The notes under the pieces were generated by a model. The model was not told the origin of the DNA, did no database searches, and saw nothing but the letters and a program-made list of their open reading frames with translations. DNA of 57,338 nucleotides from Candidatus Auribacterota bacterium (GTDB lineage: Bacteria; Auribacterota; Tritonobacteria; UBA1439). How positions within the stretch are numbered: the first letter of the stretch is position 1; every line of letters begins with the position of its first letter. The stretch spans positions 1 to 57,338 of the forward strand of contig JAPLCX010000054.1 in assembly GCA_026392035.1 (NCBI GenBank). The letters are read 5' to 3'. Of this stretch, positions 1 to 57,338 are shown piece by piece. A program made the position numbers and the translations under genes.

Positions 1-20
1 AAGAAAGTGGGGTCTGAAAC

Positions 21-1634
21 GTGAGTATGTTACCGCTGCCCCTTGCCGTGGCGGGGGACAGGATGGAGAAAACCCTCTCAGGGTATCCCCGCGAGCCGCT
101 GAAGAAGGGCCTGCCCAAGACAATCCAGTCTCTCTGCCCGCAGTGCCTCATCGTCATTCCCGCGGAGCTGTACGAGGAGGACGGCAAGGTCATGCTCGAG
201 AAATCATGCCCGGCGCACGGGGCGTGCAAGGACATCTACTGGGGTGACGCAGAACTTTATCTCCGGAGCGAGCGGTGGGCGTTTGACACAGGGTATGGTG
301 TGAGCAATCCCAATGTCACGGGTGAGGTGAACTGCCCCCACAGCTGCGGCCTTTGCGGGATGCACCTGAACCCCACGGTCCTGGGGAATATCGATCTCAC
401 CAACCGCTGCAACCTCACCTGCCCGATCTGCTTCGCCAACGCGAACGTGACCGGCTATGTCTACGAACCCTCGCTCGACCAGGTGGTGGCAATGCTCCAG
501 ACGTACCGGAACGAGCGCCCTGTCGCGGGGAGGATCATCCAGTTTTCCGGGGGCGAACCGACGCTCCACCCGCAATTCCTCGATATCATGAAAATAACCG
601 GGAAGATGGGGTTCTCGCACATCCAGATCGCGAGCAACGGGATCAAGTTCACGGACCTCGATTTCGCGATGCGCGCAAAGGAGGCGGGACTCCACACGAT
701 CTACCTCCAGTTCGACGGCCTCGATGACCGGATCTACCGGGTGACGAGGGGGAAACCCCTCGTGGACATGAAGGCGCGGGCGATTGAGAACATTCGCAAG
801 GCCGACATGAAGATCGCGCTCGTCTGCACGATCGTCCGGGGAGTCAACGACCAGGCGGTCGGCGACATTCTCAAATTCGCCATCGCCAATGCCGATGTGA
901 TCGCGGCGATCAGCTATCAGCCCGTCTGTTTCACGGGCAGGATCTCGCACGAGGAGCGGATGAGCAAGCGGATCACGCTCCCCGACGTGATGATCGGCCT
1001 GGAGCAGCAGACCGGCCTGGTGAACCGGGACGATTTTTACCCCCTCTCCTTTGTGAGCCCCTTTTCCAAATTCATCGGCGCGCTGAGGGGAGAGCAGATC
1101 ACCAATTTCACCTGCCACCCACACTGCACGCTCTGCGCCTACCTGGTGATCGACGACGAGGGGAAAGCGATCCCGATGTCGCGGTTCATTGATGTGGAGA
1201 ATCTCGTGACGGAGATGTACCGCCTCGCCGGGAAGACGGAGCGATCGCGGTTCAAGTCATTCGCGAAGATCAAGGCATGGCATATGCTCAGGAAGTTCTA
1301 CCATGAGGATAAAGCCCCGAAGGGACTCAGCTTCACCATGTACCTCCAGACGCTCAATGGAATGCTCGATAAAAAGGTGGGCCGCGGCAAAGACGTGAAG
1401 ACCTTCCGCACCATGATGGTCGGCGGGATGCACTTCATGGATGCGTATAACTACGACCTCTCGCGCATCAAGCGCTGCGTGATCCATTTCGCGTCGCCCG
1501 ATGGGAAGCTCTACTCCTTCTGCTCCTACAATTCCGGCCCTGTGTACCGGACGCGCGTGGAGCGGGCCTATTCGACCCCCCTCGAGGAGTGGAAGAAGGT
1601 CAACGGCTACTTAAAGACAGTGAAATGTGGATAG
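21..1634 (+). CDS. Radical SAM protein of the MJ0619 / tetraether lipid synthase (Tes)-like family
   Basis: A 537-aa radical SAM enzyme. An N-terminal zinc-ribbon/rubredoxin-like module has C39-x2-C42 and C63-P-A-H-G-x-C69. A second Cys cluster C105-x3-C109-x2-C112 follows, then the SAM-cluster motif C130-N-L-T-C134-P-I-C137 and a GGEP motif. More Cys-rich segments (CHPHCTLC) and a C-terminal pair lie beyond the barrel. This layout, several Cys clusters around the SAM motif, is that of MJ0619/Tes proteins; archaeal Tes joins lipid chains into tetraethers. That this bacterial homologue acts on lipids is inference. The chosen GTG start follows an in-frame TGA at 15-17 and has GGGG 8 nt upstream; ATG codons at 27 and 63 are alternatives. 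It is followed after 6 bp by another radical SAM gene, so the two are probably co-transcribed. Confidence 0.85.
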   Translation: MSMLPLPLAVAGDRMEKTLSGYPREPLKKGLPKTIQSLCPQCLIVIPAELYEEDGKVMLEKSCPAHGACKDIYWGDAELYLRSERWAFDTGYGVSNPNVTGEVNCPHSCGLCGMHLNPTVLGNIDLTNRCNLTCPICFANANVTGYVYEPSLDQVVAMLQTYRNERPVAGRIIQFSGGEPTLHPQFLDIMKITGKMGFSHIQIASNGIKFTDLDFAMRAKEAGLHTIYLQFDGLDDRIYRVTRGKPLVDMKARAIENIRKADMKIALVCTIVRGVNDQAVGDILKFAIANADVIAAISYQPVCFTGRISHEERMSKRITLPDVMIGLEQQTGLVNRDDFYPLSFVSPFSKFIGALRGEQITNFTCHPHCTLCAYLVIDDEGKAIPMSRFIDVENLVTEMYRLAGKTERSRFKSFAKIKAWHMLRKFYHEDKAPKGLSFTMYLQTLNGMLDKKVGRGKDVKTFRTMMVGGMHFMDAYNYDLSRIKRCVIHFASPDGKLYSFCSYNSGPVYRTRVERAYSTPLEEWKKVNGYLKTVKCG

Positions 1635-1640
1635 TGAAGA

Positions 1641-2690
1641 GTGAATAAAAACCAGAGCGCCCCTGCGACTATGGGAACTGTCCATCCCGCGATTTATAAA
1701 AAGTTCAAGATATTTACGCGCTTCTTCGCCGGGAGGCCCGTCTGGTGCACCTGGCAGGTGACCTATCGTTGCAACTTCAGCTGCACCTTCTGTGACTATT
1801 GGAAGTGCAGGGTAAAACCCTCGGACGAGCTGAGCGTGGCTGACATCGAGCGCGGCAGCCGCAATCTCGCCAGGATCAGTTCATTGATGATCTCCATCGG
1901 CGGCGGGGAACCGTTTATGCGCCCGGATCTGCCGCGGATTGTCGAGGCCCTGGCGCGCTACCATATGCCGCTCATCACCACGAACGGCTGGTTCGTCACG
2001 AAGGAGACTGCCCGTGATGCGTACCGCGCCGGTCTCTGGGGAGCGAGCGTGTCGCTTGACTACGCGAATGAAGAAAAGCACGACCGCGCCCGCGGCATAA
2101 AGGGGGCCTACCGCAGGGCGCTCAAGGCGCTCGAGTATTTTGCCGGAGAGCGCTGCGGCAGGTTCCAACGGGTCAATGTCATGGCCGTCCTCATGAGGGA
2201 CAACGCGGATGAGATCGAGCCGCTCATCCGGCTCGCGGCCCGTTATGGCGCCTTCTTCATGGTGCAACCCTATTGCAATCTCAAGGGAGGGGAAAAGGAA
2301 TTCACCCCCGATCGTGCGGTGGGCGAACATCTGCTCACGCTGCGCAAGAAATACGAAAATTTTATCTCCAATGAGTATTTTCTGGAGCGTTTTAATCTGG
2401 CGCGTGACGGCGGGGTCCCCGGGTGCAAGGCGGGGAAAGGGTTTTTCAATATTGATAACTTCGGCAGGGTCGCGAAATGCGTCGAGGACCTGGAGCACCC
2501 GCTCGGGAGCATCGTGAGCGATCCCGCACTGGAAATACTCTCACGCCTCAATGCCGCCTGGCGCGCGAACACCTGTCGCTCCTGCTGGTATAACTGCCGC
2601 GGCGAAATAGAAGCGCTCTATAACCCGCGCGGGTTCCTCAAGGCCATGCCCGTAGTACTCTCCACGTGGTCGCACACCCGCCGGAAGTGA
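1641..2690 (+). CDS. Radical SAM protein with SPASM/twitch-like C-terminus
   Basis: A 349-aa radical SAM protein with the cluster motif C-N-F-S-C-T-F-C near residue 50 and an SAM-binding GGGEP motif near residue 90. The C-terminal region has GCKAG, an AKCVED segment and NTCRSCWYNC, which looks like an auxiliary Fe-S cluster of the SPASM/twitch kind. The GTG start lies 6 nt after the stop of the upstream Tes-like gene, with only a weak GAAGA as ribosome-binding site; ATG at 1671 is an alternative. The partner position suggests the same pathway as the Tes-like protein, but the substrate cannot be read from the sequence. PqqE-like peptide-modifying enzymes and lipid-modifying radical SAM enzymes are both possible. 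Confidence 0.8.
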   Translation: MNKNQSAPATMGTVHPAIYKKFKIFTRFFAGRPVWCTWQVTYRCNFSCTFCDYWKCRVKPSDELSVADIERGSRNLARISSLMISIGGGEPFMRPDLPRIVEALARYHMPLITTNGWFVTKETARDAYRAGLWGASVSLDYANEEKHDRARGIKGAYRRALKALEYFAGERCGRFQRVNVMAVLMRDNADEIEPLIRLAARYGAFFMVQPYCNLKGGEKEFTPDRAVGEHLLTLRKKYENFISNEYFLERFNLARDGGVPGCKAGKGFFNIDNFGRVAKCVEDLEHPLGSIVSDPALEILSRLNAAWRANTCRSCWYNCRGEIEALYNPRGFLKAMPVVLSTWSHTRRK

Positions 2691-2984
2691 TTCGTGGCTC
2701 GTCGTTCGTGAATCGTCATACATCCTCACCCGCCATAGGCGGGCAAGCCCTGACTTCATCCGCCGCAGGCGGACCTCTCCCCTCCGAGGGAGAGGGAATT
2801 GCTGGACATCCCCCAAAAACGTATCATCCAAATACACAATGCGTTGTGTCGGAATTGGATACAGTATTTGCAAAGTGAAACAGATCATATTTTGTAGGTG
2901 TATTCCGATGCATAATCCACCACGGAGGCACGGAGGACACGGAGATAACGTACTACCCTAAACAATAGGTCATTACAGTAGTTC

Positions 2985-3213
2985 GGTTCTCTTGCACTTT
3001 GTGTGGATAAAGGGTCATATACTGCCGCCTTACCTTCTCATTGTAGGGGTTCGATTTATCGAACCCGCATCAAAGCGGGCTTGATAAAACTTGTCCTGAG
3101 CGAAGCCGAAGGATCAAGCCCCTACAGGCTAAAAACACACAAGAGCACCTGTAGCGCATTCATAGCTGATTCAGCCTGCAACGCAGATCGCCCACACAAA
3201 ATGGAAGAGAACC
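2985..3213. mobile_element. MITE with ISL3-type ends
   Basis: A 229-bp non-coding element whose right end matches 22 of 23 bases, and left end 22 of 26 bases, of the terminal inverted repeats of the complete ISL3-like element at 39074-40400. It is flanked by AGTAGTTC (2977-2984) and AGTAGTTT (3214-3221), a 7/8 match to an 8-bp target duplication, the same length as that of the full element. It carries no transposase, so it was probably mobilised in trans. Its interior holds a TGTAGGGG...CCCCTACA hairpin. Confidence 0.75.
3042..3126. repeat. TGTAGGGG-capped palindromic repeat, copy 1
   Basis: Outer arms TGTAGGGG (3042-3049) and CCCCTACA (3119-3126) enclose smaller self-complementary words such as TTCGAT/ATCGAA. 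Two further elements with the same cap are at 4533-4633 and 13753-13817; the inner segment 'cttgtcctgagcgaagccga' recurs in reverse complement in the copy at 4533. Confidence 0.65.
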
Positions 3214-3251
3214 AGTAGTTTTTTCTCTGTGGCTTCTCCGTGCTCTCTGTG

Positions 3252-3273
3252 TCCCTGCCCGCCGGCAGGCAGG
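3252..3273. repeat. 22-bp GC-rich hairpin repeat, copy 1 of 3
   Basis: A 22-bp sequence with CCTGCC/GGCAGG arms around a CGCC loop. Identical copies are at 4601-4622 and 10612-10633. In every case it lies inside a larger intergenic repeat element, not in a gene. Confidence 0.75.
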
Positions 3274-3357
3274 TCCGTTGTGAAAAATTACCTTGGTTTC
3301 TGAAAAATGGGGAAACTCCAGATGGAATTGCTATTGCTACGAATCACGAGCCACGGG

Positions 3358-4071
3358 CTAATTCAGTTTAATTACCAGCGGCAGAACGATCCCGAGCCCC
3401 ACGTAGATATCGTACTGCCACGTGTAGCGGGGGTATTCCCAGAAAAGAATCGCGCTGAGGATGGGGATGCGCGGGGGTTCCCACGAGGGTTTGTTCAACT
3501 GTTTCCACGTGTAGTAGATGCGGTGCGCGGCGGTGATATTCGCGAAGATCGCGAGCTCCAAGAGGATGCTCGGCATGCGCCAGAAGAATCCCCCAAGCAT
3601 GATCATGAAGGTTCGCTCGGTCCTCTCCCAGAATCCGACCTTGCACGACACGCCGATGTTCTCCGCCCGCGCACGGGTGTAGCTCACGAGCGTTGACCCG
3701 CCGATGGCCAGTACCGCGAGGATGACATTGCGCAGGGGGCCGTGTGCCGCGTAGTACACGCCCGCCCCACCCAGGAGGAGGATATCCGAGTAGCGGTCCA
3801 GGCAGGAATCAAAGAAGCCGCCGAAGGGGGTGACGCGTCCCCTCGCCTTGGCGACTGCTCCATCGAACACATCGCATGCGCCCGCGAGGACGATCATCCC
3901 CCCCCCCCACGGGAAGCGTCCGGACGCGAACGCCGCCGCGGCGAGGCAGGAGCAGACAAAACCGGTGAGGGTGATCGCGTCTGCGGGCACTTTCCCGCGC
4001 ACGAGGAGACGGGTAACTGAGTGTTTGAAGGCGTTCACGCACCGTCGAAAAAACTCAGTATAGGTGTACAT
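3358..4071 (-). CDS. CDP-alcohol phosphatidyltransferase family protein
   Basis: A 237-aa multi-pass membrane protein with the CDP-alcohol phosphotransferase signature: D67-x2-D70-G71, then G84 and D88-x3-D92 followed by RYSD. The usual AR after DG is AK here, a common variant in the DRYSD subgroup. The family transfers a phosphatidyl (or archaetidyl) group from a CDP-lipid to an alcohol at the cytoplasmic membrane. The acceptor (glycerol-phosphate, inositol-phosphate, serine) cannot be fixed from the motif. It is convergent with the two radical SAM genes, and an inositol-phosphate synthase gene lies about 4.4 kb downstream of its start, so an inositol-phosphate acceptor is an attractive but unproven idea. 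Confidence 0.85.
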   Translation of the reverse strand: MYTYTEFFRRCVNAFKHSVTRLLVRGKVPADAITLTGFVCSCLAAAAFASGRFPWGGGMIVLAGACDVFDGAVAKARGRVTPFGGFFDSCLDRYSDILLLGGAGVYYAAHGPLRNVILAVLAIGGSTLVSYTRARAENIGVSCKVGFWERTERTFMIMLGGFFWRMPSILLELAIFANITAAHRIYYTWKQLNKPSWEPPRIPILSAILFWEYPRYTWQYDIYVGLGIVLPLVIKLN

Positions 4072-4210
4072 AGTAATCGGATAAATTCTACTTCGGGTCG
4101 ATTGACTTGTCCACGCCTAAGAAATATAATAGGTAATGCCTCACTTATGGGTGGCATTCAACAATCGTTTGCCGCAGATAAGAAAGCATTGTACGCGTAG
4201 GTAGGGTTTC

Positions 4211-4288
4211 TTGCCGCTGATACACGCAGATACACGCGGATTGCATAAAGGTTTATCTGCGTTCATCCGCGTAAATCCGCGGCTAAAA
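4211..4288. repeat. Word-repeat hairpin (cgcgga/ctgata words)
   Basis: The left arm 'gccgctgatacacgcagata' and onward is matched by a right arm ending 'atccgcggctaaaacc'. Both arms consist of an approximately 11-bp word (acacgcaga/acacgcgga and its complement). It lies in the 4072-4800 gap, which holds only repeat elements and no recognisable gene. Confidence 0.6.
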
Positions 4289-4351
4289 CCCCATAACTGT
4301 CCCATTACTATAATAGGCGAGCCCTCAGTTATCACTAAATAATGATGCGAG

Positions 4352-4465
4352 TGTCATTCCCATCCCGCTAAGCGGGAGGAATCCAGCGTGGGAATCTTTT
4401 AAGCTGGACTCCTGCCTGCCTGCGCGAAGCCGCTTCGGCATAGGCAGGCTTCCGCAGGAGTGACA
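4352..4465. repeat. TGTCATTCC-capped palindromic repeat
   Basis: Outer arms tgtcattcc and ggagtgaca enclose CCCGCTAAGCGGG and aatccagc/gctggact arms plus a ccgcttcggcataggcagg segment. A related element (inverted) lies at about 47401-47501 between radA and ispD. Confidence 0.55.
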
Positions 4466-4482
4466 GGTCCCCCTCGCAATTG

Positions 4483-4667
4483 AGAAGGTGTGAAAAAATC
4501 CGGTTTGTCGCTTCGGCATATGTAATCCACCGTGTAGGGGCTTGATCCTTCGGCTTCGCTCAGGACAAGTTTTATCAAACCCGCTGACGGGTCGGATAAA
4601 TCCCTGCCCGCCGGCAGGCAGGCGACCCCTACAAAAAAGGCCAGGAGGCAATTTTTTCACACCTTCT
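4483..4667. mobile_element. MITE-like element with 17-bp perfect inverted ends
   Basis: AGAAGGTGTGAAAAAAT at 4483-4499 is exactly repeated in inverse orientation at 4651-4667. It encloses the TGTAGGGG-capped repeat (4533-4633) and the second copy of the 22-bp hairpin (4601-4622). No clear target duplication is visible and no protein is encoded. It could be a MITE, or the outermost arms of a nested word element. Confidence 0.5.
4533..4633. repeat. TGTAGGGG-capped palindromic repeat, copy 2
   Basis: TGTAGGGG (4533-4540) and CCCCTACA (4626-4633) frame an inner segment that is partly the reverse complement of copy 1 at 3042-3126 (the gcttgatccttcggcttcgc part) plus the 22-bp GC hairpin. Confidence 0.65.
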
Positions 4668-4800
4668 GAGACGTTACTATAATAACCATGCAGACAGTGA
4701 AGGAAGAACACCCCGGGTCTCAGGCCGGTCTGAGTGGTGTGCGGCGTGCTCGACTCGGGGGTTTCGCCCATATCGGAAAATGGTCAGGGAGGGCGTGTCA

Positions 4801-7329
4801 TTGACCTTACGCACGAAAACAATCATAGCTTTTTGCAGTATCGTGGGTGGTTTAATCGCCACCCTCTATCTGGTCTCGCGGATTATTTTGCTCGGCAGCT
4901 TTGCGGAGCTGGGGGAGCGGAGCATTTCCAGGGATGTTGAACGCGTGAGAGACTCCCTGGCAAAGGAGATAGAGGAATTGGATTACACCACGCGCGACTG
5001 GGCGTGGTGGGATGAGACCTGTGCGTTTGTTCAAAATGGCAATGAAGTGTTCATAAAAAACAATCTCAACGACATCACCCTCGGTGCGCTCAAGATCAAT
5101 GCGATACTGTTCGTCGATCCATCAGGCAGGGTTGTCTTTGCGACAGGTTTTGATCCGGAGCACCACACCAGGAGTTTCCTGCCAAAGGGATTGGAGCAGC
5201 ATATCCGCTCCTCCAGCCTTCTGCTCGGGATTCATAAACCCCATGATAAGGTCACCGGGATTATTTCGCTCCCTGCGGGCCCGGTACTTGTTGCCGTGCG
5301 CCCCATTCTGACCGGAGAGGGCAAAGGGACTCTGCGCGGCACGCTTGTCATGGGTCGCTCGTTGGATGCGCGGAAAATCAGAGAGCTCGCATCGCTGATC
5401 CATCTATCCCTCAAGGTGTTCCCATTCGCGGCTCGCGGGTTGCCATCCGATGTCCTCGCAGTGGCCCCCTTGTTAGCGCAAAAATCTTCCATCATTGTCA
5501 AACCACTCAATCAGGATCTAATTGCAGGCTATACCCTTATACGGGATCTCTACGGGAAGCCGGGCCTCATAGTGCGGGTAGACAGCCCGAGGGCGATCTA
5601 CGCGTACGGGCAGAGGACCGTGCGCTATTTTGTTTTCTCCCTCCTCACAATCGGCCTTCTGTTGGGAATAGTCATAGTTCTTCTCTTGGACATGGTAGTG
5701 CTGTCCCGCCTGAGGCAGCTCAATGCCCGGATTGATGATATAGGGCGGGCGGGTGATTTCTCGGGGCGCGTGGCACTGGGAGGGAGGGACGAACTGTCCA
5801 AACTCGCCGCCTCGATCAATGCGATGCTCGTCGCCCTGGAGCGTTCACAGCATGAGATGAGAAAGAGCCAGGCTGACTATCGGGCACTGTTCGAGAATAT
5901 GCTCACCGGTTTTGCGTATTGCAGGATCGTCGTCGATGACCGCGAGCAGCCGGTGGATTTCGTCTACATCGAGGTCAATAGCGTTTTTGAGAAGATCACC
6001 AGATTGAGGAGGGATAGGATCATTGATAAAAGGTTTACGGAGGTGCTTCCGCGGATTCAGGATTCTGATTTTGATTGGATAGGGTTTTACGGCGGGGTGG
6101 CCCTGGGTGGAGAAGTGGCGCGGGTGGAGCGGTATTCGGAGTTCCTCGGCCGATGGTACTCGGTCTCTGCCTACAGCCCGGCGAAGGGCTATTTTGCCCT
6201 TCTCTTTGATGATATTACCAACCGCAAAAGGGCTGAGGAGGAATTGAGGAAGGGGCAGAGTCGGCAGAAGGCGATACTCGACAATATCCCCGATATCGCC
6301 TGGCTGAAGGATAGGGAGAGCAAGTTTATCGCGGTGAATGAGCCGTTCGGTAAAGCGTGCGGGGTGGCGCCTGCGGGACTGGTCGGGAAGACAGACTTTG
6401 ACATCTGGCCGAGGGACCTGGCTGAACGGTATCGGGCTGATGATGCCGAGGTGATGCAATCCGGGCGGCGCAAGCGCGTTGAAGAGCCGCTGGTAGATGC
6501 CACAGGAAACAGGAGCTGGATAGAAACGATCAAGACACCGATTTATGATCATGAAGGCACGTTGATCGGGACCACCGGCATCGCGCGCGACATCACCTAC
6601 CGAAAGCGGGCCGAAGAGGCGCTCAGAAGGGCCGCGGAGGATTTAGAGCGTTCAAACGAGGATCTCGAGCAATTCGCCTCTGTGGCCTCTCATGACCTGC
6701 AGGAGCCGCTGCGAATGGTGGCGAGCTACCTGGAGCTGCTGGCGCGGCGCTACAAAGGCAAGCTCGATCCGGATGCCGATGAGTTCATTCGATATGCCGT
6801 CGATGGGGCAGTCCGCATGAAGGCCCTCATCAATGATCTTCTGGAGTATTCACGCCTGGGAACCATCGGACTGTTTTTGGAGCCAACTGATTGTACGGTT
6901 GCCCTCGAGCGCGCCATTGCCAATTTACAGGTGGCAGTCAGCGAGAGCGGCGCGACGGTGACTCACGATGTGCTGCCGGTGGTAACGGCAGACGCGCCAC
7001 AGCTCGTTCAGCTCTTCCAGAATCTCATCAGCAACGCCATACGGTTTCGGGCGGCGGAACCTCCCTGCATCCATATCTCGGCTGAACAGAGACCCCCTGA
7101 GTGGGTTATCTCGGTCCGCGACAACGGGATCGGCATCGATCCGCAATTTCACGACCGGATCTTCGTGATATTCCAGCGCCTGCACGGACGGGATGAATAC
7201 CCGGGGACCGGTATCGGCCTGACGCTGTGCAGAAAAATAGTGGAGCGGCACGAGGGGCGCATCTGGGTGGAGTCAGCGCCGGGGAGCGGTTCAACATTCT
7301 ATTTTACGATTCCCACCCGTGAATCGTGA
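4801..7329 (+). CDS. CHASE4-HAMP-PAS-PAS hybrid-less sensor histidine kinase
   Basis: An 842-aa membrane sensor kinase. In order: an N-terminal transmembrane helix; a CHASE4-type periplasmic domain (the DWAWWDET motif is typical) to about residue 270; a second transmembrane helix; HAMP; two PAS domains (about 355-480 and 485-610); HisKA with the phospho-accepting H631 in ASHDLQEPL; and HATPase_c with DNGIG and GTGIGL motifs. The class resembles cyanobacterial/archaeal phytochrome-like kinases that signal to free receivers. I place the start at TTG 4801 because AGGGAGGG lies 7 nt upstream; an in-frame ATG at 4780 has no spaced ribosome-binding site. Two stand-alone receivers follow, the probable phosphate acceptors. 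Confidence 0.9.
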   Translation: MTLRTKTIIAFCSIVGGLIATLYLVSRIILLGSFAELGERSISRDVERVRDSLAKEIEELDYTTRDWAWWDETCAFVQNGNEVFIKNNLNDITLGALKINAILFVDPSGRVVFATGFDPEHHTRSFLPKGLEQHIRSSSLLLGIHKPHDKVTGIISLPAGPVLVAVRPILTGEGKGTLRGTLVMGRSLDARKIRELASLIHLSLKVFPFAARGLPSDVLAVAPLLAQKSSIIVKPLNQDLIAGYTLIRDLYGKPGLIVRVDSPRAIYAYGQRTVRYFVFSLLTIGLLLGIVIVLLLDMVVLSRLRQLNARIDDIGRAGDFSGRVALGGRDELSKLAASINAMLVALERSQHEMRKSQADYRALFENMLTGFAYCRIVVDDREQPVDFVYIEVNSVFEKITRLRRDRIIDKRFTEVLPRIQDSDFDWIGFYGGVALGGEVARVERYSEFLGRWYSVSAYSPAKGYFALLFDDITNRKRAEEELRKGQSRQKAILDNIPDIAWLKDRESKFIAVNEPFGKACGVAPAGLVGKTDFDIWPRDLAERYRADDAEVMQSGRRKRVEEPLVDATGNRSWIETIKTPIYDHEGTLIGTTGIARDITYRKRAEEALRRAAEDLERSNEDLEQFASVASHDLQEPLRMVASYLELLARRYKGKLDPDADEFIRYAVDGAVRMKALINDLLEYSRLGTIGLFLEPTDCTVALERAIANLQVAVSESGATVTHDVLPVVTADAPQLVQLFQNLISNAIRFRAAEPPCIHISAEQRPPEWVISVRDNGIGIDPQFHDRIFVIFQRLHGRDEYPGTGIGLTLCRKIVERHEGRIWVESAPGSGSTFYFTIPTRES

Positions 7330-7379
7330 GTGATGGGGAGATAACATAGTTATCACGGGGAGCATTAAATATCTGACAT

Positions 7380-7466
7380 GTCATTGCGAGGAGCGTAGCG
7401 ACGAAGCAATCTCAACTCTTTGGGCAGCAGGAGATTGCTTCTCCCGCTTTGCGGGATCGCAATGAC
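7380..7466. repeat. GTCATTGCGA-capped hairpin repeat, copy 1
   Basis: Outer arms gtcattgcga / tcgcaatgac and inner arms gaagcaatctc (7403-7413) / gagattgcttc (7431-7441), plus a small CCCGCTTTGCGGG hairpin at 7443-7455. A close copy is at 30792-30890 and a degraded one at 24041-24137. It sits between the kinase and the first receiver. Confidence 0.8.
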
Positions 7467-7508
7467 CATGGCAAAAAGTGTAAAGAATAATCAACACCAC
7501 TCGAGATT

Positions 7509-7943
7509 TTGCTTGTGGAGGACAATCCAGGCGACGTGCGGCTCATCGAGGAAATCATGAAGGAGAGCGGGATGCCTATCCGCCTGAACGTTGTCCGGGA
7601 CGGAGTTGAGGCAATGGCCTTCCTCCGCCAGGAGGGGCCGTATACACACGTAGCGACGCCGAACCTCATCGTGCTTGACTTAAACCTTCCCAGGAAAAAT
7701 GGGCACGAGGTGATTGCCGAGGTAAAGGAGGATCTCGGGTTGAGGCGGATCCCTGTGGTAGTCCTCACCGGGTCTGAGGCAGAAGAGGATATCAACAGGG
7801 CCTATGATCTCCACGCGAACTGCTGCATCATCAAGCCATTTAATCTTGACCAATTTATCAGGGTGGTTCGGCAGATGCAGGAATTTTTGTTGACCGTGGC
7901 GAAGTTGCCGGGGGAGCGAGGGACCGGCGAGGGGAAGGGATGA
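7509..7943 (+). CDS. Single-domain response regulator (receiver, Rcp1-like)
   Basis: A 144-aa receiver domain starting at the usual ILLVEDNPGD strand, with phosphorylation site D57 (IVLDLNLP), a conserved Thr/Ser in VVVLTGS and Lys in the IKPF motif. There is no output domain; the C-terminal 20 residues are low-complexity. The start is a problem. An in-frame TAA at 7488-7490 leaves only TCA-ACA-CCA-CTC-GAG-ATT before the TTG used here, so no ATG or GTG is available and no ribosome-binding site is visible. An ATG at 7468 is in another frame. The GTCATTGCGA hairpin repeat ends just upstream, so its insertion may have damaged the original start. It is probably the receiver for the upstream kinase. 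Confidence 0.75.
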   Translation: MLVEDNPGDVRLIEEIMKESGMPIRLNVVRDGVEAMAFLRQEGPYTHVATPNLIVLDLNLPRKNGHEVIAEVKEDLGLRRIPVVVLTGSEAEEDINRAYDLHANCCIIKPFNLDQFIRVVRQMQEFLLTVAKLPGERGTGEGKG

Positions 7944-7982
7944 GGATTGTGGTGAGCGTCATGGTGATCGATGAGAGAATCT

Positions 7983-8393
7983 ATGAGCGAAGCAAAAATC
8001 GGAATCCTGCTCATCGAGGATAGCCCTCTACAGGCTCGCCTCATAGAGGAGATGGTCTCTGAAGTGCAGAGCGCTCAATTCCATATTGAGCGGGCCGACC
8101 GGCTCTCAAAAGGGCTGGAGCGCCTCGCGGGAGGCGGGATTGATCTTGTGCTGCTGGATTTGACTCTCCCGGACAGCTGGGGGCTGGATACATTCATCAG
8201 GCTGCGTGCTGCCCACCCCGCAATCCCCGTGGTGGTGCTGACGGGGGCGGGCAACGAGAAAGTGTGCAGAGAGGCGGAACAGCGTGGCGCTCAGGAGTGC
8301 ATGGTGAAGGATCAGCTCAGCAGCATCTCGCTCGACCGATGCATACGCAACGCCCTCGCGGGCAAGCGGATGGATACTGACACGAGCGGTTGA
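7983..8393 (+). CDS. Single-domain response regulator
   Basis: A 136-aa receiver domain: acidic pair in LLIEDSP, phosphorylation site D59 (VLLDLTLP), the Thr in VVVLTGAG and a Lys in MVKDQL. The short C-terminal tail has no DNA-binding or enzymatic domain. I use ATG 7983, with GAGAG five bases upstream; ATG 7971 in the same frame is possible. It is the last gene of the sensor kinase group and converges with the inositol-phosphate synthase gene. Two free receivers behind one hybrid-less kinase suggest a branched relay, or a phosphate sink plus an effector. Confidence 0.85.
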   Translation: MSEAKIGILLIEDSPLQARLIEEMVSEVQSAQFHIERADRLSKGLERLAGGGIDLVLLDLTLPDSWGLDTFIRLRAAHPAIPVVVLTGAGNEKVCREAEQRGAQECMVKDQLSSISLDRCIRNALAGKRMDTDTSG

Positions 8394-8429
8394 TCCACAC
8401 TGGGCGAATGCATGATACCCGCCCGCGAC

Positions 8430-9539
8430 CTATGCCCGGGCGCTCCCCCCCCTGATAAATTCCTGCATGTGTTCCCGTGCCTCGTTGTCGGACATCTGCT
8501 CTGGGGGGTGCTTCATGGCATAAGCGCAGACGCTGTGGAGCGGACCGCCAATCTTCCTCTCTCTCGCGATCTTACAGCAGCGGATGACGTCGATCGCGAC
8601 GCCGCCGCTGTTCGGGGAGTCTTCCACTGAAAGCCTGAGCTCGATGTTCAGGGGCACGGCGGCAAATCCTCTCCCCTCCATGCGGAGGAAGCAGACCTTG
8701 TTATCTTTTTGCCAGGGCACGTAATCCGAGGGGCCGATGTGAATATTGTCCGGTTCCAGCGGCGTCCGGAGCTGTGACTGGACGGCGTCGGTTTTGGAGA
8801 TGCGCTTTGATTTTAATCGGTCGTGATTGAGCATATTGAGAAAATCCGTGTTCCCGCCCGTGTTGAGCTGGTAGGTCCGGTCGAGCTTTACCCCGCGGTC
8901 CTCGAAGAGCTTCGTGAGCGTCCTGTGGACAATGGTCGCGCCCACCTGCGCTTTGATATCGTCACCGGCGATCGGTATCCCCCGATCGTGAAACTCCTTG
9001 GCCCACGCGGGGTCGGAGACAATAAAAACCGGCATGCAGTTGATGAAACTCACCCCCGTGTTGAGGCAGCAGCGGGCATAGAACTCGGTGGCCTTCTGGG
9101 CGCCGACGGGGAGATAGTTGAGGAGTATCTCTGCGCCGCTTTCCCTGATGAGCTTTTCCACATCGCAGGGCTTGGCATCAGAGGGGAGAAAAATTTTGTC
9201 CTCGTCATATTCCCTCATATGGGGGGAGAGGCCGTCGAGGAGAGGGCCGGCCTGGACGATGACCCTGCTCGGGGGCATGTCCGGGATGATCGTTTTTGTG
9301 CAGTTCGGCTTGGCGAAAATCGCCTCGTGGAGCGGTTGGCCGACCTTGCGCCTATCGATGTCAATTGCGGCGACCACCTCGATGTCCTTTGGCGTGTAGC
9401 CATGGATTTCCCAGTGCATGAGCCCCAGCGCGGTATCGTGTGCGGCATCGCTATTCCGACGGTAATACTCAATCCCCTGAATGAGAGAGCTCGCGCAGTT
9501 GCCCACACCGGCGATAGCGATTCGTATCGTGTTCGTCAA
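8430..9539 (-). CDS. ino1: Inositol-3-phosphate synthase (myo-inositol-1-phosphate synthase)
   Basis: A 369-aa protein with the N-terminal NAD-binding fingerprint GVGNCASSLIQG and conserved segments of the bacterial MIPS type (NTGGNTDFLNM, DYVPWQKDNKVC). The enzyme converts glucose 6-phosphate to inositol 3-phosphate. I start at TTG 9539: GGAG lies about 9 nt upstream, the length then matches the usual bacterial 360-370 aa, and a good promoter (9568-9596) lies upstream. A longer reading frame to 9596 would begin inside that promoter. Inositol phosphate may feed inositol lipids, consistent with the CDP-alcohol phosphatidyltransferase at 3358-4071, or compatible solutes. Confidence 0.93.
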   Translation of the reverse strand: MTNTIRIAIAGVGNCASSLIQGIEYYRRNSDAAHDTALGLMHWEIHGYTPKDIEVVAAIDIDRRKVGQPLHEAIFAKPNCTKTIIPDMPPSRVIVQAGPLLDGLSPHMREYDEDKIFLPSDAKPCDVEKLIRESGAEILLNYLPVGAQKATEFYARCCLNTGVSFINCMPVFIVSDPAWAKEFHDRGIPIAGDDIKAQVGATIVHRTLTKLFEDRGVKLDRTYQLNTGGNTDFLNMLNHDRLKSKRISKTDAVQSQLRTPLEPDNIHIGPSDYVPWQKDNKVCFLRMEGRGFAAVPLNIELRLSVEDSPNSGGVAIDVIRCCKIARERKIGGPLHSVCAYAMKHPPEQMSDNEAREHMQEFIRGGSARA

Positions 9540-9567
9540 AAGAGAGGTCTCCTTTCCGCAGAGCCCC

Positions 9568-9596
9568 AGTATACAACGCCGGAATATATCCCGCAA
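9568..9596 (-). promoter_or_regulatory. Predicted sigma70-type promoter for ino1
   Basis: On the minus strand TTGCGG (9596-9591) and TATACT (9573-9568) are separated by exactly 17 bp. Transcription would start near 9561, about 20 nt before the TTG start and its ribosome-binding site. Confidence 0.55.
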
Positions 9597-9735
9597 TAAA
9601 ATTATGATGCCATATGGGCGTTTTGCGCTGGTCTTTGTAAATATGAGTTGTTAAAATAGCCCACTTTCCCCTCTGCTCTATGTGTGAGGGGGGCTACGAC
9701 GTTACGCAGGCGCGACTTTTAATGTGAGGTGTGTG

Positions 9736-10404
9736 ATGCCGGTTATCGTGACTGAACACCCGCTCATCAGCGATTGTCTCGCTCACCTACGGAACCGTCG
9801 TACCGGCCCTTTGGAATTCCGCCAGTACCTCAGGCGCGCGGCACTGCTGCTCATCTGCGAAACGGTCAGGGATTTCCCTTTGAAGCGGGCAAGGATAACG
9901 ACGCCGCTCGGCCGGATCAGGGGCGAAGTGCTCGCAGACCCTCGCGTGGTGGCGGTGCCGATACTGAGGGCCGGCCTCGGAATGCTCGGGGCTCTCCTCG
10001 ACCTCTTCCCGGATGCAATCGTGGGCATGATCGGTCTCCGTAGGGATGAGAAGACATTCAGCCCCCGTGAGTATTACCATTCCCTGCCGGAGAATCTTTC
10101 AGGGGAGACAGCGATCATTCTCGATCCGATGCTCGCCACCGGCGGGTCTTTGCTCGCGGCGATCGCCCTGCTGAAAAAGAAAAAGGCGGGAGATATTCGT
10201 GCGGTCACACTCGTTGCCGCACCGGAGGGCGTGAGGCGTGTGGAGCGGCGTTATCCCGAGGTCAGGGTGCACACGGCGTCTATTGACGCGCGGCTCAACA
10301 AGAATGCCTATATCGTTCCCGGCATTGGCGACGCAGGCGACCGCATCTTCGGAACGGACAAATACTGTGTTGCACCACGGAGACACAAAGAACACGGAGA
10401 ATAG
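9736..10404 (+). CDS. upp: Uracil phosphoribosyltransferase
   Basis: A 222-aa protein that makes UMP from uracil and PRPP. Visible family features are VPILRAGLGM, the PRPP-binding loop ILDPMLATGGS and the uracil-binding region YIVPGIGDAGDRIFGT. Family members normally end about here. In this copy a 12-residue tail (CVAPRRHKEHGE) follows, encoded by a cacggagacac word-repeat element (10373 onward) that also supplies the stop codon. ATG 9736 with GAGGTG upstream is preferred to GTG 9724. Its position next to nucleobase-oxidising and -reducing genes fits pyrimidine salvage. Confidence 0.93.
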   Translation: MPVIVTEHPLISDCLAHLRNRRTGPLEFRQYLRRAALLLICETVRDFPLKRARITTPLGRIRGEVLADPRVVAVPILRAGLGMLGALLDLFPDAIVGMIGLRRDEKTFSPREYYHSLPENLSGETAIILDPMLATGGSLLAAIALLKKKKAGDIRAVTLVAAPEGVRRVERRYPEVRVHTASIDARLNKNAYIVPGIGDAGDRIFGTDKYCVAPRRHKEHGE

Positions 10405-10685
10405 CTTTCCCGGCAAGGAATAATAATGGATACACGCTCCCTCTCGTTATCTCTTTCGCTCTGTGTAAAAAGTCAAGCCGGTTATGTTGTTGTGTTTCCT
10501 GTCCTCCTCCCCGTACTACAAGTGTGCAAAACTTTTTTAATTTGAGAAAGTTTTTCGCTTGGTATTCGTAACTTTCTTTACCGTAGAATGTTGTGTTCAG
10601 TGAATTCAGTGTCCCTGCCCGCCGGCAGGCAGGTTCAGTGGTAAAAATTGGTTGCGGCCAACGGGCGCGCTGTGTCTCCGTGGTG
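10373..10685. repeat. Word-repeat inverted element spanning the upp-mocA gap
   Basis: CACCACGGAGACAC (10373-10386) is perfectly matched in inverse by GTGTCTCCGTGGTG (10672-10685). The left arm lies inside the 3-prime end of upp and the right arm ends 2 nt before the mocA start. The loop contains a second word type (gtgttcagtgaattcagtg) and the third copy of the 22-bp GC hairpin (10612-10633). Confidence 0.7.
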
Positions 10686-10687
10686 AA

Positions 10688-11281
10688 ATGCGAGTTATGT
10701 TATCTGCAATTGTTCTTGCGGCGGGAGAATCGAAAAGGATGGGGCGCCCCAAAGCGATTCTGGAATTTGGGGCGAGCACGTTCCTCGAGACGATCTGCGC
10801 CCGGCTCCGGGAGGCGCGGATGGATGAGGTGATCGTGGTGCTGGGCGCTCACGCCGATGAGGTGATGAGCGCAGTGCGCCTCCCACGGGCGAGGGTTGTA
10901 ATCAACAGAGAATTCAGTCGGGGCCAGCTCTCATCCCTTCAGTGCGGGTTGGGGGGGGTTGATGAGCGTTCTGCGGGCGCGCTCGTGGCGCTTGTGGATC
11001 ACCCCCTCGTCGCACCGTCCACATACCGGGGCTTGAGAGCGGCGTGGGAGAGTTCGCCGGAGAAGATAGCCGTCACGCGGTTCATGGGGAGGGGAGGGCA
11101 CCCGATTATTTTTCCGCGCGCGCTTTTCAGCGAGCTCATGGAGGCCCCGCCGGAGGTGGGGGCGCGCGCCGTCCTGATGAGGGATGCAGGTCGCGTGAGG
11201 TGGATCGGGTTTGACGATCCGGGCATTGTCGCCGATATTGACAGTCCGGAAGACTACAAAAAATTCGTTAAAATTGTTTAA
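10688..11281 (+). CDS. mocA: MobA-like NTP transferase, probable molybdenum cofactor cytidylyltransferase
   Basis: A 197-aa nucleotidyltransferase of the MobA/MocA fold: LAAGESKRMGRPK nucleotide-binding motif at the N-terminus, VALVDHPLV metal-binding Asp and GGHPIIF, which is characteristic of the MocA/YgfJ branch. MocA makes molybdopterin cytosine dinucleotide, the cofactor form of most bacterial xanthine-dehydrogenase-like enzymes. This fits the xdhC gene 54 bp downstream and the two hydroxylases in the window. Starts at 10688 and 10697 are both possible. The last residues (FVKIV) and the stop codon fall in a gttTAA-type word repeat. Confidence 0.85.
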   Translation: MRVMLSAIVLAAGESKRMGRPKAILEFGASTFLETICARLREARMDEVIVVLGAHADEVMSAVRLPRARVVINREFSRGQLSSLQCGLGGVDERSAGALVALVDHPLVAPSTYRGLRAAWESSPEKIAVTRFMGRGGHPIIFPRALFSELMEAPPEVGARAVLMRDAGRVRWIGFDDPGIVADIDSPEDYKKFVKIV

Positions 11282-11306
11282 GTCGTTTAAATCGTTAAAA
11301 TCGCCA
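11264..11306. repeat. Single-arm word repeat (cgttaaaa/gtttaa words) at mocA end
   Basis: About four imperfect copies of a tcgtttaaa-like word run across the mocA stop codon (TAA 11279-11281). No matching second arm is visible, unlike most other word elements here. Confidence 0.5.
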
Positions 11307-11334
11307 GACGTTATGGAAGGGGTGGGGGTAAAAC

Positions 11335-12135
11335 ATGGATGACGAACTGGATCTGTTCGAGAAGCTCGTCGAGGCGAAGAGGCGAGGCCGGAGCGTTGCG
11401 CTCGCGACCGTCGTCGCCACGCACAAGTCTTCTCCCCGCAAGGCGGGTGCGAGGATGCTCGTCTACGCTGACGGATCGATTGCGGGAACGATCGGGGGGG
11501 GCGTGCTCGAGGCGCTTGTGATCGGAGAGGCGAAGAAGGCCATCGCGGATGGCCGACCCATTAAAGTGGCGTACAGCCTCGATCCCCAAAACCCCGACAA
11601 CATCACCATGTGTTGCGGCGGGGAGATAGAGATTTTCATTGATGTGATTCGTGCTCATGCACCGCTGGTGATTTTCGGCGGAGGGCATGTTGGGGAGAAG
11701 ATCGCCCGCCTCGCGGAGCTCATCGGGATCCCCTATATAATTGCCGACGACCGAAAAGAGTACGCAAATCGGGAGCGCTTCCCTTCGGCCGCCGCGCTCC
11801 ATGCGGGCCCGTATGAGAAAGCCTTCGATACATTGCCGATAAGCAAAGAAACCTGCATAATGATCTGCACGCACGGTCATGCGCACGACCTGCTCTGCCT
11901 GCGGAAGGCGCTGGGGACCAGCGCCGCCTACATCGGCGTCATCGCGAGCAAAAATAAGGCACAACTGTTCCGTGAGCAGCTCGAGGAGGAGGGGATCAGC
12001 GTTGACGAGCGGGTGTACAGCCCTATCGGTCTTGACCTCGGCGACAGCTCGCCCGGACAGATTGCCCTGAGCGTGATGGCTGAGATCGTGAAGCTCATGT
12101 CCGGAGGCACCGGCGCCCACAAGCGCCTGGCGTGA
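11335..12135 (+). CDS. xdhC: XdhC/CoxI family molybdenum-hydroxylase maturation protein
   Basis: A 266-aa protein with both XdhC domains: the N-terminal XdhC_CoxI domain (about 10-80, with the SSPRKAGARM segment and the CCGG motif) and a C-terminal Rossmann domain beginning at VIFGGGHVGEKIA. XdhC proteins bind the molybdenum cofactor and help its sulfuration and insertion into xanthine-dehydrogenase-type enzymes. Adjacent to mocA upstream and, after an inserted AT-rich segment, to the moaD-like gene and hydroxylase subunits, so it most likely serves those enzymes. ATG 11335 follows a GGGGTGGGGG purine stretch. Confidence 0.9.
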   Translation: MDDELDLFEKLVEAKRRGRSVALATVVATHKSSPRKAGARMLVYADGSIAGTIGGGVLEALVIGEAKKAIADGRPIKVAYSLDPQNPDNITMCCGGEIEIFIDVIRAHAPLVIFGGGHVGEKIARLAELIGIPYIIADDRKEYANRERFPSAAALHAGPYEKAFDTLPISKETCIMICTHGHAHDLLCLRKALGTSAAYIGVIASKNKAQLFREQLEEEGISVDERVYSPIGLDLGDSSPGQIALSVMAEIVKLMSGGTGAHKRLA

Positions 12136-12180
12136 ACGTCGCCTAGAGGTAGGCACTAAATGACTGAAGGAGTAGCCCTT

Positions 12181-12399
12181 TTAAGCAAGGCTAACAGCCA
12201 TATATTCAGACAGGGAGCGAGATTCCGGAACGGGCAGCTTATCTTCTAGTAATCCCTTTATATGCATTTCAATAGCTTCATGCATATTGCGCTCGACTTC
12301 TTCTACGGTTTTACCAGTAGCAACGCAACCGGGTAAATCGGGTGAGTAAGCCGAGTAGTTCTTCGCTGCCTTTTCTATAACCACTAAATACCGATACAT
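12181..12399 (-). CDS. hicB: HicB-type antitoxin
   Basis: A 72-aa HicB-like protein with the family pattern of a short partial RNase H fold (YLVVIEKA, YSAYSPDLPGCVATGKTVEEV, NMHEAIEMHI). No extra DNA-binding tail is present. Its start lies 3 nt after the stop of the hicA frame, and its ribosome-binding site (AAAGGAAAGGAAG) is inside hicA, the normal toxin-first hicAB order. The toxin gene carries a nonsense codon, so this antitoxin may be an orphan kept by drift, by immunity to relatives, or by a use of its own. The AT-rich composition differs from the flanking Mo-enzyme genes. Confidence 0.88.
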   Translation of the reverse strand: MYRYLVVIEKAAKNYSAYSPDLPGCVATGKTVEEVERNMHEAIEMHIKGLLEDKLPVPESRSLSEYMAVSLA

Positions 12400-12402
12400 G
12401 GA

Positions 12403-12597
12403 TTACTTCCTTTCCTTTAATTGGGCCTGTTTTAAGATACTGTTCAGAGTTCCTGGCGCCAGATCATCGCCTGGATGTCCGGCAATGGTCACTCGACCTA
12501 ATTTGGCTGGATGTTTATATTGGCAATGACTTCCCTTTGTTTTTACAGGATACTAACCATCTGACTCTATCAATTTAATTATATCACGGACTTTCAT
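12403..12597 (-). pseudogene. hicA: hicA toxin gene with an in-frame amber codon
   Basis: The minus strand reads as a full-length HicA of 64 codons: MKVRDIIKLIESDG, then TAG (12555-12553), then YPVKTKGSHCQYKHP, and onward to a normal end LKERK. The TAG stands where HicA proteins have Trp, so a single TGG-to-TAG change explains it. The rest of the frame is intact and the RNA-cleaving His of GSH is kept, although the next residue is Cys where Arg or His is usual. The ATG abuts the TGA of the upstream nuclease-like gene. The toxin is probably inactive; readthrough or reinitiation would give a different outcome. Confidence 0.85.
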
Positions 12598-13428
12598 TCA
12601 CTTTATTTGTTTTAGTAAAGACCGCAATTCTAGAACAGGTTTCGGAAAATCATGCCAGCGATTCTCCCAGCATACTAAACGATCAAAAGAATCTAGCGGA
12701 TGATTCCAATTTGAGCGCGACAAGATATACTTTAATTCTACCTTAAACTCGCAATTTTTCCGATCATCATAGCATACAGCGTCGATACCCTTGCCTTTGT
12801 TCAATTCGAGAATCTGCCATGGAATAATTCCTTTAGCACATAGTATAGAAAATAGTGCGATTACCCCCGATTCATCTTGTGGGGCATAAGGAAATCCCTC
12901 CATCCCTGTTCTCTCCCATTTCTTTCTCCTTGTCCTTTGAGGTATTGGGGGAATCGCCCGCGCTTGCTCCTTAATTGGTTCGTAATGCTCTTCCTTGGGT
13001 GCCTGATTATCTTCTTTTGGCTTCTCGGCAGCAGGTTTTATCTTCAAAGAAGCTGGCAATCTGACTTTGCCTTGTAGAATAGCGTTTTCGATAAATACTC
13101 CTAAGGTCAACCAGCGCTTTTTGGGAAACCACAACTTGAATTTCTTTTGTTCTAGGGTCTTTGGGAATCTGCCGAGCTGATTAATCGCTTCCTGGAGACG
13201 GACAAAATATATTTCATCAGGGATGAATTTATTTCTTATCTTCGGCTTGTAACCGGCCTTTGTACAGTAGGCCGACCATGTTATTCCGCCTTCCCGAATT
13301 TGATAATCAGAAAACTGTGCTCCATGATTGAGATAGTCCCGCTTGCCGAGTTCATCGCCTGGTTTTAACCCGATATTGCGAGCAACTCTTCGAATATCAT
13401 CTACAATTTCCTGTTTCACAATTGACAT
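12598..13428 (-). CDS. Putative nuclease with homing-endonuclease-associated repeats
   Basis: A 276-aa protein I recognise only by features. Residues about 15-110 contain two stretches like the DNA-binding 'homing endonuclease associated repeat' (SAYCTKAGYKP..IP and INQLGRFPKTLEQKKF). A Lys/Pro/Glu-rich linker follows (130-170). The C-terminal domain has GID216 followed by E227-F-K229 and NHPLDSFDRLVCWEN. This D...ExK pattern is compatible with a PD-(D/E)XK nuclease, and the NHPLDxxDxxVCW motif recurs in restriction-like proteins. The stop TGA is directly followed by the hicA ATG, so the three genes form one unit. The AT-rich composition suggests transfer. Role in defence or element mobility is inference. 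Confidence 0.6.
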   Translation of the reverse strand: MSIVKQEIVDDIRRVARNIGLKPGDELGKRDYLNHGAQFSDYQIREGGITWSAYCTKAGYKPKIRNKFIPDEIYFVRLQEAINQLGRFPKTLEQKKFKLWFPKKRWLTLGVFIENAILQGKVRLPASLKIKPAAEKPKEDNQAPKEEHYEPIKEQARAIPPIPQRTRRKKWERTGMEGFPYAPQDESGVIALFSILCAKGIIPWQILELNKGKGIDAVCYDDRKNCEFKVELKYILSRSNWNHPLDSFDRLVCWENRWHDFPKPVLELRSLLKQIK

Positions 13429-13462
13429 TATAGCTCATATGTAGGCCGTTTGCAGTCGTGGA

Positions 13463-13491
13463 TTGAAAATTAGACTGTGCTGGGATATACT
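13463..13491 (+). promoter_or_regulatory. Predicted sigma70-type promoter for the moaD-xdh operon
   Basis: TTGAAA (13463-13468) and TATACT (13486-13491) with a 17-bp spacer, about 28 nt upstream of the moaD-like start codon. Transcription would run into the hydroxylase genes and diverge from the nuclease-hicA-hicB unit. Confidence 0.6.
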
Positions 13492-13518
13492 ATTGCCTCG
13501 TCGGAGAGATAGCTGGTT

Positions 13519-13746
13519 ATGATAATAACCGTTTCACTTTTTGGTGAGTATAGAAAATACGCCCGCGAGGCAGAGTTCGAGATCGAGATACCCGAGCAGG
13601 GGACCGCGCTCACCATCGTTGAGAAGCTAGGCATACCGCGCTCTCCATCGCTCTGGGTGCTCGTGGATGGGAAGCGCGCATCGCTTGATCATGAATTACA
13701 TGAAGGGAGCAGGGTTTCGTTCTTCCAACCAGTGGGCGGGGGCTAA
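13519..13746 (+). CDS. MoaD/ThiS family small sulfur-carrier-like protein
   Basis: A 75-aa ubiquitin-like protein with the MoaD/ThiS pattern and the C-terminal tail PVGGG, whose terminal Gly is the site of adenylation and thiocarboxylation in the family. Classical MoaD brings sulfur to molybdopterin synthase. Because it is encoded directly in front of the hydroxylase subunits, it may be a dedicated sulfur donor for the Mo centre or for this cofactor pool. A second such gene accompanies the second hydroxylase (38714-38950). No moaE or moeB is visible in the window. Confidence 0.8.
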   Translation: MIITVSLFGEYRKYAREAEFEIEIPEQGTALTIVEKLGIPRSPSLWVLVDGKRASLDHELHEGSRVSFFQPVGGG

Positions 13747-13752
13747 TATTTT

Positions 13753-13817
13753 TGTAGGGGCTGGATTTATCCAGCCCGCAGTGATAAGGAACGGGCGTGA
13801 TGAATCACGCCCCTACG
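13753..13817. repeat. TGTAGGGG-capped palindromic repeat, copy 3
   Basis: tgtagggg (13753-13760) and ccccta (13810 onward) frame two small hairpins, GGCTGGATTTATCCAGCC and GGGCGTGATGAATCACGCCC. It occupies most of the gap between the moaD-like gene and the hydroxylase large subunit and may act as an mRNA-stabilising or attenuating hairpin. Confidence 0.65.
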
Positions 13818-13840
13818 GGTAGTGCACAAGAAGGTTTGTC

Positions 13841-16117
13841 ATGGGCACATACAAATATATCGGCAAGAGAATCGCGAGGATTGACGCCAGGCCGAAGGTT
13901 GATGGGAGCTTGAAGTATCCCTCCGACCTCTACGTGGAGGGTATGATCTGGGGCAGGGTGCTCAGGGCGAGATATCCTCACGCGCTCATCAAGTCGATCG
14001 ACACCTCTGAGGCGGAGCGGTTGCCCGGTGTGGTGGCGGTGCTCACGCACAAAGACATACAGGGTTCCAATCGGTTCGGCATCGAGCGCCAGGATCAACC
14101 GGTGCTCTGCGAGGACAGGGTCCGCTATGTCGGGGACGCGGTGGCGCTCGTGGGCGCTGAGACAAAAGAGATCGCCGAAGAGACGCTCAGCCTGATCAAA
14201 GTTGACTACGAACAACTTCCTCTGGTCGATGATCCACGAAGGGCCCTGGAGAAAGATACAATCAAACTTCACGAGAAGGGGAATATCGTCCACGAGCTCC
14301 ACTTCACGCGCGGCGATATACAGAAGGGTTTTTCTCAAGCGGATGTCATTGTCGAGAACACGTACTCAATGCAGATGATGGACCACGCCTTCCTGGAGAC
14401 CGAGGCGGGCCTCGCCTATGTTGACATGGACGGCGTACTCACCATTCACTCCTGCGGCCAGTACGCATTCAGAGACGTGACACAGATAGCCCGGGCGCTC
14501 GACCACCCTCCGGAAAAAATACGGATGATCGAACCATACACCGGCGGCGCGTTCGGCGGCAAGGACGAGGTGACCGTCCAGATACTCCTGGCCCTGCTGG
14601 CGCTAAAGACGGGCAGGCCGTCGAAGATCTGGTTCGGGCGGGAGGAGCACTTCATCTCGTGCACGCACCGCCATCCCGTAGAAATGAGGGTGAAGACGGG
14701 CGCCACGAGGGGAGGAAAGCTCATCGCCCATGAGGTGTGGGCACTTCAGGATGGGGGTGCCTACGCGAGCCTGAGCGGGCCGGTGCTCTGCCTGGTGGTC
14801 GAGCACTGCTGCGGCCCGTACCTGATTCCCAACCTCAAGGTGGATGGCTGGGCGGTCTATACCAACAATGGCATGAGCGGAGCGTTCAGGGGATTCGGGG
14901 CCACGCAAGCCCACGTGGCGATGGAATCGCAGATGAATATCCTGGCGGAGAAACTGGGTATGGATCCACTCTCCCTGCGGGCCAGGAATGTGATCAGGCG
15001 AGGGGACATATTCGGCATCGGCCAGGATATGGTCATGGCGTTCGGGGTCGACAAGTCGCTGGAGAAGGCGATGGAGCACCCACTCTGGAAGGGGCGCGAG
15101 CGCCTCAAGCGTGAGGTCAATGACGGCAGCGTGAATAACAGATGGAAGAGGCGCGGGATCGGCGTCGCGTGCTCCTTCCAGGGGAGCGGCCTCGGGAAGG
15201 GGTTGCCGGACTACGCCGCCACCACGCTCGAGTTGAACACGGACGGATCGATCAATCTTTTCCAGGGCACGATAGAGATCGGGCAGGGGAGCTACACGGG
15301 GATCGCCCAGGTAGCGGCTGAGATCCTTGATGTGCCCCTCGATCGGATCCACTTCGTAGGCGGCGACACAAAAAAGACGCTGGATTCGGGGACAACAACG
15401 GCCTCCCGGGTCATGTATGCCGCGGGCAAGGCGACACTTCTCGCGGCGAGAGAAATGATACGGAGGTTGAAAGAAGAGGCGGCGAAGAAACTGAACGTGT
15501 CTCCTGACATGCTGGTCGTGGAGGAAGAGGCAATCCGCGTCAAAGGAGGAAAACAATCCTTAACGTACCACGAAGTCGCAGGTGCGCTCAAGGAGCCGCT
15601 CAAGGCGGAAGGGGTATTCAATATTCCTCTCGCGGACAAGGAGTTTTCAATCGGTCTTCCCCACCTTGTATTCTGCTCCAACACGCAGATCGTACTCCTC
15701 GACGTCGATACCCTGACGGGTGAGGTGGAGGTGAAGAAAGTTGTGGCGATCCCCGACTGCGGGACAGTCATCAACCCATTGAATGTGGAGGGGCAGAGTG
15801 AGGGAGGGATTGTCATGGGGATGGGGTACGCGCTCTATGAAGAGAATCTGCTCGAGAAGGGGTATTTCAAAAATACCAGCCTCTCCACGTATATCCTCCC
15901 CTCGAGCTGGGAGGCCCCCGAGGTGGAAACCTGCCCCGTGGAGGTGCCTGAGGAATCGGGCCCGTTTGGCGCGAGGAGCGTCGCCGAGGTGGTGACCACG
16001 CCGACCGCCCCCGCCATACTCAACGCGCTCTATGACGCGATCGGCGTCAGGTTCACGGAGCTGCCGGTGACGCCGGAGAAGATAATCGCGGCGCTGGCAG
16101 AGAAAAAGCAAGATTGA
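13841..16117 (+). CDS. Xanthine-dehydrogenase-family molybdopterin-binding subunit (hydroxylase 1, large)
   Basis: A 758-aa large subunit with the N-terminal aldehyde oxidase/xanthine dehydrogenase a/b hammerhead domain, then the Mo-cofactor-binding domain. GGAFGGKDE is the Q/F-side cofactor loop and GPFGARSVAE ends in the presumed catalytic Glu, E716. The subunit carries the Mo centre that hydroxylates an aromatic N-heterocycle or aldehyde. Gene order large - 2Fe-2S - FAD (13841-17731) gives a complete enzyme. The ssnA-like deaminase and DPD-like reductase nearby make a purine- or pyrimidine-type substrate likely, but the substrate is not readable. AGAAGG precedes ATG 13841. Confidence 0.92.
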   Translation: MGTYKYIGKRIARIDARPKVDGSLKYPSDLYVEGMIWGRVLRARYPHALIKSIDTSEAERLPGVVAVLTHKDIQGSNRFGIERQDQPVLCEDRVRYVGDAVALVGAETKEIAEETLSLIKVDYEQLPLVDDPRRALEKDTIKLHEKGNIVHELHFTRGDIQKGFSQADVIVENTYSMQMMDHAFLETEAGLAYVDMDGVLTIHSCGQYAFRDVTQIARALDHPPEKIRMIEPYTGGAFGGKDEVTVQILLALLALKTGRPSKIWFGREEHFISCTHRHPVEMRVKTGATRGGKLIAHEVWALQDGGAYASLSGPVLCLVVEHCCGPYLIPNLKVDGWAVYTNNGMSGAFRGFGATQAHVAMESQMNILAEKLGMDPLSLRARNVIRRGDIFGIGQDMVMAFGVDKSLEKAMEHPLWKGRERLKREVNDGSVNNRWKRRGIGVACSFQGSGLGKGLPDYAATTLELNTDGSINLFQGTIEIGQGSYTGIAQVAAEILDVPLDRIHFVGGDTKKTLDSGTTTASRVMYAAGKATLLAAREMIRRLKEEAAKKLNVSPDMLVVEEEAIRVKGGKQSLTYHEVAGALKEPLKAEGVFNIPLADKEFSIGLPHLVFCSNTQIVLLDVDTLTGEVEVKKVVAIPDCGTVINPLNVEGQSEGGIVMGMGYALYEENLLEKGYFKNTSLSTYILPSSWEAPEVETCPVEVPEESGPFGARSVAEVVTTPTAPAILNALYDAIGVRFTELPVTPEKIIAALAEKKQD

Positions 16118-16150
16118 TTATCACCACGGAACCACGGAGATTAACGTTCG

Positions 16151-16387
16151 GCACAGATAAACACAGATAAACACAGATGGACACAGATGGACACAGATAA
16201 TGGGAACAGGATGGACGGGGATGGCCACGGATTGAGTGGAGAGGGGAACCACTGCAGAGAAAGACATAACCACTGAAGACACTGAAGGCACTGAAAGATT
16301 CAAACAAACGGTACCTCAGTGTATTCAGTGTTTTCAGTGGTGAGAAATAATCTGTGTTTATCCGTGCGAATCTGTGTTCATCTGTGG
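16151..16387. repeat. Nested word-repeat hairpin (acacagatNN outside, cactgaagN inside)
   Basis: The outer left arm (16151-16199) is five copies of a strict 10-bp word acacagatNN, and the outer right arm (16351-16387) its complement. Inside lie three 9-bp cactgaagN words (16270-16296) and their complement (16315-16340). It fills the 298-bp gap between the large and Fe-S subunit genes of one operon. No gene is visible in the gap. Confidence 0.8.
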
Positions 16388-16415
16388 TTCACCTTGAATG
16401 CAGAGAAAAAAGGAA

Positions 16416-16883
16416 ATGATAAAAGTGCGATTCATTGCGAACGGTAAAAGGGTGGAGGTGGAGACTTCTCCGACCCGGACGCTCCTGGACATCCTCCGCG
16501 AGGATCTCGGCCTCACCGGGACGAAGGAAGGATGCGCAAAAGGAGAGTGTGGCGCCTGCACGGTCGTCATGGACGGGAAGGCCGTCACATCGTGTCTGGT
16601 GCTGGCGGCGCAGATCGAGGGTCGTAAGATTCTCACCGTCGAGGGGCTCGCGGAGGACCGGATTGGCAAGGCGCTCCAGGACGCATTCGTGGAAGCCGGT
16701 GCCGTCCAATGCGGCTACTGTATCCCGGGGTTCTTGATGTCAGCCCGTGCGCTCCTTGCCGAGAATCCGAAGCCGCGTCCTGAGGAGATCAAGGAGGGGC
16801 TGTCCGGAAATATCTGTCGCTGCACGGGCTACGTGAAGATATTTGATGCGGTCGCGCTCGCCGCACAGAGATTGGCACGATGA
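16416..16883 (+). CDS. 2Fe-2S subunit of xanthine-dehydrogenase-family enzyme (hydroxylase 1, small)
   Basis: A 155-aa subunit with both clusters: the plant-ferredoxin-type 2Fe-2S motif CAKGECGAC (with the downstream Cys in VTSC) and the C-terminal four-helix 2Fe-2S motif CGYC...CRC. It carries electrons from the Mo centre to FAD. The start is uncertain: ATG 16398, ATG 16416 and GTG 16425 are in frame; the AAAAAGGAA stretch favours 16416 or 16425. The ATG of the FAD subunit overlaps its TGA. Confidence 0.9.
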   Translation: MIKVRFIANGKRVEVETSPTRTLLDILREDLGLTGTKEGCAKGECGACTVVMDGKAVTSCLVLAAQIEGRKILTVEGLAEDRIGKALQDAFVEAGAVQCGYCIPGFLMSARALLAENPKPRPEEIKEGLSGNICRCTGYVKIFDAVALAAQRLAR

Positions 16884-17731
16884 GAGATATTAAAACATAT
16901 TCACCCAGGAAACTCTTAGAAGCGCTAGAGATGCTCGCGGAACATGGCCCGGAGATCAGAGTCGTCTCCGGCGCGACAGATCTCATTGTGCAGGTTCTTG
17001 AAAAGAAGAAGGAACCACACGCCCTCCTTGATATCAGCCATCTCGATGAGCTCCGCTACATAAAAAAGGAAGATGGATCGATCAGGATTGGCCCTCTCAC
17101 CACTCATCGGGAAATAGAAAGATCACCGGTAATAAGGCGCGCCGCGCCGCTCCTCTGCGAAGCGGCCTTTCTCGTCGGTTCCCCACAGATAAAAAATATC
17201 GCGACGATCGGGGGAAATATTGCGAATGCGTCTCCCGTGGCCGATTCGATTCCTCCCCTGATGGTGCTGGGGGCTGTGCTGACCTTGAGGTCTCGCTCGG
17301 CCGAACGGTGCGTCCCCGTCGCCGAGTTTTTTACCGGACCCGGGAAGACTGTGCTGCGGCCTGATGAGCTTCTTGTTGATATTTCATTTAATAGACCAGG
17401 AGCCGGAGAGGTCAGTTTTTACGAGAGGCTGGGGCAGCGGAGGCTCCTCTCAATCTCGAAAGTGGGAGTGGCATTCCGGGCGAAGGTTGAGCGGAAGAGG
17501 ATGTCCGGCGTCGCGGTGGCACTCGGTGCGGTCGCCCCGACGGTGATCATGGCTCCGCGCACCGCAGCTTTCATGGAAGGGAAAAACTACTCTGAGGATC
17601 TTGTTGCACAGGCCGCCAGGATAGCCGAGGGAGAGTCCAGAGGGATCACCGATTTACGCTCCACGGCTGATTATCGCAATAAGATGGCCGGTGCGTTGCT
17701 GCTCCGGGGCCTCGCCCGAGTTATGGTTTGA
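16880..17731 (+). CDS. FAD-binding subunit of xanthine-dehydrogenase-family enzyme (hydroxylase 1, medium)
   Basis: A 283-aa protein of the CoxM/XdhB type: FAD-binding segments VVSGATDLIVQ and IATIGGNIANASPVADSIPPLM near residues 110-130, followed by a CO-dehydrogenase-flavoprotein C-terminal domain. It passes electrons from the 2Fe-2S subunit to an acceptor. ATGA overlap with the small subunit shows tight coupling. The word-repeat element at 17737-17826 starts 5 nt after its stop. Confidence 0.92.
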   Translation: MRDIKTYSPRKLLEALEMLAEHGPEIRVVSGATDLIVQVLEKKKEPHALLDISHLDELRYIKKEDGSIRIGPLTTHREIERSPVIRRAAPLLCEAAFLVGSPQIKNIATIGGNIANASPVADSIPPLMVLGAVLTLRSRSAERCVPVAEFFTGPGKTVLRPDELLVDISFNRPGAGEVSFYERLGQRRLLSISKVGVAFRAKVERKRMSGVAVALGAVAPTVIMAPRTAAFMEGKNYSEDLVAQAARIAEGESRGITDLRSTADYRNKMAGALLLRGLARVMV

Positions 17732-17736
17732 CTAGA

Positions 17737-17826
17737 ACCACAGATAAACACAGATAACATCATAAGTCAAGAAAGCGGTGACTAAAAAATCTGTGTTCAT
17801 CCGTGTGTATCTGTGTCCATCTGTGG
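17737..17826. repeat. Word-repeat hairpin (acacagat words)
   Basis: The left arm ccacagataaacacagata (17738-17756) pairs with the right arm of tctgtgtNcatc words (17789-17826). Same word family as the outer arms at 16151-16387, 31771-31905 and 45599-45733. It lies between the FAD subunit and the DPD-like gene. Confidence 0.75.
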
Positions 17827-17884
17827 CCATACGTCGTGTTATAGTGGTTGGCATATATATTTCTCTTACAAGGAAGGAGACAGA

Positions 17885-20410
17885 ATGATCAGGTCGAAAA
17901 TACGCAGCGTGCTGGCGGACACAACCGACCCGAACAATGTGTTGCTCACGGATGCGCAACTCAAGAGCGAAATAGAAAAGTGCGAATACTGCGCCGAGAA
18001 GCCATGCAAAGTTACGTGTCCGTGCGACTGCTCTCCGTTTGATTTCATTATGGCTGCAAAGGTGGGGAATCCATCAGACATTAAGCGATCGGCCGCGCTG
18101 ATTCTGAGTCAGAACCCGCTTGGGGGGATTTGCGGGATGGTGTGCCCCGACTGGCACTGCATGAAGGCGTGTGTCCACGAGCGATTCGATTCCGCAGTCA
18201 ATATCCCCGCCGTGCAGGCGACCATCATTGCGAAGGCGAAGGCAATGGGCGTGATGCCGAAGTTTGAACGAGCGCCCCTCAAAGGTAAAAAGGTGGCGGT
18301 TATCGGGGCCGGGCCTGCGGGTCTTGGTGCGGCTATCGTACTCGCCCAAGAGGGGTACGCGGTGGATATCTTTGAGAGCGAGCGCCAGGCCGGCGGGATG
18401 TGCTCGTGCATACCCGAGTACCGCCTGCCCAAGATGGTGCTGGAAGGGGACCTCAAGTTTGTGTTCTCCATGGAGCATATAAAACTGCGCACGGGGAGGA
18501 AAATCACTGATCCGGAAAAACTACTCCCCAGGGGATATGATGCAGTAGTGGTGGCGACGGGGCTCTGGGCGCCTGTCAGGATGGGGATACCGAACGAGGA
18601 GAAAGCAATCTTCGGCCTTGACTACCTTAAAAGGCCTGGGAGCTATCGGCTGAGGGGCCACGTGGCGGTGATCGGGGGTGGGGCGAGCGCGCTTGACTGC
18701 GCGGTGACGGCGAAGCGGCAGGGCGCGACGAGGGTTGAGATGTTCGCATGTGAGAGTGTCGGCGAGATGCCGCTCACTCCGAGGGAACGCCAGGAACTCC
18801 TCGAGCACGGAATCGATGTGAGCGGTCGCACGCGCGTGACGGCGATAAGGGTCAAGGGGAAAAAGATCGCGGGTCTCTCGACTATCAAAGTAGCGCTCCC
18901 GCCGGGGAAGAAATTCAACCTCAGGGACATCAAGAAAGCACCGGGGACTGAGCAGGAGCGCAGCGATATCGAGCATGTGGTGATCGCGATAGGGGCGCGT
19001 CCGGAGGTGAAGCGGATAAAACATCGCGCGATATTCCATGCCGGCGATGTGGTCAACGGCCCCTCCACGGTTGTTGAGGCGACAGCATCAGGCAAGAACG
19101 CCGCCGCTGATGTGGACTTCTTCCTGACCGGAGGCAAGAAACCAAGGGTCGCGAAGCCCATGAAAAGCCCGGTTGCGGTGCCGGGTTATGACTTTGAACC
19201 TGTCCCACTCGAGACTGATTTCTTCGGGATGAAGCTCAGCTCGCCGTTCCTCCTGTCGGCATCGCCCGCGACGGACGGATTCGAGCAGGTGAAGGCTGGT
19301 TACGACGCGGGCTGGCCGGGGGCGATACTGAAGACCGCGTTTGACAACCTGCCGATCCACATCCCCGCAGAGTACATGAACTGCTTCACCGAGAAGACCT
19401 GGGGCAACTGCGATAACGTTTCAGAGCACACGCTGGACAGGGTTTGCACGGAGATTAAAAAGCTCATCAAAATGTATCCTGACAGGCTCACGGGTGCTTC
19501 CACGGGGGGAACTGTCACCGGAAATGACGTGGCAGATAAAAGATCATGGCAGAACAACACCAGGAAACTGGAGAATGCGGGGGCGAGGTTCATCGAGTAC
19601 AGCCTATCCTGCCCCCAGGGGGGAGAGGGAGCCGAGGGCGACATTGTATCGCAGAACGCCGCGCTCACTGCGAAGATCATCGACTGGGTGACGGAGATGG
19701 GGAAACCGGAGATCCCCAAGCTCTTCAAGCTCACCAGCGCAGTCACCGACATCAAGGTAATCCTCAGGGAGGTCAAGAAGGTGCTGGACAAATATCCGCA
19801 CAAAAAGGCGGGGGTAACCCTTGCGAACACGTTTCCAACGCTCGCCTTCAAACCGGGGGAGAAGAAGGAGTGGGAGGAAGGCATTGTCGTCGGCATGAGC
19901 GGGGCGGGAGTGACGCCGATCAGTTATCTCTGTCTCGCCAGCGCGGGCCGGATGGGCGTCCCCATCTCGGGGAACGCCGGCCCAATGGACTACAGGGCGG
20001 CCGCTGATTTCCTCGCGCTCGGCACAGGGACGGTGCAGTTCTGCACGATCGTCGAGAAGTATGGCTACGGTATCATTGACGAACTGAAATCGGGGTTGAG
20101 CCACCTGATGGCGGCACGCGGTATACAGTCCGTTCGCGAGCTCGTGGGAATCGCGCAGACAAGGCCGATCAGGGACTTCATGGCGCTGGGTGCGGAGAAG
20201 AAGGTTTCAGAAACCAATCCAGACCTCTGCGTGAGCTGCGGGAACTGCACGCGCTGCCCCTACATGGCGATCACGCTCGACAAGGATAAGCACCCGGTCA
20301 CCGATGCCGAGAAGTGCGTCGGCTGCGGCCTCTGCGTGCTACAGTGCTTTGTCGGAGCCCTCTCTCTCAGAAAGCGCACGCCGAGGGAGAAGAAGGCGGC
20401 CGGAAAATAA
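17885..20410 (+). CDS. Dihydropyrimidine-dehydrogenase-like Fe-S flavoprotein (fused PreT-PreA architecture)
   Basis: An 841-aa protein with the domain order of DPD: an N-terminal Fe-S domain (CEYCAEKPCKVTCPCDC); a GltD-like FAD/NAD(P)H domain (AVIGAGPAGLGAA, later AVIGGGASALD); a dihydroorotate-dehydrogenase-like FMN domain (from about residue 445) with the Cys of SLSCPQGGEG in the place of the DPD general acid; and a C-terminal pair of 4Fe-4S motifs (CVSCGNCTRCPY, CVGCGLCVLQC). DPD reduces uracil/thymine with NAD(P)H. The FMN domain diverges from typical DPD, so another nucleobase or a purine-derived substrate is possible. ATG 17885 has AAGGAAGGAGACAG upstream; the longer frame to 17813 would translate the word repeat. 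Confidence 0.82.
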   Translation: MIRSKIRSVLADTTDPNNVLLTDAQLKSEIEKCEYCAEKPCKVTCPCDCSPFDFIMAAKVGNPSDIKRSAALILSQNPLGGICGMVCPDWHCMKACVHERFDSAVNIPAVQATIIAKAKAMGVMPKFERAPLKGKKVAVIGAGPAGLGAAIVLAQEGYAVDIFESERQAGGMCSCIPEYRLPKMVLEGDLKFVFSMEHIKLRTGRKITDPEKLLPRGYDAVVVATGLWAPVRMGIPNEEKAIFGLDYLKRPGSYRLRGHVAVIGGGASALDCAVTAKRQGATRVEMFACESVGEMPLTPRERQELLEHGIDVSGRTRVTAIRVKGKKIAGLSTIKVALPPGKKFNLRDIKKAPGTEQERSDIEHVVIAIGARPEVKRIKHRAIFHAGDVVNGPSTVVEATASGKNAAADVDFFLTGGKKPRVAKPMKSPVAVPGYDFEPVPLETDFFGMKLSSPFLLSASPATDGFEQVKAGYDAGWPGAILKTAFDNLPIHIPAEYMNCFTEKTWGNCDNVSEHTLDRVCTEIKKLIKMYPDRLTGASTGGTVTGNDVADKRSWQNNTRKLENAGARFIEYSLSCPQGGEGAEGDIVSQNAALTAKIIDWVTEMGKPEIPKLFKLTSAVTDIKVILREVKKVLDKYPHKKAGVTLANTFPTLAFKPGEKKEWEEGIVVGMSGAGVTPISYLCLASAGRMGVPISGNAGPMDYRAAADFLALGTGTVQFCTIVEKYGYGIIDELKSGLSHLMAARGIQSVRELVGIAQTRPIRDFMALGAEKKVSETNPDLCVSCGNCTRCPYMAITLDKDKHPVTDAEKCVGCGLCVLQCFVGALSLRKRTPREKKAAGK

Positions 20411-20467
20411 GGCATGGTGGACGCATAGATGTGTGGGACATCTCGCATCACGCGAGGAGGAGCAGCA

Positions 20468-21196
20468 ATGGCGCTGCGGGAAGAATATGAGAAATTCGGC
20501 AATTGGCTGTTCAGGTGGCGCAGCTACGTGCCCCTTTTGCTCATTGCCTTGTTTTTTTTCGAATTGAAACATTTTCGATATCCATGGAATAGTGAATTCT
20601 GGGATCAGTGCTGGGAAATCTTCTGTCTGGCGATATCCTTTTTCGGATTGGGCATCAGGGTCGTCACCATAGGTTCGACGCCGAAGCGCACATCTGGAAG
20701 AAATACCATATCAGGGCAAGTCGCCGATGCGCTCAATACCAGCGGGATGTATTCTGTGGTGAGAAACCCGCTCTATCTGGGAAATTTTTTCATCGTGCTC
20801 GGGATTTTATTATTTATGCGGTCATGGTGGATGACGCTGACGGTTGTCCTCTTGTTCTTCATCTATTATGAGGGAATAATGTTTGCGGAAGAAGAATTCC
20901 TGCGGAGGAAGTTCGGAACGGTTTATTTAGAATGGGCGGCGAATACTCCGCTTTTCATTCCACGGCTCAAAAATTGGCGCCCGCCGAGTATGCCATTCTC
21001 ATGGAGGAAGGCAATGAGGCGTGAATATTCAGCCTTTTTTGCCATTATCACATCTTTCACACTGCTGGAGATTATCGGTGATATCTATGCAGAGGGCAGG
21101 TTTGTGCTCGATCCCGTGTGGGCTGTGATCTTTGTGATGGGTTTGATTGTATACATAGTTCTGAGAAGCCTGAAAAAGAAGTCATACCTACAGTAA
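20468..21196 (+). CDS. Integral-membrane isoprenylcysteine/lipid methyltransferase family protein
   Basis: A 242-aa protein with about five hydrophobic helices and the ICMT/PEMT signature near the middle: SVVRNPLYLGNF, then EEEFLRRKFGTVYLEWAANTP with FIPR. This C-terminal pattern resembles LmtA-type methyltransferases that methylate the lipid A 1-phosphate, as well as other phospholipid or isoprenylcysteine methyltransferases. The substrate cannot be chosen from the sequence. GAGGAGGAGC upstream of ATG 20468 is a strong ribosome-binding site. It sits between the DPD-like and ssnA genes, but a lipid enzyme in a nucleobase operon is odd, so co-localisation may be accidental. Confidence 0.72.
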   Translation: MALREEYEKFGNWLFRWRSYVPLLLIALFFFELKHFRYPWNSEFWDQCWEIFCLAISFFGLGIRVVTIGSTPKRTSGRNTISGQVADALNTSGMYSVVRNPLYLGNFFIVLGILLFMRSWWMTLTVVLLFFIYYEGIMFAEEEFLRRKFGTVYLEWAANTPLFIPRLKNWRPPSMPFSWRKAMRREYSAFFAIITSFTLLEIIGDIYAEGRFVLDPVWAVIFVMGLIVYIVLRSLKKKSYLQ

Positions 21197-21245
21197 GGTG
21201 AGGGCTACTAATTTGCTACCAGAAAAGGGATGAGGCGTGCGTAGT

Positions 21246-21271
21246 GCAGGGAACGCTTAAGGGTTCCCTGC
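21246..21271. terminator. Hairpin between methyltransferase and ssnA
   Basis: GCAGGGAAC (21246-21254) and GTTCCCTGC (21263-21271) form a perfect 9-bp stem with an 8-nt loop. There is no T-tract directly after it, so it may be a processing or attenuation hairpin and not a simple terminator. Confidence 0.4.
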
Positions 21272-21312
21272 GGATCTGAATAATTTTGTAACTAATTCCA
21301 GGGGAGGATAGT

Positions 21313-22662
21313 ATGACAGGTAAAACCGGGGAGATGCTTATAGGGAACGGCATCGTCATTACGCTTGGCGAGAACAATAAGGTTATACATGACGGAGCGG
21401 TGTGGATAAGGGGAGAAGTCATAGAGGCAGTGGGGAAGACCGCTGCGCTCAGGCAAAAGGCGGCCGGGGCGGTGTTCATCGACGCCAAGGGCAAGGTCGT
21501 CATGCCCGGGATGATCAACGCGCACATGCACCTCTACTCGACGTTCGCGAGGGGACTGTTACCCAAGCAGCCGCCCCCGGCGAACTTCGTGCAGATACTG
21601 GAGCGGCTTTGGTGGCCTCTCGACAAGGCGCTGAATAAAGAAGATATTTTCTACAGCGCTCTCATCCCCCTCATCGAGTGCATCCGGAGCGGCGCCACGA
21701 CCATCCTCGACCACCACGAGAGCCAGGGGTATCAGAAGGGCTGCCTCGACCCGATCGAGGACGCCCTGCGAAAAACAGGAGTGCGCGGCTGCCTCTGCCT
21801 CGGCGTCTCCGACCGCTATGGCAGGGGGAAGGAGGGGATTGAAGAGAACATCCGCTTTATAAAAAATATCCAGAAGAAGCAAAAGAATGGAAATGAGCTG
21901 GTGTCGGCCATGTTCGGCCTCCACGCACTATTCACGGTGGGGGAGGGCACGCTCGCGGAGTCTGTGGCCGCGGCGGACGACCTTGGCGTCGGCATCCACG
22001 TCCATGTGGCCGAGGACGCCGCCGACCAGGCAGTCAATGAGAAAAAGTACAGCCAGCGCGTGGTGCGCCGCCTGAACAGGGCGGGCGGCCTCGGCCCGAA
22101 ATCGCTCGCCGTCCACTGCGTGCACGTGAACTCCGCTGAGATGGATATTTTGAGGAACACCAAGACTCCCGTGGTGCACAACCCGCAGTCCAACATGAAC
22201 AACGCGGTGGGGGTGGCGCCTGTCATAAAAATGCTCGCGAAGGGCGTCCTGGTGGGCCTCGGGACCGACGGGATGACCGCAAATATGCGCGATGAGGTGC
22301 GCGTGGCGAACATTCTCCACAAGCTTGCCGCGAGGGATCCGCGCGTCTTCTTCGTCGAATCCTGCGCGCTTCTTCTCCGGAACAACGCGGCAATCGCGCG
22401 CCGCCACTTCGCAAAGCCGGTGGGCTCGCTCACAAAGGGGGCATACGCCGATCTGATCATTCTTGACTACGATCCGCCCACTCCTCTCAATGAGGGCACG
22501 TTTCTCGGCCACTTCCTCTTCGGGCTCTGCGGGGCGAGGGTTGATACGACCATAGTGAACGGGAAAGTCCTCATGCGCGGAGGGGATCTGCTCACCGTGG
22601 ACGAGGAGAAGATCTGCGCGAAGTCCCGCGCACTCGCCCAGGCATTCTGGCGGCGATTCTAA
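21313..22662 (+). CDS. ssnA: SsnA-like amidohydrolase (putative aminohydrolase)
   Basis: A 449-aa amidohydrolase of the cytosine/guanine/chlorohydrolase branch. Metal ligands are in H71-M-H73 (NAHMHLYSTFARG), HVHVAED, VHCVHV and the Asp of GTDGM; LDHHE is typical of SsnA. In other bacteria ssnA sits with Mo-hydroxylase and nucleobase-reductase genes in purine-degradation clusters, and homologues deaminate or open purine rings. Here it follows the hydroxylase and DPD-like genes, and mocA/xdhC lie upstream, so a purine or pyrimidine catabolic role is likely. Selenium-specific partners (yqeB, selD) are not in the window. GGGGAGGATAGT precedes the ATG. A 26-bp palindrome follows the stop. Confidence 0.85.
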   Translation: MTGKTGEMLIGNGIVITLGENNKVIHDGAVWIRGEVIEAVGKTAALRQKAAGAVFIDAKGKVVMPGMINAHMHLYSTFARGLLPKQPPPANFVQILERLWWPLDKALNKEDIFYSALIPLIECIRSGATTILDHHESQGYQKGCLDPIEDALRKTGVRGCLCLGVSDRYGRGKEGIEENIRFIKNIQKKQKNGNELVSAMFGLHALFTVGEGTLAESVAAADDLGVGIHVHVAEDAADQAVNEKKYSQRVVRRLNRAGGLGPKSLAVHCVHVNSAEMDILRNTKTPVVHNPQSNMNNAVGVAPVIKMLAKGVLVGLGTDGMTANMRDEVRVANILHKLAARDPRVFFVESCALLLRNNAAIARRHFAKPVGSLTKGAYADLIILDYDPPTPLNEGTFLGHFLFGLCGARVDTTIVNGKVLMRGGDLLTVDEEKICAKSRALAQAFWRRF

Positions 22663-22680
22663 GGATCCGCCTTCCTCCCC

Positions 22681-22706
22681 GTAGCCGACACTTAAGTGTC
22701 GGCTAC
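22681..22706. repeat. 26-bp perfect palindrome
   Basis: GTAGCCGACACTT and its exact reverse complement abut with no loop, 18 nt after the ssnA stop. It may act as a bidirectional terminator stem, a cruciform, or a protein site. No T-tract follows. Confidence 0.7.
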
Positions 22707-22747
22707 GGCTGTGGATAGCTCCTTAATCCTTTGCAGATCAATATGAT

Positions 22748-23998
22748 ATGAATATCTATCTCGTGGCGATTCTGGCCATTCTTATTGGGAGCTACCTCCT
22801 GGATCTGATTGCCGATCTCTTGAACCTCCGGCATATCGACCCTTGCCTGCCAAATGAATTCAAGGACGTATACGATCCGTTAAAGTACGGAAAATCGCAG
22901 GATTACCTCAGAGAAAACACAAAGCTCTCGCTCATGGCCGACGGTCTGATGACGGCGCTCACGATAGGATTTATCCTGTTCGGCGGCTTCGACAGCGTTG
23001 ACCGCTTCGCCAGGAGTTTCGGCCTCGGCCGGATCTCCACCGGCCTTATATTTGCCGGGGGGGTGATGCTCTTATCTCAGTTATGCCATGTTCCATTTGA
23101 CGCATACCACACCTTTGTCATCGAGGAGAAGTTCGGGTTCAACAAAACCACTCCCGGAACTTTTATCACGGATATTCTTAAGAAATGGCTTCTCGGCGCA
23201 CTCCTGGGGGGCATTCTGTTTTCAGCTGTCATCTGGATCTTCCGCGCGGCCGGCCCATTGGCGTGGCTCTACTGCTGGGGTGTTGTAGCGCTGTTTCAGC
23301 TCGGCATCATTTTTATAGCACCCGCGGTCATCATGCCCATTTTTAACAAATTCACACCGCTGGAGGACGGAGAACTTAAGACCGCCATCGAGGGCTACGC
23401 CGGATCTCAAAACTTCAAAATGAAAGGCGTATTCAGAATGGACGCCTCCAGGCGCTCCAGCAAATCGAACGCCTTTTTCACCGGCTTTGGAAAGCTGCGG
23501 AGGATCGTGTTGTTCGACACGTTAATTCAGAAACACACAGTGGACGAGCTTGTTTCTGTCCTCGCGCATGAAATGGGTCACTACAAAAAGCGGCATGTGC
23601 TCACATCCACTCTTTTCATGGTGCTGACCACAGGCCTCATGTTCTTCATCCTTTCCCTCTTCATTAATAATAGAGGGCTTTTTGAAGCCTTCGGGATGAG
23701 TCATATCTCCATTTATGCGAGCATCTTCTTTTTCGGTTTCCTCTTTATTCCGATACAAACGGCACTCTCCATATTCGGCGAGATCCTCTCTCGGCGGCAT
23801 GAATATAAAGCCGACGCATACGCAGCAATGACCTATGGAAAGCCGGGAGCGATGATTTCTGCCCTGAAGAAGTTGAGTGTCGACAATCTCTCTAATCTGA
23901 CGCCCCATCCGTTCAAGGTGTTTCTGGACTACAGCCATCCCCCCGTGCTCCAGCGGATTGCCGCCCTGCAAAAGTACTCCTCGGTGCGTGCCGAGTGA
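22748..23998 (+). CDS. M48 family membrane metallopeptidase (Ste24 / CAAX protease 1-like)
   Basis: A 416-aa zinc protease with the HEMGH motif (LAHEMGHYKKRH, about residue 277) and the downstream Glu in RRHEYKADAYA, the third ligand. Six or seven hydrophobic helices and the N-terminal M48_N domain match Ste24-like proteins. Bacterial members degrade membrane or misfolded proteins; prenyl-protein processing is the eukaryotic role. The start lacks a strong ribosome-binding site. It is followed by a degraded GTCATTGCGA repeat and has no obvious functional link to its neighbours. Confidence 0.88.
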   Translation: MNIYLVAILAILIGSYLLDLIADLLNLRHIDPCLPNEFKDVYDPLKYGKSQDYLRENTKLSLMADGLMTALTIGFILFGGFDSVDRFARSFGLGRISTGLIFAGGVMLLSQLCHVPFDAYHTFVIEEKFGFNKTTPGTFITDILKKWLLGALLGGILFSAVIWIFRAAGPLAWLYCWGVVALFQLGIIFIAPAVIMPIFNKFTPLEDGELKTAIEGYAGSQNFKMKGVFRMDASRRSSKSNAFFTGFGKLRRIVLFDTLIQKHTVDELVSVLAHEMGHYKKRHVLTSTLFMVLTTGLMFFILSLFINNRGLFEAFGMSHISIYASIFFFGFLFIPIQTALSIFGEILSRRHEYKADAYAAMTYGKPGAMISALKKLSVDNLSNLTPHPFKVFLDYSHPPVLQRIAALQKYSSVRAE

Positions 23999-24040
23999 GG
24001 CGTTCATGATAATCATCACGGGAGCTGAGAGCGCCTCTAC

Positions 24041-24137
24041 GTCATTGCGTGCAGCGCGGTGATGAACCAATCGATCTCTATAATCAGAGTGATTGCATTG
24101 TGGGATTGCTTAGGTCGTTCCACTCCCTCGCAATGAC
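24041..24137. repeat. GTCATTGCGA-capped repeat, degraded copy
   Basis: Starts gtcattgcgt (24041-24050) and ends ctcgcaatgac (24127-24137), with internal gattgcattg and gggattgctt words. It is the most divergent of three copies (others at 7380-7466 and 30792-30890). The 296-bp gap 23999-24294 holds this and a candidate promoter. Confidence 0.65.
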
Positions 24138-24202
24138 ATGTTCACGTACAAAGTTCACACTACTGCATATACTATCCCTCATCGCCATCCGCAGAGATCC
24201 CA

Positions 24203-24230
24203 TTGCGGATTCCGGGCAGTGCGCTATACT
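24203..24230 (+). promoter_or_regulatory. Possible promoter for the DUF486 gene
   Basis: TTGCGG (24203-24208), 16-bp spacer, TATACT (24225-24230). The same hexamers occur, with a 17-bp spacer, in front of ino1. The start codon is about 65 nt downstream. Confidence 0.4.
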
Positions 24231-24294
24231 ATCCACCCCCCGGAGGGAGGGGCGTTCCTCGCCGGGTCACGGGAAAAAAACGAAGGAGTTTGCC

Positions 24295-24636
24295 ATGCCC
24301 ACTATCGTAAAAACAATTGTGCTTCTTGTCCTCTCGAACGTCTTCATGACCTTCGCCTGGTACGCCCACCTCAGGAATCTCTACGACAAGAAATGGTTCA
24401 TCGCCGCAATCGCGAGCTGGGGGATCGCGCTCTTCGAATATCTCCTCCAGGTTCCGGCGAACCGGATCGGGTATGGCGTTTTGAACCTCCCGCAGCTCAA
24501 GATTATCCAGGAGGTTATCACCCTCTCGGTTTTCGTGCCGTTCGCCCTCCTCTACATGAACCAGCCGGTGAAGCTGAACTATGCCTGGGCCGGCCTGTGC
24601 CTGATGGGGGCGGTCTATTTCATATTCCGCGGTTAG
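24295..24636 (+). CDS. DUF486 / DMT-superfamily small membrane protein
   Basis: A 113-aa protein with four predicted transmembrane helices and the family motifs NVFMTFAWYAHL, LFEYLLQVPANRIGY and LPQLKIIQEVI. DUF486 proteins are small members of the drug/metabolite transporter superfamily; function is not established. ATG 24295 has GAAGGAG 7 nt upstream; a longer in-frame extension to 24049 would translate the intergenic repeat and is rejected. Confidence 0.88.
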   Translation: MPTIVKTIVLLVLSNVFMTFAWYAHLRNLYDKKWFIAAIASWGIALFEYLLQVPANRIGYGVLNLPQLKIIQEVITLSVFVPFALLYMNQPVKLNYAWAGLCLMGAVYFIFRG

Positions 24637-24684
24637 GTCTTGCGATATGATTACAAGAGGATTTTTCACGATCGTGCTTTGCGG

Positions 24685-24713
24685 TTGACAATCGGATTGG
24701 CGAGCGCTATCGT
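24685..24713 (+). promoter_or_regulatory. Possible promoter for the SPFH gene
   Basis: TTGACA (24685-24690), 17-bp spacer, TATCGT (24708-24713), about 75 nt before the start codon. The minus-35 box is consensus and the minus-10 box weak. Confidence 0.4.
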
Positions 24714-24786
24714 GTTTTAGAGAAGGGCTGATGGCGAATTTTATGAGCAGAATGCGCTATTCTGCCCGCTGAAAAGGAGGAGCGCT

Positions 24787-25656
24787 ATGGGCATCCACAC
24801 GCTGGTTGTCGCAATTATAGTCATATTTTTTGCAGGGATCAGGATTGTGAGGCCGACGCACCGCGGCCTCATCGAGAGGCTCGGCAAGTATCACAGATTC
24901 GCCATGCCTGGGTTCCACTGGATCATTCCCTTGATCGACCGGATGTATCAGGTGAACACCACCGAGCAGATGGTTGACGCGCAGCCGCAGGAGATCATCA
25001 CCAACGACAACCTGAACGCGCGCGTGGATGCCCAGGTGTATTTCAAGGTGAAGTTAGACGAAGAGAACGTGAAGAGTTCCCAATACAACGTGAACAATTA
25101 CAAGTGGCAGATCGTGAATCTGGCCAGAACGACGTTGAGGAACATCATCGGCACCCTGACCCTGAAATCAGCCAATAGCGAGCGGGGCAAGATCAACGAG
25201 GAACTCCACAAAACGCTGTGCGAGGAGACGCATAACTGGGGCATCGATATTGTGAGGACGGAGTTGAAGGAGATAGACCCGCCCAAGGACGTGCAGGAGA
25301 CGATGAACAAGGTGGTGAAGGCCGAGAACGAAAAGATCGCCGCGATAGATTATGCCACGGCGACCGAGACGGCGGCCGATGGCCAGAAGAGAGCGCAGAT
25401 CAAGCAGGCCGAGGGCATCAAGCAGGCCATGATACTGAAGGCGGAAGGGGAAGCCGAAGCCATCAGGTTGGTCAATGAAGCCGCGCAAAAATACTTTGTC
25501 GGGAACGCCCAGGTCCTGAGGCAGCTCGAGGCCGTGGAGAAGTCGCTCCAGAACAATGCCAAGGTGGTGCTCCCCTCCGACACGGAGCTCATCAATGTGA
25601 TCGGCGAGCTCGCCGGGGTGATCCCGCTCAAACGGGAGCAGCGGCAGGAGAAGTAG
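24787..25656 (+). CDS. SPFH/Band 7 domain protein (stomatin/paraslipin-like)
   Basis: A 289-aa protein: one N-terminal membrane helix, then an SPFH domain (RIVRPTHRGLIERLGKYHR, GFHWIIPLIDRMYQV, TNDNLNARVDAQVYF) and an Ala/Glu/Lys-rich coiled coil (about 185-240). The family forms large membrane rings (QmcA, stomatin) that organise membrane proteins, often with NfeD partners; no nfeD is adjacent. AAAAGGAGGAGCGCT before the ATG is a very strong ribosome-binding site. Confidence 0.92.
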   Translation: MGIHTLVVAIIVIFFAGIRIVRPTHRGLIERLGKYHRFAMPGFHWIIPLIDRMYQVNTTEQMVDAQPQEIITNDNLNARVDAQVYFKVKLDEENVKSSQYNVNNYKWQIVNLARTTLRNIIGTLTLKSANSERGKINEELHKTLCEETHNWGIDIVRTELKEIDPPKDVQETMNKVVKAENEKIAAIDYATATETAADGQKRAQIKQAEGIKQAMILKAEGEAEAIRLVNEAAQKYFVGNAQVLRQLEAVEKSLQNNAKVVLPSDTELINVIGELAGVIPLKREQRQEK

Positions 25657-25700
25657 GCGAGCGTGACGACTCTTGATCAGGCGCTCCCCGGTAGAACCAG

Positions 25701-26096
25701 ATGAGGAAAAACAGACTCACCTTCGTTGTCTTTGTCATGCTCATCATGACCGACATCGGGGAGAGCATCGCGGAGCTGTTGCTGAAGAAGGGGCTCCTGC
25801 ACACCGGCATCCTTTCGGTGAGCCTCGACAACCTCCTGGAATTCGTCGCGCGCAATGCCTCCTCGTGCTTGATCTGGTGCGGGGTCGCGGTGTACGTGGT
25901 GAACTTTCTCATCTGGATTGCCGCGCTCTCGCGAGTCGATTTGAGCATCGCGTTGCCGGTGGCGAGCACCAGTTACCTCTTTGTCCCAATCCTTTCGGTG
26001 ATATTCCTCAATGAGCACGTGAGTCTCGTCAGGTGGGCCGGGGTGGCGCTGATCATTGCGGGGATCCACTTCCTCTCCCGGAGCGCGAGGAGTTAA
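25701..26096 (+). CDS. EamA/SMR-like half transporter 1
   Basis: A 131-aa protein with four predicted transmembrane helices and an EamA-like second half (LSIALPVASTSYLFVPILSVIFLNEHVSLVRWAGVALIIAGI). It is half the length of a normal 10-helix DMT carrier. A second half-size gene follows after 20 bp, as in ArnE/ArnF-type undecaprenyl-phosphate-sugar flippases and paired SMR proteins, so a heterodimer is likely. Confidence 0.82.
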   Translation: MRKNRLTFVVFVMLIMTDIGESIAELLLKKGLLHTGILSVSLDNLLEFVARNASSCLIWCGVAVYVVNFLIWIAALSRVDLSIALPVASTSYLFVPILSVIFLNEHVSLVRWAGVALIIAGIHFLSRSARS

Positions 26097-26116
26097 ACGG
26101 CCATTCGGGACAGATC

Positions 26117-26488
26117 ATGCTGAAACCACTGCTGTTGATTCTCGTTGCGGAGTTATGGGGCGTCGCCGGCCAGATTCTTTTCAAAAAGAGCGTGAACTCG
26201 CTCGATCCGCCGAGGCTGCGGTGCGCGGCCTCGTATTTGAATTTCGTGCGGTGTATTTTCAAGACTCCCAAGATCTGGCTCGGGTTTTGTTGTATTGCGG
26301 TGGGCATGGTGGTATGGCTCATGGCCCTCGCCCAGACGGAGCTCAGCCTCGCCTTCCCTATCAAAAGCGCGCAGTACATCCTGATACTCATTGCCGCGAG
26401 GCTATTCCTGCATGAGAGGATAGACGCGATGAAACTCGCCGGCACGCTCTTTGTGATCGCGGGGATAGTCCTAATCACGGTGAGCTGA
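26117..26488 (+). CDS. EamA/SMR-like half transporter 2
   Basis: A 123-aa four-helix protein: GVAGQILFKKSVN at the N-terminus is the SMR/ArnE-type first helix, and TELSLAFPIKSAQYILILIAARLFLHERID matches the EamA C-terminal pattern. It directly follows half transporter 1. The partner arrangement suggests a two-subunit lipid-linked sugar or small-molecule flippase. ATG 26117 is preferred; a longer frame to 26033 overlaps the previous gene. Confidence 0.82.
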   Translation: MLKPLLLILVAELWGVAGQILFKKSVNSLDPPRLRCAASYLNFVRCIFKTPKIWLGFCCIAVGMVVWLMALAQTELSLAFPIKSAQYILILIAARLFLHERIDAMKLAGTLFVIAGIVLITVS

Positions 26489-26530
26489 GCGTAGTTTTCA
26501 GGTGCGCGTTCCTCTTTTCTCGTGCCATAC

Positions 26531-26651
26531 CAGCCACGGCTCAAGCCGTGGACTACAGAATGTAATATTTTCGTAGCCCGCCGCTTGAGCGGTGGCTGAA
26601 CGCAAGAGCTTGTGCGCCCTGCTGAGTGGGATGGGCGCGGATATTACATTC
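26531..26651. repeat. Nested inverted repeat in the 26489-26837 gap
   Basis: CCACGGCTCAAGCCGTGG (26534-26551) is itself a hairpin, and 26531-26556 pairs as a whole with 26573-26598 (gtagcccgccgcttgagcgg and onward). gaatgtaatatt (26558-26569) is inverted again at about 26641-26651. No gene is visible in this 349-bp gap, which also holds a candidate promoter near its right end. Confidence 0.6.
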
Positions 26652-26790
26652 TTTTTACATTTTCCTGACAATTCCCACCCGGCAATATGAGACGATTTAT
26701 CAGGAAAATAGGCGCTGGTCCTTGATATAGGGCAAGGCGAATTGAGGGCTGATGGGTGGAAATATTAATTGACTACTGCCTCTTTTAATG

Positions 26791-26799
26791 TGCTACAAT
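26791..26799 (+). promoter_or_regulatory. Extended minus-10 promoter for secreted MBL gene
   Basis: TG-C-TACAAT (26791-26799), with a TTGACT box 19 bp upstream of the minus-10 hexamer (26769-26774). About 39 nt before the start codon at 26838. The long spacer is compensated by the extended TG motif. Confidence 0.45.
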
Positions 26800-26837
26800 A
26801 TGCGTTGAAACTACCTCCATGATCAATAAGGGGGCAT

Positions 26838-28733
26838 ATGAATATCAGACTGATAACTAAGGGCTTTTTTCTAATAACGCGAGTAGTAATCATTTCTCTA
26901 TGCTTCGCGTTGCCCTGGACGGGTGCCTTTGTGCCGCGCGCCTGTTTCGGCTTCGACGCCGCTGAATTCAATGTAACAGAAAAATCCAGTGCCGCAGAAG
27001 CGGCGCGTGAATCCTCCAACAAACTGACTATTACTACCTATACGGGAGGTAATGAGGGCCATGTAATTACCTTTCCCGATTCGACAACAATGGGAATCGA
27101 TTGCGGGACCGGGATCATTACTACTTTATCCCATTACCACGATGATCATTGTAGCGGCAACCAACAGTACAACAGAGATAACGTTTCCCTCGGCCAGGTC
27201 ATCTACACAAGTGCTGACGGCGCAGTGACAGTGACCGTCGTTGCCACCAACGGCAGGAAAATCGGAGATGCGGACGGTAGCTGCACTTCGAACGACGAAA
27301 ATGCATGTAGCATGGTCCTGTGGGTCAAATATAAGGGATTCGACTATTTAAGTGGAGGTGACCTGACAGCTTCCCCTGAAGACCGTCTGGGTTCTGCGCT
27401 TGCGGCGAGAGGCGTAAAAATAGATGTTCTTAAGGTACACCATCACGGAAGTAGCGGTAGCTCAAGTTCGAGTTTCCTCCAAAACATCTCGCCCGAGTAC
27501 GCCGTTGTCTCTGGTCATGCGTCAAACCTTAAATCTGATACATTGGCCAGATTAAAAAACGCAGGGGTAAAAATAATCTATGACACCTATAACGATCAAA
27601 ATGACCCCCAGTTCAAGTACTCGGGCGGCGACATCACGATCAGTACCAATGGCTCCACGTATTCCTTTTCCGCGCCGAATTTTAACGATGGCCCCTTTCA
27701 GGTAGATGAATATGTCCCTCCCGACGTGATCCCCCCTCATCTGCTAATTACCGAGGTTGCGCTTGGTACGCACCAAGCCCCAGAGAACCACGATTGGATC
27801 GAGCTGTATTTGCCTCTGGATGCCAGCTCTATCAAACTCAGCGATCTCTACTGGACGGATCTCGACGAGGTACAGCGCGCGGCAACAAGCACCGTGACCA
27901 TCATGCCGGGAGATGTGGTGATCCTCCACGATGCACCCGGCCCGAGCGAGAACGATACGACCGGCAAGCGGTCAAACGGATGGTGGGATATCTATGTTGA
28001 GAACCCCTGGAGCGGGACATGGAATGCCTACGACGATCAGTTTGCCATCTGCTCACAGAAATCAATAAAACCAGCCCCGGAGACCATTATTGACGCGGTG
28101 GTATGGTCAAACGACGATGGTTCGATGCTTGCCGATCAGGTTGCCAACGGAAACTATCTGATCGGGGCGTATCACTGGGGCGATCCGACAGCCGGCAGCG
28201 GCTCCTTTTCGACCACCAACGAGGGGCCTGCCGTAGGCAATATCAGGGACGGCTACGCCCAGCGCATCACTAAGATAGACACAAACAGCAAGGCGGATTG
28301 GCAGATATCTCCGACCAATTCCGAGGGCACACCTCCGCCGGAACCTACACCGATCCCGCCGCCGCCGCCCACGCCGCCGCTGGTCGAGCTGGTTCTCAGT
28401 TCGTCAAACCTCGCAGCGGGTGAGATGCTCACCGTGAGCGTGGTGGTACAGCCTGTCACCGGCAGGCCGTTCGACGCATACGCGGTGATTGCCGGCAAGG
28501 CAGGGACATTTTCAATTCAATCCGGAAACCACCTGCGGCGGTGGATCATTCCCATCGTCCGGGATATCCCAGCGCTGCCGCAGGGCTATTCGGGGGTGCT
28601 GCTGAACATGACCGTACCGCAGGGTGTGTCGGGCGACTACCGGGTTGTCGCCGGTCTCGTGGACGCCGGAGGCAAGGTGAGAGGCCCGGCCAGCGCCTTC
28701 GCATACGATGTCGAGCATCTCTCGGTGAAATAA
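26838..28733 (+). CDS. Secreted ComEC-like metallo-beta-lactamase-fold hydrolase with lamin-tail and C-terminal beta domain
   Basis: A 631-aa secreted protein. Signal peptide about 1-37. MBL-fold domain (about 55-285) with the zinc motif H99-Y-H101-D-D103-H104, the Asp of SGGDL and the LKVHHHGSSG motif, as in the extracellular ComEC nuclease domain. A lamin-tail domain follows (about 300-470, LLITEVALG...DWIELYL), often paired with secreted nucleases, then a Pro-rich linker (PPPEPTPIPPPPP) and a 116-aa C-terminal beta domain shared with the paralogue at 32520-34484 and the fragment at 40409-41042. A secreted nuclease is the leading guess. The [13 protein letters not shown] segment after the signal peptide matches the end of the paralogue's N-terminal domain, so that domain was probably lost here. 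Confidence 0.82.
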   Translation: MNIRLITKGFFLITRVVIISLCFALPWTGAFVPRACFGFDAAEFNVTEKSSAAEAARESSNKLTITTYTGGNEGHVITFPDSTTMGIDCGTGIITTLSHYHDDHCSGNQQYNRDNVSLGQVIYTSADGAVTVTVVATNGRKIGDADGSCTSNDENACSMVLWVKYKGFDYLSGGDLTASPEDRLGSALAARGVKIDVLKVHHHGSSGSSSSSFLQNISPEYAVVSGHASNLKSDTLARLKNAGVKIIYDTYNDQNDPQFKYSGGDITISTNGSTYSFSAPNFNDGPFQVDEYVPPDVIPPHLLITEVALGTHQAPENHDWIELYLPLDASSIKLSDLYWTDLDEVQRAATSTVTIMPGDVVILHDAPGPSENDTTGKRSNGWWDIYVENPWSGTWNAYDDQFAICSQKSIKPAPETIIDAVVWSNDDGSMLADQVANGNYLIGAYHWGDPTAGSGSFSTTNEGPAVGNIRDGYAQRITKIDTNSKADWQISPTNSEGTPPPEPTPIPPPPPTPPLVELVLSSSNLAAGEMLTVSVVVQPVTGRPFDAYAVIAGKAGTFSIQSGNHLRRWIIPIVRDIPALPQGYSGVLLNMTVPQGVSGDYRVVAGLVDAGGKVRGPASAFAYDVEHLSVK

Positions 28734-28810
28734 GAGCGCCGCCCCGCCCTTACGGCCTCGCATGTATCTAGTTGCCTCTGATGCCTTCATGTCCGCGCCC
28801 TGGGCGCGTG

Positions 28811-30331
28811 CTATTTCCTTTTAAGACTGTTCTCATTTCCGCCCCCGATTTTAAAATAGTAAAGGTATGCCCCCTTCCTCGCATACTTATCAACCAGCGT
28901 GTATTTCTTTTTTACGTTCTTGAGAATGAGTGAGCGCTCATTCACCTTTCCCCTGCAGTGCGAAAAAACAATCCAGAAGCGGTCAGCACTCTGGTCTCTG
29001 AGAAATATATCCAGGTCATCAATGTATATTTCTGGATCATTGCGGGGCGGCGGACAGGTAGTCACGTTTGTGTCAGTGCCGGAATAGTAATATGTGAATG
29101 CCGGTGCGGCGCCATAGTAGACGTAGACCCTGTCGCCCTGGCGCATATTTTTTTGAAGATACCTCACCACTGGCCTCATTTCTTCACGTTCCTGGGGGCG
29201 CAGTATGTTATTTTCAACCGCATAAGACAACATAAGGATGGGGACGAGAGCGGCGACGAAGTACACGAGGGCGCGTCGTTTGGATTTTTTGATGAGTCGT
29301 GTTGCGGTCGCCACACCTTTTGCCATGACGAGATAGAGGAGGGGGCCGATAAATAGCATGAGTCTGTTCCCGGCGGGATATGCTTTCATCGCCGATGCCG
29401 CAAGGATCAAGAAGAGCGTCGCCAGGAAACACACGTTGAGGTAGCAATATTCTTGTGGCTTCCACACCGCTAAACCGAAGACGAGTGACGTGGCTAAAAA
29501 TATCCCGCCTGCTTTGACGGGGACGAAGAACTGGCTCATGTCTTTAAGTTTTTCCCAGTTCCACTGCGCAAAACCACCAAGCGACTGTGTATCCGCGAAG
29601 TCCTTGGCCCAATACTCGGCGAGTACTGGGGTGGCGTTTTTGGATGCGTACAGCGTGAACATTAAAAGCCAGGCGGTAATGACACATACGTTTGCAGCGC
29701 CTAGCCGCCTGAGGGGAAACATTCCTCCGCACAGAAATATGCTTGTGAGGAGGGCGATATTTACTCCTAAGAGGGTGAAGACGGCGCTGTATGAGAAACC
29801 AATGACGAGGGTGCCGAGGATGGTATATAAAAAGTATGCGCCGGGGCGTTCTCTGTGCCTCAGAACTGTGAGGCCTGCGAGGAAAAGTGCCACGGTGAAA
29901 AATGCCTCGCCGGAGTACTGCTTGAACTCCTTGCTGTAGTATATCAGAGAAGGGGAAAAGGCAACGAGGGCAGAAGCATAGAGAGCAAGATCGGGACCGA
30001 AGATTTTTCTGATCGGGCAATAGATGAGAAGTATCGTGCCAATCCCCATGAGTACGGGAAGAAGGCGCAGTACGATTTCGGAATGGCCTAAGACGACAAC
30101 AAGCCACCGGGCGGCTACAGCGAACATAAAGGGAGGTTTGGCCTGATAGGGGTAGGTGAGGATTGTTCCCAGGCTGTGGTGAATAATGCCATTGGCAAGG
30201 CGTGCTTCGTCAAACCAGAGCGACCTGTACCCCAGACCATAAAGCCTGAGCAATATTCCCATTGCACTAATGCCCAGGGCAGCTAGTGTGAAAAGTGATG
30301 TCTGGCGGGCGGTCATCCGTGGGGCATTCAT
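28811..30331 (-). CDS. Glycosyltransferase family 39-like membrane protein (ArnT/PMT superfamily)
   Basis: A 506-aa membrane protein with about 11 hydrophobic helices and the GT39/ArnT pattern: SLWFDEARLA (catalytic acidic residues after the first helix), YPYQAKPP and, later, FSPSLIYYSKEFKQYS. The last 100 residues form a soluble domain. Such enzymes use polyprenyl-phosphate sugars to glycosylate proteins or lipid A on the outer side of the inner membrane. It is followed closely by (downstream of) the small secreted-protein gene 30351-30665 on the same strand, so one transcript is likely. Confidence 0.82.
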   Translation of the reverse strand: MNAPRMTARQTSLFTLAALGISAMGILLRLYGLGYRSLWFDEARLANGIIHHSLGTILTYPYQAKPPFMFAVAARWLVVVLGHSEIVLRLLPVLMGIGTILLIYCPIRKIFGPDLALYASALVAFSPSLIYYSKEFKQYSGEAFFTVALFLAGLTVLRHRERPGAYFLYTILGTLVIGFSYSAVFTLLGVNIALLTSIFLCGGMFPLRRLGAANVCVITAWLLMFTLYASKNATPVLAEYWAKDFADTQSLGGFAQWNWEKLKDMSQFFVPVKAGGIFLATSLVFGLAVWKPQEYCYLNVCFLATLFLILAASAMKAYPAGNRLMLFIGPLLYLVMAKGVATATRLIKKSKRRALVYFVAALVPILMLSYAVENNILRPQEREEMRPVVRYLQKNMRQGDRVYVYYGAAPAFTYYYSGTDTNVTTCPPPRNDPEIYIDDLDIFLRDQSADRFWIVFSHCRGKVNERSLILKNVKKKYTLVDKYARKGAYLYYFKIGGGNENSLKRK

Positions 30332-30350
30332 GTGAATGGATACATAGGGT

Positions 30351-30665
30351 TTAGAACCGTTTCCTCTCCACCGGCCTGCCGTACTGGTCCGCGCCCAGGC
30401 CGGGGCCGTAGGCGTCGGGCTTGACGCGGAGCGTTGCGTCGGGGGATGCGGGGGGTGCGTTCAATCCCTCGGTCTTCGGCGACCAGAAGAAAGGTCTCCC
30501 CGAGGCGTCGGCTTCTATGCCGGGGCCGTAGGCGTCGTGCCTGGCCGGCGGAAGGAATCCGTCGCTCGAGACAGCAAAGCCGTACTCCTTGTCGCCGGCG
30601 AGCAGTGCGGCGACGTTCCAGGAAAAGATGATCACGAAACAGGCGAGGGAGAAAGTCAATTTCAT
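30351..30665 (-). CDS. Small secreted protein with two DAYGPG..AD..GRP repeats
   Basis: A 104-aa protein: signal peptide (about 1-24, ending LLAGD) and a mature part with two copies of the motif DAYGPGIEADASGRP / DAYGPGLGADQYGRP. I know this short YGPG-x-x-D-x-x-GRP motif from small uncharacterised secreted proteins but cannot assign a function. ATG 30665 has GAAAGGAGCGG upstream. A longer frame to 30854 runs into the repeat region and is rejected. Gap of 19 nt to the GT39-like gene. Confidence 0.7.
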   Translation of the reverse strand: MKLTFSLACFVIIFSWNVAALLAGDKEYGFAVSSDGFLPPARHDAYGPGIEADASGRPFFWSPKTEGLNAPPASPDATLRVKPDAYGPGLGADQYGRPVERKRF

Positions 30666-30791
30666 AACGGCCGCTCCTTTCATTGAGGCAGGCTTAGAAG
30701 AGGATGTAGAAGACCACCACCTCCATTGACGATAGCATAATCTGGGCACGGAGACAAAGGGCATATCCGCTGGACTATAAATGTTTGACAC

Positions 30792-30890
30792 GTCATTGCG
30801 AGGAGTCCCGCTAAGCGGGACGACGAAGCAATCTGTCAACTTATTGAGGGGCAAGAGATTGCTTCTCCCGCTTTGCGGGATCGCAATGAC
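30792..30890. repeat. GTCATTGCGA-capped hairpin repeat, copy 2
   Basis: Outer arms gtcattgcga (30792-30801) and tcgcaatgac (30881-30890), inner gaagcaatct / agattgcttc, with CCCGCTAAGCGGG and CCCGCTTTGCGGG hairpins. It is a close copy of 7380-7466, including the preceding tgaca. The 416-bp gap 30666-31081 otherwise holds a fragment of a cgcgctcatccgtg word element near 30930-30960. Confidence 0.8.
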
Positions 30891-31081
30891 AGCGCGTGGA
30901 TGGGTAAAAGATTAGGCACTCCCATTAATAAAATCCGCGCTCATCCGTGAAATCAGTGGATGATCGTCCATACTGTTTCCCCACTATAACTGAGGGGTTA
31001 CCTTATCCCGCGGAATCGCGTTGTACAGTTGCCATGATGATGATACTGTGTAGCTGCGCTCCGGCTGGACATGAGGATATT

Positions 31082-31741
31082 ATGAAGAGTGTCCCCATTG
31101 AAGTGGTGATATTTGATTTCGACGGCACACTCGTCCACCTGGCGATCGATTTTGGCAGGATGCGGGATGAGATGATCGCCATCGTGCGCTCACACGGCGT
31201 GGACGATCCAGCCCTCTTCAGTCTCCGCGTCTGGGAGCTGGTGAATGAGGCCGCCATTTGTCTGGAGAAGCGCGGGGGAGCGGCGTCACAGATGCGTGCG
31301 GAGGCGTATGAGGCTATCGAGTCAATTGAACAAGAGGCGGCGCGGCGCGCGAAGCTCATCAGCGGTGTCCCTTTAATGCTCGCGGATTTACGTTCCCGCG
31401 CAGTCGCCGTGGCAATAGTGACGCGCAACTCAGGGGCCGCCGCGCGGATAGCCTTCGACGGGATAGACGATGCCTGTGATGTCTTTCTGCCGCGTGAAGC
31501 GGTGGCGCATGTGAAGCCCCATCCCGCGCATCTCGAGAGGTGCTTTGAGATCCTCGGATCAGAACCTCCCCGGGGGCTCATGGTGGGAGATCATCCCCTC
31601 GACATTCAGACAGGCAGGCAGTTCGGCATGAGGACGGCGGGCGTCCTGACGGGGAGCGGCACGGAGCGCGACCTCAGGGCGGCGGGGGCGGACTATATCT
31701 TCGACGACGTCACGGGAGTTCTTACGCTATTTAATAAGTGA
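31082..31741 (+). CDS. HAD-superfamily phosphatase (phosphoglycolate-phosphatase-like)
   Basis: A 219-aa HAD hydrolase with motif I DFDGT (VIFDFDGTLV), motif II Thr in AIVTRN, a Lys in HVKPHPAH and motif IV GDHPLDI. The cap is helical and small, as in PGP/Gph-type enzymes. The substrate is unknown. ATG 31082 with GAGGA upstream is preferred to an extended frame from 30947, whose first part lies in non-coding repeat sequence. Confidence 0.85.
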   Translation: MKSVPIEVVIFDFDGTLVHLAIDFGRMRDEMIAIVRSHGVDDPALFSLRVWELVNEAAICLEKRGGAASQMRAEAYEAIESIEQEAARRAKLISGVPLMLADLRSRAVAVAIVTRNSGAAARIAFDGIDDACDVFLPREAVAHVKPHPAHLERCFEILGSEPPRGLMVGDHPLDIQTGRQFGMRTAGVLTGSGTERDLRAAGADYIFDDVTGVLTLFNK

Positions 31742-31770
31742 TGTGAAAACGCTCTGACCACGGCTAGGGA

Positions 31771-31905
31771 TAACCACAGATGCGTGCCACAGCCGCAAGC
31801 TTAAAGTAAAAGGTGTAAAGTATAAGGCACGAAGCATTCTTTCAACTTTCAGCTTTACGCTTTGAACTGTGGTGGGCATCTGTGTATATCTGTGCACATC
31901 TGTGA
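31771..31905. repeat. Nested word-repeat hairpin (acacagat outside, taaaggtgtaaag inside)
   Basis: The outer words ccacagatg and gcatctgtgtatatctgtg enclose inner words aaagtaaaaggtgtaaagta and their complement (ctttcaactttcagctttac). The same outer/inner pairing of word families occurs at 45599-45733, 14 kb away. It fills the gap between the HAD and flavin-reductase genes. Confidence 0.75.
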
Positions 31906-31936
31906 TGATAGTTAAAGCTCAAAACAGGGAGGGCCC

Positions 31937-32512
31937 ATGAAAAAGTCTCTTGGCGCGATAACGCTGGTGTATCCCACTCCGGTATTTGTCGTCGGCACGT
32001 ATGATAGAGGGGGGAAGCCGAATGCGATGGCGGTCGCGTGGGGAGGAATCTGCTGTTCGAAGCCGCCCTGCGTGGCGATATCCCTCAGGAAGGCGACCTA
32101 TTCCTATGGAAACATTATCGAACAGGAGGCCTTCACCATCAGTATCCCCTCCGAGGATTATGTGAAGGAAGCGGATTACTTCGGGATCGCATCCGGGAGA
32201 GACGAAGATAAATTCGCTCGTACAGGGCTCACGCCGGTGAAAAGCGACCTGGTAAACGCTCCCTATGTGAAAGAATTTCCACTCGTTTTGGAGTGCAGGG
32301 TGCTCCACACCATTGAGATCGGTTTGCACACGCAGTTCATCGGGGAAATAATGGATGTGAAGGTGGATGACAATTGCATGGGCGGCGATGGTCTTCCCGA
32401 CATTGCACGAGTGCGGCCGTTTATTTTTTTGCCGGAGCACCATCGCTATCGCGGGATCGGAGAGGAGATCGGGAGAGCGTTTTTTATCGGACGAGACATC
32501 CAAAAAAAATAA
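31937..32512 (+). CDS. Flavin reductase family (FMN-binding split-barrel) protein
   Basis: A 191-aa protein of the flavin-reductase-like/flavoredoxin family: [55 protein letters not shown]. Such proteins bind FMN and reduce flavin or Fe-S partners in anaerobes. AACAGGGAGGGCCC before the ATG is a strong ribosome-binding site. It converges with the MBL gene, whose stop is 7 nt away. Confidence 0.88.
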
Positions 32513-32519
32513 CGGGCCT

Positions 32520-34484
32520 TCAGGGCGAAGCACGCTTCACTTCGCAATACGATGGCGCAATCCCACCTATCGCACCACCATTCAGCCGGGGCGGCTGTCC
32601 CGGGGGGAACAGGGCGCCGTAGCAGGTATACACGCCGGGAGAGACGCCATCAGGAATGCGCATATCGAGAATTTTCCCTGACCATCCTTGCGGGAAGCGG
32701 ACACCGCCCAGGTATGCTTTCGGTTCTGTACTGATCCCGCTGGCGCTGCAGAAATAGAACATACCATCGGGTGACCTGAAGGCAAGATAAGCATCTACCA
32801 ATTGATCAACGGGCTGGATGACTGCGAGAACACTGAGTGCCCCACCTGGCAGAGCGCTTTCCCGATTCAATTTAACGACGACGAGGAATGGTTCAGGAAT
32901 CGGCGTCATCGGTTCCGGGGCCGGGGGTGCAGGAGTTGGTGAGACATCAGGCAGTGGTGTCGCCGTGGGAGGAGGGGCGGGTGTGACCACGTCTGTAGGA
33001 GCGGATGTGGGGGCAACTGTCGGGGCAGATGTGGGTGCGGGCGTGGGTGTCTGAGCTGGTATTGAAGTGGGCGTCCGGGTGGGTGTCGCTGGCGGTATCG
33101 GCGTCGGTGTCTGGGTTGGTACTGAGGTGGGTGTCCGCGTTGGTGTTGCCGGTGGTATCGGCGTCGGTGTCTGGGTTGGTACTGAAGTGGGCGTCCGTGT
33201 GGGTGTCTGCGTGGGCGTTGACGTCGGCGTCCGGGTTGGAGTGGGGGTGGATGTCGGAGTTGACGTTGGCCCGACAACTTCATCTACCTGAAAGGGGCCA
33301 TGGCTAAAAGAAGGATTCCCTCCCGAAAAGGAATACGTAGAGCCATCAGTGGTGATCACGATGTTGCCATTCGCCCTGTAGACCTCGGGGACATCCAAAG
33401 AATAGTTATCGGCGTAATAGATTGTATTTACCCCTGCGGATACTAAATTGCTTAATGTCGTTGATTTAGGGGATGTCGCAGTACCAGAGATGACGGCGTA
33501 CTCGGGCGAGATATTTTGGAGGTAACTCAAGCTTGAGCTTGAGTTAGTGCTAGTTCCGTGATGGCTTACCTTAAGAACATCCACATTTACGTGTAACGCC
33601 ACAAGCGCAGAACCCAGAGGGACTTCAACGGAACCATACAGGTCACCTGTAGTTAAATAGTCGAATCCTCCATATTTGACCCACAGAGCCATGCTCATTT
33701 GATTTTCGTCGTCCGCAGGGCATGCCACATTCACCGACCCCTGTCCAATGACCATGCCGTTGGCGGCAACGACGGTCACTGTTACACCGTCCTTGTTGTA
33801 GATGACTTGCCCGGGGTAAACGTTATTTCTATTATAATTTCCGGAGCCGCAAGCGGCACAATGATCGGTGTGGAAATGAGATTTAGTAGTGATGGTCCCA
33901 CTCGCGCAATCGATCGACATTGTTGTCGAATCAGGAAAGGTAATTAGATGGCCCTCATAATAACCCTGACCATAGGTAAGAATAGTCAGTATGTTGGAGG
34001 ATCCACGCGCCGCTTCTGCGGCAGTAGATTTTTCTGTTACATTGAATTCAGCCGAGTCGAAGCCAAGATATCCGCTCCTCGATAATTCGCTTGGGTATGC
34101 GACGAGCGCCGCATAAACTTTATAGGAACCGGCGGAGATCGTGCAGGGAGGTAGGGCAAGGATATCTATTGTAAGAGGTCGGTCTATCGGACCCGCACCC
34201 GTGATAATAGGATGAATCCCTTGAGCAAATGAACCGTCACCACGCAATGAATATGTTTCGCCGCCGGGCGTAACAAAAACTATGTATCCGGATACGCGTA
34301 GAGGAACGGCGCTGATGTCGAATGACAGCATCAACGGTTCCTCGGGGTAAATATCGTTTTTATTGATGTGTAAAGAAAGGGCGGAATGGCCATTGTCGCT
34401 CGGTATGACTGCGCGAGCCGAGCATAGTATAATGACTACGGTGAGAAGAGATGATGCTATTTTTACGTATGATTTAGTTGTCAT
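32520..34484 (-). CDS. Secreted metallo-beta-lactamase-fold protein with long TP-rich linker
   Basis: A 654-aa paralogue of the 26838-28733 product. Signal peptide about 1-26; an N-terminal beta domain (about 33-150) that looks like the C-terminal domain; an MBL domain (about 160-390) with zinc motif H203-F-H205-T-D207-H208 and LKVSHHGTS; a 130-residue Thr/Pro linker ([15 protein letters not shown] type); and the C-terminal beta domain ([13 protein letters not shown]...GVSPGVYTC). The linker DNA contains an exact 60-bp tandem repeat (33061-33200). There is no lamin-tail domain here. Likely an extracellular nuclease or phosphodiesterase attached to, or displayed at, the cell surface. Its own ATG has no clear ribosome-binding site; a short frame overlapping the start may couple translation. 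Confidence 0.82.
33061..33200. repeat. 60-bp tandem repeat encoding the TP linker
   Basis: Blocks beginning at 33061, 33121 and 33181 are nearly identical at exactly 60-bp spacing; each encodes a 20-residue block of the [20 protein letters not shown] kind. The repeat is likely to change length by slippage or recombination, which would alter the spacing between the enzyme and surface domain. Confidence 0.8.
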
Positions 34485-34584
34485 AACATCGGAACATATG
34501 GTAATCCCTGACTATAAATGCCAGGATGATGAGGAGAGTCGGAGGAACAAACTTAGCCAGTTGAGACGCCACCCTTATAAGCAT
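34474..34584 (-). CDS. Possible 36-aa leader/small membrane protein coupled to the MBL gene
   Basis: A reading frame of 36 codons (MLIRVASQLAKFVPPTLL..., ending CYDN) with one hydrophobic segment. AGGGAGG lies 6 nt upstream of its ATG (34584), the best ribosome-binding site near this locus. Its stop codon overlaps the ATG of the MBL gene by 11 nt, the classical layout for translational coupling. It is too short for confident gene calling, so I offer it as a candidate. Confidence 0.4.
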   Translation of the reverse strand: MLIRVASQLAKFVPPTLLIILAFIVRDYHMFRCYDN

Positions 34585-34886
34585 ATTTAACCTCCCTAAC
34601 TCCTACGTAATATTAGCATGATTTTCTGTGTTTGTCAAATTTCAGGACGTCAAATTTGGGATCGGATTCCTTTTGCCTTATTGCCTCAGCCATGTTTCAC
34701 AATAGTGAGCAGTCGCCGAATCTCTCTTTACATTGTATCTCTTTGCAGCGTATGCCATTGCGCAAATGCCTCATTCGCCTTGCAACCTCGGCATTCATTT
34801 GCTAGAGTTGCCTCCAGTGTAAAGGTTGGGTCTCTGCCGGCTCGATTTTTTTACGGGCTCCCCATACTTTTCTCTTGGAAAACGAC
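34585..34886. other. Divergent intergenic region, no feature recognised
   Basis: About 300 bp, AT-richer than its surroundings, between the minus-strand MBL unit and the plus-strand second hydroxylase operon. It must hold promoters for both directions, but I see no box pair worth naming and no convincing coding sequence. Confidence 0.4.
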
Positions 34887-35753
34887 ATGGCGACCAGAAT
34901 CAAGATGATCCACTACCCGCGGAGCGCAAGGGAACTCACCGCCCTCCTTGACAAGGGCAAGGGCCGCATCGCCCCGGTAGGTGGGGGCGTGTCGTTTTCT
35001 TTTTCTTCCCCGCCGAAGATTGTTGAGCTCGCAAGCCTCAGGTCTCTCGGGCTGGACAGGATTGTCCGTGGCCAAAATGGCCTCCGGCTGGGCGCCATGG
35101 TGACCATCGCACAGCTGGCGGCCTCGCCGGATGCGGCACGCTTCAGGAATGGCCTGCTCGCTACTGCCGCTTCACGGGTGGCCGCGACTACCAACAGGAA
35201 TCTTATCACCGTGGGCGGGAATGCCATCCGCCTTTTCATCTGGTCCGATCTCCCCTCCGTCTATTGCGCCATGGGAGCGGTGTTCAAGGTGAGAGGCACG
35301 AAAGGCATGAGGAAAATCTCCTGCGATGAGTTCTACGCAGCCCAGCCGCTCACTGTCCTGAAGCACACGGAGTTCCTTGAGGAGATAATCATTCCCGCCG
35401 CCGATCATCGTTCAGGGGGCGCATTTGAGAAGTTTTCGGAGACGTCAAACACGTTCGCGTTTGTCTCAGCGGCGGCGTGCGTGACGCTCGGCAGCTCGGG
35501 GAGGTGCGCTTCGGCGAGGCTTGTCATCGGAGGGCTCCGGTTATTGCCGAGGGTATCCGGAGAGGCAGCGCGCATCCTTGAGGGACACATTGCCTCACCA
35601 GAACTTATACAGAAGGCAGCCGCGGCGACAGTGGGGGCGGTGAAAGTGGTCAGGGATATCAGGGTCAGCGACGAGTATAAGAAGGAGCTCGCATCGACCG
35701 TCGCCCGCAGGGTTCTTGAGAACGCATTTCGTCTGGCAGGTGGTAAGAAATGA
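34887..35753 (+). CDS. FAD-binding subunit of xanthine-dehydrogenase-family enzyme (hydroxylase 2, medium)
   Basis: A 288-aa CoxM/XdhB-type protein: PVGGGVSFSFS, RLGAMVTIAQLA and NLITVGGNAIRLFIWSDLPSVY (FAD-binding region), with a C-terminal flavoprotein domain. The second part of the FAD motif (RLFIWSDLP) is less canonical than in hydroxylase 1. First gene of the operon medium - small - large, a different order from the copy at 13841-17731, so the two are not recent duplicates. ATG 34887 is preferred to TTG 34875. Confidence 0.9.
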   Translation: MATRIKMIHYPRSARELTALLDKGKGRIAPVGGGVSFSFSSPPKIVELASLRSLGLDRIVRGQNGLRLGAMVTIAQLAASPDAARFRNGLLATAASRVAATTNRNLITVGGNAIRLFIWSDLPSVYCAMGAVFKVRGTKGMRKISCDEFYAAQPLTVLKHTEFLEEIIIPAADHRSGGAFEKFSETSNTFAFVSAAACVTLGSSGRCASARLVIGGLRLLPRVSGEAARILEGHIASPELIQKAAAATVGAVKVVRDIRVSDEYKKELASTVARRVLENAFRLAGGKK

Positions 35754-36211
35754 AGCTCATGTTGAAAATAAACGGTACGGAGAAAATAGTGGAGGCGGAG
35801 CCGGGCGAGGTGTTGCTCCACGTGCTCCGGCGAGAAGGTTACAAGGGCGCGAAGTTCGGGTGCGGGTATGGCTTCTGCGGCGCCTGCACCGTTCTTCTGG
35901 ACAACGAGCCGGTGAACTCATGCCTCCTGCTCGTGGGGCTCGTAGAAGGCAGGGATATCACCACAATAGAGGGGGTGGGGGCTGTGGACAGGCTGCATCC
36001 GATACAGGAGGCGTACCTCGATGCAGGGGCTGTCCAGTGCGGATACTGCACCCCCGGTTTCATACTCGCGACGAAGGCACTTCTCGATGAGAAACCGAAC
36101 CCGACGGATAGCCAAATAAAGCAGGCGCTCGATGGAAACTACTGCAGGTGCACGGGCTACGTGAAGATTGTGGATGCGGTGAAACTGGCGGCGAAGAGGA
36201 TGAGGAGATGA
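35750..36211 (+). CDS. 2Fe-2S subunit of xanthine-dehydrogenase-family enzyme (hydroxylase 2, small)
   Basis: A 153-aa protein with two 2Fe-2S motifs, CGYGFCGACTVLL (plus Cys in VNSC) and CGYCTPG...CRCTGY. Its ATG overlaps the stop of the FAD subunit (ATGA), and the same overlap occurs with the large subunit, so translation of the three is coupled. Confidence 0.93.
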   Translation: MKLMLKINGTEKIVEAEPGEVLLHVLRREGYKGAKFGCGYGFCGACTVLLDNEPVNSCLLLVGLVEGRDITTIEGVGAVDRLHPIQEAYLDAGAVQCGYCTPGFILATKALLDEKPNPTDSQIKQALDGNYCRCTGYVKIVDAVKLAAKRMRR

Positions 36212-38529
36212 GCACCGGGAAGAAGTTCAACGAGGTCAACCAGGTCCGCCGGAGGGTGGACGGCATCGGTCTCGTGACGGGGAGGGCGCTCTTCACCGAT
36301 GACTATGACATGCCCGGGGTGCTCTCCGCGAAGGTGCTCCGCAGCTCGCACGCCCACGCCCGCATCAAATCAATAAACGTTTCAAAGGCACGGGCGCTCG
36401 ATGGTGTCCGCGCGGTGCTCACCTGGAAAGATGTGCCGAGAGTGATCATCACCGAGGCGGGGCAGGGTTTCCCCGAGCCATCCCCCTACGACAAGTTCAT
36501 CCTCGACAACAAGGTGCGTTTCGTGGGCGACGAGGTGGCGGTGGTCGCCGCCGAGACGACGGAGATCGCGGAGAGGGCGCTCACGCTCATCGAGGTTCAC
36601 TACGAGCCGCTGCCGCCGATCTTCGACCCGCGGGAGTCGATGAGGGCGGGCGCGCCCGTGATACACGACGAGCCGGAGTGGCTGATCCCCATCCCCGTCG
36701 AGATGGACCCGAAGAAGAATCTCTGCGGGCGGGCGGATGTGACCATCGGCGACATGGGTAAGGGGTTTGCCGATGCGGACCTGGTGTTCGAAAACGAATA
36801 CGAGAACCACTACGCCCAGCACGTCACCAACGAGCCGCACACCACGATAAGCTATCTTGATCCCGATAACAGGCTTGTGATCATTTCCTCCACGCAGGTG
36901 CCGTTCCACGTCCGCAGGATCGTGGCGCGCGCGCTCGAGCTGCCCGTGAAGCGCATCAGGGTCATCAAGCCGCGCATCGGCGGGGGATTCGGATCGAAGC
37001 AGGACATCGTCACGGAGCCGCTCTGCGCCGCGCTCACCCTCGCGACCGGGAGGGTGGTGAGGCTCCAGCTCACCCGGGAGGAAGTATTTACCTCATCCCG
37101 CACACGCCACCAGACCATCACGAGGCTGAAGACCGGAATAAAAAAAGACGGGACGCTGACCGCCATAGAGATGGAGTGTCTCCAGAACGCGGGGCCGTAT
37201 GGGACTCATGGACTCACGGTGCTCACGAACACCGGTTCAAAAATACTCCCGCTCTTCAGGTGCTCCAACGTGAGATTCAACGCGTGGTCCGTGTACACCA
37301 ACCTCTCGCAGGGCGGCGCCTACCGCGGTTACGGCGGCACACAGTCCGGCCTTGCGGTGAACATTCAGATGGACGAGATGGCGCGCGCGATCGGGATGGA
37401 CCCGCCCGACCTTTACAAAAAGCTCCATATCCGCCAGGGGGAGGGCTCGCCGGTGTTTGCGGCACTGGGAGAAGGGGCCGAGGGGCACGCCATGACCATT
37501 AATTCCTGCGGCCTCAGCGAGTGCATCGATATCGTCGTCAGGGAGAGCGGGTGGGCCGAGAAGCGGAATAAACCGGGCACGGGAATTATCCGCCGTGGCC
37601 TCGGCATGGCCGTGATGATGCAGGGCTCCTCGATACCGAAAATTGACATGGCCTCCTGCTCGATGAAGATGAATGAGGATGGTTCGTTCAACCTCCTCTG
37701 CGGCGCGACTGATATCGGGACCGGCTCCGATACCGTGATGGCGAAGATCGCGGCCGAAGTTCTGGGTGTGCGGACGAACGACATCATCGTCTACTCCTCC
37801 GATACCGATCTCACTCCCTTTGATGTGGGCGCATACGCCTCGAGCACTACGTACCTGTCGGGCATGGCAGCCAAGAGGTGCGCCGAAAGTATTGCGGACC
37901 AGGTCAGAGAAGTTGCGGCGGAGATGCTGGAGGAGGATGCGGCGCGGATCAGGTTTGACGCAGGCAAGGCGATCGGCGCGAGGGGCGAGGTGACCCTCGC
38001 ACAGGTCGGGACGCGAAGCCTCTACGAGAAGGACCAGCACCAGATAGCCGCGTTCGCGTCCGCCTATTCAGACCAGTCGCCTCCGCCGTTCTCCGCCCAT
38101 GTGGCCGAGGTCGAGGTGGATACTGAAACCGGGAAGGTCACGGTGGTGAGATACATCACCGCCACGGATTGCGGTGTCGCCATCAACCCGCTGCTCGCGG
38201 AGGGGCAGGTCGAGGGCGCCCTGCTCAACGGAATCAGTTACGCCCTCACCGAGCGCTACATCTACAACGAAAAGGGGAGGTTGCTCAATCCCTCCTTCGG
38301 CACCTACGGCGTTTTCTTCATGCGTGACCTGCCGGAGATATGTACGTTCCTTGTCCCCACTTACGAGCCCACGGGGCCGTTCGGCGCGAAGTCCATCGCC
38401 GAGGTCTGCATCAACGGCCCATGCCCCGCCATATCAAACGCCATCTTCGACGCGGTGGGGATTCGCCACCGCAAGCCGCCGTACTCTCCTGAGGTTGTAT
38501 ACAAAACGTTGAAAAGTAAAAAAGAGTAA
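36208..38529 (+). CDS. Xanthine-dehydrogenase-family molybdopterin-binding subunit (hydroxylase 2, large)
   Basis: A 773-aa large subunit: hammerhead domain, Mo-binding motif IGGGFGSKQD and the GPFGAKSIAE motif with presumed catalytic Glu E732. It is divergent from the hydroxylase 1 large subunit, so a different substrate is likely. ATG 36208 overlaps the TGA of the small subunit. A moaD-like gene follows at 38714. No second mocA or xdhC is nearby, so both enzymes probably share the maturation genes at 10688-12135. Confidence 0.92.
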   Translation: MSTGKKFNEVNQVRRRVDGIGLVTGRALFTDDYDMPGVLSAKVLRSSHAHARIKSINVSKARALDGVRAVLTWKDVPRVIITEAGQGFPEPSPYDKFILDNKVRFVGDEVAVVAAETTEIAERALTLIEVHYEPLPPIFDPRESMRAGAPVIHDEPEWLIPIPVEMDPKKNLCGRADVTIGDMGKGFADADLVFENEYENHYAQHVTNEPHTTISYLDPDNRLVIISSTQVPFHVRRIVARALELPVKRIRVIKPRIGGGFGSKQDIVTEPLCAALTLATGRVVRLQLTREEVFTSSRTRHQTITRLKTGIKKDGTLTAIEMECLQNAGPYGTHGLTVLTNTGSKILPLFRCSNVRFNAWSVYTNLSQGGAYRGYGGTQSGLAVNIQMDEMARAIGMDPPDLYKKLHIRQGEGSPVFAALGEGAEGHAMTINSCGLSECIDIVVRESGWAEKRNKPGTGIIRRGLGMAVMMQGSSIPKIDMASCSMKMNEDGSFNLLCGATDIGTGSDTVMAKIAAEVLGVRTNDIIVYSSDTDLTPFDVGAYASSTTYLSGMAAKRCAESIADQVREVAAEMLEEDAARIRFDAGKAIGARGEVTLAQVGTRSLYEKDQHQIAAFASAYSDQSPPPFSAHVAEVEVDTETGKVTVVRYITATDCGVAINPLLAEGQVEGALLNGISYALTERYIYNEKGRLLNPSFGTYGVFFMRDLPEICTFLVPTYEPTGPFGAKSIAEVCINGPCPAISNAIFDAVGIRHRKPPYSPEVVYKTLKSKKE

Positions 38530-38572
38530 TTATTTTTACCGTAGAGAGAACAGAGACTAACTGTATATTTTT

Positions 38573-38670
38573 TGCCACGGATTTACGCGGATGTACGCTG
38601 ATACAACCTGCTCTCATACTTTGGTTTTAGTGTAATTCAATCCGTGCTCATCTGCGTCAATCCGCGGCTA
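38573..38670. repeat. Word-repeat hairpin (acgcggat words)
   Basis: The left arm ccacggatttacgcggatgt (38576-38595) and onward pairs with the right arm aatccgtgctcatctgcgtc... (38639-38670). It belongs to the cgcggat word family also seen at 4211-4288 and 47330-47575. Confidence 0.7.
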
Positions 38671-38713
38671 AAACGCTATACTGCCTCTGCACTGCGGCAA
38701 ATAATTGTGAACC

Positions 38714-38950
38714 ATGAAAATCACTCTTGAGATGCTCGGGGCCATGAAGAAGCCCCTGGGGCAGGGGCCGGTTGATGTGGAAGTAGGGGAGGGGACCACC
38801 ATTGAGCGGTTTATGGTGGGGAAGCTCGGCTATAATCCCAGTCACGTGAGATTACTCTCCTACTGCATCAACGGAAAACCCGTGAAGCCATCCGCGGTTC
38901 TTGAAGATGGATGTGCGCTCAAAATCATGATGATTATTGGAGGTGGGTAA
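38714..38950 (+). CDS. MoaD/ThiS-like small protein (hydroxylase 2 locus)
   Basis: A 78-aa ubiquitin-like protein ending IIGGG, with the family's core VEVGEGTTIERFM..LGY and INGKPVKPSAVLEDGCALKIM. Together with the moaD-like gene of the first locus it shows that each hydroxylase has a private sulfur-carrier-like partner, which is not usual. Function as a sulfur donor is inference. Confidence 0.78.
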   Translation: MKITLEMLGAMKKPLGQGPVDVEVGEGTTIERFMVGKLGYNPSHVRLLSYCINGKPVKPSAVLEDGCALKIMMIIGGG

Positions 38951-39073
38951 TGCTTAGAACTTCGGGTTTGACCCTATCTGTCTAAACTCGAATGGGAGCA
39001 TGCTCTGGAGTTTCGTAACAAATAGCAATATACATTCATCCCCGGCGATAGATTCAGATGGTACTATTTATAT

Positions 39074-40400
39074 GGTTCTCTTCCGTTTTGTGTGGGTAAA
39101 AGGGGTTTATAAGGCCATCGAGACAAGGTACCATCCGGTGGTTACCATCAACCACAGGAGGTTGCCCGATGGACGAACTAACCCTTTTTACCCAGGCATT
39201 GGGGCTTACGAAGCCCTGGAACGTTGTTAATGTTGTATTCTCAAAAGAATCTGGACGACTCGATCTTAAAATAGACTTTCTCCGTGGTGCCACGTTCCTC
39301 TGCCCCACGTGTGGCAAAGGCGAGTGCCCGCTTCATGATACAAAGGAGCGCACCTGGAGGCATCTCAATTTCTTTCAGTACGAGACATATATACATGGCC
39401 GCGTCCCACGGATTAACTGTGGCGACTGCGGCATCAAACAAGTTGAAGTTCCCTGGGCCCGCCCAGGAAGTGGTTTTACCTTGCTCTTTGAAATGCTCGT
39501 GCTCCAGCTAAGTCGGGAGATGGCCGTTGATGCGGTGGCAAGCACTGTTCACGCTCGATCCAACCGTATATGGCGTATACTTCAGCACTATGTTGCCCGT
39601 GCCCGCCGAGCAGCCGATCTCTCCGGGTTCCATACTCTTGGCATTGATGAATTCTCTCTCTGCAAAGGGCATACGTATATGACTTCCTTCAGCGACATCG
39701 ATGCCGCTCGCGTCGTATATGTCACGGAAACCCGTAGAAAAGAGGTCATTGGAGAGTTTACTGAGGATCTGTTGTCTCGCGGCTACGATCCTCGGGCCAT
39801 TGACCTCATCTGCTGCGACATGTGGGATCCTTATCTGAACGGTATCGGCATGCATCTTCCTCATGCAAGTGTGATCTTTGATCGTTTTCATATCATGAAA
39901 CAAATGAACGAAGCGGTTGATAACGTGCGCCGGGAGGAACAGCAACATGTTCCCGGCCTGAAAAACAGCCGATTTATCTGGTTAAAAAACCCGATTCATC
40001 TGACCGGCAGACAAAGTGACTGGCTTATGCAACTTACAAAGCTTGATCTAAAAACTGCTAGGGCATATCAGCTTAAGCTGGCGTTGTCGCGCTTCTGGGA
40101 TATCACATCCCTGAAAACAGCAGAGCAATATCTCAGAAAGTGGTACTACTGGGCAACACACAGCCGGCTTGAACCGATCATGCAAGTAGCAAGAACCATC
40201 AAACGCTACTGGTATGGGGTGATCAATTACACCCGTTCACATATTACCAATGGCGTGGTGGAAGGCCTCCATTCAAAGATCAAGACCGCCATGAAGCGTG
40301 CCTATGGTTTCAAAGAGCCGAGCTACTTAAAAACGGTTGTTTACCTGGTGGCAGGTAAACTATGCTTTGAATAATTACCCACACAAAACGGAAGAGAACC
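39074..40400 (+). mobile_element. ISL3-family insertion sequence, complete
   Basis: 1327 bp with 26-bp perfect terminal inverted repeats (outer sequence GGTTCTCTTCCGTTTTGTGT) at 39074-39099 and 40375-40400. An exact 8-bp target duplication ATTTATAT is at 39066-39073 and 40401-40408. One transposase gene with a good ribosome-binding site. Perfect ends and duplication suggest a recent insertion. Confidence 0.95.
39169..40374 (+). CDS. ISL3 family transposase
   Basis: A 401-aa transposase: N-terminal zinc-binding region (CPTCGKGECPLHD..., CGDCG), helix-turn-helix, then the DDE catalytic domain with Asp in LGIDEFS, Asp in CCDMWDPYL and Glu in NGVVEGLHSKIK. AGGAGG lies in front of the ATG. It appears intact and may also act on the 229-bp MITE at 2985-3213. 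Confidence 0.95.
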   Translation: MDELTLFTQALGLTKPWNVVNVVFSKESGRLDLKIDFLRGATFLCPTCGKGECPLHDTKERTWRHLNFFQYETYIHGRVPRINCGDCGIKQVEVPWARPGSGFTLLFEMLVLQLSREMAVDAVASTVHARSNRIWRILQHYVARARRAADLSGFHTLGIDEFSLCKGHTYMTSFSDIDAARVVYVTETRRKEVIGEFTEDLLSRGYDPRAIDLICCDMWDPYLNGIGMHLPHASVIFDRFHIMKQMNEAVDNVRREEQQHVPGLKNSRFIWLKNPIHLTGRQSDWLMQLTKLDLKTARAYQLKLALSRFWDITSLKTAEQYLRKWYYWATHSRLEPIMQVARTIKRYWYGVINYTRSHITNGVVEGLHSKIKTAMKRAYGFKEPSYLKTVVYLVAGKLCFE

Positions 40401-41293
40401 ATTTATATTAACCCATGGTTGGATGACACTCTATATGCCATTTATGCTAATACGGCAACCCCAACCTTGACGCCGACCGCAACAGTTACACCTACTCCCA
40501 CTGAAACTCCGACTACTACAAGTACACCCACGATCACATCCACTCCAACTATAACGAATACGCCCACGATAACGCCGACCGCGACACCTTCGGCGACCCC
40601 CACGATTACGCCTACACCAACGACAACCTTCACGCCGATGCCCACTGCCACATCGATACCGCCGCTGGTCGTTGATCCAGGGCTGCTGACGGCAGGGCAG
40701 CCCTTCACGATTGGCATCGCATCAAATGAGAATATCACCAGGCCATTCGACTTCTATCTCCTCGCCGAGACTCCTGCCGGAGTCTACACGATTTATTTGA
40801 ACGGCAAGATCAAGAAGGGGATCATGCCGCTCTACAAGAGCGTGCCCCAGCTTCGTGCGGGGTTTTCCAAGACAGTTCGCCCTGCGGTCAGAATCCCCGC
40901 ATCCATGAAGGGGAAGACGATCACCTTCTACGCCGTTGTGGTTGAGGCAGGCAAGATGCCTCCGGTGAAGAAACTTTCGGATCTCACGCCCGATACGCAG
41001 TATGTGATTATGTTGGACAAGAAGCCGGCCATAGTGAATTAGTGGCTACAATTAGCTTGGTCTGAAACGCAAGTTAAAACTGGTTCAATCCATTTCCCGC
41101 CGAGAGACGCGCCGTAGCGCGCCCCTGTTCTTCGCCTGTCATAACAAGCTGTTGTGGAATGGAATACGGCCATTTTGTTTTCGCGCCACCAGATCTTATC
41201 GAAGTTACCACGTAGAAAATGCAACCGGCCTAAATGCTCAGCAAAAACCGGTATCCGAAACCCCTGATTTTGGATAGATTTATCCCTCTCATT

Positions 41294-41302
41294 TGATATA
41301 AT
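41294..41302 (+). promoter_or_regulatory. Extended minus-10 promoter for mcsA
   Basis: TG-A-TATAAT, a consensus extended minus-10 box, about 41 nt before the mcsA start. No minus-35 box at proper distance is obvious. The rest of the 300-bp gap 41043-41342 shows no gene or CtsR-like direct repeat that I can recognise. Confidence 0.5.
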
Positions 41303-41342
41303 TTCGTCTGCTGCCATGTGCGCAGGCAGGACGGTGAGATAA

Positions 41343-41882
41343 ATGAACTGCGAGATGTGCAAAAAAAACGAAGCGACGGTGCGCTATACCGAGGTGGTAA
41401 ACAAGAAGATCATCAAAATGAACCTCTGCGAGGAGTGCGCCAAGAAGAAGGGTGTGACCATCCAGTCCCCGTTCACGATCGCTGACCTGCTCTCAGGGCT
41501 GGCTGATCTCGGGTTGCGCGCCGAAGAAGATCTGAAAAAGGTGTGCCCGGGTTGCGGACTCTCCTACATTGACTTCCGGAAGACGGGGCGGCTGGGCTGT
41601 GATGGCTGCTATAAGGCGTTCGAGAAGAGCCTCCAGGGGCTGCTGGAAACGATTCATAGAAGCACAACGCACGTGGGCAAGGTCCCCTCGCGGGCGCGCA
41701 TGGAGATCAATGAGTTGACCATGCTGAAGGACCTGGAAGCGAAGCTGTGCGCGGCGGTGGAGAAGGAGGAGTTCGAGAAGGCCGCGAGTATCAGGGATAA
41801 GCTCCAGGCGCTGAAAAAAGAGGTTCGGGGCGGAGGCAGGATGCCAAAGCGGGAGCGGACAAGGGATGCAAAAGAGCGATAG
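41343..41882 (+). CDS. mcsA: McsA-like zinc-finger UVR-domain protein
   Basis: A 179-aa protein with four CxxC pairs (CEMC, CEEC, CPGC, CDGC) in the N-terminal half and a UVR (UvrB/UvrC) motif at about residues 130-165. McsA activates the arginine kinase McsB. The two genes are adjacent (60 bp) and followed by clpC, the standard arginine-phosphorylation/proteolysis set. The repressor gene ctsR, first in the Firmicutes operon, is absent. Confidence 0.92.
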   Translation: MNCEMCKKNEATVRYTEVVNKKIIKMNLCEECAKKKGVTIQSPFTIADLLSGLADLGLRAEEDLKKVCPGCGLSYIDFRKTGRLGCDGCYKAFEKSLQGLLETIHRSTTHVGKVPSRARMEINELTMLKDLEAKLCAAVEKEEFEKAASIRDKLQALKKEVRGGGRMPKRERTRDAKER

Positions 41883-41941
41883 GGACATGCCTCGTGCCGG
41901 AACAGATAAGATAGGTGCGGCCTGAAAGAGCAGCAGGAACA

Positions 41942-43030
41942 ATGAGCATTGAAATACTTTTGAACCGGGAGGCTGAATGGCTGATGGGCGGAGGCCCTGA
42001 TGCCAAGATCGTGGTGAGCAGCCGTGTGCGGTTCGCGAGGAATGTGCGCGGCTTCGTATTTCCAGGCCGCGCGGACACCGAGACGCGAAACAGGGTCCGG
42101 GAACTCATCGAGGAGAGCATCGAGCGTTCCAGGCTCATGCAGGGGTCTCTCTCGGTGCGCCTTGATGAGCTCGGGGAACTGGACAGGCAATTCCTGGTCG
42201 AGCGTCATCTGATAAGCCGTGAACACGCGAGGGGCGACGAGGGGAGCGCGCTGGCGATCGGCGATAAAGAGATCATGAGCCTGATGGTCAACGAGGAGGA
42301 CCACCTCCGCCTTCAGATTCTCCGGTCAGGATTCCAGCTCAAGGAAGCCCTCGCGGAGATCAATGAGATGGATGACGAATTGGAGAAGTCCATCGAATAC
42401 GCCTTCCTCCCGACCGTCGGGTATCTAACCTCCTGCCCCACGAATGTGGGTACCGGCATGAGGGCGTCGGTGATGCTCCATCTCCCCGGCCTGGTGGTGG
42501 CAAATCAGATCAATCAGGTGGTGCAGGCGATCGCGAAGCTGGGGCTGGCGGTGAGAGGCCTCTATGGAGAGGGGACAGAGGCATCGGGAAATCTCTTCCA
42601 GATATCCAACCAGATCACCCTCGGCATGGCGGAGAAGGATATCGTCGAGAACCTGGAAAAGGTCATCAACCAGATCGTGGAACACGAGAAAAAGGCTCAG
42701 CAGGCGCTTTTCAGAAAGAACTTCAAAGCGCTCGAAGACCGGGTATGCAGGGCCTACGGCATGCTGACCGGCGCCCGGATTATCACCTCCAAGGAAACGA
42801 TCGATCTGCTCTCTGCGCTCAAGATGGGAATCGACTTTCATATTGTTGATATCGATCTGGGCACGATCAATGAGCTCTTTATCGTCACCCAGCCGGCGCA
42901 CCTCCAGAAACTGGCGGGGAGGGACTTGAAACCGGAGGAGCGTGATGTCGTTCGCGCGGACCTGATCCGCGCGAGGCTCGGAGAAAAGGGGAAGAGAGGC
43001 AAATCTCAAAACCCCAGTAGTAAGGATTAA
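41942..43030 (+). CDS. mcsB: Protein-arginine kinase McsB
   Basis: A 362-aa phosphagen-kinase-fold protein: ATP-binding SSRVRFARNVRG, CPTNVGTGMRASVMLHLP and the C-terminal guanidino-kinase domain region. McsB phosphorylates arginines of misfolded proteins to mark them for ClpC-ClpP. ATG 41942 has GCAGGAACA upstream. The last residues (SSKD) and the stop codon lie in an aaggattaagc word element. Confidence 0.93.
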   Translation: MSIEILLNREAEWLMGGGPDAKIVVSSRVRFARNVRGFVFPGRADTETRNRVRELIEESIERSRLMQGSLSVRLDELGELDRQFLVERHLISREHARGDEGSALAIGDKEIMSLMVNEEDHLRLQILRSGFQLKEALAEINEMDDELEKSIEYAFLPTVGYLTSCPTNVGTGMRASVMLHLPGLVVANQINQVVQAIAKLGLAVRGLYGEGTEASGNLFQISNQITLGMAEKDIVENLEKVINQIVEHEKKAQQALFRKNFKALEDRVCRAYGMLTGARIITSKETIDLLSALKMGIDFHIVDIDLGTINELFIVTQPAHLQKLAGRDLKPEERDVVRADLIRARLGEKGKRGKSQNPSSKD

Positions 43031-43090
43031 GCACTAAGGATTAAGCGATGAGTAATAAGCTTACCGCTTAATGCTTAATCCTTAGGGCTT
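43018..43090. repeat. Word-repeat hairpin (aaggattaagc words) at the mcsB end
   Basis: The left arm holds two 14-bp words (taaggattaagcac, taaggattaagcga) and encodes the mcsB stop TAA at 43028-43030. The right arm (43065-43090) is the complement, gcttaatgcttaatccttag. It could act as a terminator or mRNA stabiliser between mcsB and clpC. Confidence 0.8.
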
Positions 43091-43108
43091 ATAATGAAGG
43101 AGTAACCA

Positions 43109-45568
43109 ATGTTTGACCGTTTTACCGACAGGGCGCGGCGGGTGATCATCCTTGCCCGCAAGGAAGCGGACCGGTTCAATCACAACTACATCGGCACCGA
43201 GCACCTCCTTCTCGGCCTGATTCGCCTCGGCCAGGGCGTGGCGGTGAATGTCCTGCGAGGCATGGGCATTGACTTCGAGACGATTCGCATAGAAGTGGAG
43301 AAGGCGGTGGGAAGCGGGCCGGAGACCAAGGTCATCGGGGACATCCCGCTCACCGCCAGGGCCAAGAAGGTGATCGAGCTCGCCGTCGAGGAGGCCAGGA
43401 ATCTCAACCACACGTATATCGGCACCGAGCACCTCCTCCTGGGACTCCTGCAGGAGGGGGAGGGCGTGGCCTCGAAAATTCTCCGCAGCCTCAATGTTGA
43501 TCTTGAGAAGACGCGGCAGGATGTCCTGAGGGAACTCCAGTCAACGATGGGGCAGCAGGGAGAGGAGGAAGAAAGGGGCACCGAGGGAGAAGATCAGGCG
43601 CAGCCGGCAACCAAGAGCAAGTCCCCCGCCCTCAAGGCGTTCGGCCGAAACCTCACCGAGCTCGCGAGAGCCGGAAAGCTCGACCCGATCATCGGGCGGC
43701 AGATGGAGATAGAGCGGGTTGTGCAGGTCTTATGCCGGCGGAGGAAGAACAACCCCGTGCTGCTCGGCGAAGCGGGGGTGGGGAAAACGGCGATCGTGGA
43801 GGGCCTGGCGCAGAGGATCGTCTGCGGAGAGGTTCCCGAGCTCCTTCGGGACAAGGAGCTCATCACGCTTGACCTCGCGCTGATGGTGGCGGGGACAAAA
43901 TACCGCGGGCAGTTCGAGGAGAGGATCAAGGCGGTCATGGATGAGATGAGGAAGGCGCAGAATGTCATTCTCTTCATCGACGAGCTGCACACGATCGTGG
44001 GCGCGGGGGCGGCCGAGGGCGCCATCGACGCGTCGAATATCCTCAAACCGGCGCTCTCGCGCGGCGAGCTCCAATGCGTGGGCGCGACCACCATGAATGA
44101 GTATCGGAAATACATCGAGAAGGATGCCGCCCTGGAGAGGCGCTTCCAGACGATCATTGTTGACCCCCCCACGGTAGCTCAGACGGTGGATATCCTGAAG
44201 GGGCTCCGCCGGAAATACGAGGAGTACCACAAGGTCGTGTACACGGATGAGGCGCTGAGCGCCGCCGCCGAGCTCTCGGATCGCTACGTGACCGGCCGCT
44301 TCCTCCCCGACAAGGCGATTGATCTTATCGATGAGGCCGGCGCCAAGGCGCGGATCTCCGTGATGACCCGCCCGCCCGATCTTAAGGAGACCGAGGGGGA
44401 GATCGAGCTGTTGAGAAAGAGTAAGGAGGAGATGATCAAAGATCAGAACTTCGAGAAAGCCGCGAGCCTGAGAGACCAGGAAAAGAAGAAGCGGGGCAGC
44501 CTCCAGACCGTCCTCACGAAGTGGCGCGAAGAACAGGTCAACAGGGTGGTGAAGGTGGCGGAGGATGATATCGCCCAGATCGTCTCGAAGTGGACCGGTG
44601 TCCCGGTCTCGCGGCTCGAGGAGGCGGAGACCGAAAAGCTGCTGCGCATGGAGCAGGAGCTCCAGAAAATCGTCGTGGGCCAGGGTGAGGGGGTGAGCAC
44701 GATATCCAAGGCGCTGAGACGCTCTCGCGCGCAGCTCAAAGACCCCCGGCGCCCCATCGGCTCGTTCATTTTTCTGGGGCCGACGGGAGTGGGCAAAACG
44801 CTCCTCGCGAAAGCGATGGCGGAATTCATGTTCGGCGACGAGGACGCCCTCATCCAGCTCGATATGTCCGAATACGCTGAAAAATTCTCCGCGTCGCGGC
44901 TCATGGGGTCGCCGCCGGGGTACGTTGGCTACGAGGAGGGCGGGCAGCTCACCGAGCAGGTGCGCCGGCGGCCCTATTCCATCGTGCTCTTCGACGAGAT
45001 CGAGAAGGCTCACCCCGATGTCATGCACGTGCTGCTCCAGATCCTCGAGGAGGGCAAGCTTACCGACAGCCTCGGTCGCACGGTGAATTTCAGGAATACC
45101 GCGGTGATCATGACCTCCAACATAGGCGCGGAGCTCCTCAAGAAGCAGAGCACCGTCGGGTTCGGCGCGGCGGATGAGGCCTCTGATTATAGGGGGATGA
45201 AAGACAAAATCATGGGTGAGGTCAAGAAAATATTCAAGCCGGAGTTCCTCAACCGTGTTGATGACATGGTCGTCTTCAGGGCGCTCAACAGGGATGATCT
45301 GATGAAGATCGTGGACATTGAGACGCGGAAGGTGGAGGAGCGCCTGCAGAATCAGGGTGTGCACATCACGCTCGATGATAAGGCCAGGGACTACCTCATC
45401 GAGAAGGGGTATAACCCCCAATTCGGCGCGAGGCCGCTCAGGAGAGCGATCGAGCGAGGCATCGAAGACAAGCTCGCGGAAGAGATACTCAGGGGGAGGA
45501 TCAAGAGGGGATCGAACGTGGCGGTCAGCTCTGACGGGAAGGAGCTGCTATTCCCGGACCTGAACTAA
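43109..45568 (+). CDS. clpC: ATP-dependent Clp protease ATP-binding subunit ClpC
   Basis: An 819-aa Hsp100 unfoldase: two N-terminal Clp repeats, AAA-1 with Walker A GEAGVGKT and Walker B ILFIDE, a UVR motif in the middle domain (about 425-460), AAA-2 with Walker A GPTGVGKT, and Clp D2-small. It unfolds substrates for ClpP and recognises phosphoarginine marks set by McsB. Cluster context with mcsA and mcsB confirms this. Confidence 0.96.
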
Positions 45569-45598
45569 CTTCCACCGAACACGTAAATTAATTTGTAA

Positions 45599-45733
45599 TC
45601 ACGGATAAACACAGATTGTGCGCTACAGTTAAAGGTGTAAGGTCAAAAGTGTAAAAAGGAGCGCGCGTCTCATACTTTATGCCTTGGGCTTTTTGCTGTT
45701 TTGCAATCTGTGTTCATCCGTGTTCATCTGTGG
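45599..45733. repeat. Nested word-repeat hairpin (acacagat outside, taaaggtgtaagg inside)
   Basis: The left arm tcacggataaacacagattg (45599-45618) pairs with the right arm of caatctgtgttcatccgtg and onward (45704-45733). Inside, gttaaaggtgtaaggtcaaa-type words pair with catactttatgccttggg. It shares both word families and their order with 31771-31905. The rest of the 371-bp gap to radA shows nothing. Confidence 0.75.
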
Positions 45734-45939
45734 CTAGTTATATTAAACCGTGGTTTTTATATGTCGATCTTCTATGTTGGTTGTAGTTAGTTTCCAATCC
45801 GTTCGGCGGAATATCACGGTGATGTGCGTGGGGGCTCCATCGGCAGCACCTCATGACGCCCCGAGGCACAATACGACGATTCAGGCGGGGGGGACGTATG
45901 TCCCCCCTGCTCGTATTTCCATAGAAGATTCTACCTGTG

Positions 45940-47316
45940 ATGAAAAACTCAAAAGCAAGATCCGTGTTTGTGTGCCAGGCCTGCGGCCATGAATCAGCGC
46001 GGTGGGTCGGGAAATGCCCCGGCTGCGGAGCCTGGAATTCACTCGAGGAAGAGGCGGCGCGGAAGGAGGGAAAGGGCCATCCGCCCGCTTCAGGGGAGCC
46101 GGCGAGGAGAATCGGAGACCTCGATGAGTCGAAACAGGAGCGGACGAGCACCGGTATCGCTGAATTTGATGGGCTCCTGGGTGGCGGGATTGTGCGGGGC
46201 TCGTTCATCCTCATCGGCGGTGAGCCGGGGATCGGGAAGTCAACGCTGATGCTCCAGGTCGCGGCCGCCCTTGCGAAAGGGGGCGCGCGCGTGCTCTACG
46301 TGAGCGCTGAGGAATCTTTCCCGCAAACGAAGTTGCGCGCCCAGCGGATAGGGGCAGAGGCGGAGACGCTATTCATTTTATGCGAAGCAGATATAGAGGC
46401 TGTCATCGCGGAGGCGAAAAAAACGGATGTGTCAATCGTGGTCGTTGATTCCATCCAGATCGTGTATCATCCTGAGATCCCCTCCGGCCCGGGGAGCGTG
46501 AATCAGGTGAGGGGGTGCGCGGCCGCGCTCATGCGGACGGCGAAGAGCCAGGGCATCAGCATCTTTATCGTGGGGCATGTGACAAAATCAGGCGATATTG
46601 CCGGCCCGCGCATGCTGGAGCATATGGTTGACACAGTCCTCTACTTCGAAGGTGATCGGCACCAGGCGTACCGCGTGTTGAGGACTCGGAAAAACCGCTT
46701 CGGCTCCACGGAGGAGGTGGGTATATTTTCCATGGGGCCCGGAGGGCTGAAAGAGGTCGGTGATCCCTCCAGACTGTTCTTGCAGGAGCGGAGGCCGGAA
46801 AATGCGGGGAGCGTGGTGACACCCGCCATGGAGGGGACCCGTCCCATCATGGTGGAGATCCAGGCGCTCGTCGGGGCTCGCAGCTTCGGCGTCCCCCAGC
46901 GGAGGAGCCTGGGAGTTGATTACAACAGGCTCTGCATGCTGATCGCGGTGCTTGAGACGCGCGCGGGTTTGAGCCTCCGCGACCGTGATGTGTTCGTCAG
47001 CGTCGCGGGAGGCCTGACGGTCGAAGAGACGGCTATTGATCTCGCCATCGCGCTCGCCCTCGCGTCGAGTCTGAGGGGGGCATCGGTCGCGCCGGATATG
47101 ATCGCAATCGGGGAGGTCGGCCTCGGCGGAGAGCTCAGGGGGTGCCAGCATACCGAGCGTCGCCTGCGTGAGGCGGGCAAGCTCGGTTTCAGGCGCGCCA
47201 TCCTCCCTCGCTCAAGCGCCGGTGAGGGAATGGAGCGCTTCGGGTTGAAACTCGTGCCGTGTGAAACCGTCGGGGAGGCAATAAAAGCGGTGGTAACAAG
47301 TAACGCTGCAGATTGA
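45940..47316 (+). CDS. radA: DNA repair protein RadA
   Basis: A 458-aa protein: N-terminal zinc finger (CQACG...KCPGCG), RecA-like ATPase with Walker A GGEPGIGKST, the RadA-specific KNRFGSTEEVG motif and a Lon-like C-terminal domain. It helps process recombination intermediates. In Firmicutes it follows clpC and precedes disA; disA is absent here. ATG 45940 is used; GTG 45937 in frame is possible. Confidence 0.95.
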   Translation: MKNSKARSVFVCQACGHESARWVGKCPGCGAWNSLEEEAARKEGKGHPPASGEPARRIGDLDESKQERTSTGIAEFDGLLGGGIVRGSFILIGGEPGIGKSTLMLQVAAALAKGGARVLYVSAEESFPQTKLRAQRIGAEAETLFILCEADIEAVIAEAKKTDVSIVVVDSIQIVYHPEIPSGPGSVNQVRGCAAALMRTAKSQGISIFIVGHVTKSGDIAGPRMLEHMVDTVLYFEGDRHQAYRVLRTRKNRFGSTEEVGIFSMGPGGLKEVGDPSRLFLQERRPENAGSVVTPAMEGTRPIMVEIQALVGARSFGVPQRRSLGVDYNRLCMLIAVLETRAGLSLRDRDVFVSVAGGLTVEETAIDLAIALALASSLRGASVAPDMIAIGEVGLGGELRGCQHTERRLREAGKLGFRRAILPRSSAGEGMERFGLKLVPCETVGEAIKAVVTSNAAD

Positions 47317-47329
47317 GCGGAATATGTTC

Positions 47330-47575
47330 TGCCGCGGATGAGCGCGGATGCACACGAATTAGTAATAAAAGCGCTGTCGTGGCTGTAAGAAGTTCTGATG
47401 GAGTGTGTCATTCCTGTGGAAGCCTGCCTAAGCCGAAGCGGTCGCCGACGCTCCAGAGCTTTAGCGGCGGGGCGCTTCGCGCAGGCAGGCAGGAATCCAG
47501 TAGCTGTCAGGTGTGGTGTGCTGGAGATCCTTCTCTCTATTTCCAAATCCGCGGAATCCGTTTAATCCGCGGTTT
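47330..47575. repeat. Nested word element (cgcggat outside, caggcagg hairpin inside)
   Basis: The outer left arm tgccgcggatgagcgcggat (47330-47349) and right arm aatccgcggaatccgtttaa... (47546-47575) enclose a TGTCATTCC-type inner repeat (about 47401-47501) related, in inverse, to that at 4352-4465. No gene is visible in this 273-bp gap between radA and ispD. Confidence 0.65.
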
Positions 47576-47589
47576 AAAAACATAACTAC

Positions 47590-48303
47590 ATGGAAACAGT
47601 GGCGATAGTCGTGGCGGCGGGAGCGGGCCGCAGGATGGGGAGCCTGTGCAAGGCGCTCCTCGACATCAGCGGCAAACCGATCCTCACCTACTCACTCGAG
47701 GTGCTGCAAAAATCCGACCTCATCGATGGCATATGTGTCGTCGTGCAACCGGAGCTCATGGACTCGTTTAAAAAGGAATCCTCGATCCGGTGGCCGTTCG
47801 AGAAGATCTTCGCCTGGGTCGCCGGCGGAGCGCGCAGGCAGGACTCCGTCGCCGCGGCGCTGAACGTTGTTCCAGGTGATGTGTCACTGATCGCCGTGCA
47901 CGATGCGGCACGCCCTTTTATCACGGGCGCGCTACTGCAGAGGCTGATTGCCGCCGCCCGAGTGAGGGGCGCGGCGATCCCGGCGATTGAGGTTGTGGAT
48001 ACGATCAAGGAGATGACAGACTCAGGAATCGTGGGCCGGTCGCTCGACAGGGGAAAGCTGCGGGCAGTACAGACCCCCCAGGTGTTTGACGCAGAGCTCC
48101 TGCGGCGGGCATACCGCAACGCGGAGAAAGCCGGGATCACGGCCACGGACGATGCCGCGCTTGTCGAGCTCATCGGGCATGAGGTCGCCGTGGTTGAGGG
48201 GAGCCGCGCCAATATCAAGATCACCCTGCGGGACGATCTGGAATTGGCAGAGAAGATACTAAAACAAAAATCCCAAATCCCAAATCCCAAATCCCAAAGA
48301 TGA
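47590..48303 (+). CDS. ispD: 2-C-methyl-D-erythritol 4-phosphate cytidylyltransferase
   Basis: A 237-aa protein: CTP-binding VVAAGAGRRMGS and K, HDAARPFI motif, and a C-terminal region typical of IspD. It makes CDP-methylerythritol in the MEP isoprenoid pathway. The final residues (QKSQIPNPKSQR) are encoded by a 7-bp tcccaaa tandem repeat and are not a conserved part of the family. ispF follows after 100 bp. Confidence 0.95.
   Translation: METVAIVVAAGAGRRMGSLCKALLDISGKPILTYSLEVLQKSDLIDGICVVVQPELMDSFKKESSIRWPFEKIFAWVAGGARRQDSVAAALNVVPGDVSLIAVHDAARPFITGALLQRLIAAARVRGAAIPAIEVVDTIKEMTDSGIVGRSLDRGKLRAVQTPQVFDAELLRRAYRNAEKAGITATDDAALVELIGHEVAVVEGSRANIKITLRDDLELAEKILKQKSQIPNPKSQR
48271..48299. repeat. 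7-bp tandem repeat (tcccaaa) in the ispD 3-prime end
   Basis: Four copies of tcccaaa in a row at 48271-48299 encode the C-terminal SQIPNPKSQ residues of IspD. Its purpose is unknown; it resembles the other single-arm words welded to gene ends. Confidence 0.7.
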
Positions 48304-48403
48304 GCGGAGCAGGATTAGCGAATTGCCTGCAATCTACCGCGTTCGAAGACCTACTGCTGCTGTTGATTATGTTATCATTTGAGAGTCGATTATGGAGGGG
48401 TAG

Positions 48404-48886
48404 ATGAGAATCGGGATAGGTTTTGATGCGCATCGTTTTGTCGAGGGGCGACAGCTCGTCATCGGCGGCGTTCGCATCCCCCATCCGAAGGGTCTGGAGG
48501 GGCACTCTGATGCGGATGTGCTCCTGCACGCGATCTGTGATGCGATGCTCGGTGCGCTCGCCCTCGGAGATATCGGCGCTCACTTTCCTGACAGCGATGC
48601 GCGTTTCAAGAACATCGCGAGCACCGAACTCCTCCGCCAGGTGAAAGAGATGGTCTCGAGGAAAGGGTACCGCGTGGGCAATATTGATGCGGCAATCATC
48701 GCGCAGGAGCCGAGGATGGCTCCGCACGTCAATGCGATGCGCCGGAATATCGCAGCAGTGCTCGAGTGCGCAGAGGATGAGGTGGGGATCAAGGCGACCA
48801 CCACCGAGGGGATGGGGTTTTGCGGCCGCGGCGAGGGCATTGCGGCGATGGCAGTTGTTTGTCTGGAAAAGATAAAAACAGTTTGA
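48404..48886 (+). CDS. ispF: 2-C-methyl-D-erythritol 2,4-cyclodiphosphate synthase
   Basis: A 160-aa protein with the zinc ligands in GFDAHRF and the [10 protein letters not shown] motif, and [11 protein letters not shown], all hallmark IspF segments. It forms the cyclodiphosphate of the MEP pathway. TGGAGGGGTAG in front of ATG 48404. Its last residue and TGA stop fall in a tttgagccg word element (48879 onward). Confidence 0.95.
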
Positions 48887-48946
48887 GCCGTTTAATAGCA
48901 ATAATATCTTGCAGTTCAAACGGCTCACACGACTCAAACAGTTCAA
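48879..48946. repeat. Word-repeat hairpin (tttgagccg words) at the ispF end
   Basis: The left arm cagtttgagccgtttaa (48879-48895) contains the ispF stop TGA; the right arm gttcaaacggctcacacgac and onward (48913-48946) is the complement with extra words. It belongs to the same family as 50651-50756 downstream of cysS. Confidence 0.75.
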
Positions 48947-49155
48947 GCCTTTTGTGAGCCTTCCGGGTCTGAAGAGCATGACGAGGGACGAGAGCAAAAA
49001 AGACAAGGGGAGCGCAGTTCTATGCTCCTCTCCGGTGTGCACTCACCGGTCAGACGAGCGGTCTGGAGCTCAAGGATATACTGAAACTGATGGGGAAGCA
49101 GAGAATCCTGCAACGGCTTGAGAAAGCAATTTCAGCTGTAAGTGGTAAGGATTAA
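48947..49155 (+). pseudogene. gltX: gltX (glutamyl-tRNA synthetase) C-terminal remnant with a frameshift
   Basis: The segment reads GLKSMTRDESKK, then after an extra A in the A-run at 48996-49001 continues in the next frame as GAQFYAPLRCALTGQTSGLE and LKDILKLMGKQRILQRLEKA, ending VSGKD before TAA 49153-49155. This is the conserved C-terminus of glutamyl-tRNA synthetase (PLRxALTGxxxG..., LMGKxRxLxRL). The remainder of the gene is missing; its 5-prime side abuts the tttgagccg word element. Its position between ispF and cysS is exactly where Firmicutes carry gltX. The last codons are again in an aaggattaagc word. Confidence 0.75.
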
Positions 49156-49183
49156 GCAGTACGCATTAGGTAGGAAACAACAG

Positions 49184-50656
49184 ATGCAGCAGGAATCGAA
49201 GCTCAAGGTGTACAACACCGCCACGAGGCGCGTGGAGGAGTTCCACTCTCTCAAACCCCGAGAAGTGGGGATGTACGTTTGCGGGCCGACAGTGTACGAT
49301 GACTGCCACATGGGGCATGCGAGGATGATGGTGGCGTTTGAGGTGGTCATCCGATGGCTTGAATACCGTGGCTTCAAGGTAAAGTATGTGCTTAATATTA
49401 CTGATATCGACGACAAAATTATCAAGCGGGCTGCGGAACGGGGAATGCCGTGCTCGGAGCTTGCGGAGCATTATCTCGAAGAGTTCCATAAGGATATGGA
49501 CAGGCTTGCATTGAGAAATCCGACGGTTGAGCCGAGGGCCACGGCTCACATCCAGGAGATGATAAAACTGATTTCCGCACTTTGGGAGAAGGGCTTCGCC
49601 TATGAGGCTAATGGCGATGTGTACTATGATGTGAGCCGGTTCCCCAATTACGGGAAACTTTCAAGAAGAAATACCGATGAGTTGCTTGCTGGCGCCAGGG
49701 TGGAGATTAACGAGCGCAAGAAGAACCCGCTTGATTTTGTCCTCTGGAAGTCCGCGAAACCGGGCGAGCCGCAGTGGCCCAGCCCGTGGGGACCCGGAAG
49801 GCCTGGCTGGCATATCGAGTGCTCAACCATGTCAACGAAGTATCTTGGCAAGACGTTTGATATCCATGGAGGAGGCCAGGATCTCATTTTCCCGCACCAC
49901 GAAAATGAAATCGCGCAGTCCGAGGGCGCGACGGGGAATCCCCTAGCTTGTTACTGGCTGCATAACGCACTTGTGATGGTGGACGAGACAAAGATGTCAA
50001 AGTCTCTCGGTAATTTTTTTACGCTAAAAGAAGTGTTCCAGAAATATGACCCGCACGTGGTCAGATATTTTCTCCTGAGCAAACACTATCGCACCCCTAT
50101 AGATTTTTCCGAGAGCAGCCTGTCCGAGGCGCGCGTTTCTCTCCGCCGCCTTGATGAGTGCGTTGCGCGCGCTCAGGAAGCCGTGGGGGGGGTGATCGAA
50201 CCGGCGGCAGCATGCCCGGAGCGGTTCGTCGCAGCGATGGACGAGGATTTCAATACGACCGAGGCGCTCGGCGTTGTGTTCAATTTGGTGAGCAGGGCTC
50301 ATGTCGAACTTGACGGGAGGGGAACCGGCTGGGCTGAGAGCGCCCGCAGGATCGCGGCGGATATTCGTAAGTGCTGCGAGGTGCTGGGGATACCATTGGT
50401 CACGGGCGAGGCCGTGCGCGTGACCGCCGCGGAGGAGGCGTTTGACAGGGAAGGGATCGAGCGTCTGCTCGGACGGGAATCGCTCAGCCAGGCCGAAGTC
50501 GAGAAGCTCCTGAAGGCACGGAACGCCCTGAGGGCCCGGAAGGAGTTTTCTCTTGCTGACCGGATCAGGCTGAGAGTCCAGGCGATGGGATATGAGGTGA
50601 GGGACGATAAGGGGAAAGGGAGCATGGCACGCAAGGGCATGAAAAGGAAGGTTTGA
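49184..50656 (+). CDS. cysS: Cysteinyl-tRNA synthetase
   Basis: A 490-aa class I synthetase: zinc/ATP site CGPTVYDDCHMGHAR, DDKI motif, the second zinc ligands in WHIECS, KMSKS (ETKMSKSLGNF) and a DALR-type C-terminal region. ATG 49184 with TAGGTAGGA upstream is used; a longer frame to 49142 would translate an aaggattaagc word repeat. The stop codon lies in a tttgaaccg word repeat. Confidence 0.95.
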   Translation: MQQESKLKVYNTATRRVEEFHSLKPREVGMYVCGPTVYDDCHMGHARMMVAFEVVIRWLEYRGFKVKYVLNITDIDDKIIKRAAERGMPCSELAEHYLEEFHKDMDRLALRNPTVEPRATAHIQEMIKLISALWEKGFAYEANGDVYYDVSRFPNYGKLSRRNTDELLAGARVEINERKKNPLDFVLWKSAKPGEPQWPSPWGPGRPGWHIECSTMSTKYLGKTFDIHGGGQDLIFPHHENEIAQSEGATGNPLACYWLHNALVMVDETKMSKSLGNFFTLKEVFQKYDPHVVRYFLLSKHYRTPIDFSESSLSEARVSLRRLDECVARAQEAVGGVIEPAAACPERFVAAMDEDFNTTEALGVVFNLVSRAHVELDGRGTGWAESARRIAADIRKCCEVLGIPLVTGEAVRVTAAEEAFDREGIERLLGRESLSQAEVEKLLKARNALRARKEFSLADRIRLRVQAMGYEVRDDKGKGSMARKGMKRKV

Positions 50657-50756
50657 ACCGTTTGAGCTGTGTGAGCCGGTTGAACGGTTTGAGCCGTTTA
50701 ATGGTAGTGCGTCTGGCGGCTCAAACGATTCGAACAGTTGAAACGGTTCAAACGAT
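50651..50756. repeat. Word-repeat hairpin (tttgagccg words) at the cysS end
   Basis: The left arm of tttgaaccg/tttgagctg/tgagccggt words (50651-50700) includes the cysS TGA. The right arm (50715-50756) is ggcggctcaaacgattcg and onward. Same family as 48879-48946. It fills the gap before tmk. Confidence 0.75.
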
Positions 50757-50794
50757 ATCAACCAGTCCGATGATCGAGAAACGGGGGATGATCC

Positions 50795-51445
50795 ATGAGG
50801 GGCAAATTTATTACCATCGAGGGGCCCGAGGGGTGCGGCAAGACGACACAGTCGAATATTCTAGTCCAGCATATCAAGGAGCAGGGGTATGAGGTGATTC
50901 TTACGCGCGAGCCTGGTGGGACGAGGATCGGGGAGGTGATCAGGGCGCTCGTGCTCGATGCGAAGTATGAGGAGATGGTACCGCTCACGGAGCTGCTGCT
51001 GATGGCGGCGAGCCGCTCCCAGCATGTGCTTGAGAAGATCAGGCCCGGCCTCAAGGAAGGGAAGATGGTGATCTGTTCCCGCTTCTCCGACGCCACGATC
51101 GCCTACCAGGGGTGCGGGCGTGGTTTTGACATCGATCTGCTGAAGAGGATCAACAGAATTGCCACGGGAGGATTGGCGCCTGATCTGACGCTCGTGATCG
51201 ACATCGACGTCACCACAGGCCTCCGACGCGCCTTCGGCGTGGAAAAAGCCGAGGCGAGGAGCGGCGAGGGTGACCGCCTCGAGAGCGAGGATATCGGATT
51301 CCACGAACGGGTCAGACAGGGCTACCTGGATCTCGCGCACAAGGAGCCGGAGCGTGTGAAGGTAATAGGCGGGAGCGGGACCATCGATGAGGTGAGCGCC
51401 GCCATCAGGAAGGCAGTGGATGCAGTGGTAAGGATTACGCAGTAA
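50795..51445 (+). CDS. tmk: Thymidylate kinase
   Basis: A 216-aa kinase: P-loop EGPEGCGKTT, TREPGGTRIGE and RFSDATIAYQG, all Tmk motifs. It converts dTMP to dTDP. In Bacillus it precedes holB and ricT as here. The last residues (VVRITQ) and the stop codon fall in an aaggattacgc word, part of the element 51427-51456. Confidence 0.95.
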   Translation: MRGKFITIEGPEGCGKTTQSNILVQHIKEQGYEVILTREPGGTRIGEVIRALVLDAKYEEMVPLTELLLMAASRSQHVLEKIRPGLKEGKMVICSRFSDATIAYQGCGRGFDIDLLKRINRIATGGLAPDLTLVIDIDVTTGLRRAFGVEKAEARSGEGDRLESEDIGFHERVRQGYLDLAHKEPERVKVIGGSGTIDEVSAAIRKAVDAVVRITQ

Positions 51446-51456
51446 GGATTAAGCAA
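51427..51456. repeat. Single-arm word repeat (aaggattaagc) at the tmk end
   Basis: Two 14-bp words (taaggattacgcag, taaggattaagcaa) span the tmk stop. No complementary second arm is visible before holB, which starts 13 nt later. Confidence 0.6.
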
Positions 51457-51468
51457 GGGATAACTCGA

Positions 51469-52626
51469 ATGGCACTGAGTGAGATCAAGGGGCAGGAGCG
51501 AGCAGTGGGTCTTTTGAAGAAGAGACTCGCCGCAGGGCGGCTGGCGCACGCCTACCTTTTCTATGGGCCTGAGGGTATCGGGAAGGAGCTCACCGCGAAG
51601 AACTTCGCAAAGCTGCTCAACTGCCGCTCTCCGAGCCATGGCGACGCGTGCGACTTCTGTGAGGACTGCGTTGCCGCGGAGAAACACGTCCATCCCGACA
51701 TCATCTGGCTGCGGCCACAGGGGAAGGGCCGCGTGATTCCCATAGGCGACCCGGACAACCCTAAGAAAGGTACAGTGAGGCATTTCCAGAGAACCGTCTC
51801 GCTGAAGCCGTACATGGGAAGATGGAAGGTAGGAATTTTCACTGACGCCCACGCATTGCAGAGAGACGCTGCGGGAGCCCTGCTCAAAACGCTCGAGGAG
51901 CCTCCCGCGCACACGCTGCTCATCCTTGTTACTTCGCGTCCCGACATGCTTCTCCCGACGATCATCTCGCGCTGCCAGGCGGTGCGGTTCGAGGCCATGC
52001 CCCAGGAGACCCTTGAGGGGATACTCAGGAGCGAGTATTCGCTCGCTCGGGCAGAGGCGGGAGATCTCAGCCGCCTCATGGAGGGGCGACTGGGAGAGGC
52101 GGTGAGGGCGTTGCGCGAGGAACGGCTCGGCGGGACGAGAGAGCTGACGGCGCGCCTGGCGGATGGGGACAGGGGATACTGGAGCACGGTTGCGAAACTC
52201 CTCAGCGTCATCGACAGTTCGGTGATGCGCACTGAAGAAGCCGTTGAATGGGAGCTTGCGGAAAAGGGGATACGGGCGCGGCGCAGTGAAGAAAGGACTG
52301 CCGCGCGTGAAGAGGAGGGAGAAGATGTCGAGGAGCAGCGCGAGGCGTTCGCCGCGGGCGAGGTGAGGCGCAGGCAGGAGGAATTATTGAAGGAGCTTCT
52401 CACATGGTACAGGGATCTCATGGTCTGGAAGCTCACGGCCTCGGGAGAGCTGCTGGTAGGCGCGGGAGGGGCTGTTCGGGCGGCCCGCACGGCAGGGGGC
52501 ATGAACCTCAGTTGCATTCAGGAGTCGATCCAGCTCATTGAGACTGCCCTTCGTTCCGTGAGAGGCAATACCGATTTCCGCACAGCGGTGGAGAACCTTC
52601 TCGTGCAGTTGGTGGCGATGCGGTGA
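51469..52626 (+). CDS. holB: DNA polymerase III delta-prime subunit
   Basis: A 385-aa clamp-loader protein: GQERAVGLLKKRL, FYGPEGIGKEL (modified P-loop), the zinc module C..C..C..C (CRSPSHGDACDFCEDC) and RAPADAHALQRDAAGALLKTLEE-type helper residues. It is longer than usual because of a charged Glu/Arg-rich insert (about 260-310, REEEGEDVEEQREAF). Location after tmk and before ricT is the standard order. Confidence 0.92.
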   Translation: MALSEIKGQERAVGLLKKRLAAGRLAHAYLFYGPEGIGKELTAKNFAKLLNCRSPSHGDACDFCEDCVAAEKHVHPDIIWLRPQGKGRVIPIGDPDNPKKGTVRHFQRTVSLKPYMGRWKVGIFTDAHALQRDAAGALLKTLEEPPAHTLLILVTSRPDMLLPTIISRCQAVRFEAMPQETLEGILRSEYSLARAEAGDLSRLMEGRLGEAVRALREERLGGTRELTARLADGDRGYWSTVAKLLSVIDSSVMRTEEAVEWELAEKGIRARRSEERTAAREEEGEDVEEQREAFAAGEVRRRQEELLKELLTWYRDLMVWKLTASGELLVGAGGAVRAARTAGGMNLSCIQESIQLIETALRSVRGNTDFRTAVENLLVQLVAMR

Positions 52627-52800
52627 GGGCCCGTCAATGCGCAGCCCGTGAGGAGTGAAGGAGGCAGGGGCTCAATGGGGGATCAGCGCGTGAGCGTATC
52701 ACTCACGTGCTCGATTGCGAGCTTGCCCTGCTTGTCCCGAGCATTGCGAGGGGAGCGAAGTCGAAGGGATAGCTTGATGTCTGGGAATTTCAATGTTTTA

Positions 52801-52884
52801 ACCACTGAGGGCACTGAATTTACTGAAAACCGAAGAATAGACAATGTTTTCAGTGTTCTCAGTATATTCAGTGTCTTCAGTGGT
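52801..52884. repeat. Word-repeat hairpin (cactgaagN words)
   Basis: The left arm accactgagggcactgaatt (52801-52820) and onward pairs with gttttcagtgttctcagtat... (52846-52884). Same 9-bp word family as the inner arms at 16270-16340. It lies in the 278-bp gap between holB and ricT, which otherwise shows a short fragment of the GCATTGCGAG-type repeat (about 52740-52770). Confidence 0.8.
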
Positions 52885-52904
52885 ATAAATATAGGGAGGC
52901 AATC

Positions 52905-53726
52905 GTGTATAAGGTCGTTGAGGTGAGGCTCAGAGAATTAGGAAGGATGCACTATTTCAACTGCGGGCAACAGAACTATCCCGTCGGCGAGTATGTGATC
53001 GTGGAGGCGGACCGCGGTGAGGACTACGGCTTCGTCATGTCCGAAGCCGAGATGATCCTGGATAGCGAAGTGGAGCACCCCCTCCGGAACATCATCCGGC
53101 GGCTCACCCCCGCTGACGAGCAAAAGATCACGGAGAACAGCAGGGACGCCAAAACCGCGATGGAGGTCTGCAACGGCAAGATCGTTGAGCGTAAGCTCCC
53201 GATGAAGCTCATCGACGTGGAGTATTCGTTCGACCGTGCAAAGATCATCTTCTATTTCACCGCAGAGGGGCGGGTTGACTTCAGAGACCTCGTCAGGGAT
53301 CTCGCATCCCGCTTCAAGGTGCGCATCGAGCTCAGGCAGATCGGCGTTCGGGATGAGGCGCGCATGCTCGGCGGCATCGGCTGCTGCGGGCGGCAGCTCT
53401 GCTGCGCCACGTTCCTCAAGGATTTCGAAGCGGTCAATATCCGCATGGCAAAGGAGCAGCGGCTCCCCCTCAACCCGAGCAAGATCTCGGGGCTCTGCGG
53501 ACGCCTCCTCTGCTGCCTTCGTTACGAGTCTGAGGTCTATAAGGAGCTGCAGCGCGCCATGCCGAAGGAGGGGACGACGGTGAGCACGGCGTACGGCGAG
53601 GGGCGGGTTACGGATATCAACATTCTCAAGCAGAGCGTGTCGGTCGAGCTGGAGAACGGGCGCATCGTCCAGGTGGATGTCAAGGGCGTTGACAGGCCCA
53701 AGGGGAAGAGCAGGACGAATGAGTAA
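52905..53726 (+). CDS. ricT: PSP1/RicT-family Fe-S-binding regulatory protein
   Basis: A 273-aa PSP1 C-terminal-domain protein with Cys-rich motif GGIGCCGRQLCC...GLCGRLLCC, the Fe-S ligands of RicT (YaaT). RicT is part of the Y-complex controlling mRNA processing in Firmicutes; in other bacteria the role is unclear. GTG 52905 has AGGGAGGC upstream. It overlaps the start of metG. Confidence 0.88.
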   Translation: MYKVVEVRLRELGRMHYFNCGQQNYPVGEYVIVEADRGEDYGFVMSEAEMILDSEVEHPLRNIIRRLTPADEQKITENSRDAKTAMEVCNGKIVERKLPMKLIDVEYSFDRAKIIFYFTAEGRVDFRDLVRDLASRFKVRIELRQIGVRDEARMLGGIGCCGRQLCCATFLKDFEAVNIRMAKEQRLPLNPSKISGLCGRLLCCLRYESEVYKELQRAMPKEGTTVSTAYGEGRVTDINILKQSVSVELENGRIVQVDVKGVDRPKGKSRTNE

Positions 53727-55248
53727 GGCATTCTATCTCACCACGGCGATTGATTATGTGAATGCCCTCCCCCACGTCGGGACGGCCTATGAGAAGATAG
53801 GCGCGGACGCGCTGGCGCGCTTCATGCGGCTCAAGGGCGTCGAGACCTATTTTCTCATGGGCGTGGACGAGCACAGCGCCAACGTGGAGCGGCAGGCGCG
53901 CGAGAAGGGTATGTCGCCGCAGGCGTATTGCGATGAGATGAGCGGGGAGTTTGAGGCTGTCTGGCGCGCGCTGGGGGTATCGTATGACCGTTTCATCAGA
54001 ACCTCCCAGCGTACTCACGTTGAAACGGTGAGAGCGATTTTTAAAACGATATATGAAAAGGGCGAAATTTATCGGGGGATGTACCGCGGGTGGTATTGCC
54101 TCTCGTGTGAGGCGTTCCTCAAGGATTCTGATCTTGTCGACGGTCTCTGCCCCTCGCATGGAAAGAAGCCCCAGTGGATCGAGGAGGAGAACTATTTCTT
54201 TGCGCTCTCGCGCTATCAGGGTGCGCTCAGGAAGCACATTGAGGATCACCCCTCCTTTATCCGCCCCGAAATCAGGAGGAATGAGATCGTGCGTTTCCTC
54301 TCGGAGGGGCTGGAGGACATAAGCGTCTCGCGCGCCGGGGTGGCGTGGGGCATCCGGTGCCCCTTCGATGAATCGCAGGCGATCTACGTCTGGTTTGACG
54401 CCCTGATAAACTACGTTTCTGGGGCGGGGTATCTGGATGAACCGGAGGCGTACGCGCATCGCTGGCCGGCGGACGTGCACATCATAGGAAAGGACATCAC
54501 CCGGTTCCACTGTCTGATCTGGCCGGCGATGCTCATGGCCGCCGGCCTCCCCCTGCCGAAGTCGGTCTGGGGGCACGGCTTTGTGCGTCTCGGCGGTGAG
54601 AAGATGAGCAAAACCAGGGGGACCGCCGTGGATCCGGTGAACATCGCGCGAGAGTACGGGGCCGACGCGCTGCGCTATTTCCTCCTCAGGGAGGTCCCCT
54701 TCGACCGGGACGGTGAGTTCACGATGGAGAAGTTCCTCACGAGATACCAGGCTGACCTCGCGAATGATCTCGGCAATCTCTGCCAGAGGACGCTCGTACT
54801 CGTCATGAAATACCTTGACGGCGCGATACCGGCGCCTTCGGCGGATGTCGCGGATACGGACGGAGCGCTGCGGGGCGTCCTCGCTGGCATTCGGGAACCG
54901 TTCTGCAGCGATATGGAGGGGCTCCGCTTCAGCGCGGCGCTTGAAAGGATCTGGTCGGCCGTGGCCCACTGCAACAGGTATATAGATGAATCCGCCCCCT
55001 GGAGGCTCCGCAAGGATGCCGGGCAGCAGGCGCGATTCGCGGCGGTAGTGTATAATCTCTGCGAGTCGCTGCGTATCCTCTCTATCCTTATCCAGCCCAT
55101 TATGCCGATGGCGGCGGCGGCGATCAGGGCGCAGCTGGGCCTCCCGGCGTCGTCGGCGGGCGCTTGGAGCGACGCGGGGCGTTGGGGCATGCTCACTCCG
55201 GGAGCGAAGATAGGGGAGGTCAGGCCGATATTCCCCAGGAAAGAGTAG
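53719..55248 (+). CDS. metG: Methionyl-tRNA synthetase
   Basis: A 509-aa class I synthetase of the short type (without a C-terminal tRNA-binding domain): HIGH-type motif PHVGTAYEKI, KMSKT (GEKMSKTRGT) and the WFDALINY segment. ATG 53719 overlaps the ricT stop (ATGAGTAA). No MetRS C-terminal EMAP domain is visible. Confidence 0.93.
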   Translation: MSKAFYLTTAIDYVNALPHVGTAYEKIGADALARFMRLKGVETYFLMGVDEHSANVERQAREKGMSPQAYCDEMSGEFEAVWRALGVSYDRFIRTSQRTHVETVRAIFKTIYEKGEIYRGMYRGWYCLSCEAFLKDSDLVDGLCPSHGKKPQWIEEENYFFALSRYQGALRKHIEDHPSFIRPEIRRNEIVRFLSEGLEDISVSRAGVAWGIRCPFDESQAIYVWFDALINYVSGAGYLDEPEAYAHRWPADVHIIGKDITRFHCLIWPAMLMAAGLPLPKSVWGHGFVRLGGEKMSKTRGTAVDPVNIAREYGADALRYFLLREVPFDRDGEFTMEKFLTRYQADLANDLGNLCQRTLVLVMKYLDGAIPAPSADVADTDGALRGVLAGIREPFCSDMEGLRFSAALERIWSAVAHCNRYIDESAPWRLRKDAGQQARFAAVVYNLCESLRILSILIQPIMPMAAAAIRAQLGLPASSAGAWSDAGRWGMLTPGAKIGEVRPIFPRKE

Positions 55249-55249
55249 C

Positions 55250-55341
55250 GGTAAGGATTAAGCCGTAAGGATTAAGCTATACGTGGTATGGAATATATGT
55301 ATTTGCTTACTGCTTACTGCTTACTGCTTAATCCTTAATCC
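55250..55341. repeat. Word-repeat hairpin (aaggattaagc words) between metG and tatD
   Basis: The left arm (55250-55277) has two 14-bp words gtaaggattaagcc/gtaaggattaagct. The right arm (55304-55341) has gcttactgcttactgcttac and ...taatccttaatcc. It starts 2 nt after the metG stop TAG. Confidence 0.8.
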
Positions 55342-55353
55342 TGGTTGCTATCC

Positions 55354-56127
55354 ATGCTCATTGATACTCACGCGCACCTCACTGACAATAAGTTCAGCGG
55401 CGATCTGAACGAGGTGATTGCCCGGGCGGAGGAGAACGGTGTTTCCGCCATCATCGATGTGGGGGAGAGCCTCGCCACGTCGCGCCGGTGCCTCGCGCAC
55501 GCGGGACAGCACAGGAATATTTTTTCATCGGTGGGAATCCACCCCCACCACGCCGCGGGCGCTTCGGAGACGGACCTGGAGGGAATCGCGCGTCTCGCAG
55601 ATGATCTTACGGTTGTTGCCATCGGCGAAACGGGGCTCGATTACTATCGCCGGTCGGCCTCTGGCGAGTCGCAGGTGAAGTTGTTCAAGAGATTGCTGCA
55701 GCTTGCGATTGAGAAGGGGCTGCCGGTGATCGTGCACTGCCGTGATGCCTATGCAGACGTGATCGCTCTGTTAAGAGAGGCCGGTGGCGAGGGCGTGCGG
55801 GGGGTGCTCCACTGCTTTTCGGGGAACGGCGGGGATGCGGACGCGCTCCTTGAGATGGGATATTATATTTCTGTCGGCGGGCCGTTGACCTATCCGGGGA
55901 ATGCCTTGCTGAGGAGCATTGTGCGGCATTTGCCGCTGGAGCGCATTCTTGTGGAGACCGACTGCCCCTATCTTCCGCCGCAGGGGCATCGCGGGAAAAG
56001 GAATGAGCCCGCGTATCTGGCATTTGTAGTAGAGGGGCTGGCGCGGCTCCGCGGTAGTACGGTCGCGGAGATCGAATCGATCACCACGTCAAATGCCCTT
56101 AAGTTGTTTAACAAAATAAGGCAATAG
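55354..56127 (+). CDS. tatD: TatD family metal-dependent hydrolase (DNase)
   Basis: A 257-aa amidohydrolase-fold protein with metal ligands LIDTHAHL, GETGLDYY, VIVHCRDAY, LHCFSG and ETDCPYLPP, all TatD motifs. Metal-dependent DNase activity is known for the family. ATG 55354 is preferred to 55345. It follows metG as in Bacillus (metS-yabD). Confidence 0.95.
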   Translation: MLIDTHAHLTDNKFSGDLNEVIARAEENGVSAIIDVGESLATSRRCLAHAGQHRNIFSSVGIHPHHAAGASETDLEGIARLADDLTVVAIGETGLDYYRRSASGESQVKLFKRLLQLAIEKGLPVIVHCRDAYADVIALLREAGGEGVRGVLHCFSGNGGDADALLEMGYYISVGGPLTYPGNALLRSIVRHLPLERILVETDCPYLPPQGHRGKRNEPAYLAFVVEGLARLRGSTVAEIESITTSNALKLFNKIRQ

Positions 56128-56130
56128 AAC

Positions 56131-56265
56131 TTCAAAAGCCAAAATTCAAAACAAATTCCAAATCACGAATGCAAAATCACGAATATAGGCCGCATGGTCA
56201 ATATCGAAGTTTCGAGCTTTGGATTTATTTTGGATTTTGAGATTTGAAGTTTGAGATTTTGATTT
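56131..56265. repeat. Word-repeat inverted element (ttcaaaa/aaattcc words)
   Basis: AT-rich left words (ttcaaaagccaaaattcaaa and onward, 56131-56184) are answered by right words (gagctttggatttattttgg, 56214 onward). It starts 3 nt after the tatD stop. Confidence 0.65.
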
Positions 56266-56280
56266 CTCAGGCGTACGATC

Positions 56281-57183
56281 ATGATGCGCGTACAGAAACA
56301 ACAACTTGTCATACTACACGAAGATAGTACACCCAGGGGAAGAAGCCTCTGGCACCAGGCATGGCGCAGGCTCCTCAGAAACAAAATGGCGGTGGGCGGA
56401 GGGATTGTGGTTGTTGCCATGGCCGTGCTCGCCGTCGCCGCGCCCTGGCTTTCTCCGTATGGCTACGACGAGACCTCCGCTGCGCAGTTCCAGCCGCCCT
56501 CCGCGAAGCACCTCATGGGAACGGACATTCACGGACGCGATCTCCTGACGCGCGTTCTGTACGGGGCGAGGCTCTCGCTGAGCATCGGCCTTGTGGCGAC
56601 GCTTGTGAGCGTCGTCATCGGTGTCGGCTACGGAGCGGTATCAGGCTATGCCGGCGGTGAGGCTGACAACGTCATGATGCGCATCGTGGACATTATCTAC
56701 TCGCTGCCGTACATGTTCTTTGTCATCATCCTCGTCGCCGTGTTCGGGCGAAGCGTCCTCCTCCTTTTCTTGGCGCTTGGGGCGGTCCAGTGGCTCACGG
56801 TCGCCCGAATCGTGCGCGGCCAGGTGCTCTCCATCAGGGAAAAGGAATTCATCCAGGCGAGTCACGCCGTGGGAGCGGGGCACCTCAGGATTATTGTCAA
56901 TCATCTCCTCCCGAATGTGCTGGGCCCGGTGGTTGTCTATATGACGCTGACGGTCCCCGCCGTGATGCTCCAGGAGGCGTTTTTGAGTTTCCTCGGCCTC
57001 GGTGTCCCGCCCCCCTCAAGCTCATGGGGAACGCTCATCGCCGATGGCGCCTCCGGCATTAACATGCTGCGAATCTACTGGTGGCTGCTCGTCTTCCCGG
57101 GCGCCGCCATGGCCCTGACGCTCCTCGCGCTCAACTTTTTCGGCGACGGCCTCCGCGATGCGATTGATCCGCAGTTGAGGTAA
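56281..57183 (+). CDS. ABC transporter permease (DppC/OppC-like)
   Basis: A 300-aa permease: N-terminal OppC_N segment (LLRNKMAVGGG), WLSPYGYDE, HLMGTDIHGRDLLTRVLYGARLSL, then five or six transmembrane helices with the binding-protein-dependent transport EAA loop (ASHAVGAGHLRIIVNHLLPN). It serves oligo/dipeptide or nickel-type uptake. Its usual partner permease, ATPases and binding protein are not in the window; upstream is tatD and downstream a possible transposon end. No ribosome-binding site is evident at ATG 56281. Confidence 0.9.
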   Translation: MMRVQKQQLVILHEDSTPRGRSLWHQAWRRLLRNKMAVGGGIVVVAMAVLAVAAPWLSPYGYDETSAAQFQPPSAKHLMGTDIHGRDLLTRVLYGARLSLSIGLVATLVSVVIGVGYGAVSGYAGGEADNVMMRIVDIIYSLPYMFFVIILVAVFGRSVLLLFLALGAVQWLTVARIVRGQVLSIREKEFIQASHAVGAGHLRIIVNHLLPNVLGPVVVYMTLTVPAVMLQEAFLSFLGLGVPPPSSSWGTLIADGASGINMLRIYWWLLVFPGAAMALTLLALNFFGDGLRDAIDPQLR

Positions 57184-57204
57184 AAATATGTAGAATGCTG
57201 TTCC

Positions 57205-57246
57205 GGAACAATTAAAACCGGACAGTGGGAACAATTAAAACCGGAC
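57205..57246. repeat. Two 19-bp direct repeats, possible transposon end
   Basis: GGAACAATTAAAACCGGAC occurs at 57205-57223 and 57228-57246, a 23-bp period, 22 nt after the permease stop. Multiple short direct repeats at an end are typical of IS21-like elements, but the rest lies beyond the window. A perfect palindrome GAGCCCCCATGGGGGCTC (57288-57305) follows. Confidence 0.5.
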
Positions 57247-57338
57247 TGGTGTAAGGAGTATCCTGTTCTTTGACAGAGGGAAGAGAGGAGCCCCCATGGG
57301 GGCTCGCGGCCTAACTTGACTGGTACTAATTATTGTGT

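Follow-up and report, generated by a model that had tools for sequence, protein, structure and literature searches.

Short palindromic elements built of iterated words have barely been described before, and the closest known system is that of the paired tandem-repeat sites of Geobacter metallireducens, predicted there to be binding sites of global regulators and divided into classes 1-3 (Aklujkar et al., 2009, PMC2700814). In that report, these sites are paired tandem repeats of 7-9 nt, placed on opposite strands at variable distance, for which binding by IHF/HU was proposed, and the class 2 consensus is TCTCCGTS[Y] in three repeats of 8-9 nt (PMC2700814). In G. bemidjiensis, multicopy sequences occupy 12% of intergenic regions, and 31% of those hold several (PMC2996986). 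The insertion of REP dimers into other palindromes is known (PMC3733652), and the TAACTGA heptamer repeats of Beggiatoaceae and others are direct, with 169 sets vs one indirect, and lie near start codons (PMC4679880).

We analyzed a window of 57,338 nucleotides, which is the whole of one contig (C54) in the 2.8 Mb, 122-contig genome of a Candidatus Auribacterota bacterium. The original prediction had described an acacagatNN hairpin enclosing a cactgaagN hairpin at 16151-16387, and acacagat hairpins enclosing an inner hairpin of another type at 31771-31905 and 45599-45733. These nests are present and beyond chance, the first at 16152-16386 and the other two with inner hairpins of the NNNAAAG type:

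16152..16198, plus strand: five CACAGAT words with period 10, forming the outer element's left arm
16271..16295, plus strand: three CACTGAA words with period 9, forming the nested element's left arm
16315..16339, minus strand: three inverted CACTGAA words, forming the nested element's right arm
16350..16386, minus strand: four inverted CACAGAT words, forming the outer element's right arm
31775..31904, no strand assigned: CACAGAT element around an NNNAAAG hairpin, inner hairpin at 31803-31863
45600..45732, no strand assigned: CACRGAT element around an NNNAAAG hairpin, inner hairpin at 45632-45692

The sequence CACAGATNNACACAGAT, with at most one mismatch, occurs 15 times in the window vs 0 expected, and CACTGAANNCACTGAA occurs 8 times vs 0.01 expected. 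Folded as a single strand, the 16152-16386 locus reaches -46 kcal/mol vs -26 ± 3.4 for shuffles (z -5.9), and its inner CACTGAA hairpin sits off-centre, with a loop of about 72 nt 5′ of it and 10 nt after. The left CACAGAT words of the 31775-31904 element are down to one, with three right words at 31878-31904, while the 45600-45732 element has two left words (45600-45616) and three right words (45706-45732). Further elements lie elsewhere in the window:

2921..3251, no strand assigned: CACGGAG element whose loop holds a 228-bp MITE
4215..4281, no strand assigned: CRCNGAT element, 3+3 words
17739..17825, no strand assigned: un-nested CACAGAT element, two gaps on from the one at 16.1 kb
38576..38666, no strand assigned: CRCNGAT element, 3+3 words, in a gap that is 20 bp in genome G003
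52803..52882, no strand assigned: un-nested CACTGAR element

The gap of the 17739-17825 element measures 19-61 bp and is free of arrays in genomes G002-G005. The 228-bp MITE, at about 2985-3213, is bounded by 22-nt ends, GGTTCTCTTGCACTTTGTGTGG, and shows a short target duplication, and contig C46 holds an empty version of the CACGGAG element that carries it. Word hairpins or arrays of other families, namely GGATTAAG (two), GTTTGA and AAATCCC, are found at 43024-43081, 55255-55341, 50651-50753 and 48268-48297.

Word arrays of at least two words, from ten tallied families, occur in 342 of 1202 intergenic gaps across 1.92 Mb of the genome, a fraction that is approximate because genes were called by a crude script that missed some atypical genes, and because part of the sample was chosen around CACAGAT matches. 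In the first 0.89 Mb sampled, the gaps show autocorrelation peaks at lags 7, 14, 10 and 9, with 83 to 282 strong runs vs none in shuffles. The CACRGAT family has period 10 and 107 called pairs, the CACRGAG family period 8/9 and 47 pairs, and the CACTGAR family period 9 and 27 pairs; ACCTGAT and GTTTGA also have period 9, and the 7-nt families include AAATGAC, AAATCCC, TAAGGATTAAGC and NNNAAAG. The intergenic location is established, with 93-100% of arrays outside called genes for nearly all families (84% for AAATCCC). A dispersed repeat of about 125 bp, GATTGACGTGTGACACAGATTC...ACACTTGTAATAC, has CACAGAT words on one side only and is located on C36, C60, C61, C67, C75, C78 and C109 of this genome.

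The architecture of the words and their polarity are likewise established. Nearly all arrays run from word to inverted word, the inward:outward ratios of pairs within 120 bp being 84:11, 27:0 (the CACGGAG family) and 22:5 for the three main families, and among 103 CACAGAT triples in named genomes an inverted array follows 52 and precedes 0. The loop is mostly 15-130 nt, with lengths of 33-245 nt at the 10th-90th percentiles of two groups. The arms are TIR-like ends of about three words each. The CACGGAG arm reads CACGGAG-R-CACGGAG-NN-CACGGAG, its words being spaced by 8 and then by 9 in 31 of the 35 arms that have three, and in CACTGAA arms the first filler differs from the second; this positional consensus of fillers and spacing marks the arms as ends rather than open-ended repeats. 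The outermost words differ from the inner ones in having an extra C and a T-rich lead, so that the tips read (T)AC, or a T-run and C-A-C, with the boundary before CAC.

Base-pair covariation between the two arms was sought in CACAGAT elements, both here and in other genomes, and none was detected. Fillers compared arm against arm agree about as often as chance predicts, both here (0.395 vs 0.364, z 0.9) and in other genomes (0.647 vs 0.614, z 1.5), and variable word positions agree no better between partners across the arms than between non-partners (0.77/0.66 vs 0.80/0.71 here; 0.82/0.76 vs 0.82/0.77 elsewhere). The lack of pair-specific covariation means that the words, and not the stems, are conserved, and a selected stem structure was rejected; the hairpin is a by-product of the inverted words, and the search is better directed at a word-reading protein than at an RNA structure.

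Of the 167 elements, 102 fall into similarity groups. In many groups the likeness ends within about 7 bp of the tips and the flanks differ, so that copy groups ending at the tips are established; the remaining groups are parts of longer repeats. Gain and loss between genera are established as well. For the orthologous gap at 16.1 kb, every genus has a combination of its own, except that G004, whose two genes overlap at this point, has none. Across 79 orthologous gaps, arrays are present here only in 29, in the relative only in 4, in both in 11 (mostly of different families) and in neither in 35, and gaps with an array only here are longer by a median of 110 bp vs 32 bp for array-free gaps (p 0.002). 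There was no filled/empty pair with near-identical flanks for CACAGAT, CACGGAG or CACTGAA elements, orthologous flanks being 65-85% identical. No target-site duplication signal was seen for CACGGAG and CACTGAA elements, and the dinucleotide signal at the ends of CACAGAT elements is explained by palindromic AT; a classical transposon with target duplication was accordingly rejected. A long gene-carrying version was not found either: over 69% of the genome, three-word arms paired at 1-4 kb face inward no more often than outward.

A RAYT/Y1 protein was considered as the mobilizer. Over 98 genomes, with relatedness uncorrected, the number of Y1 matches has a median of 5 where there are at least five word triples vs 1 where there are none, and word triples correlate with Y1 count at a Spearman coefficient of 0.48, vs 0.28 for a DDE transposase control. 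Despite this correlation the candidate was rejected, because the Y1 genes examined lack flanking words (of five matches in the readable sample, four are ORFs without a word array at their ends and the fifth is a broken copy) and because some word-rich genomes have at most one Y1.

The words reach well beyond this lineage. CACAGAT, the commonest word, is found with identical spacing and orientation in Chloroflexi, Cyanobacteria, Proteobacteria, Bacteroidetes, Verrucomicrobia, NC10, Planctomycetes and others. The distribution is patchy over the 98 genomes, with 0 or 1 match for reversed-pattern controls, and among five genomes of the same family a CACAGAT triple occurs in one and CACGGAG triples in three. 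A phage origin was set aside, the CACAGAT triple being on only 18 viral stretches. On a gammaproteobacterial contig (L200, near 2090), an inverted word array CGCAAAGGCGCAAAG...CTTTGCGGTCTTGGCG adjoins a CACAGAT element. None of six CACAGAT or CACGGAG array strings was met in the literature searched.

The original prediction offered two accounts of nesting, insertion of one type into the loop of another or a grammar of combinations, and of these it is insertion that has held. The insertion of a palindrome and of MITEs into arrays is established: a 20-bp palindrome, CCTGCCTGCCGGCAGGCAGG (CCTGCC[TC]GCCGGC[AG]GGCAGG), interrupts word arrays, while sibling copies show the site cleanly empty, and MITEs bounded by ends of their own, one of them in the window, sit in element loops with clean filled/empty pairs. 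The palindrome has 37 copies in the readable genome (at 3254, 4603 and 10614 of the window, and 34 others), with 0 in called genes; 26 of the 37 lie within 22 bp of a CACAGAT, CACGGAG or CACTGAA word, vs 13% expected at random gap positions, and it often directly follows GTC or ATC. At C27:3114-3819, a 161-bp MITE with TGTG...CACA ends and an inner GTCATTGCGAGG hairpin, with CTAG on both sides, lies inside a composite element. For the nest at 16.3 kb, we infer that the inner CACTGAA hairpin arrived by insertion.

A general grammar of nesting is not supported, as loops hold other families' arrays at no higher density than the sequence outside them (2.74 vs 2.75 per kb), and at a lower one once copies are removed (0.74 vs 2.92, p 0.01); the apparent enrichment in CACGGAG loops is largely due to a copied composite. 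The expectation that inner families recur in loops non-randomly thus fails for other families and survives for NNNAAAG, with 8 of its 12 hairpins inside CACAGAT loops, to which 1.8% of intergenic bases belong; the binomial p of 6e-12 is naive because the copies are not independent. This is the sole association that looks non-random, though much of it is one copied composite. The group that includes the 31.8 kb element, together with copies on C25, C30, C36 and C64, shows identities of 73-91%, part of which stems from the shared words. The 31.8 kb element is related to C36 over the element at 77%, more weakly to C30 and C64, while the 45.7 kb element matches C36 at 72.6% in opposite orientation, and both matches to C36 end at or inside the element tips. 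On the best reading of these alignments, both NNNAAAG nests of the window are probably relatives of one dispersed composite, and common descent would most simply account for the outer/inner arrangement that these two places, 14 kb from each other, have in common. In other phyla a significant inner hairpin occurs in 4 of 20 loops of at least 35 nt, most loops being short or unstructured, and in candidate division NC10 a CACAGAT element is nested inside another. The choice between insertion and grammar mostly resolves to mobile elements plus the copying of composites, with one association looking real.

We consider it probable that these are non-autonomous mobile elements, short and palindromic and resembling MITEs or REPs, which are sometimes nested and whose composites are then copied. 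Such an element would consist of inverted ends of about three 7-nt words at fixed spacing around a loop. It would land in intergenic gaps, for the most part behind or between genes that run the same way, and occasionally in the loop of another element, and the nested composite would then spread as one unit. One protein may read the words of both arms, much as a transposase reads transposon ends.

The conservation of the word rather than the stem, and the three words at fixed spacing, would also suit paired operator or architectural sites, in which a nucleoid or regulatory protein binds the tandem words and loops or anchors the DNA between genes, as in the IHF/HU proposal of Aklujkar et al. for the class 1-3 sites. 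That account is unlikely, as copies share loops but have unrelated flanks, one and the same gap holds different families or none across sister genera, and elements avoid the gaps between divergent genes, where promoters lie (22% vs 38%, p 0.001). Elements are commoner in co-directional and convergent gaps and lie closer to the stop codon upstream (median 26 nt) than to the start codon downstream (51 nt), which, with the strong fold, is what would be expected of RNA hairpins kept at 3′ ends or between cistrons as a stabilizer, terminator or processing signal. We nevertheless hold this to be quite improbable: the partner positions lack covariation, the T-run before the stem and A-run after it stand in the reverse of the order of an intrinsic terminator, and a search of the window against Rfam 15 matched zero curated families at the gathering threshold.

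Tandem words of short period are a typical product of slippage, yet an origin by chance, or by replication slippage followed by inverted duplication, is scarcely credible, and in its simple form is refuted. Fillers within one CACAGAT arm are no more alike than fillers of different elements (z 0.5), so the arrays were not made recently by slippage and growth by that route was rejected; moreover, the two arms are not copies of one another, the reversed-pattern controls are nearly empty, and word, spacing and polarity recur across phyla. Beyond the reading as mobile elements, it is possible, if tentative, that one widespread recognition system reads about three 7-nt words per end and moves such elements without target duplication in many phyla; its versions CACAGAT, CACGGAG, CACTGAA and the heptamers would share polarity, and the CACNGAN words the tip ACCAC. 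With a quarter to a third of this genome's gaps between genes carrying elements, a mobilizing or binding protein, if found, would account for a large part of the non-coding repeats that environmental genomes contain.

Among known systems, the TAACTGA repeats are likewise intergenic tandem 7-nt words with a patchy distribution across phyla, but they are direct, whereas the elements here are inverted pairs and lie nearer to stop codons. Bacterial MITEs share inverted ends, the dispersal of copies as a unit and mutual insertion, though the ends here are iterated words, target-site duplication is not found, and for a parent transposon with the same ends, the inward pairs 1-4 kb apart show no excess in the 69% of the genome covered. 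REP, REPIN and BIME sequences, the RAYT-associated palindromes, are also short, extragenic, palindromic, multicopy and mosaic, with target duplication unseen. The arms here differ in being word arrays without covariation, the GTAG or CGTC tag is absent from the tips, and the Y1 genes examined are not flanked by the repeats as a cognate RAYT is. The published consensus of Geobacter class 2, TCTCCGTS[Y], is the reverse complement of the CACGGAG arm, and the CACGGAG family has both its repeat pattern and its opposite-strand pairing at variable distance; the CACAGAT and CACTGAA words do not follow that pattern. In Geobacter the sites are read as protein-binding sites of one species (PMC2700814), and to them the present elements add CACAGAT, CACTGAA and more words, a spread over several phyla, gain and loss, copy groups and nesting.
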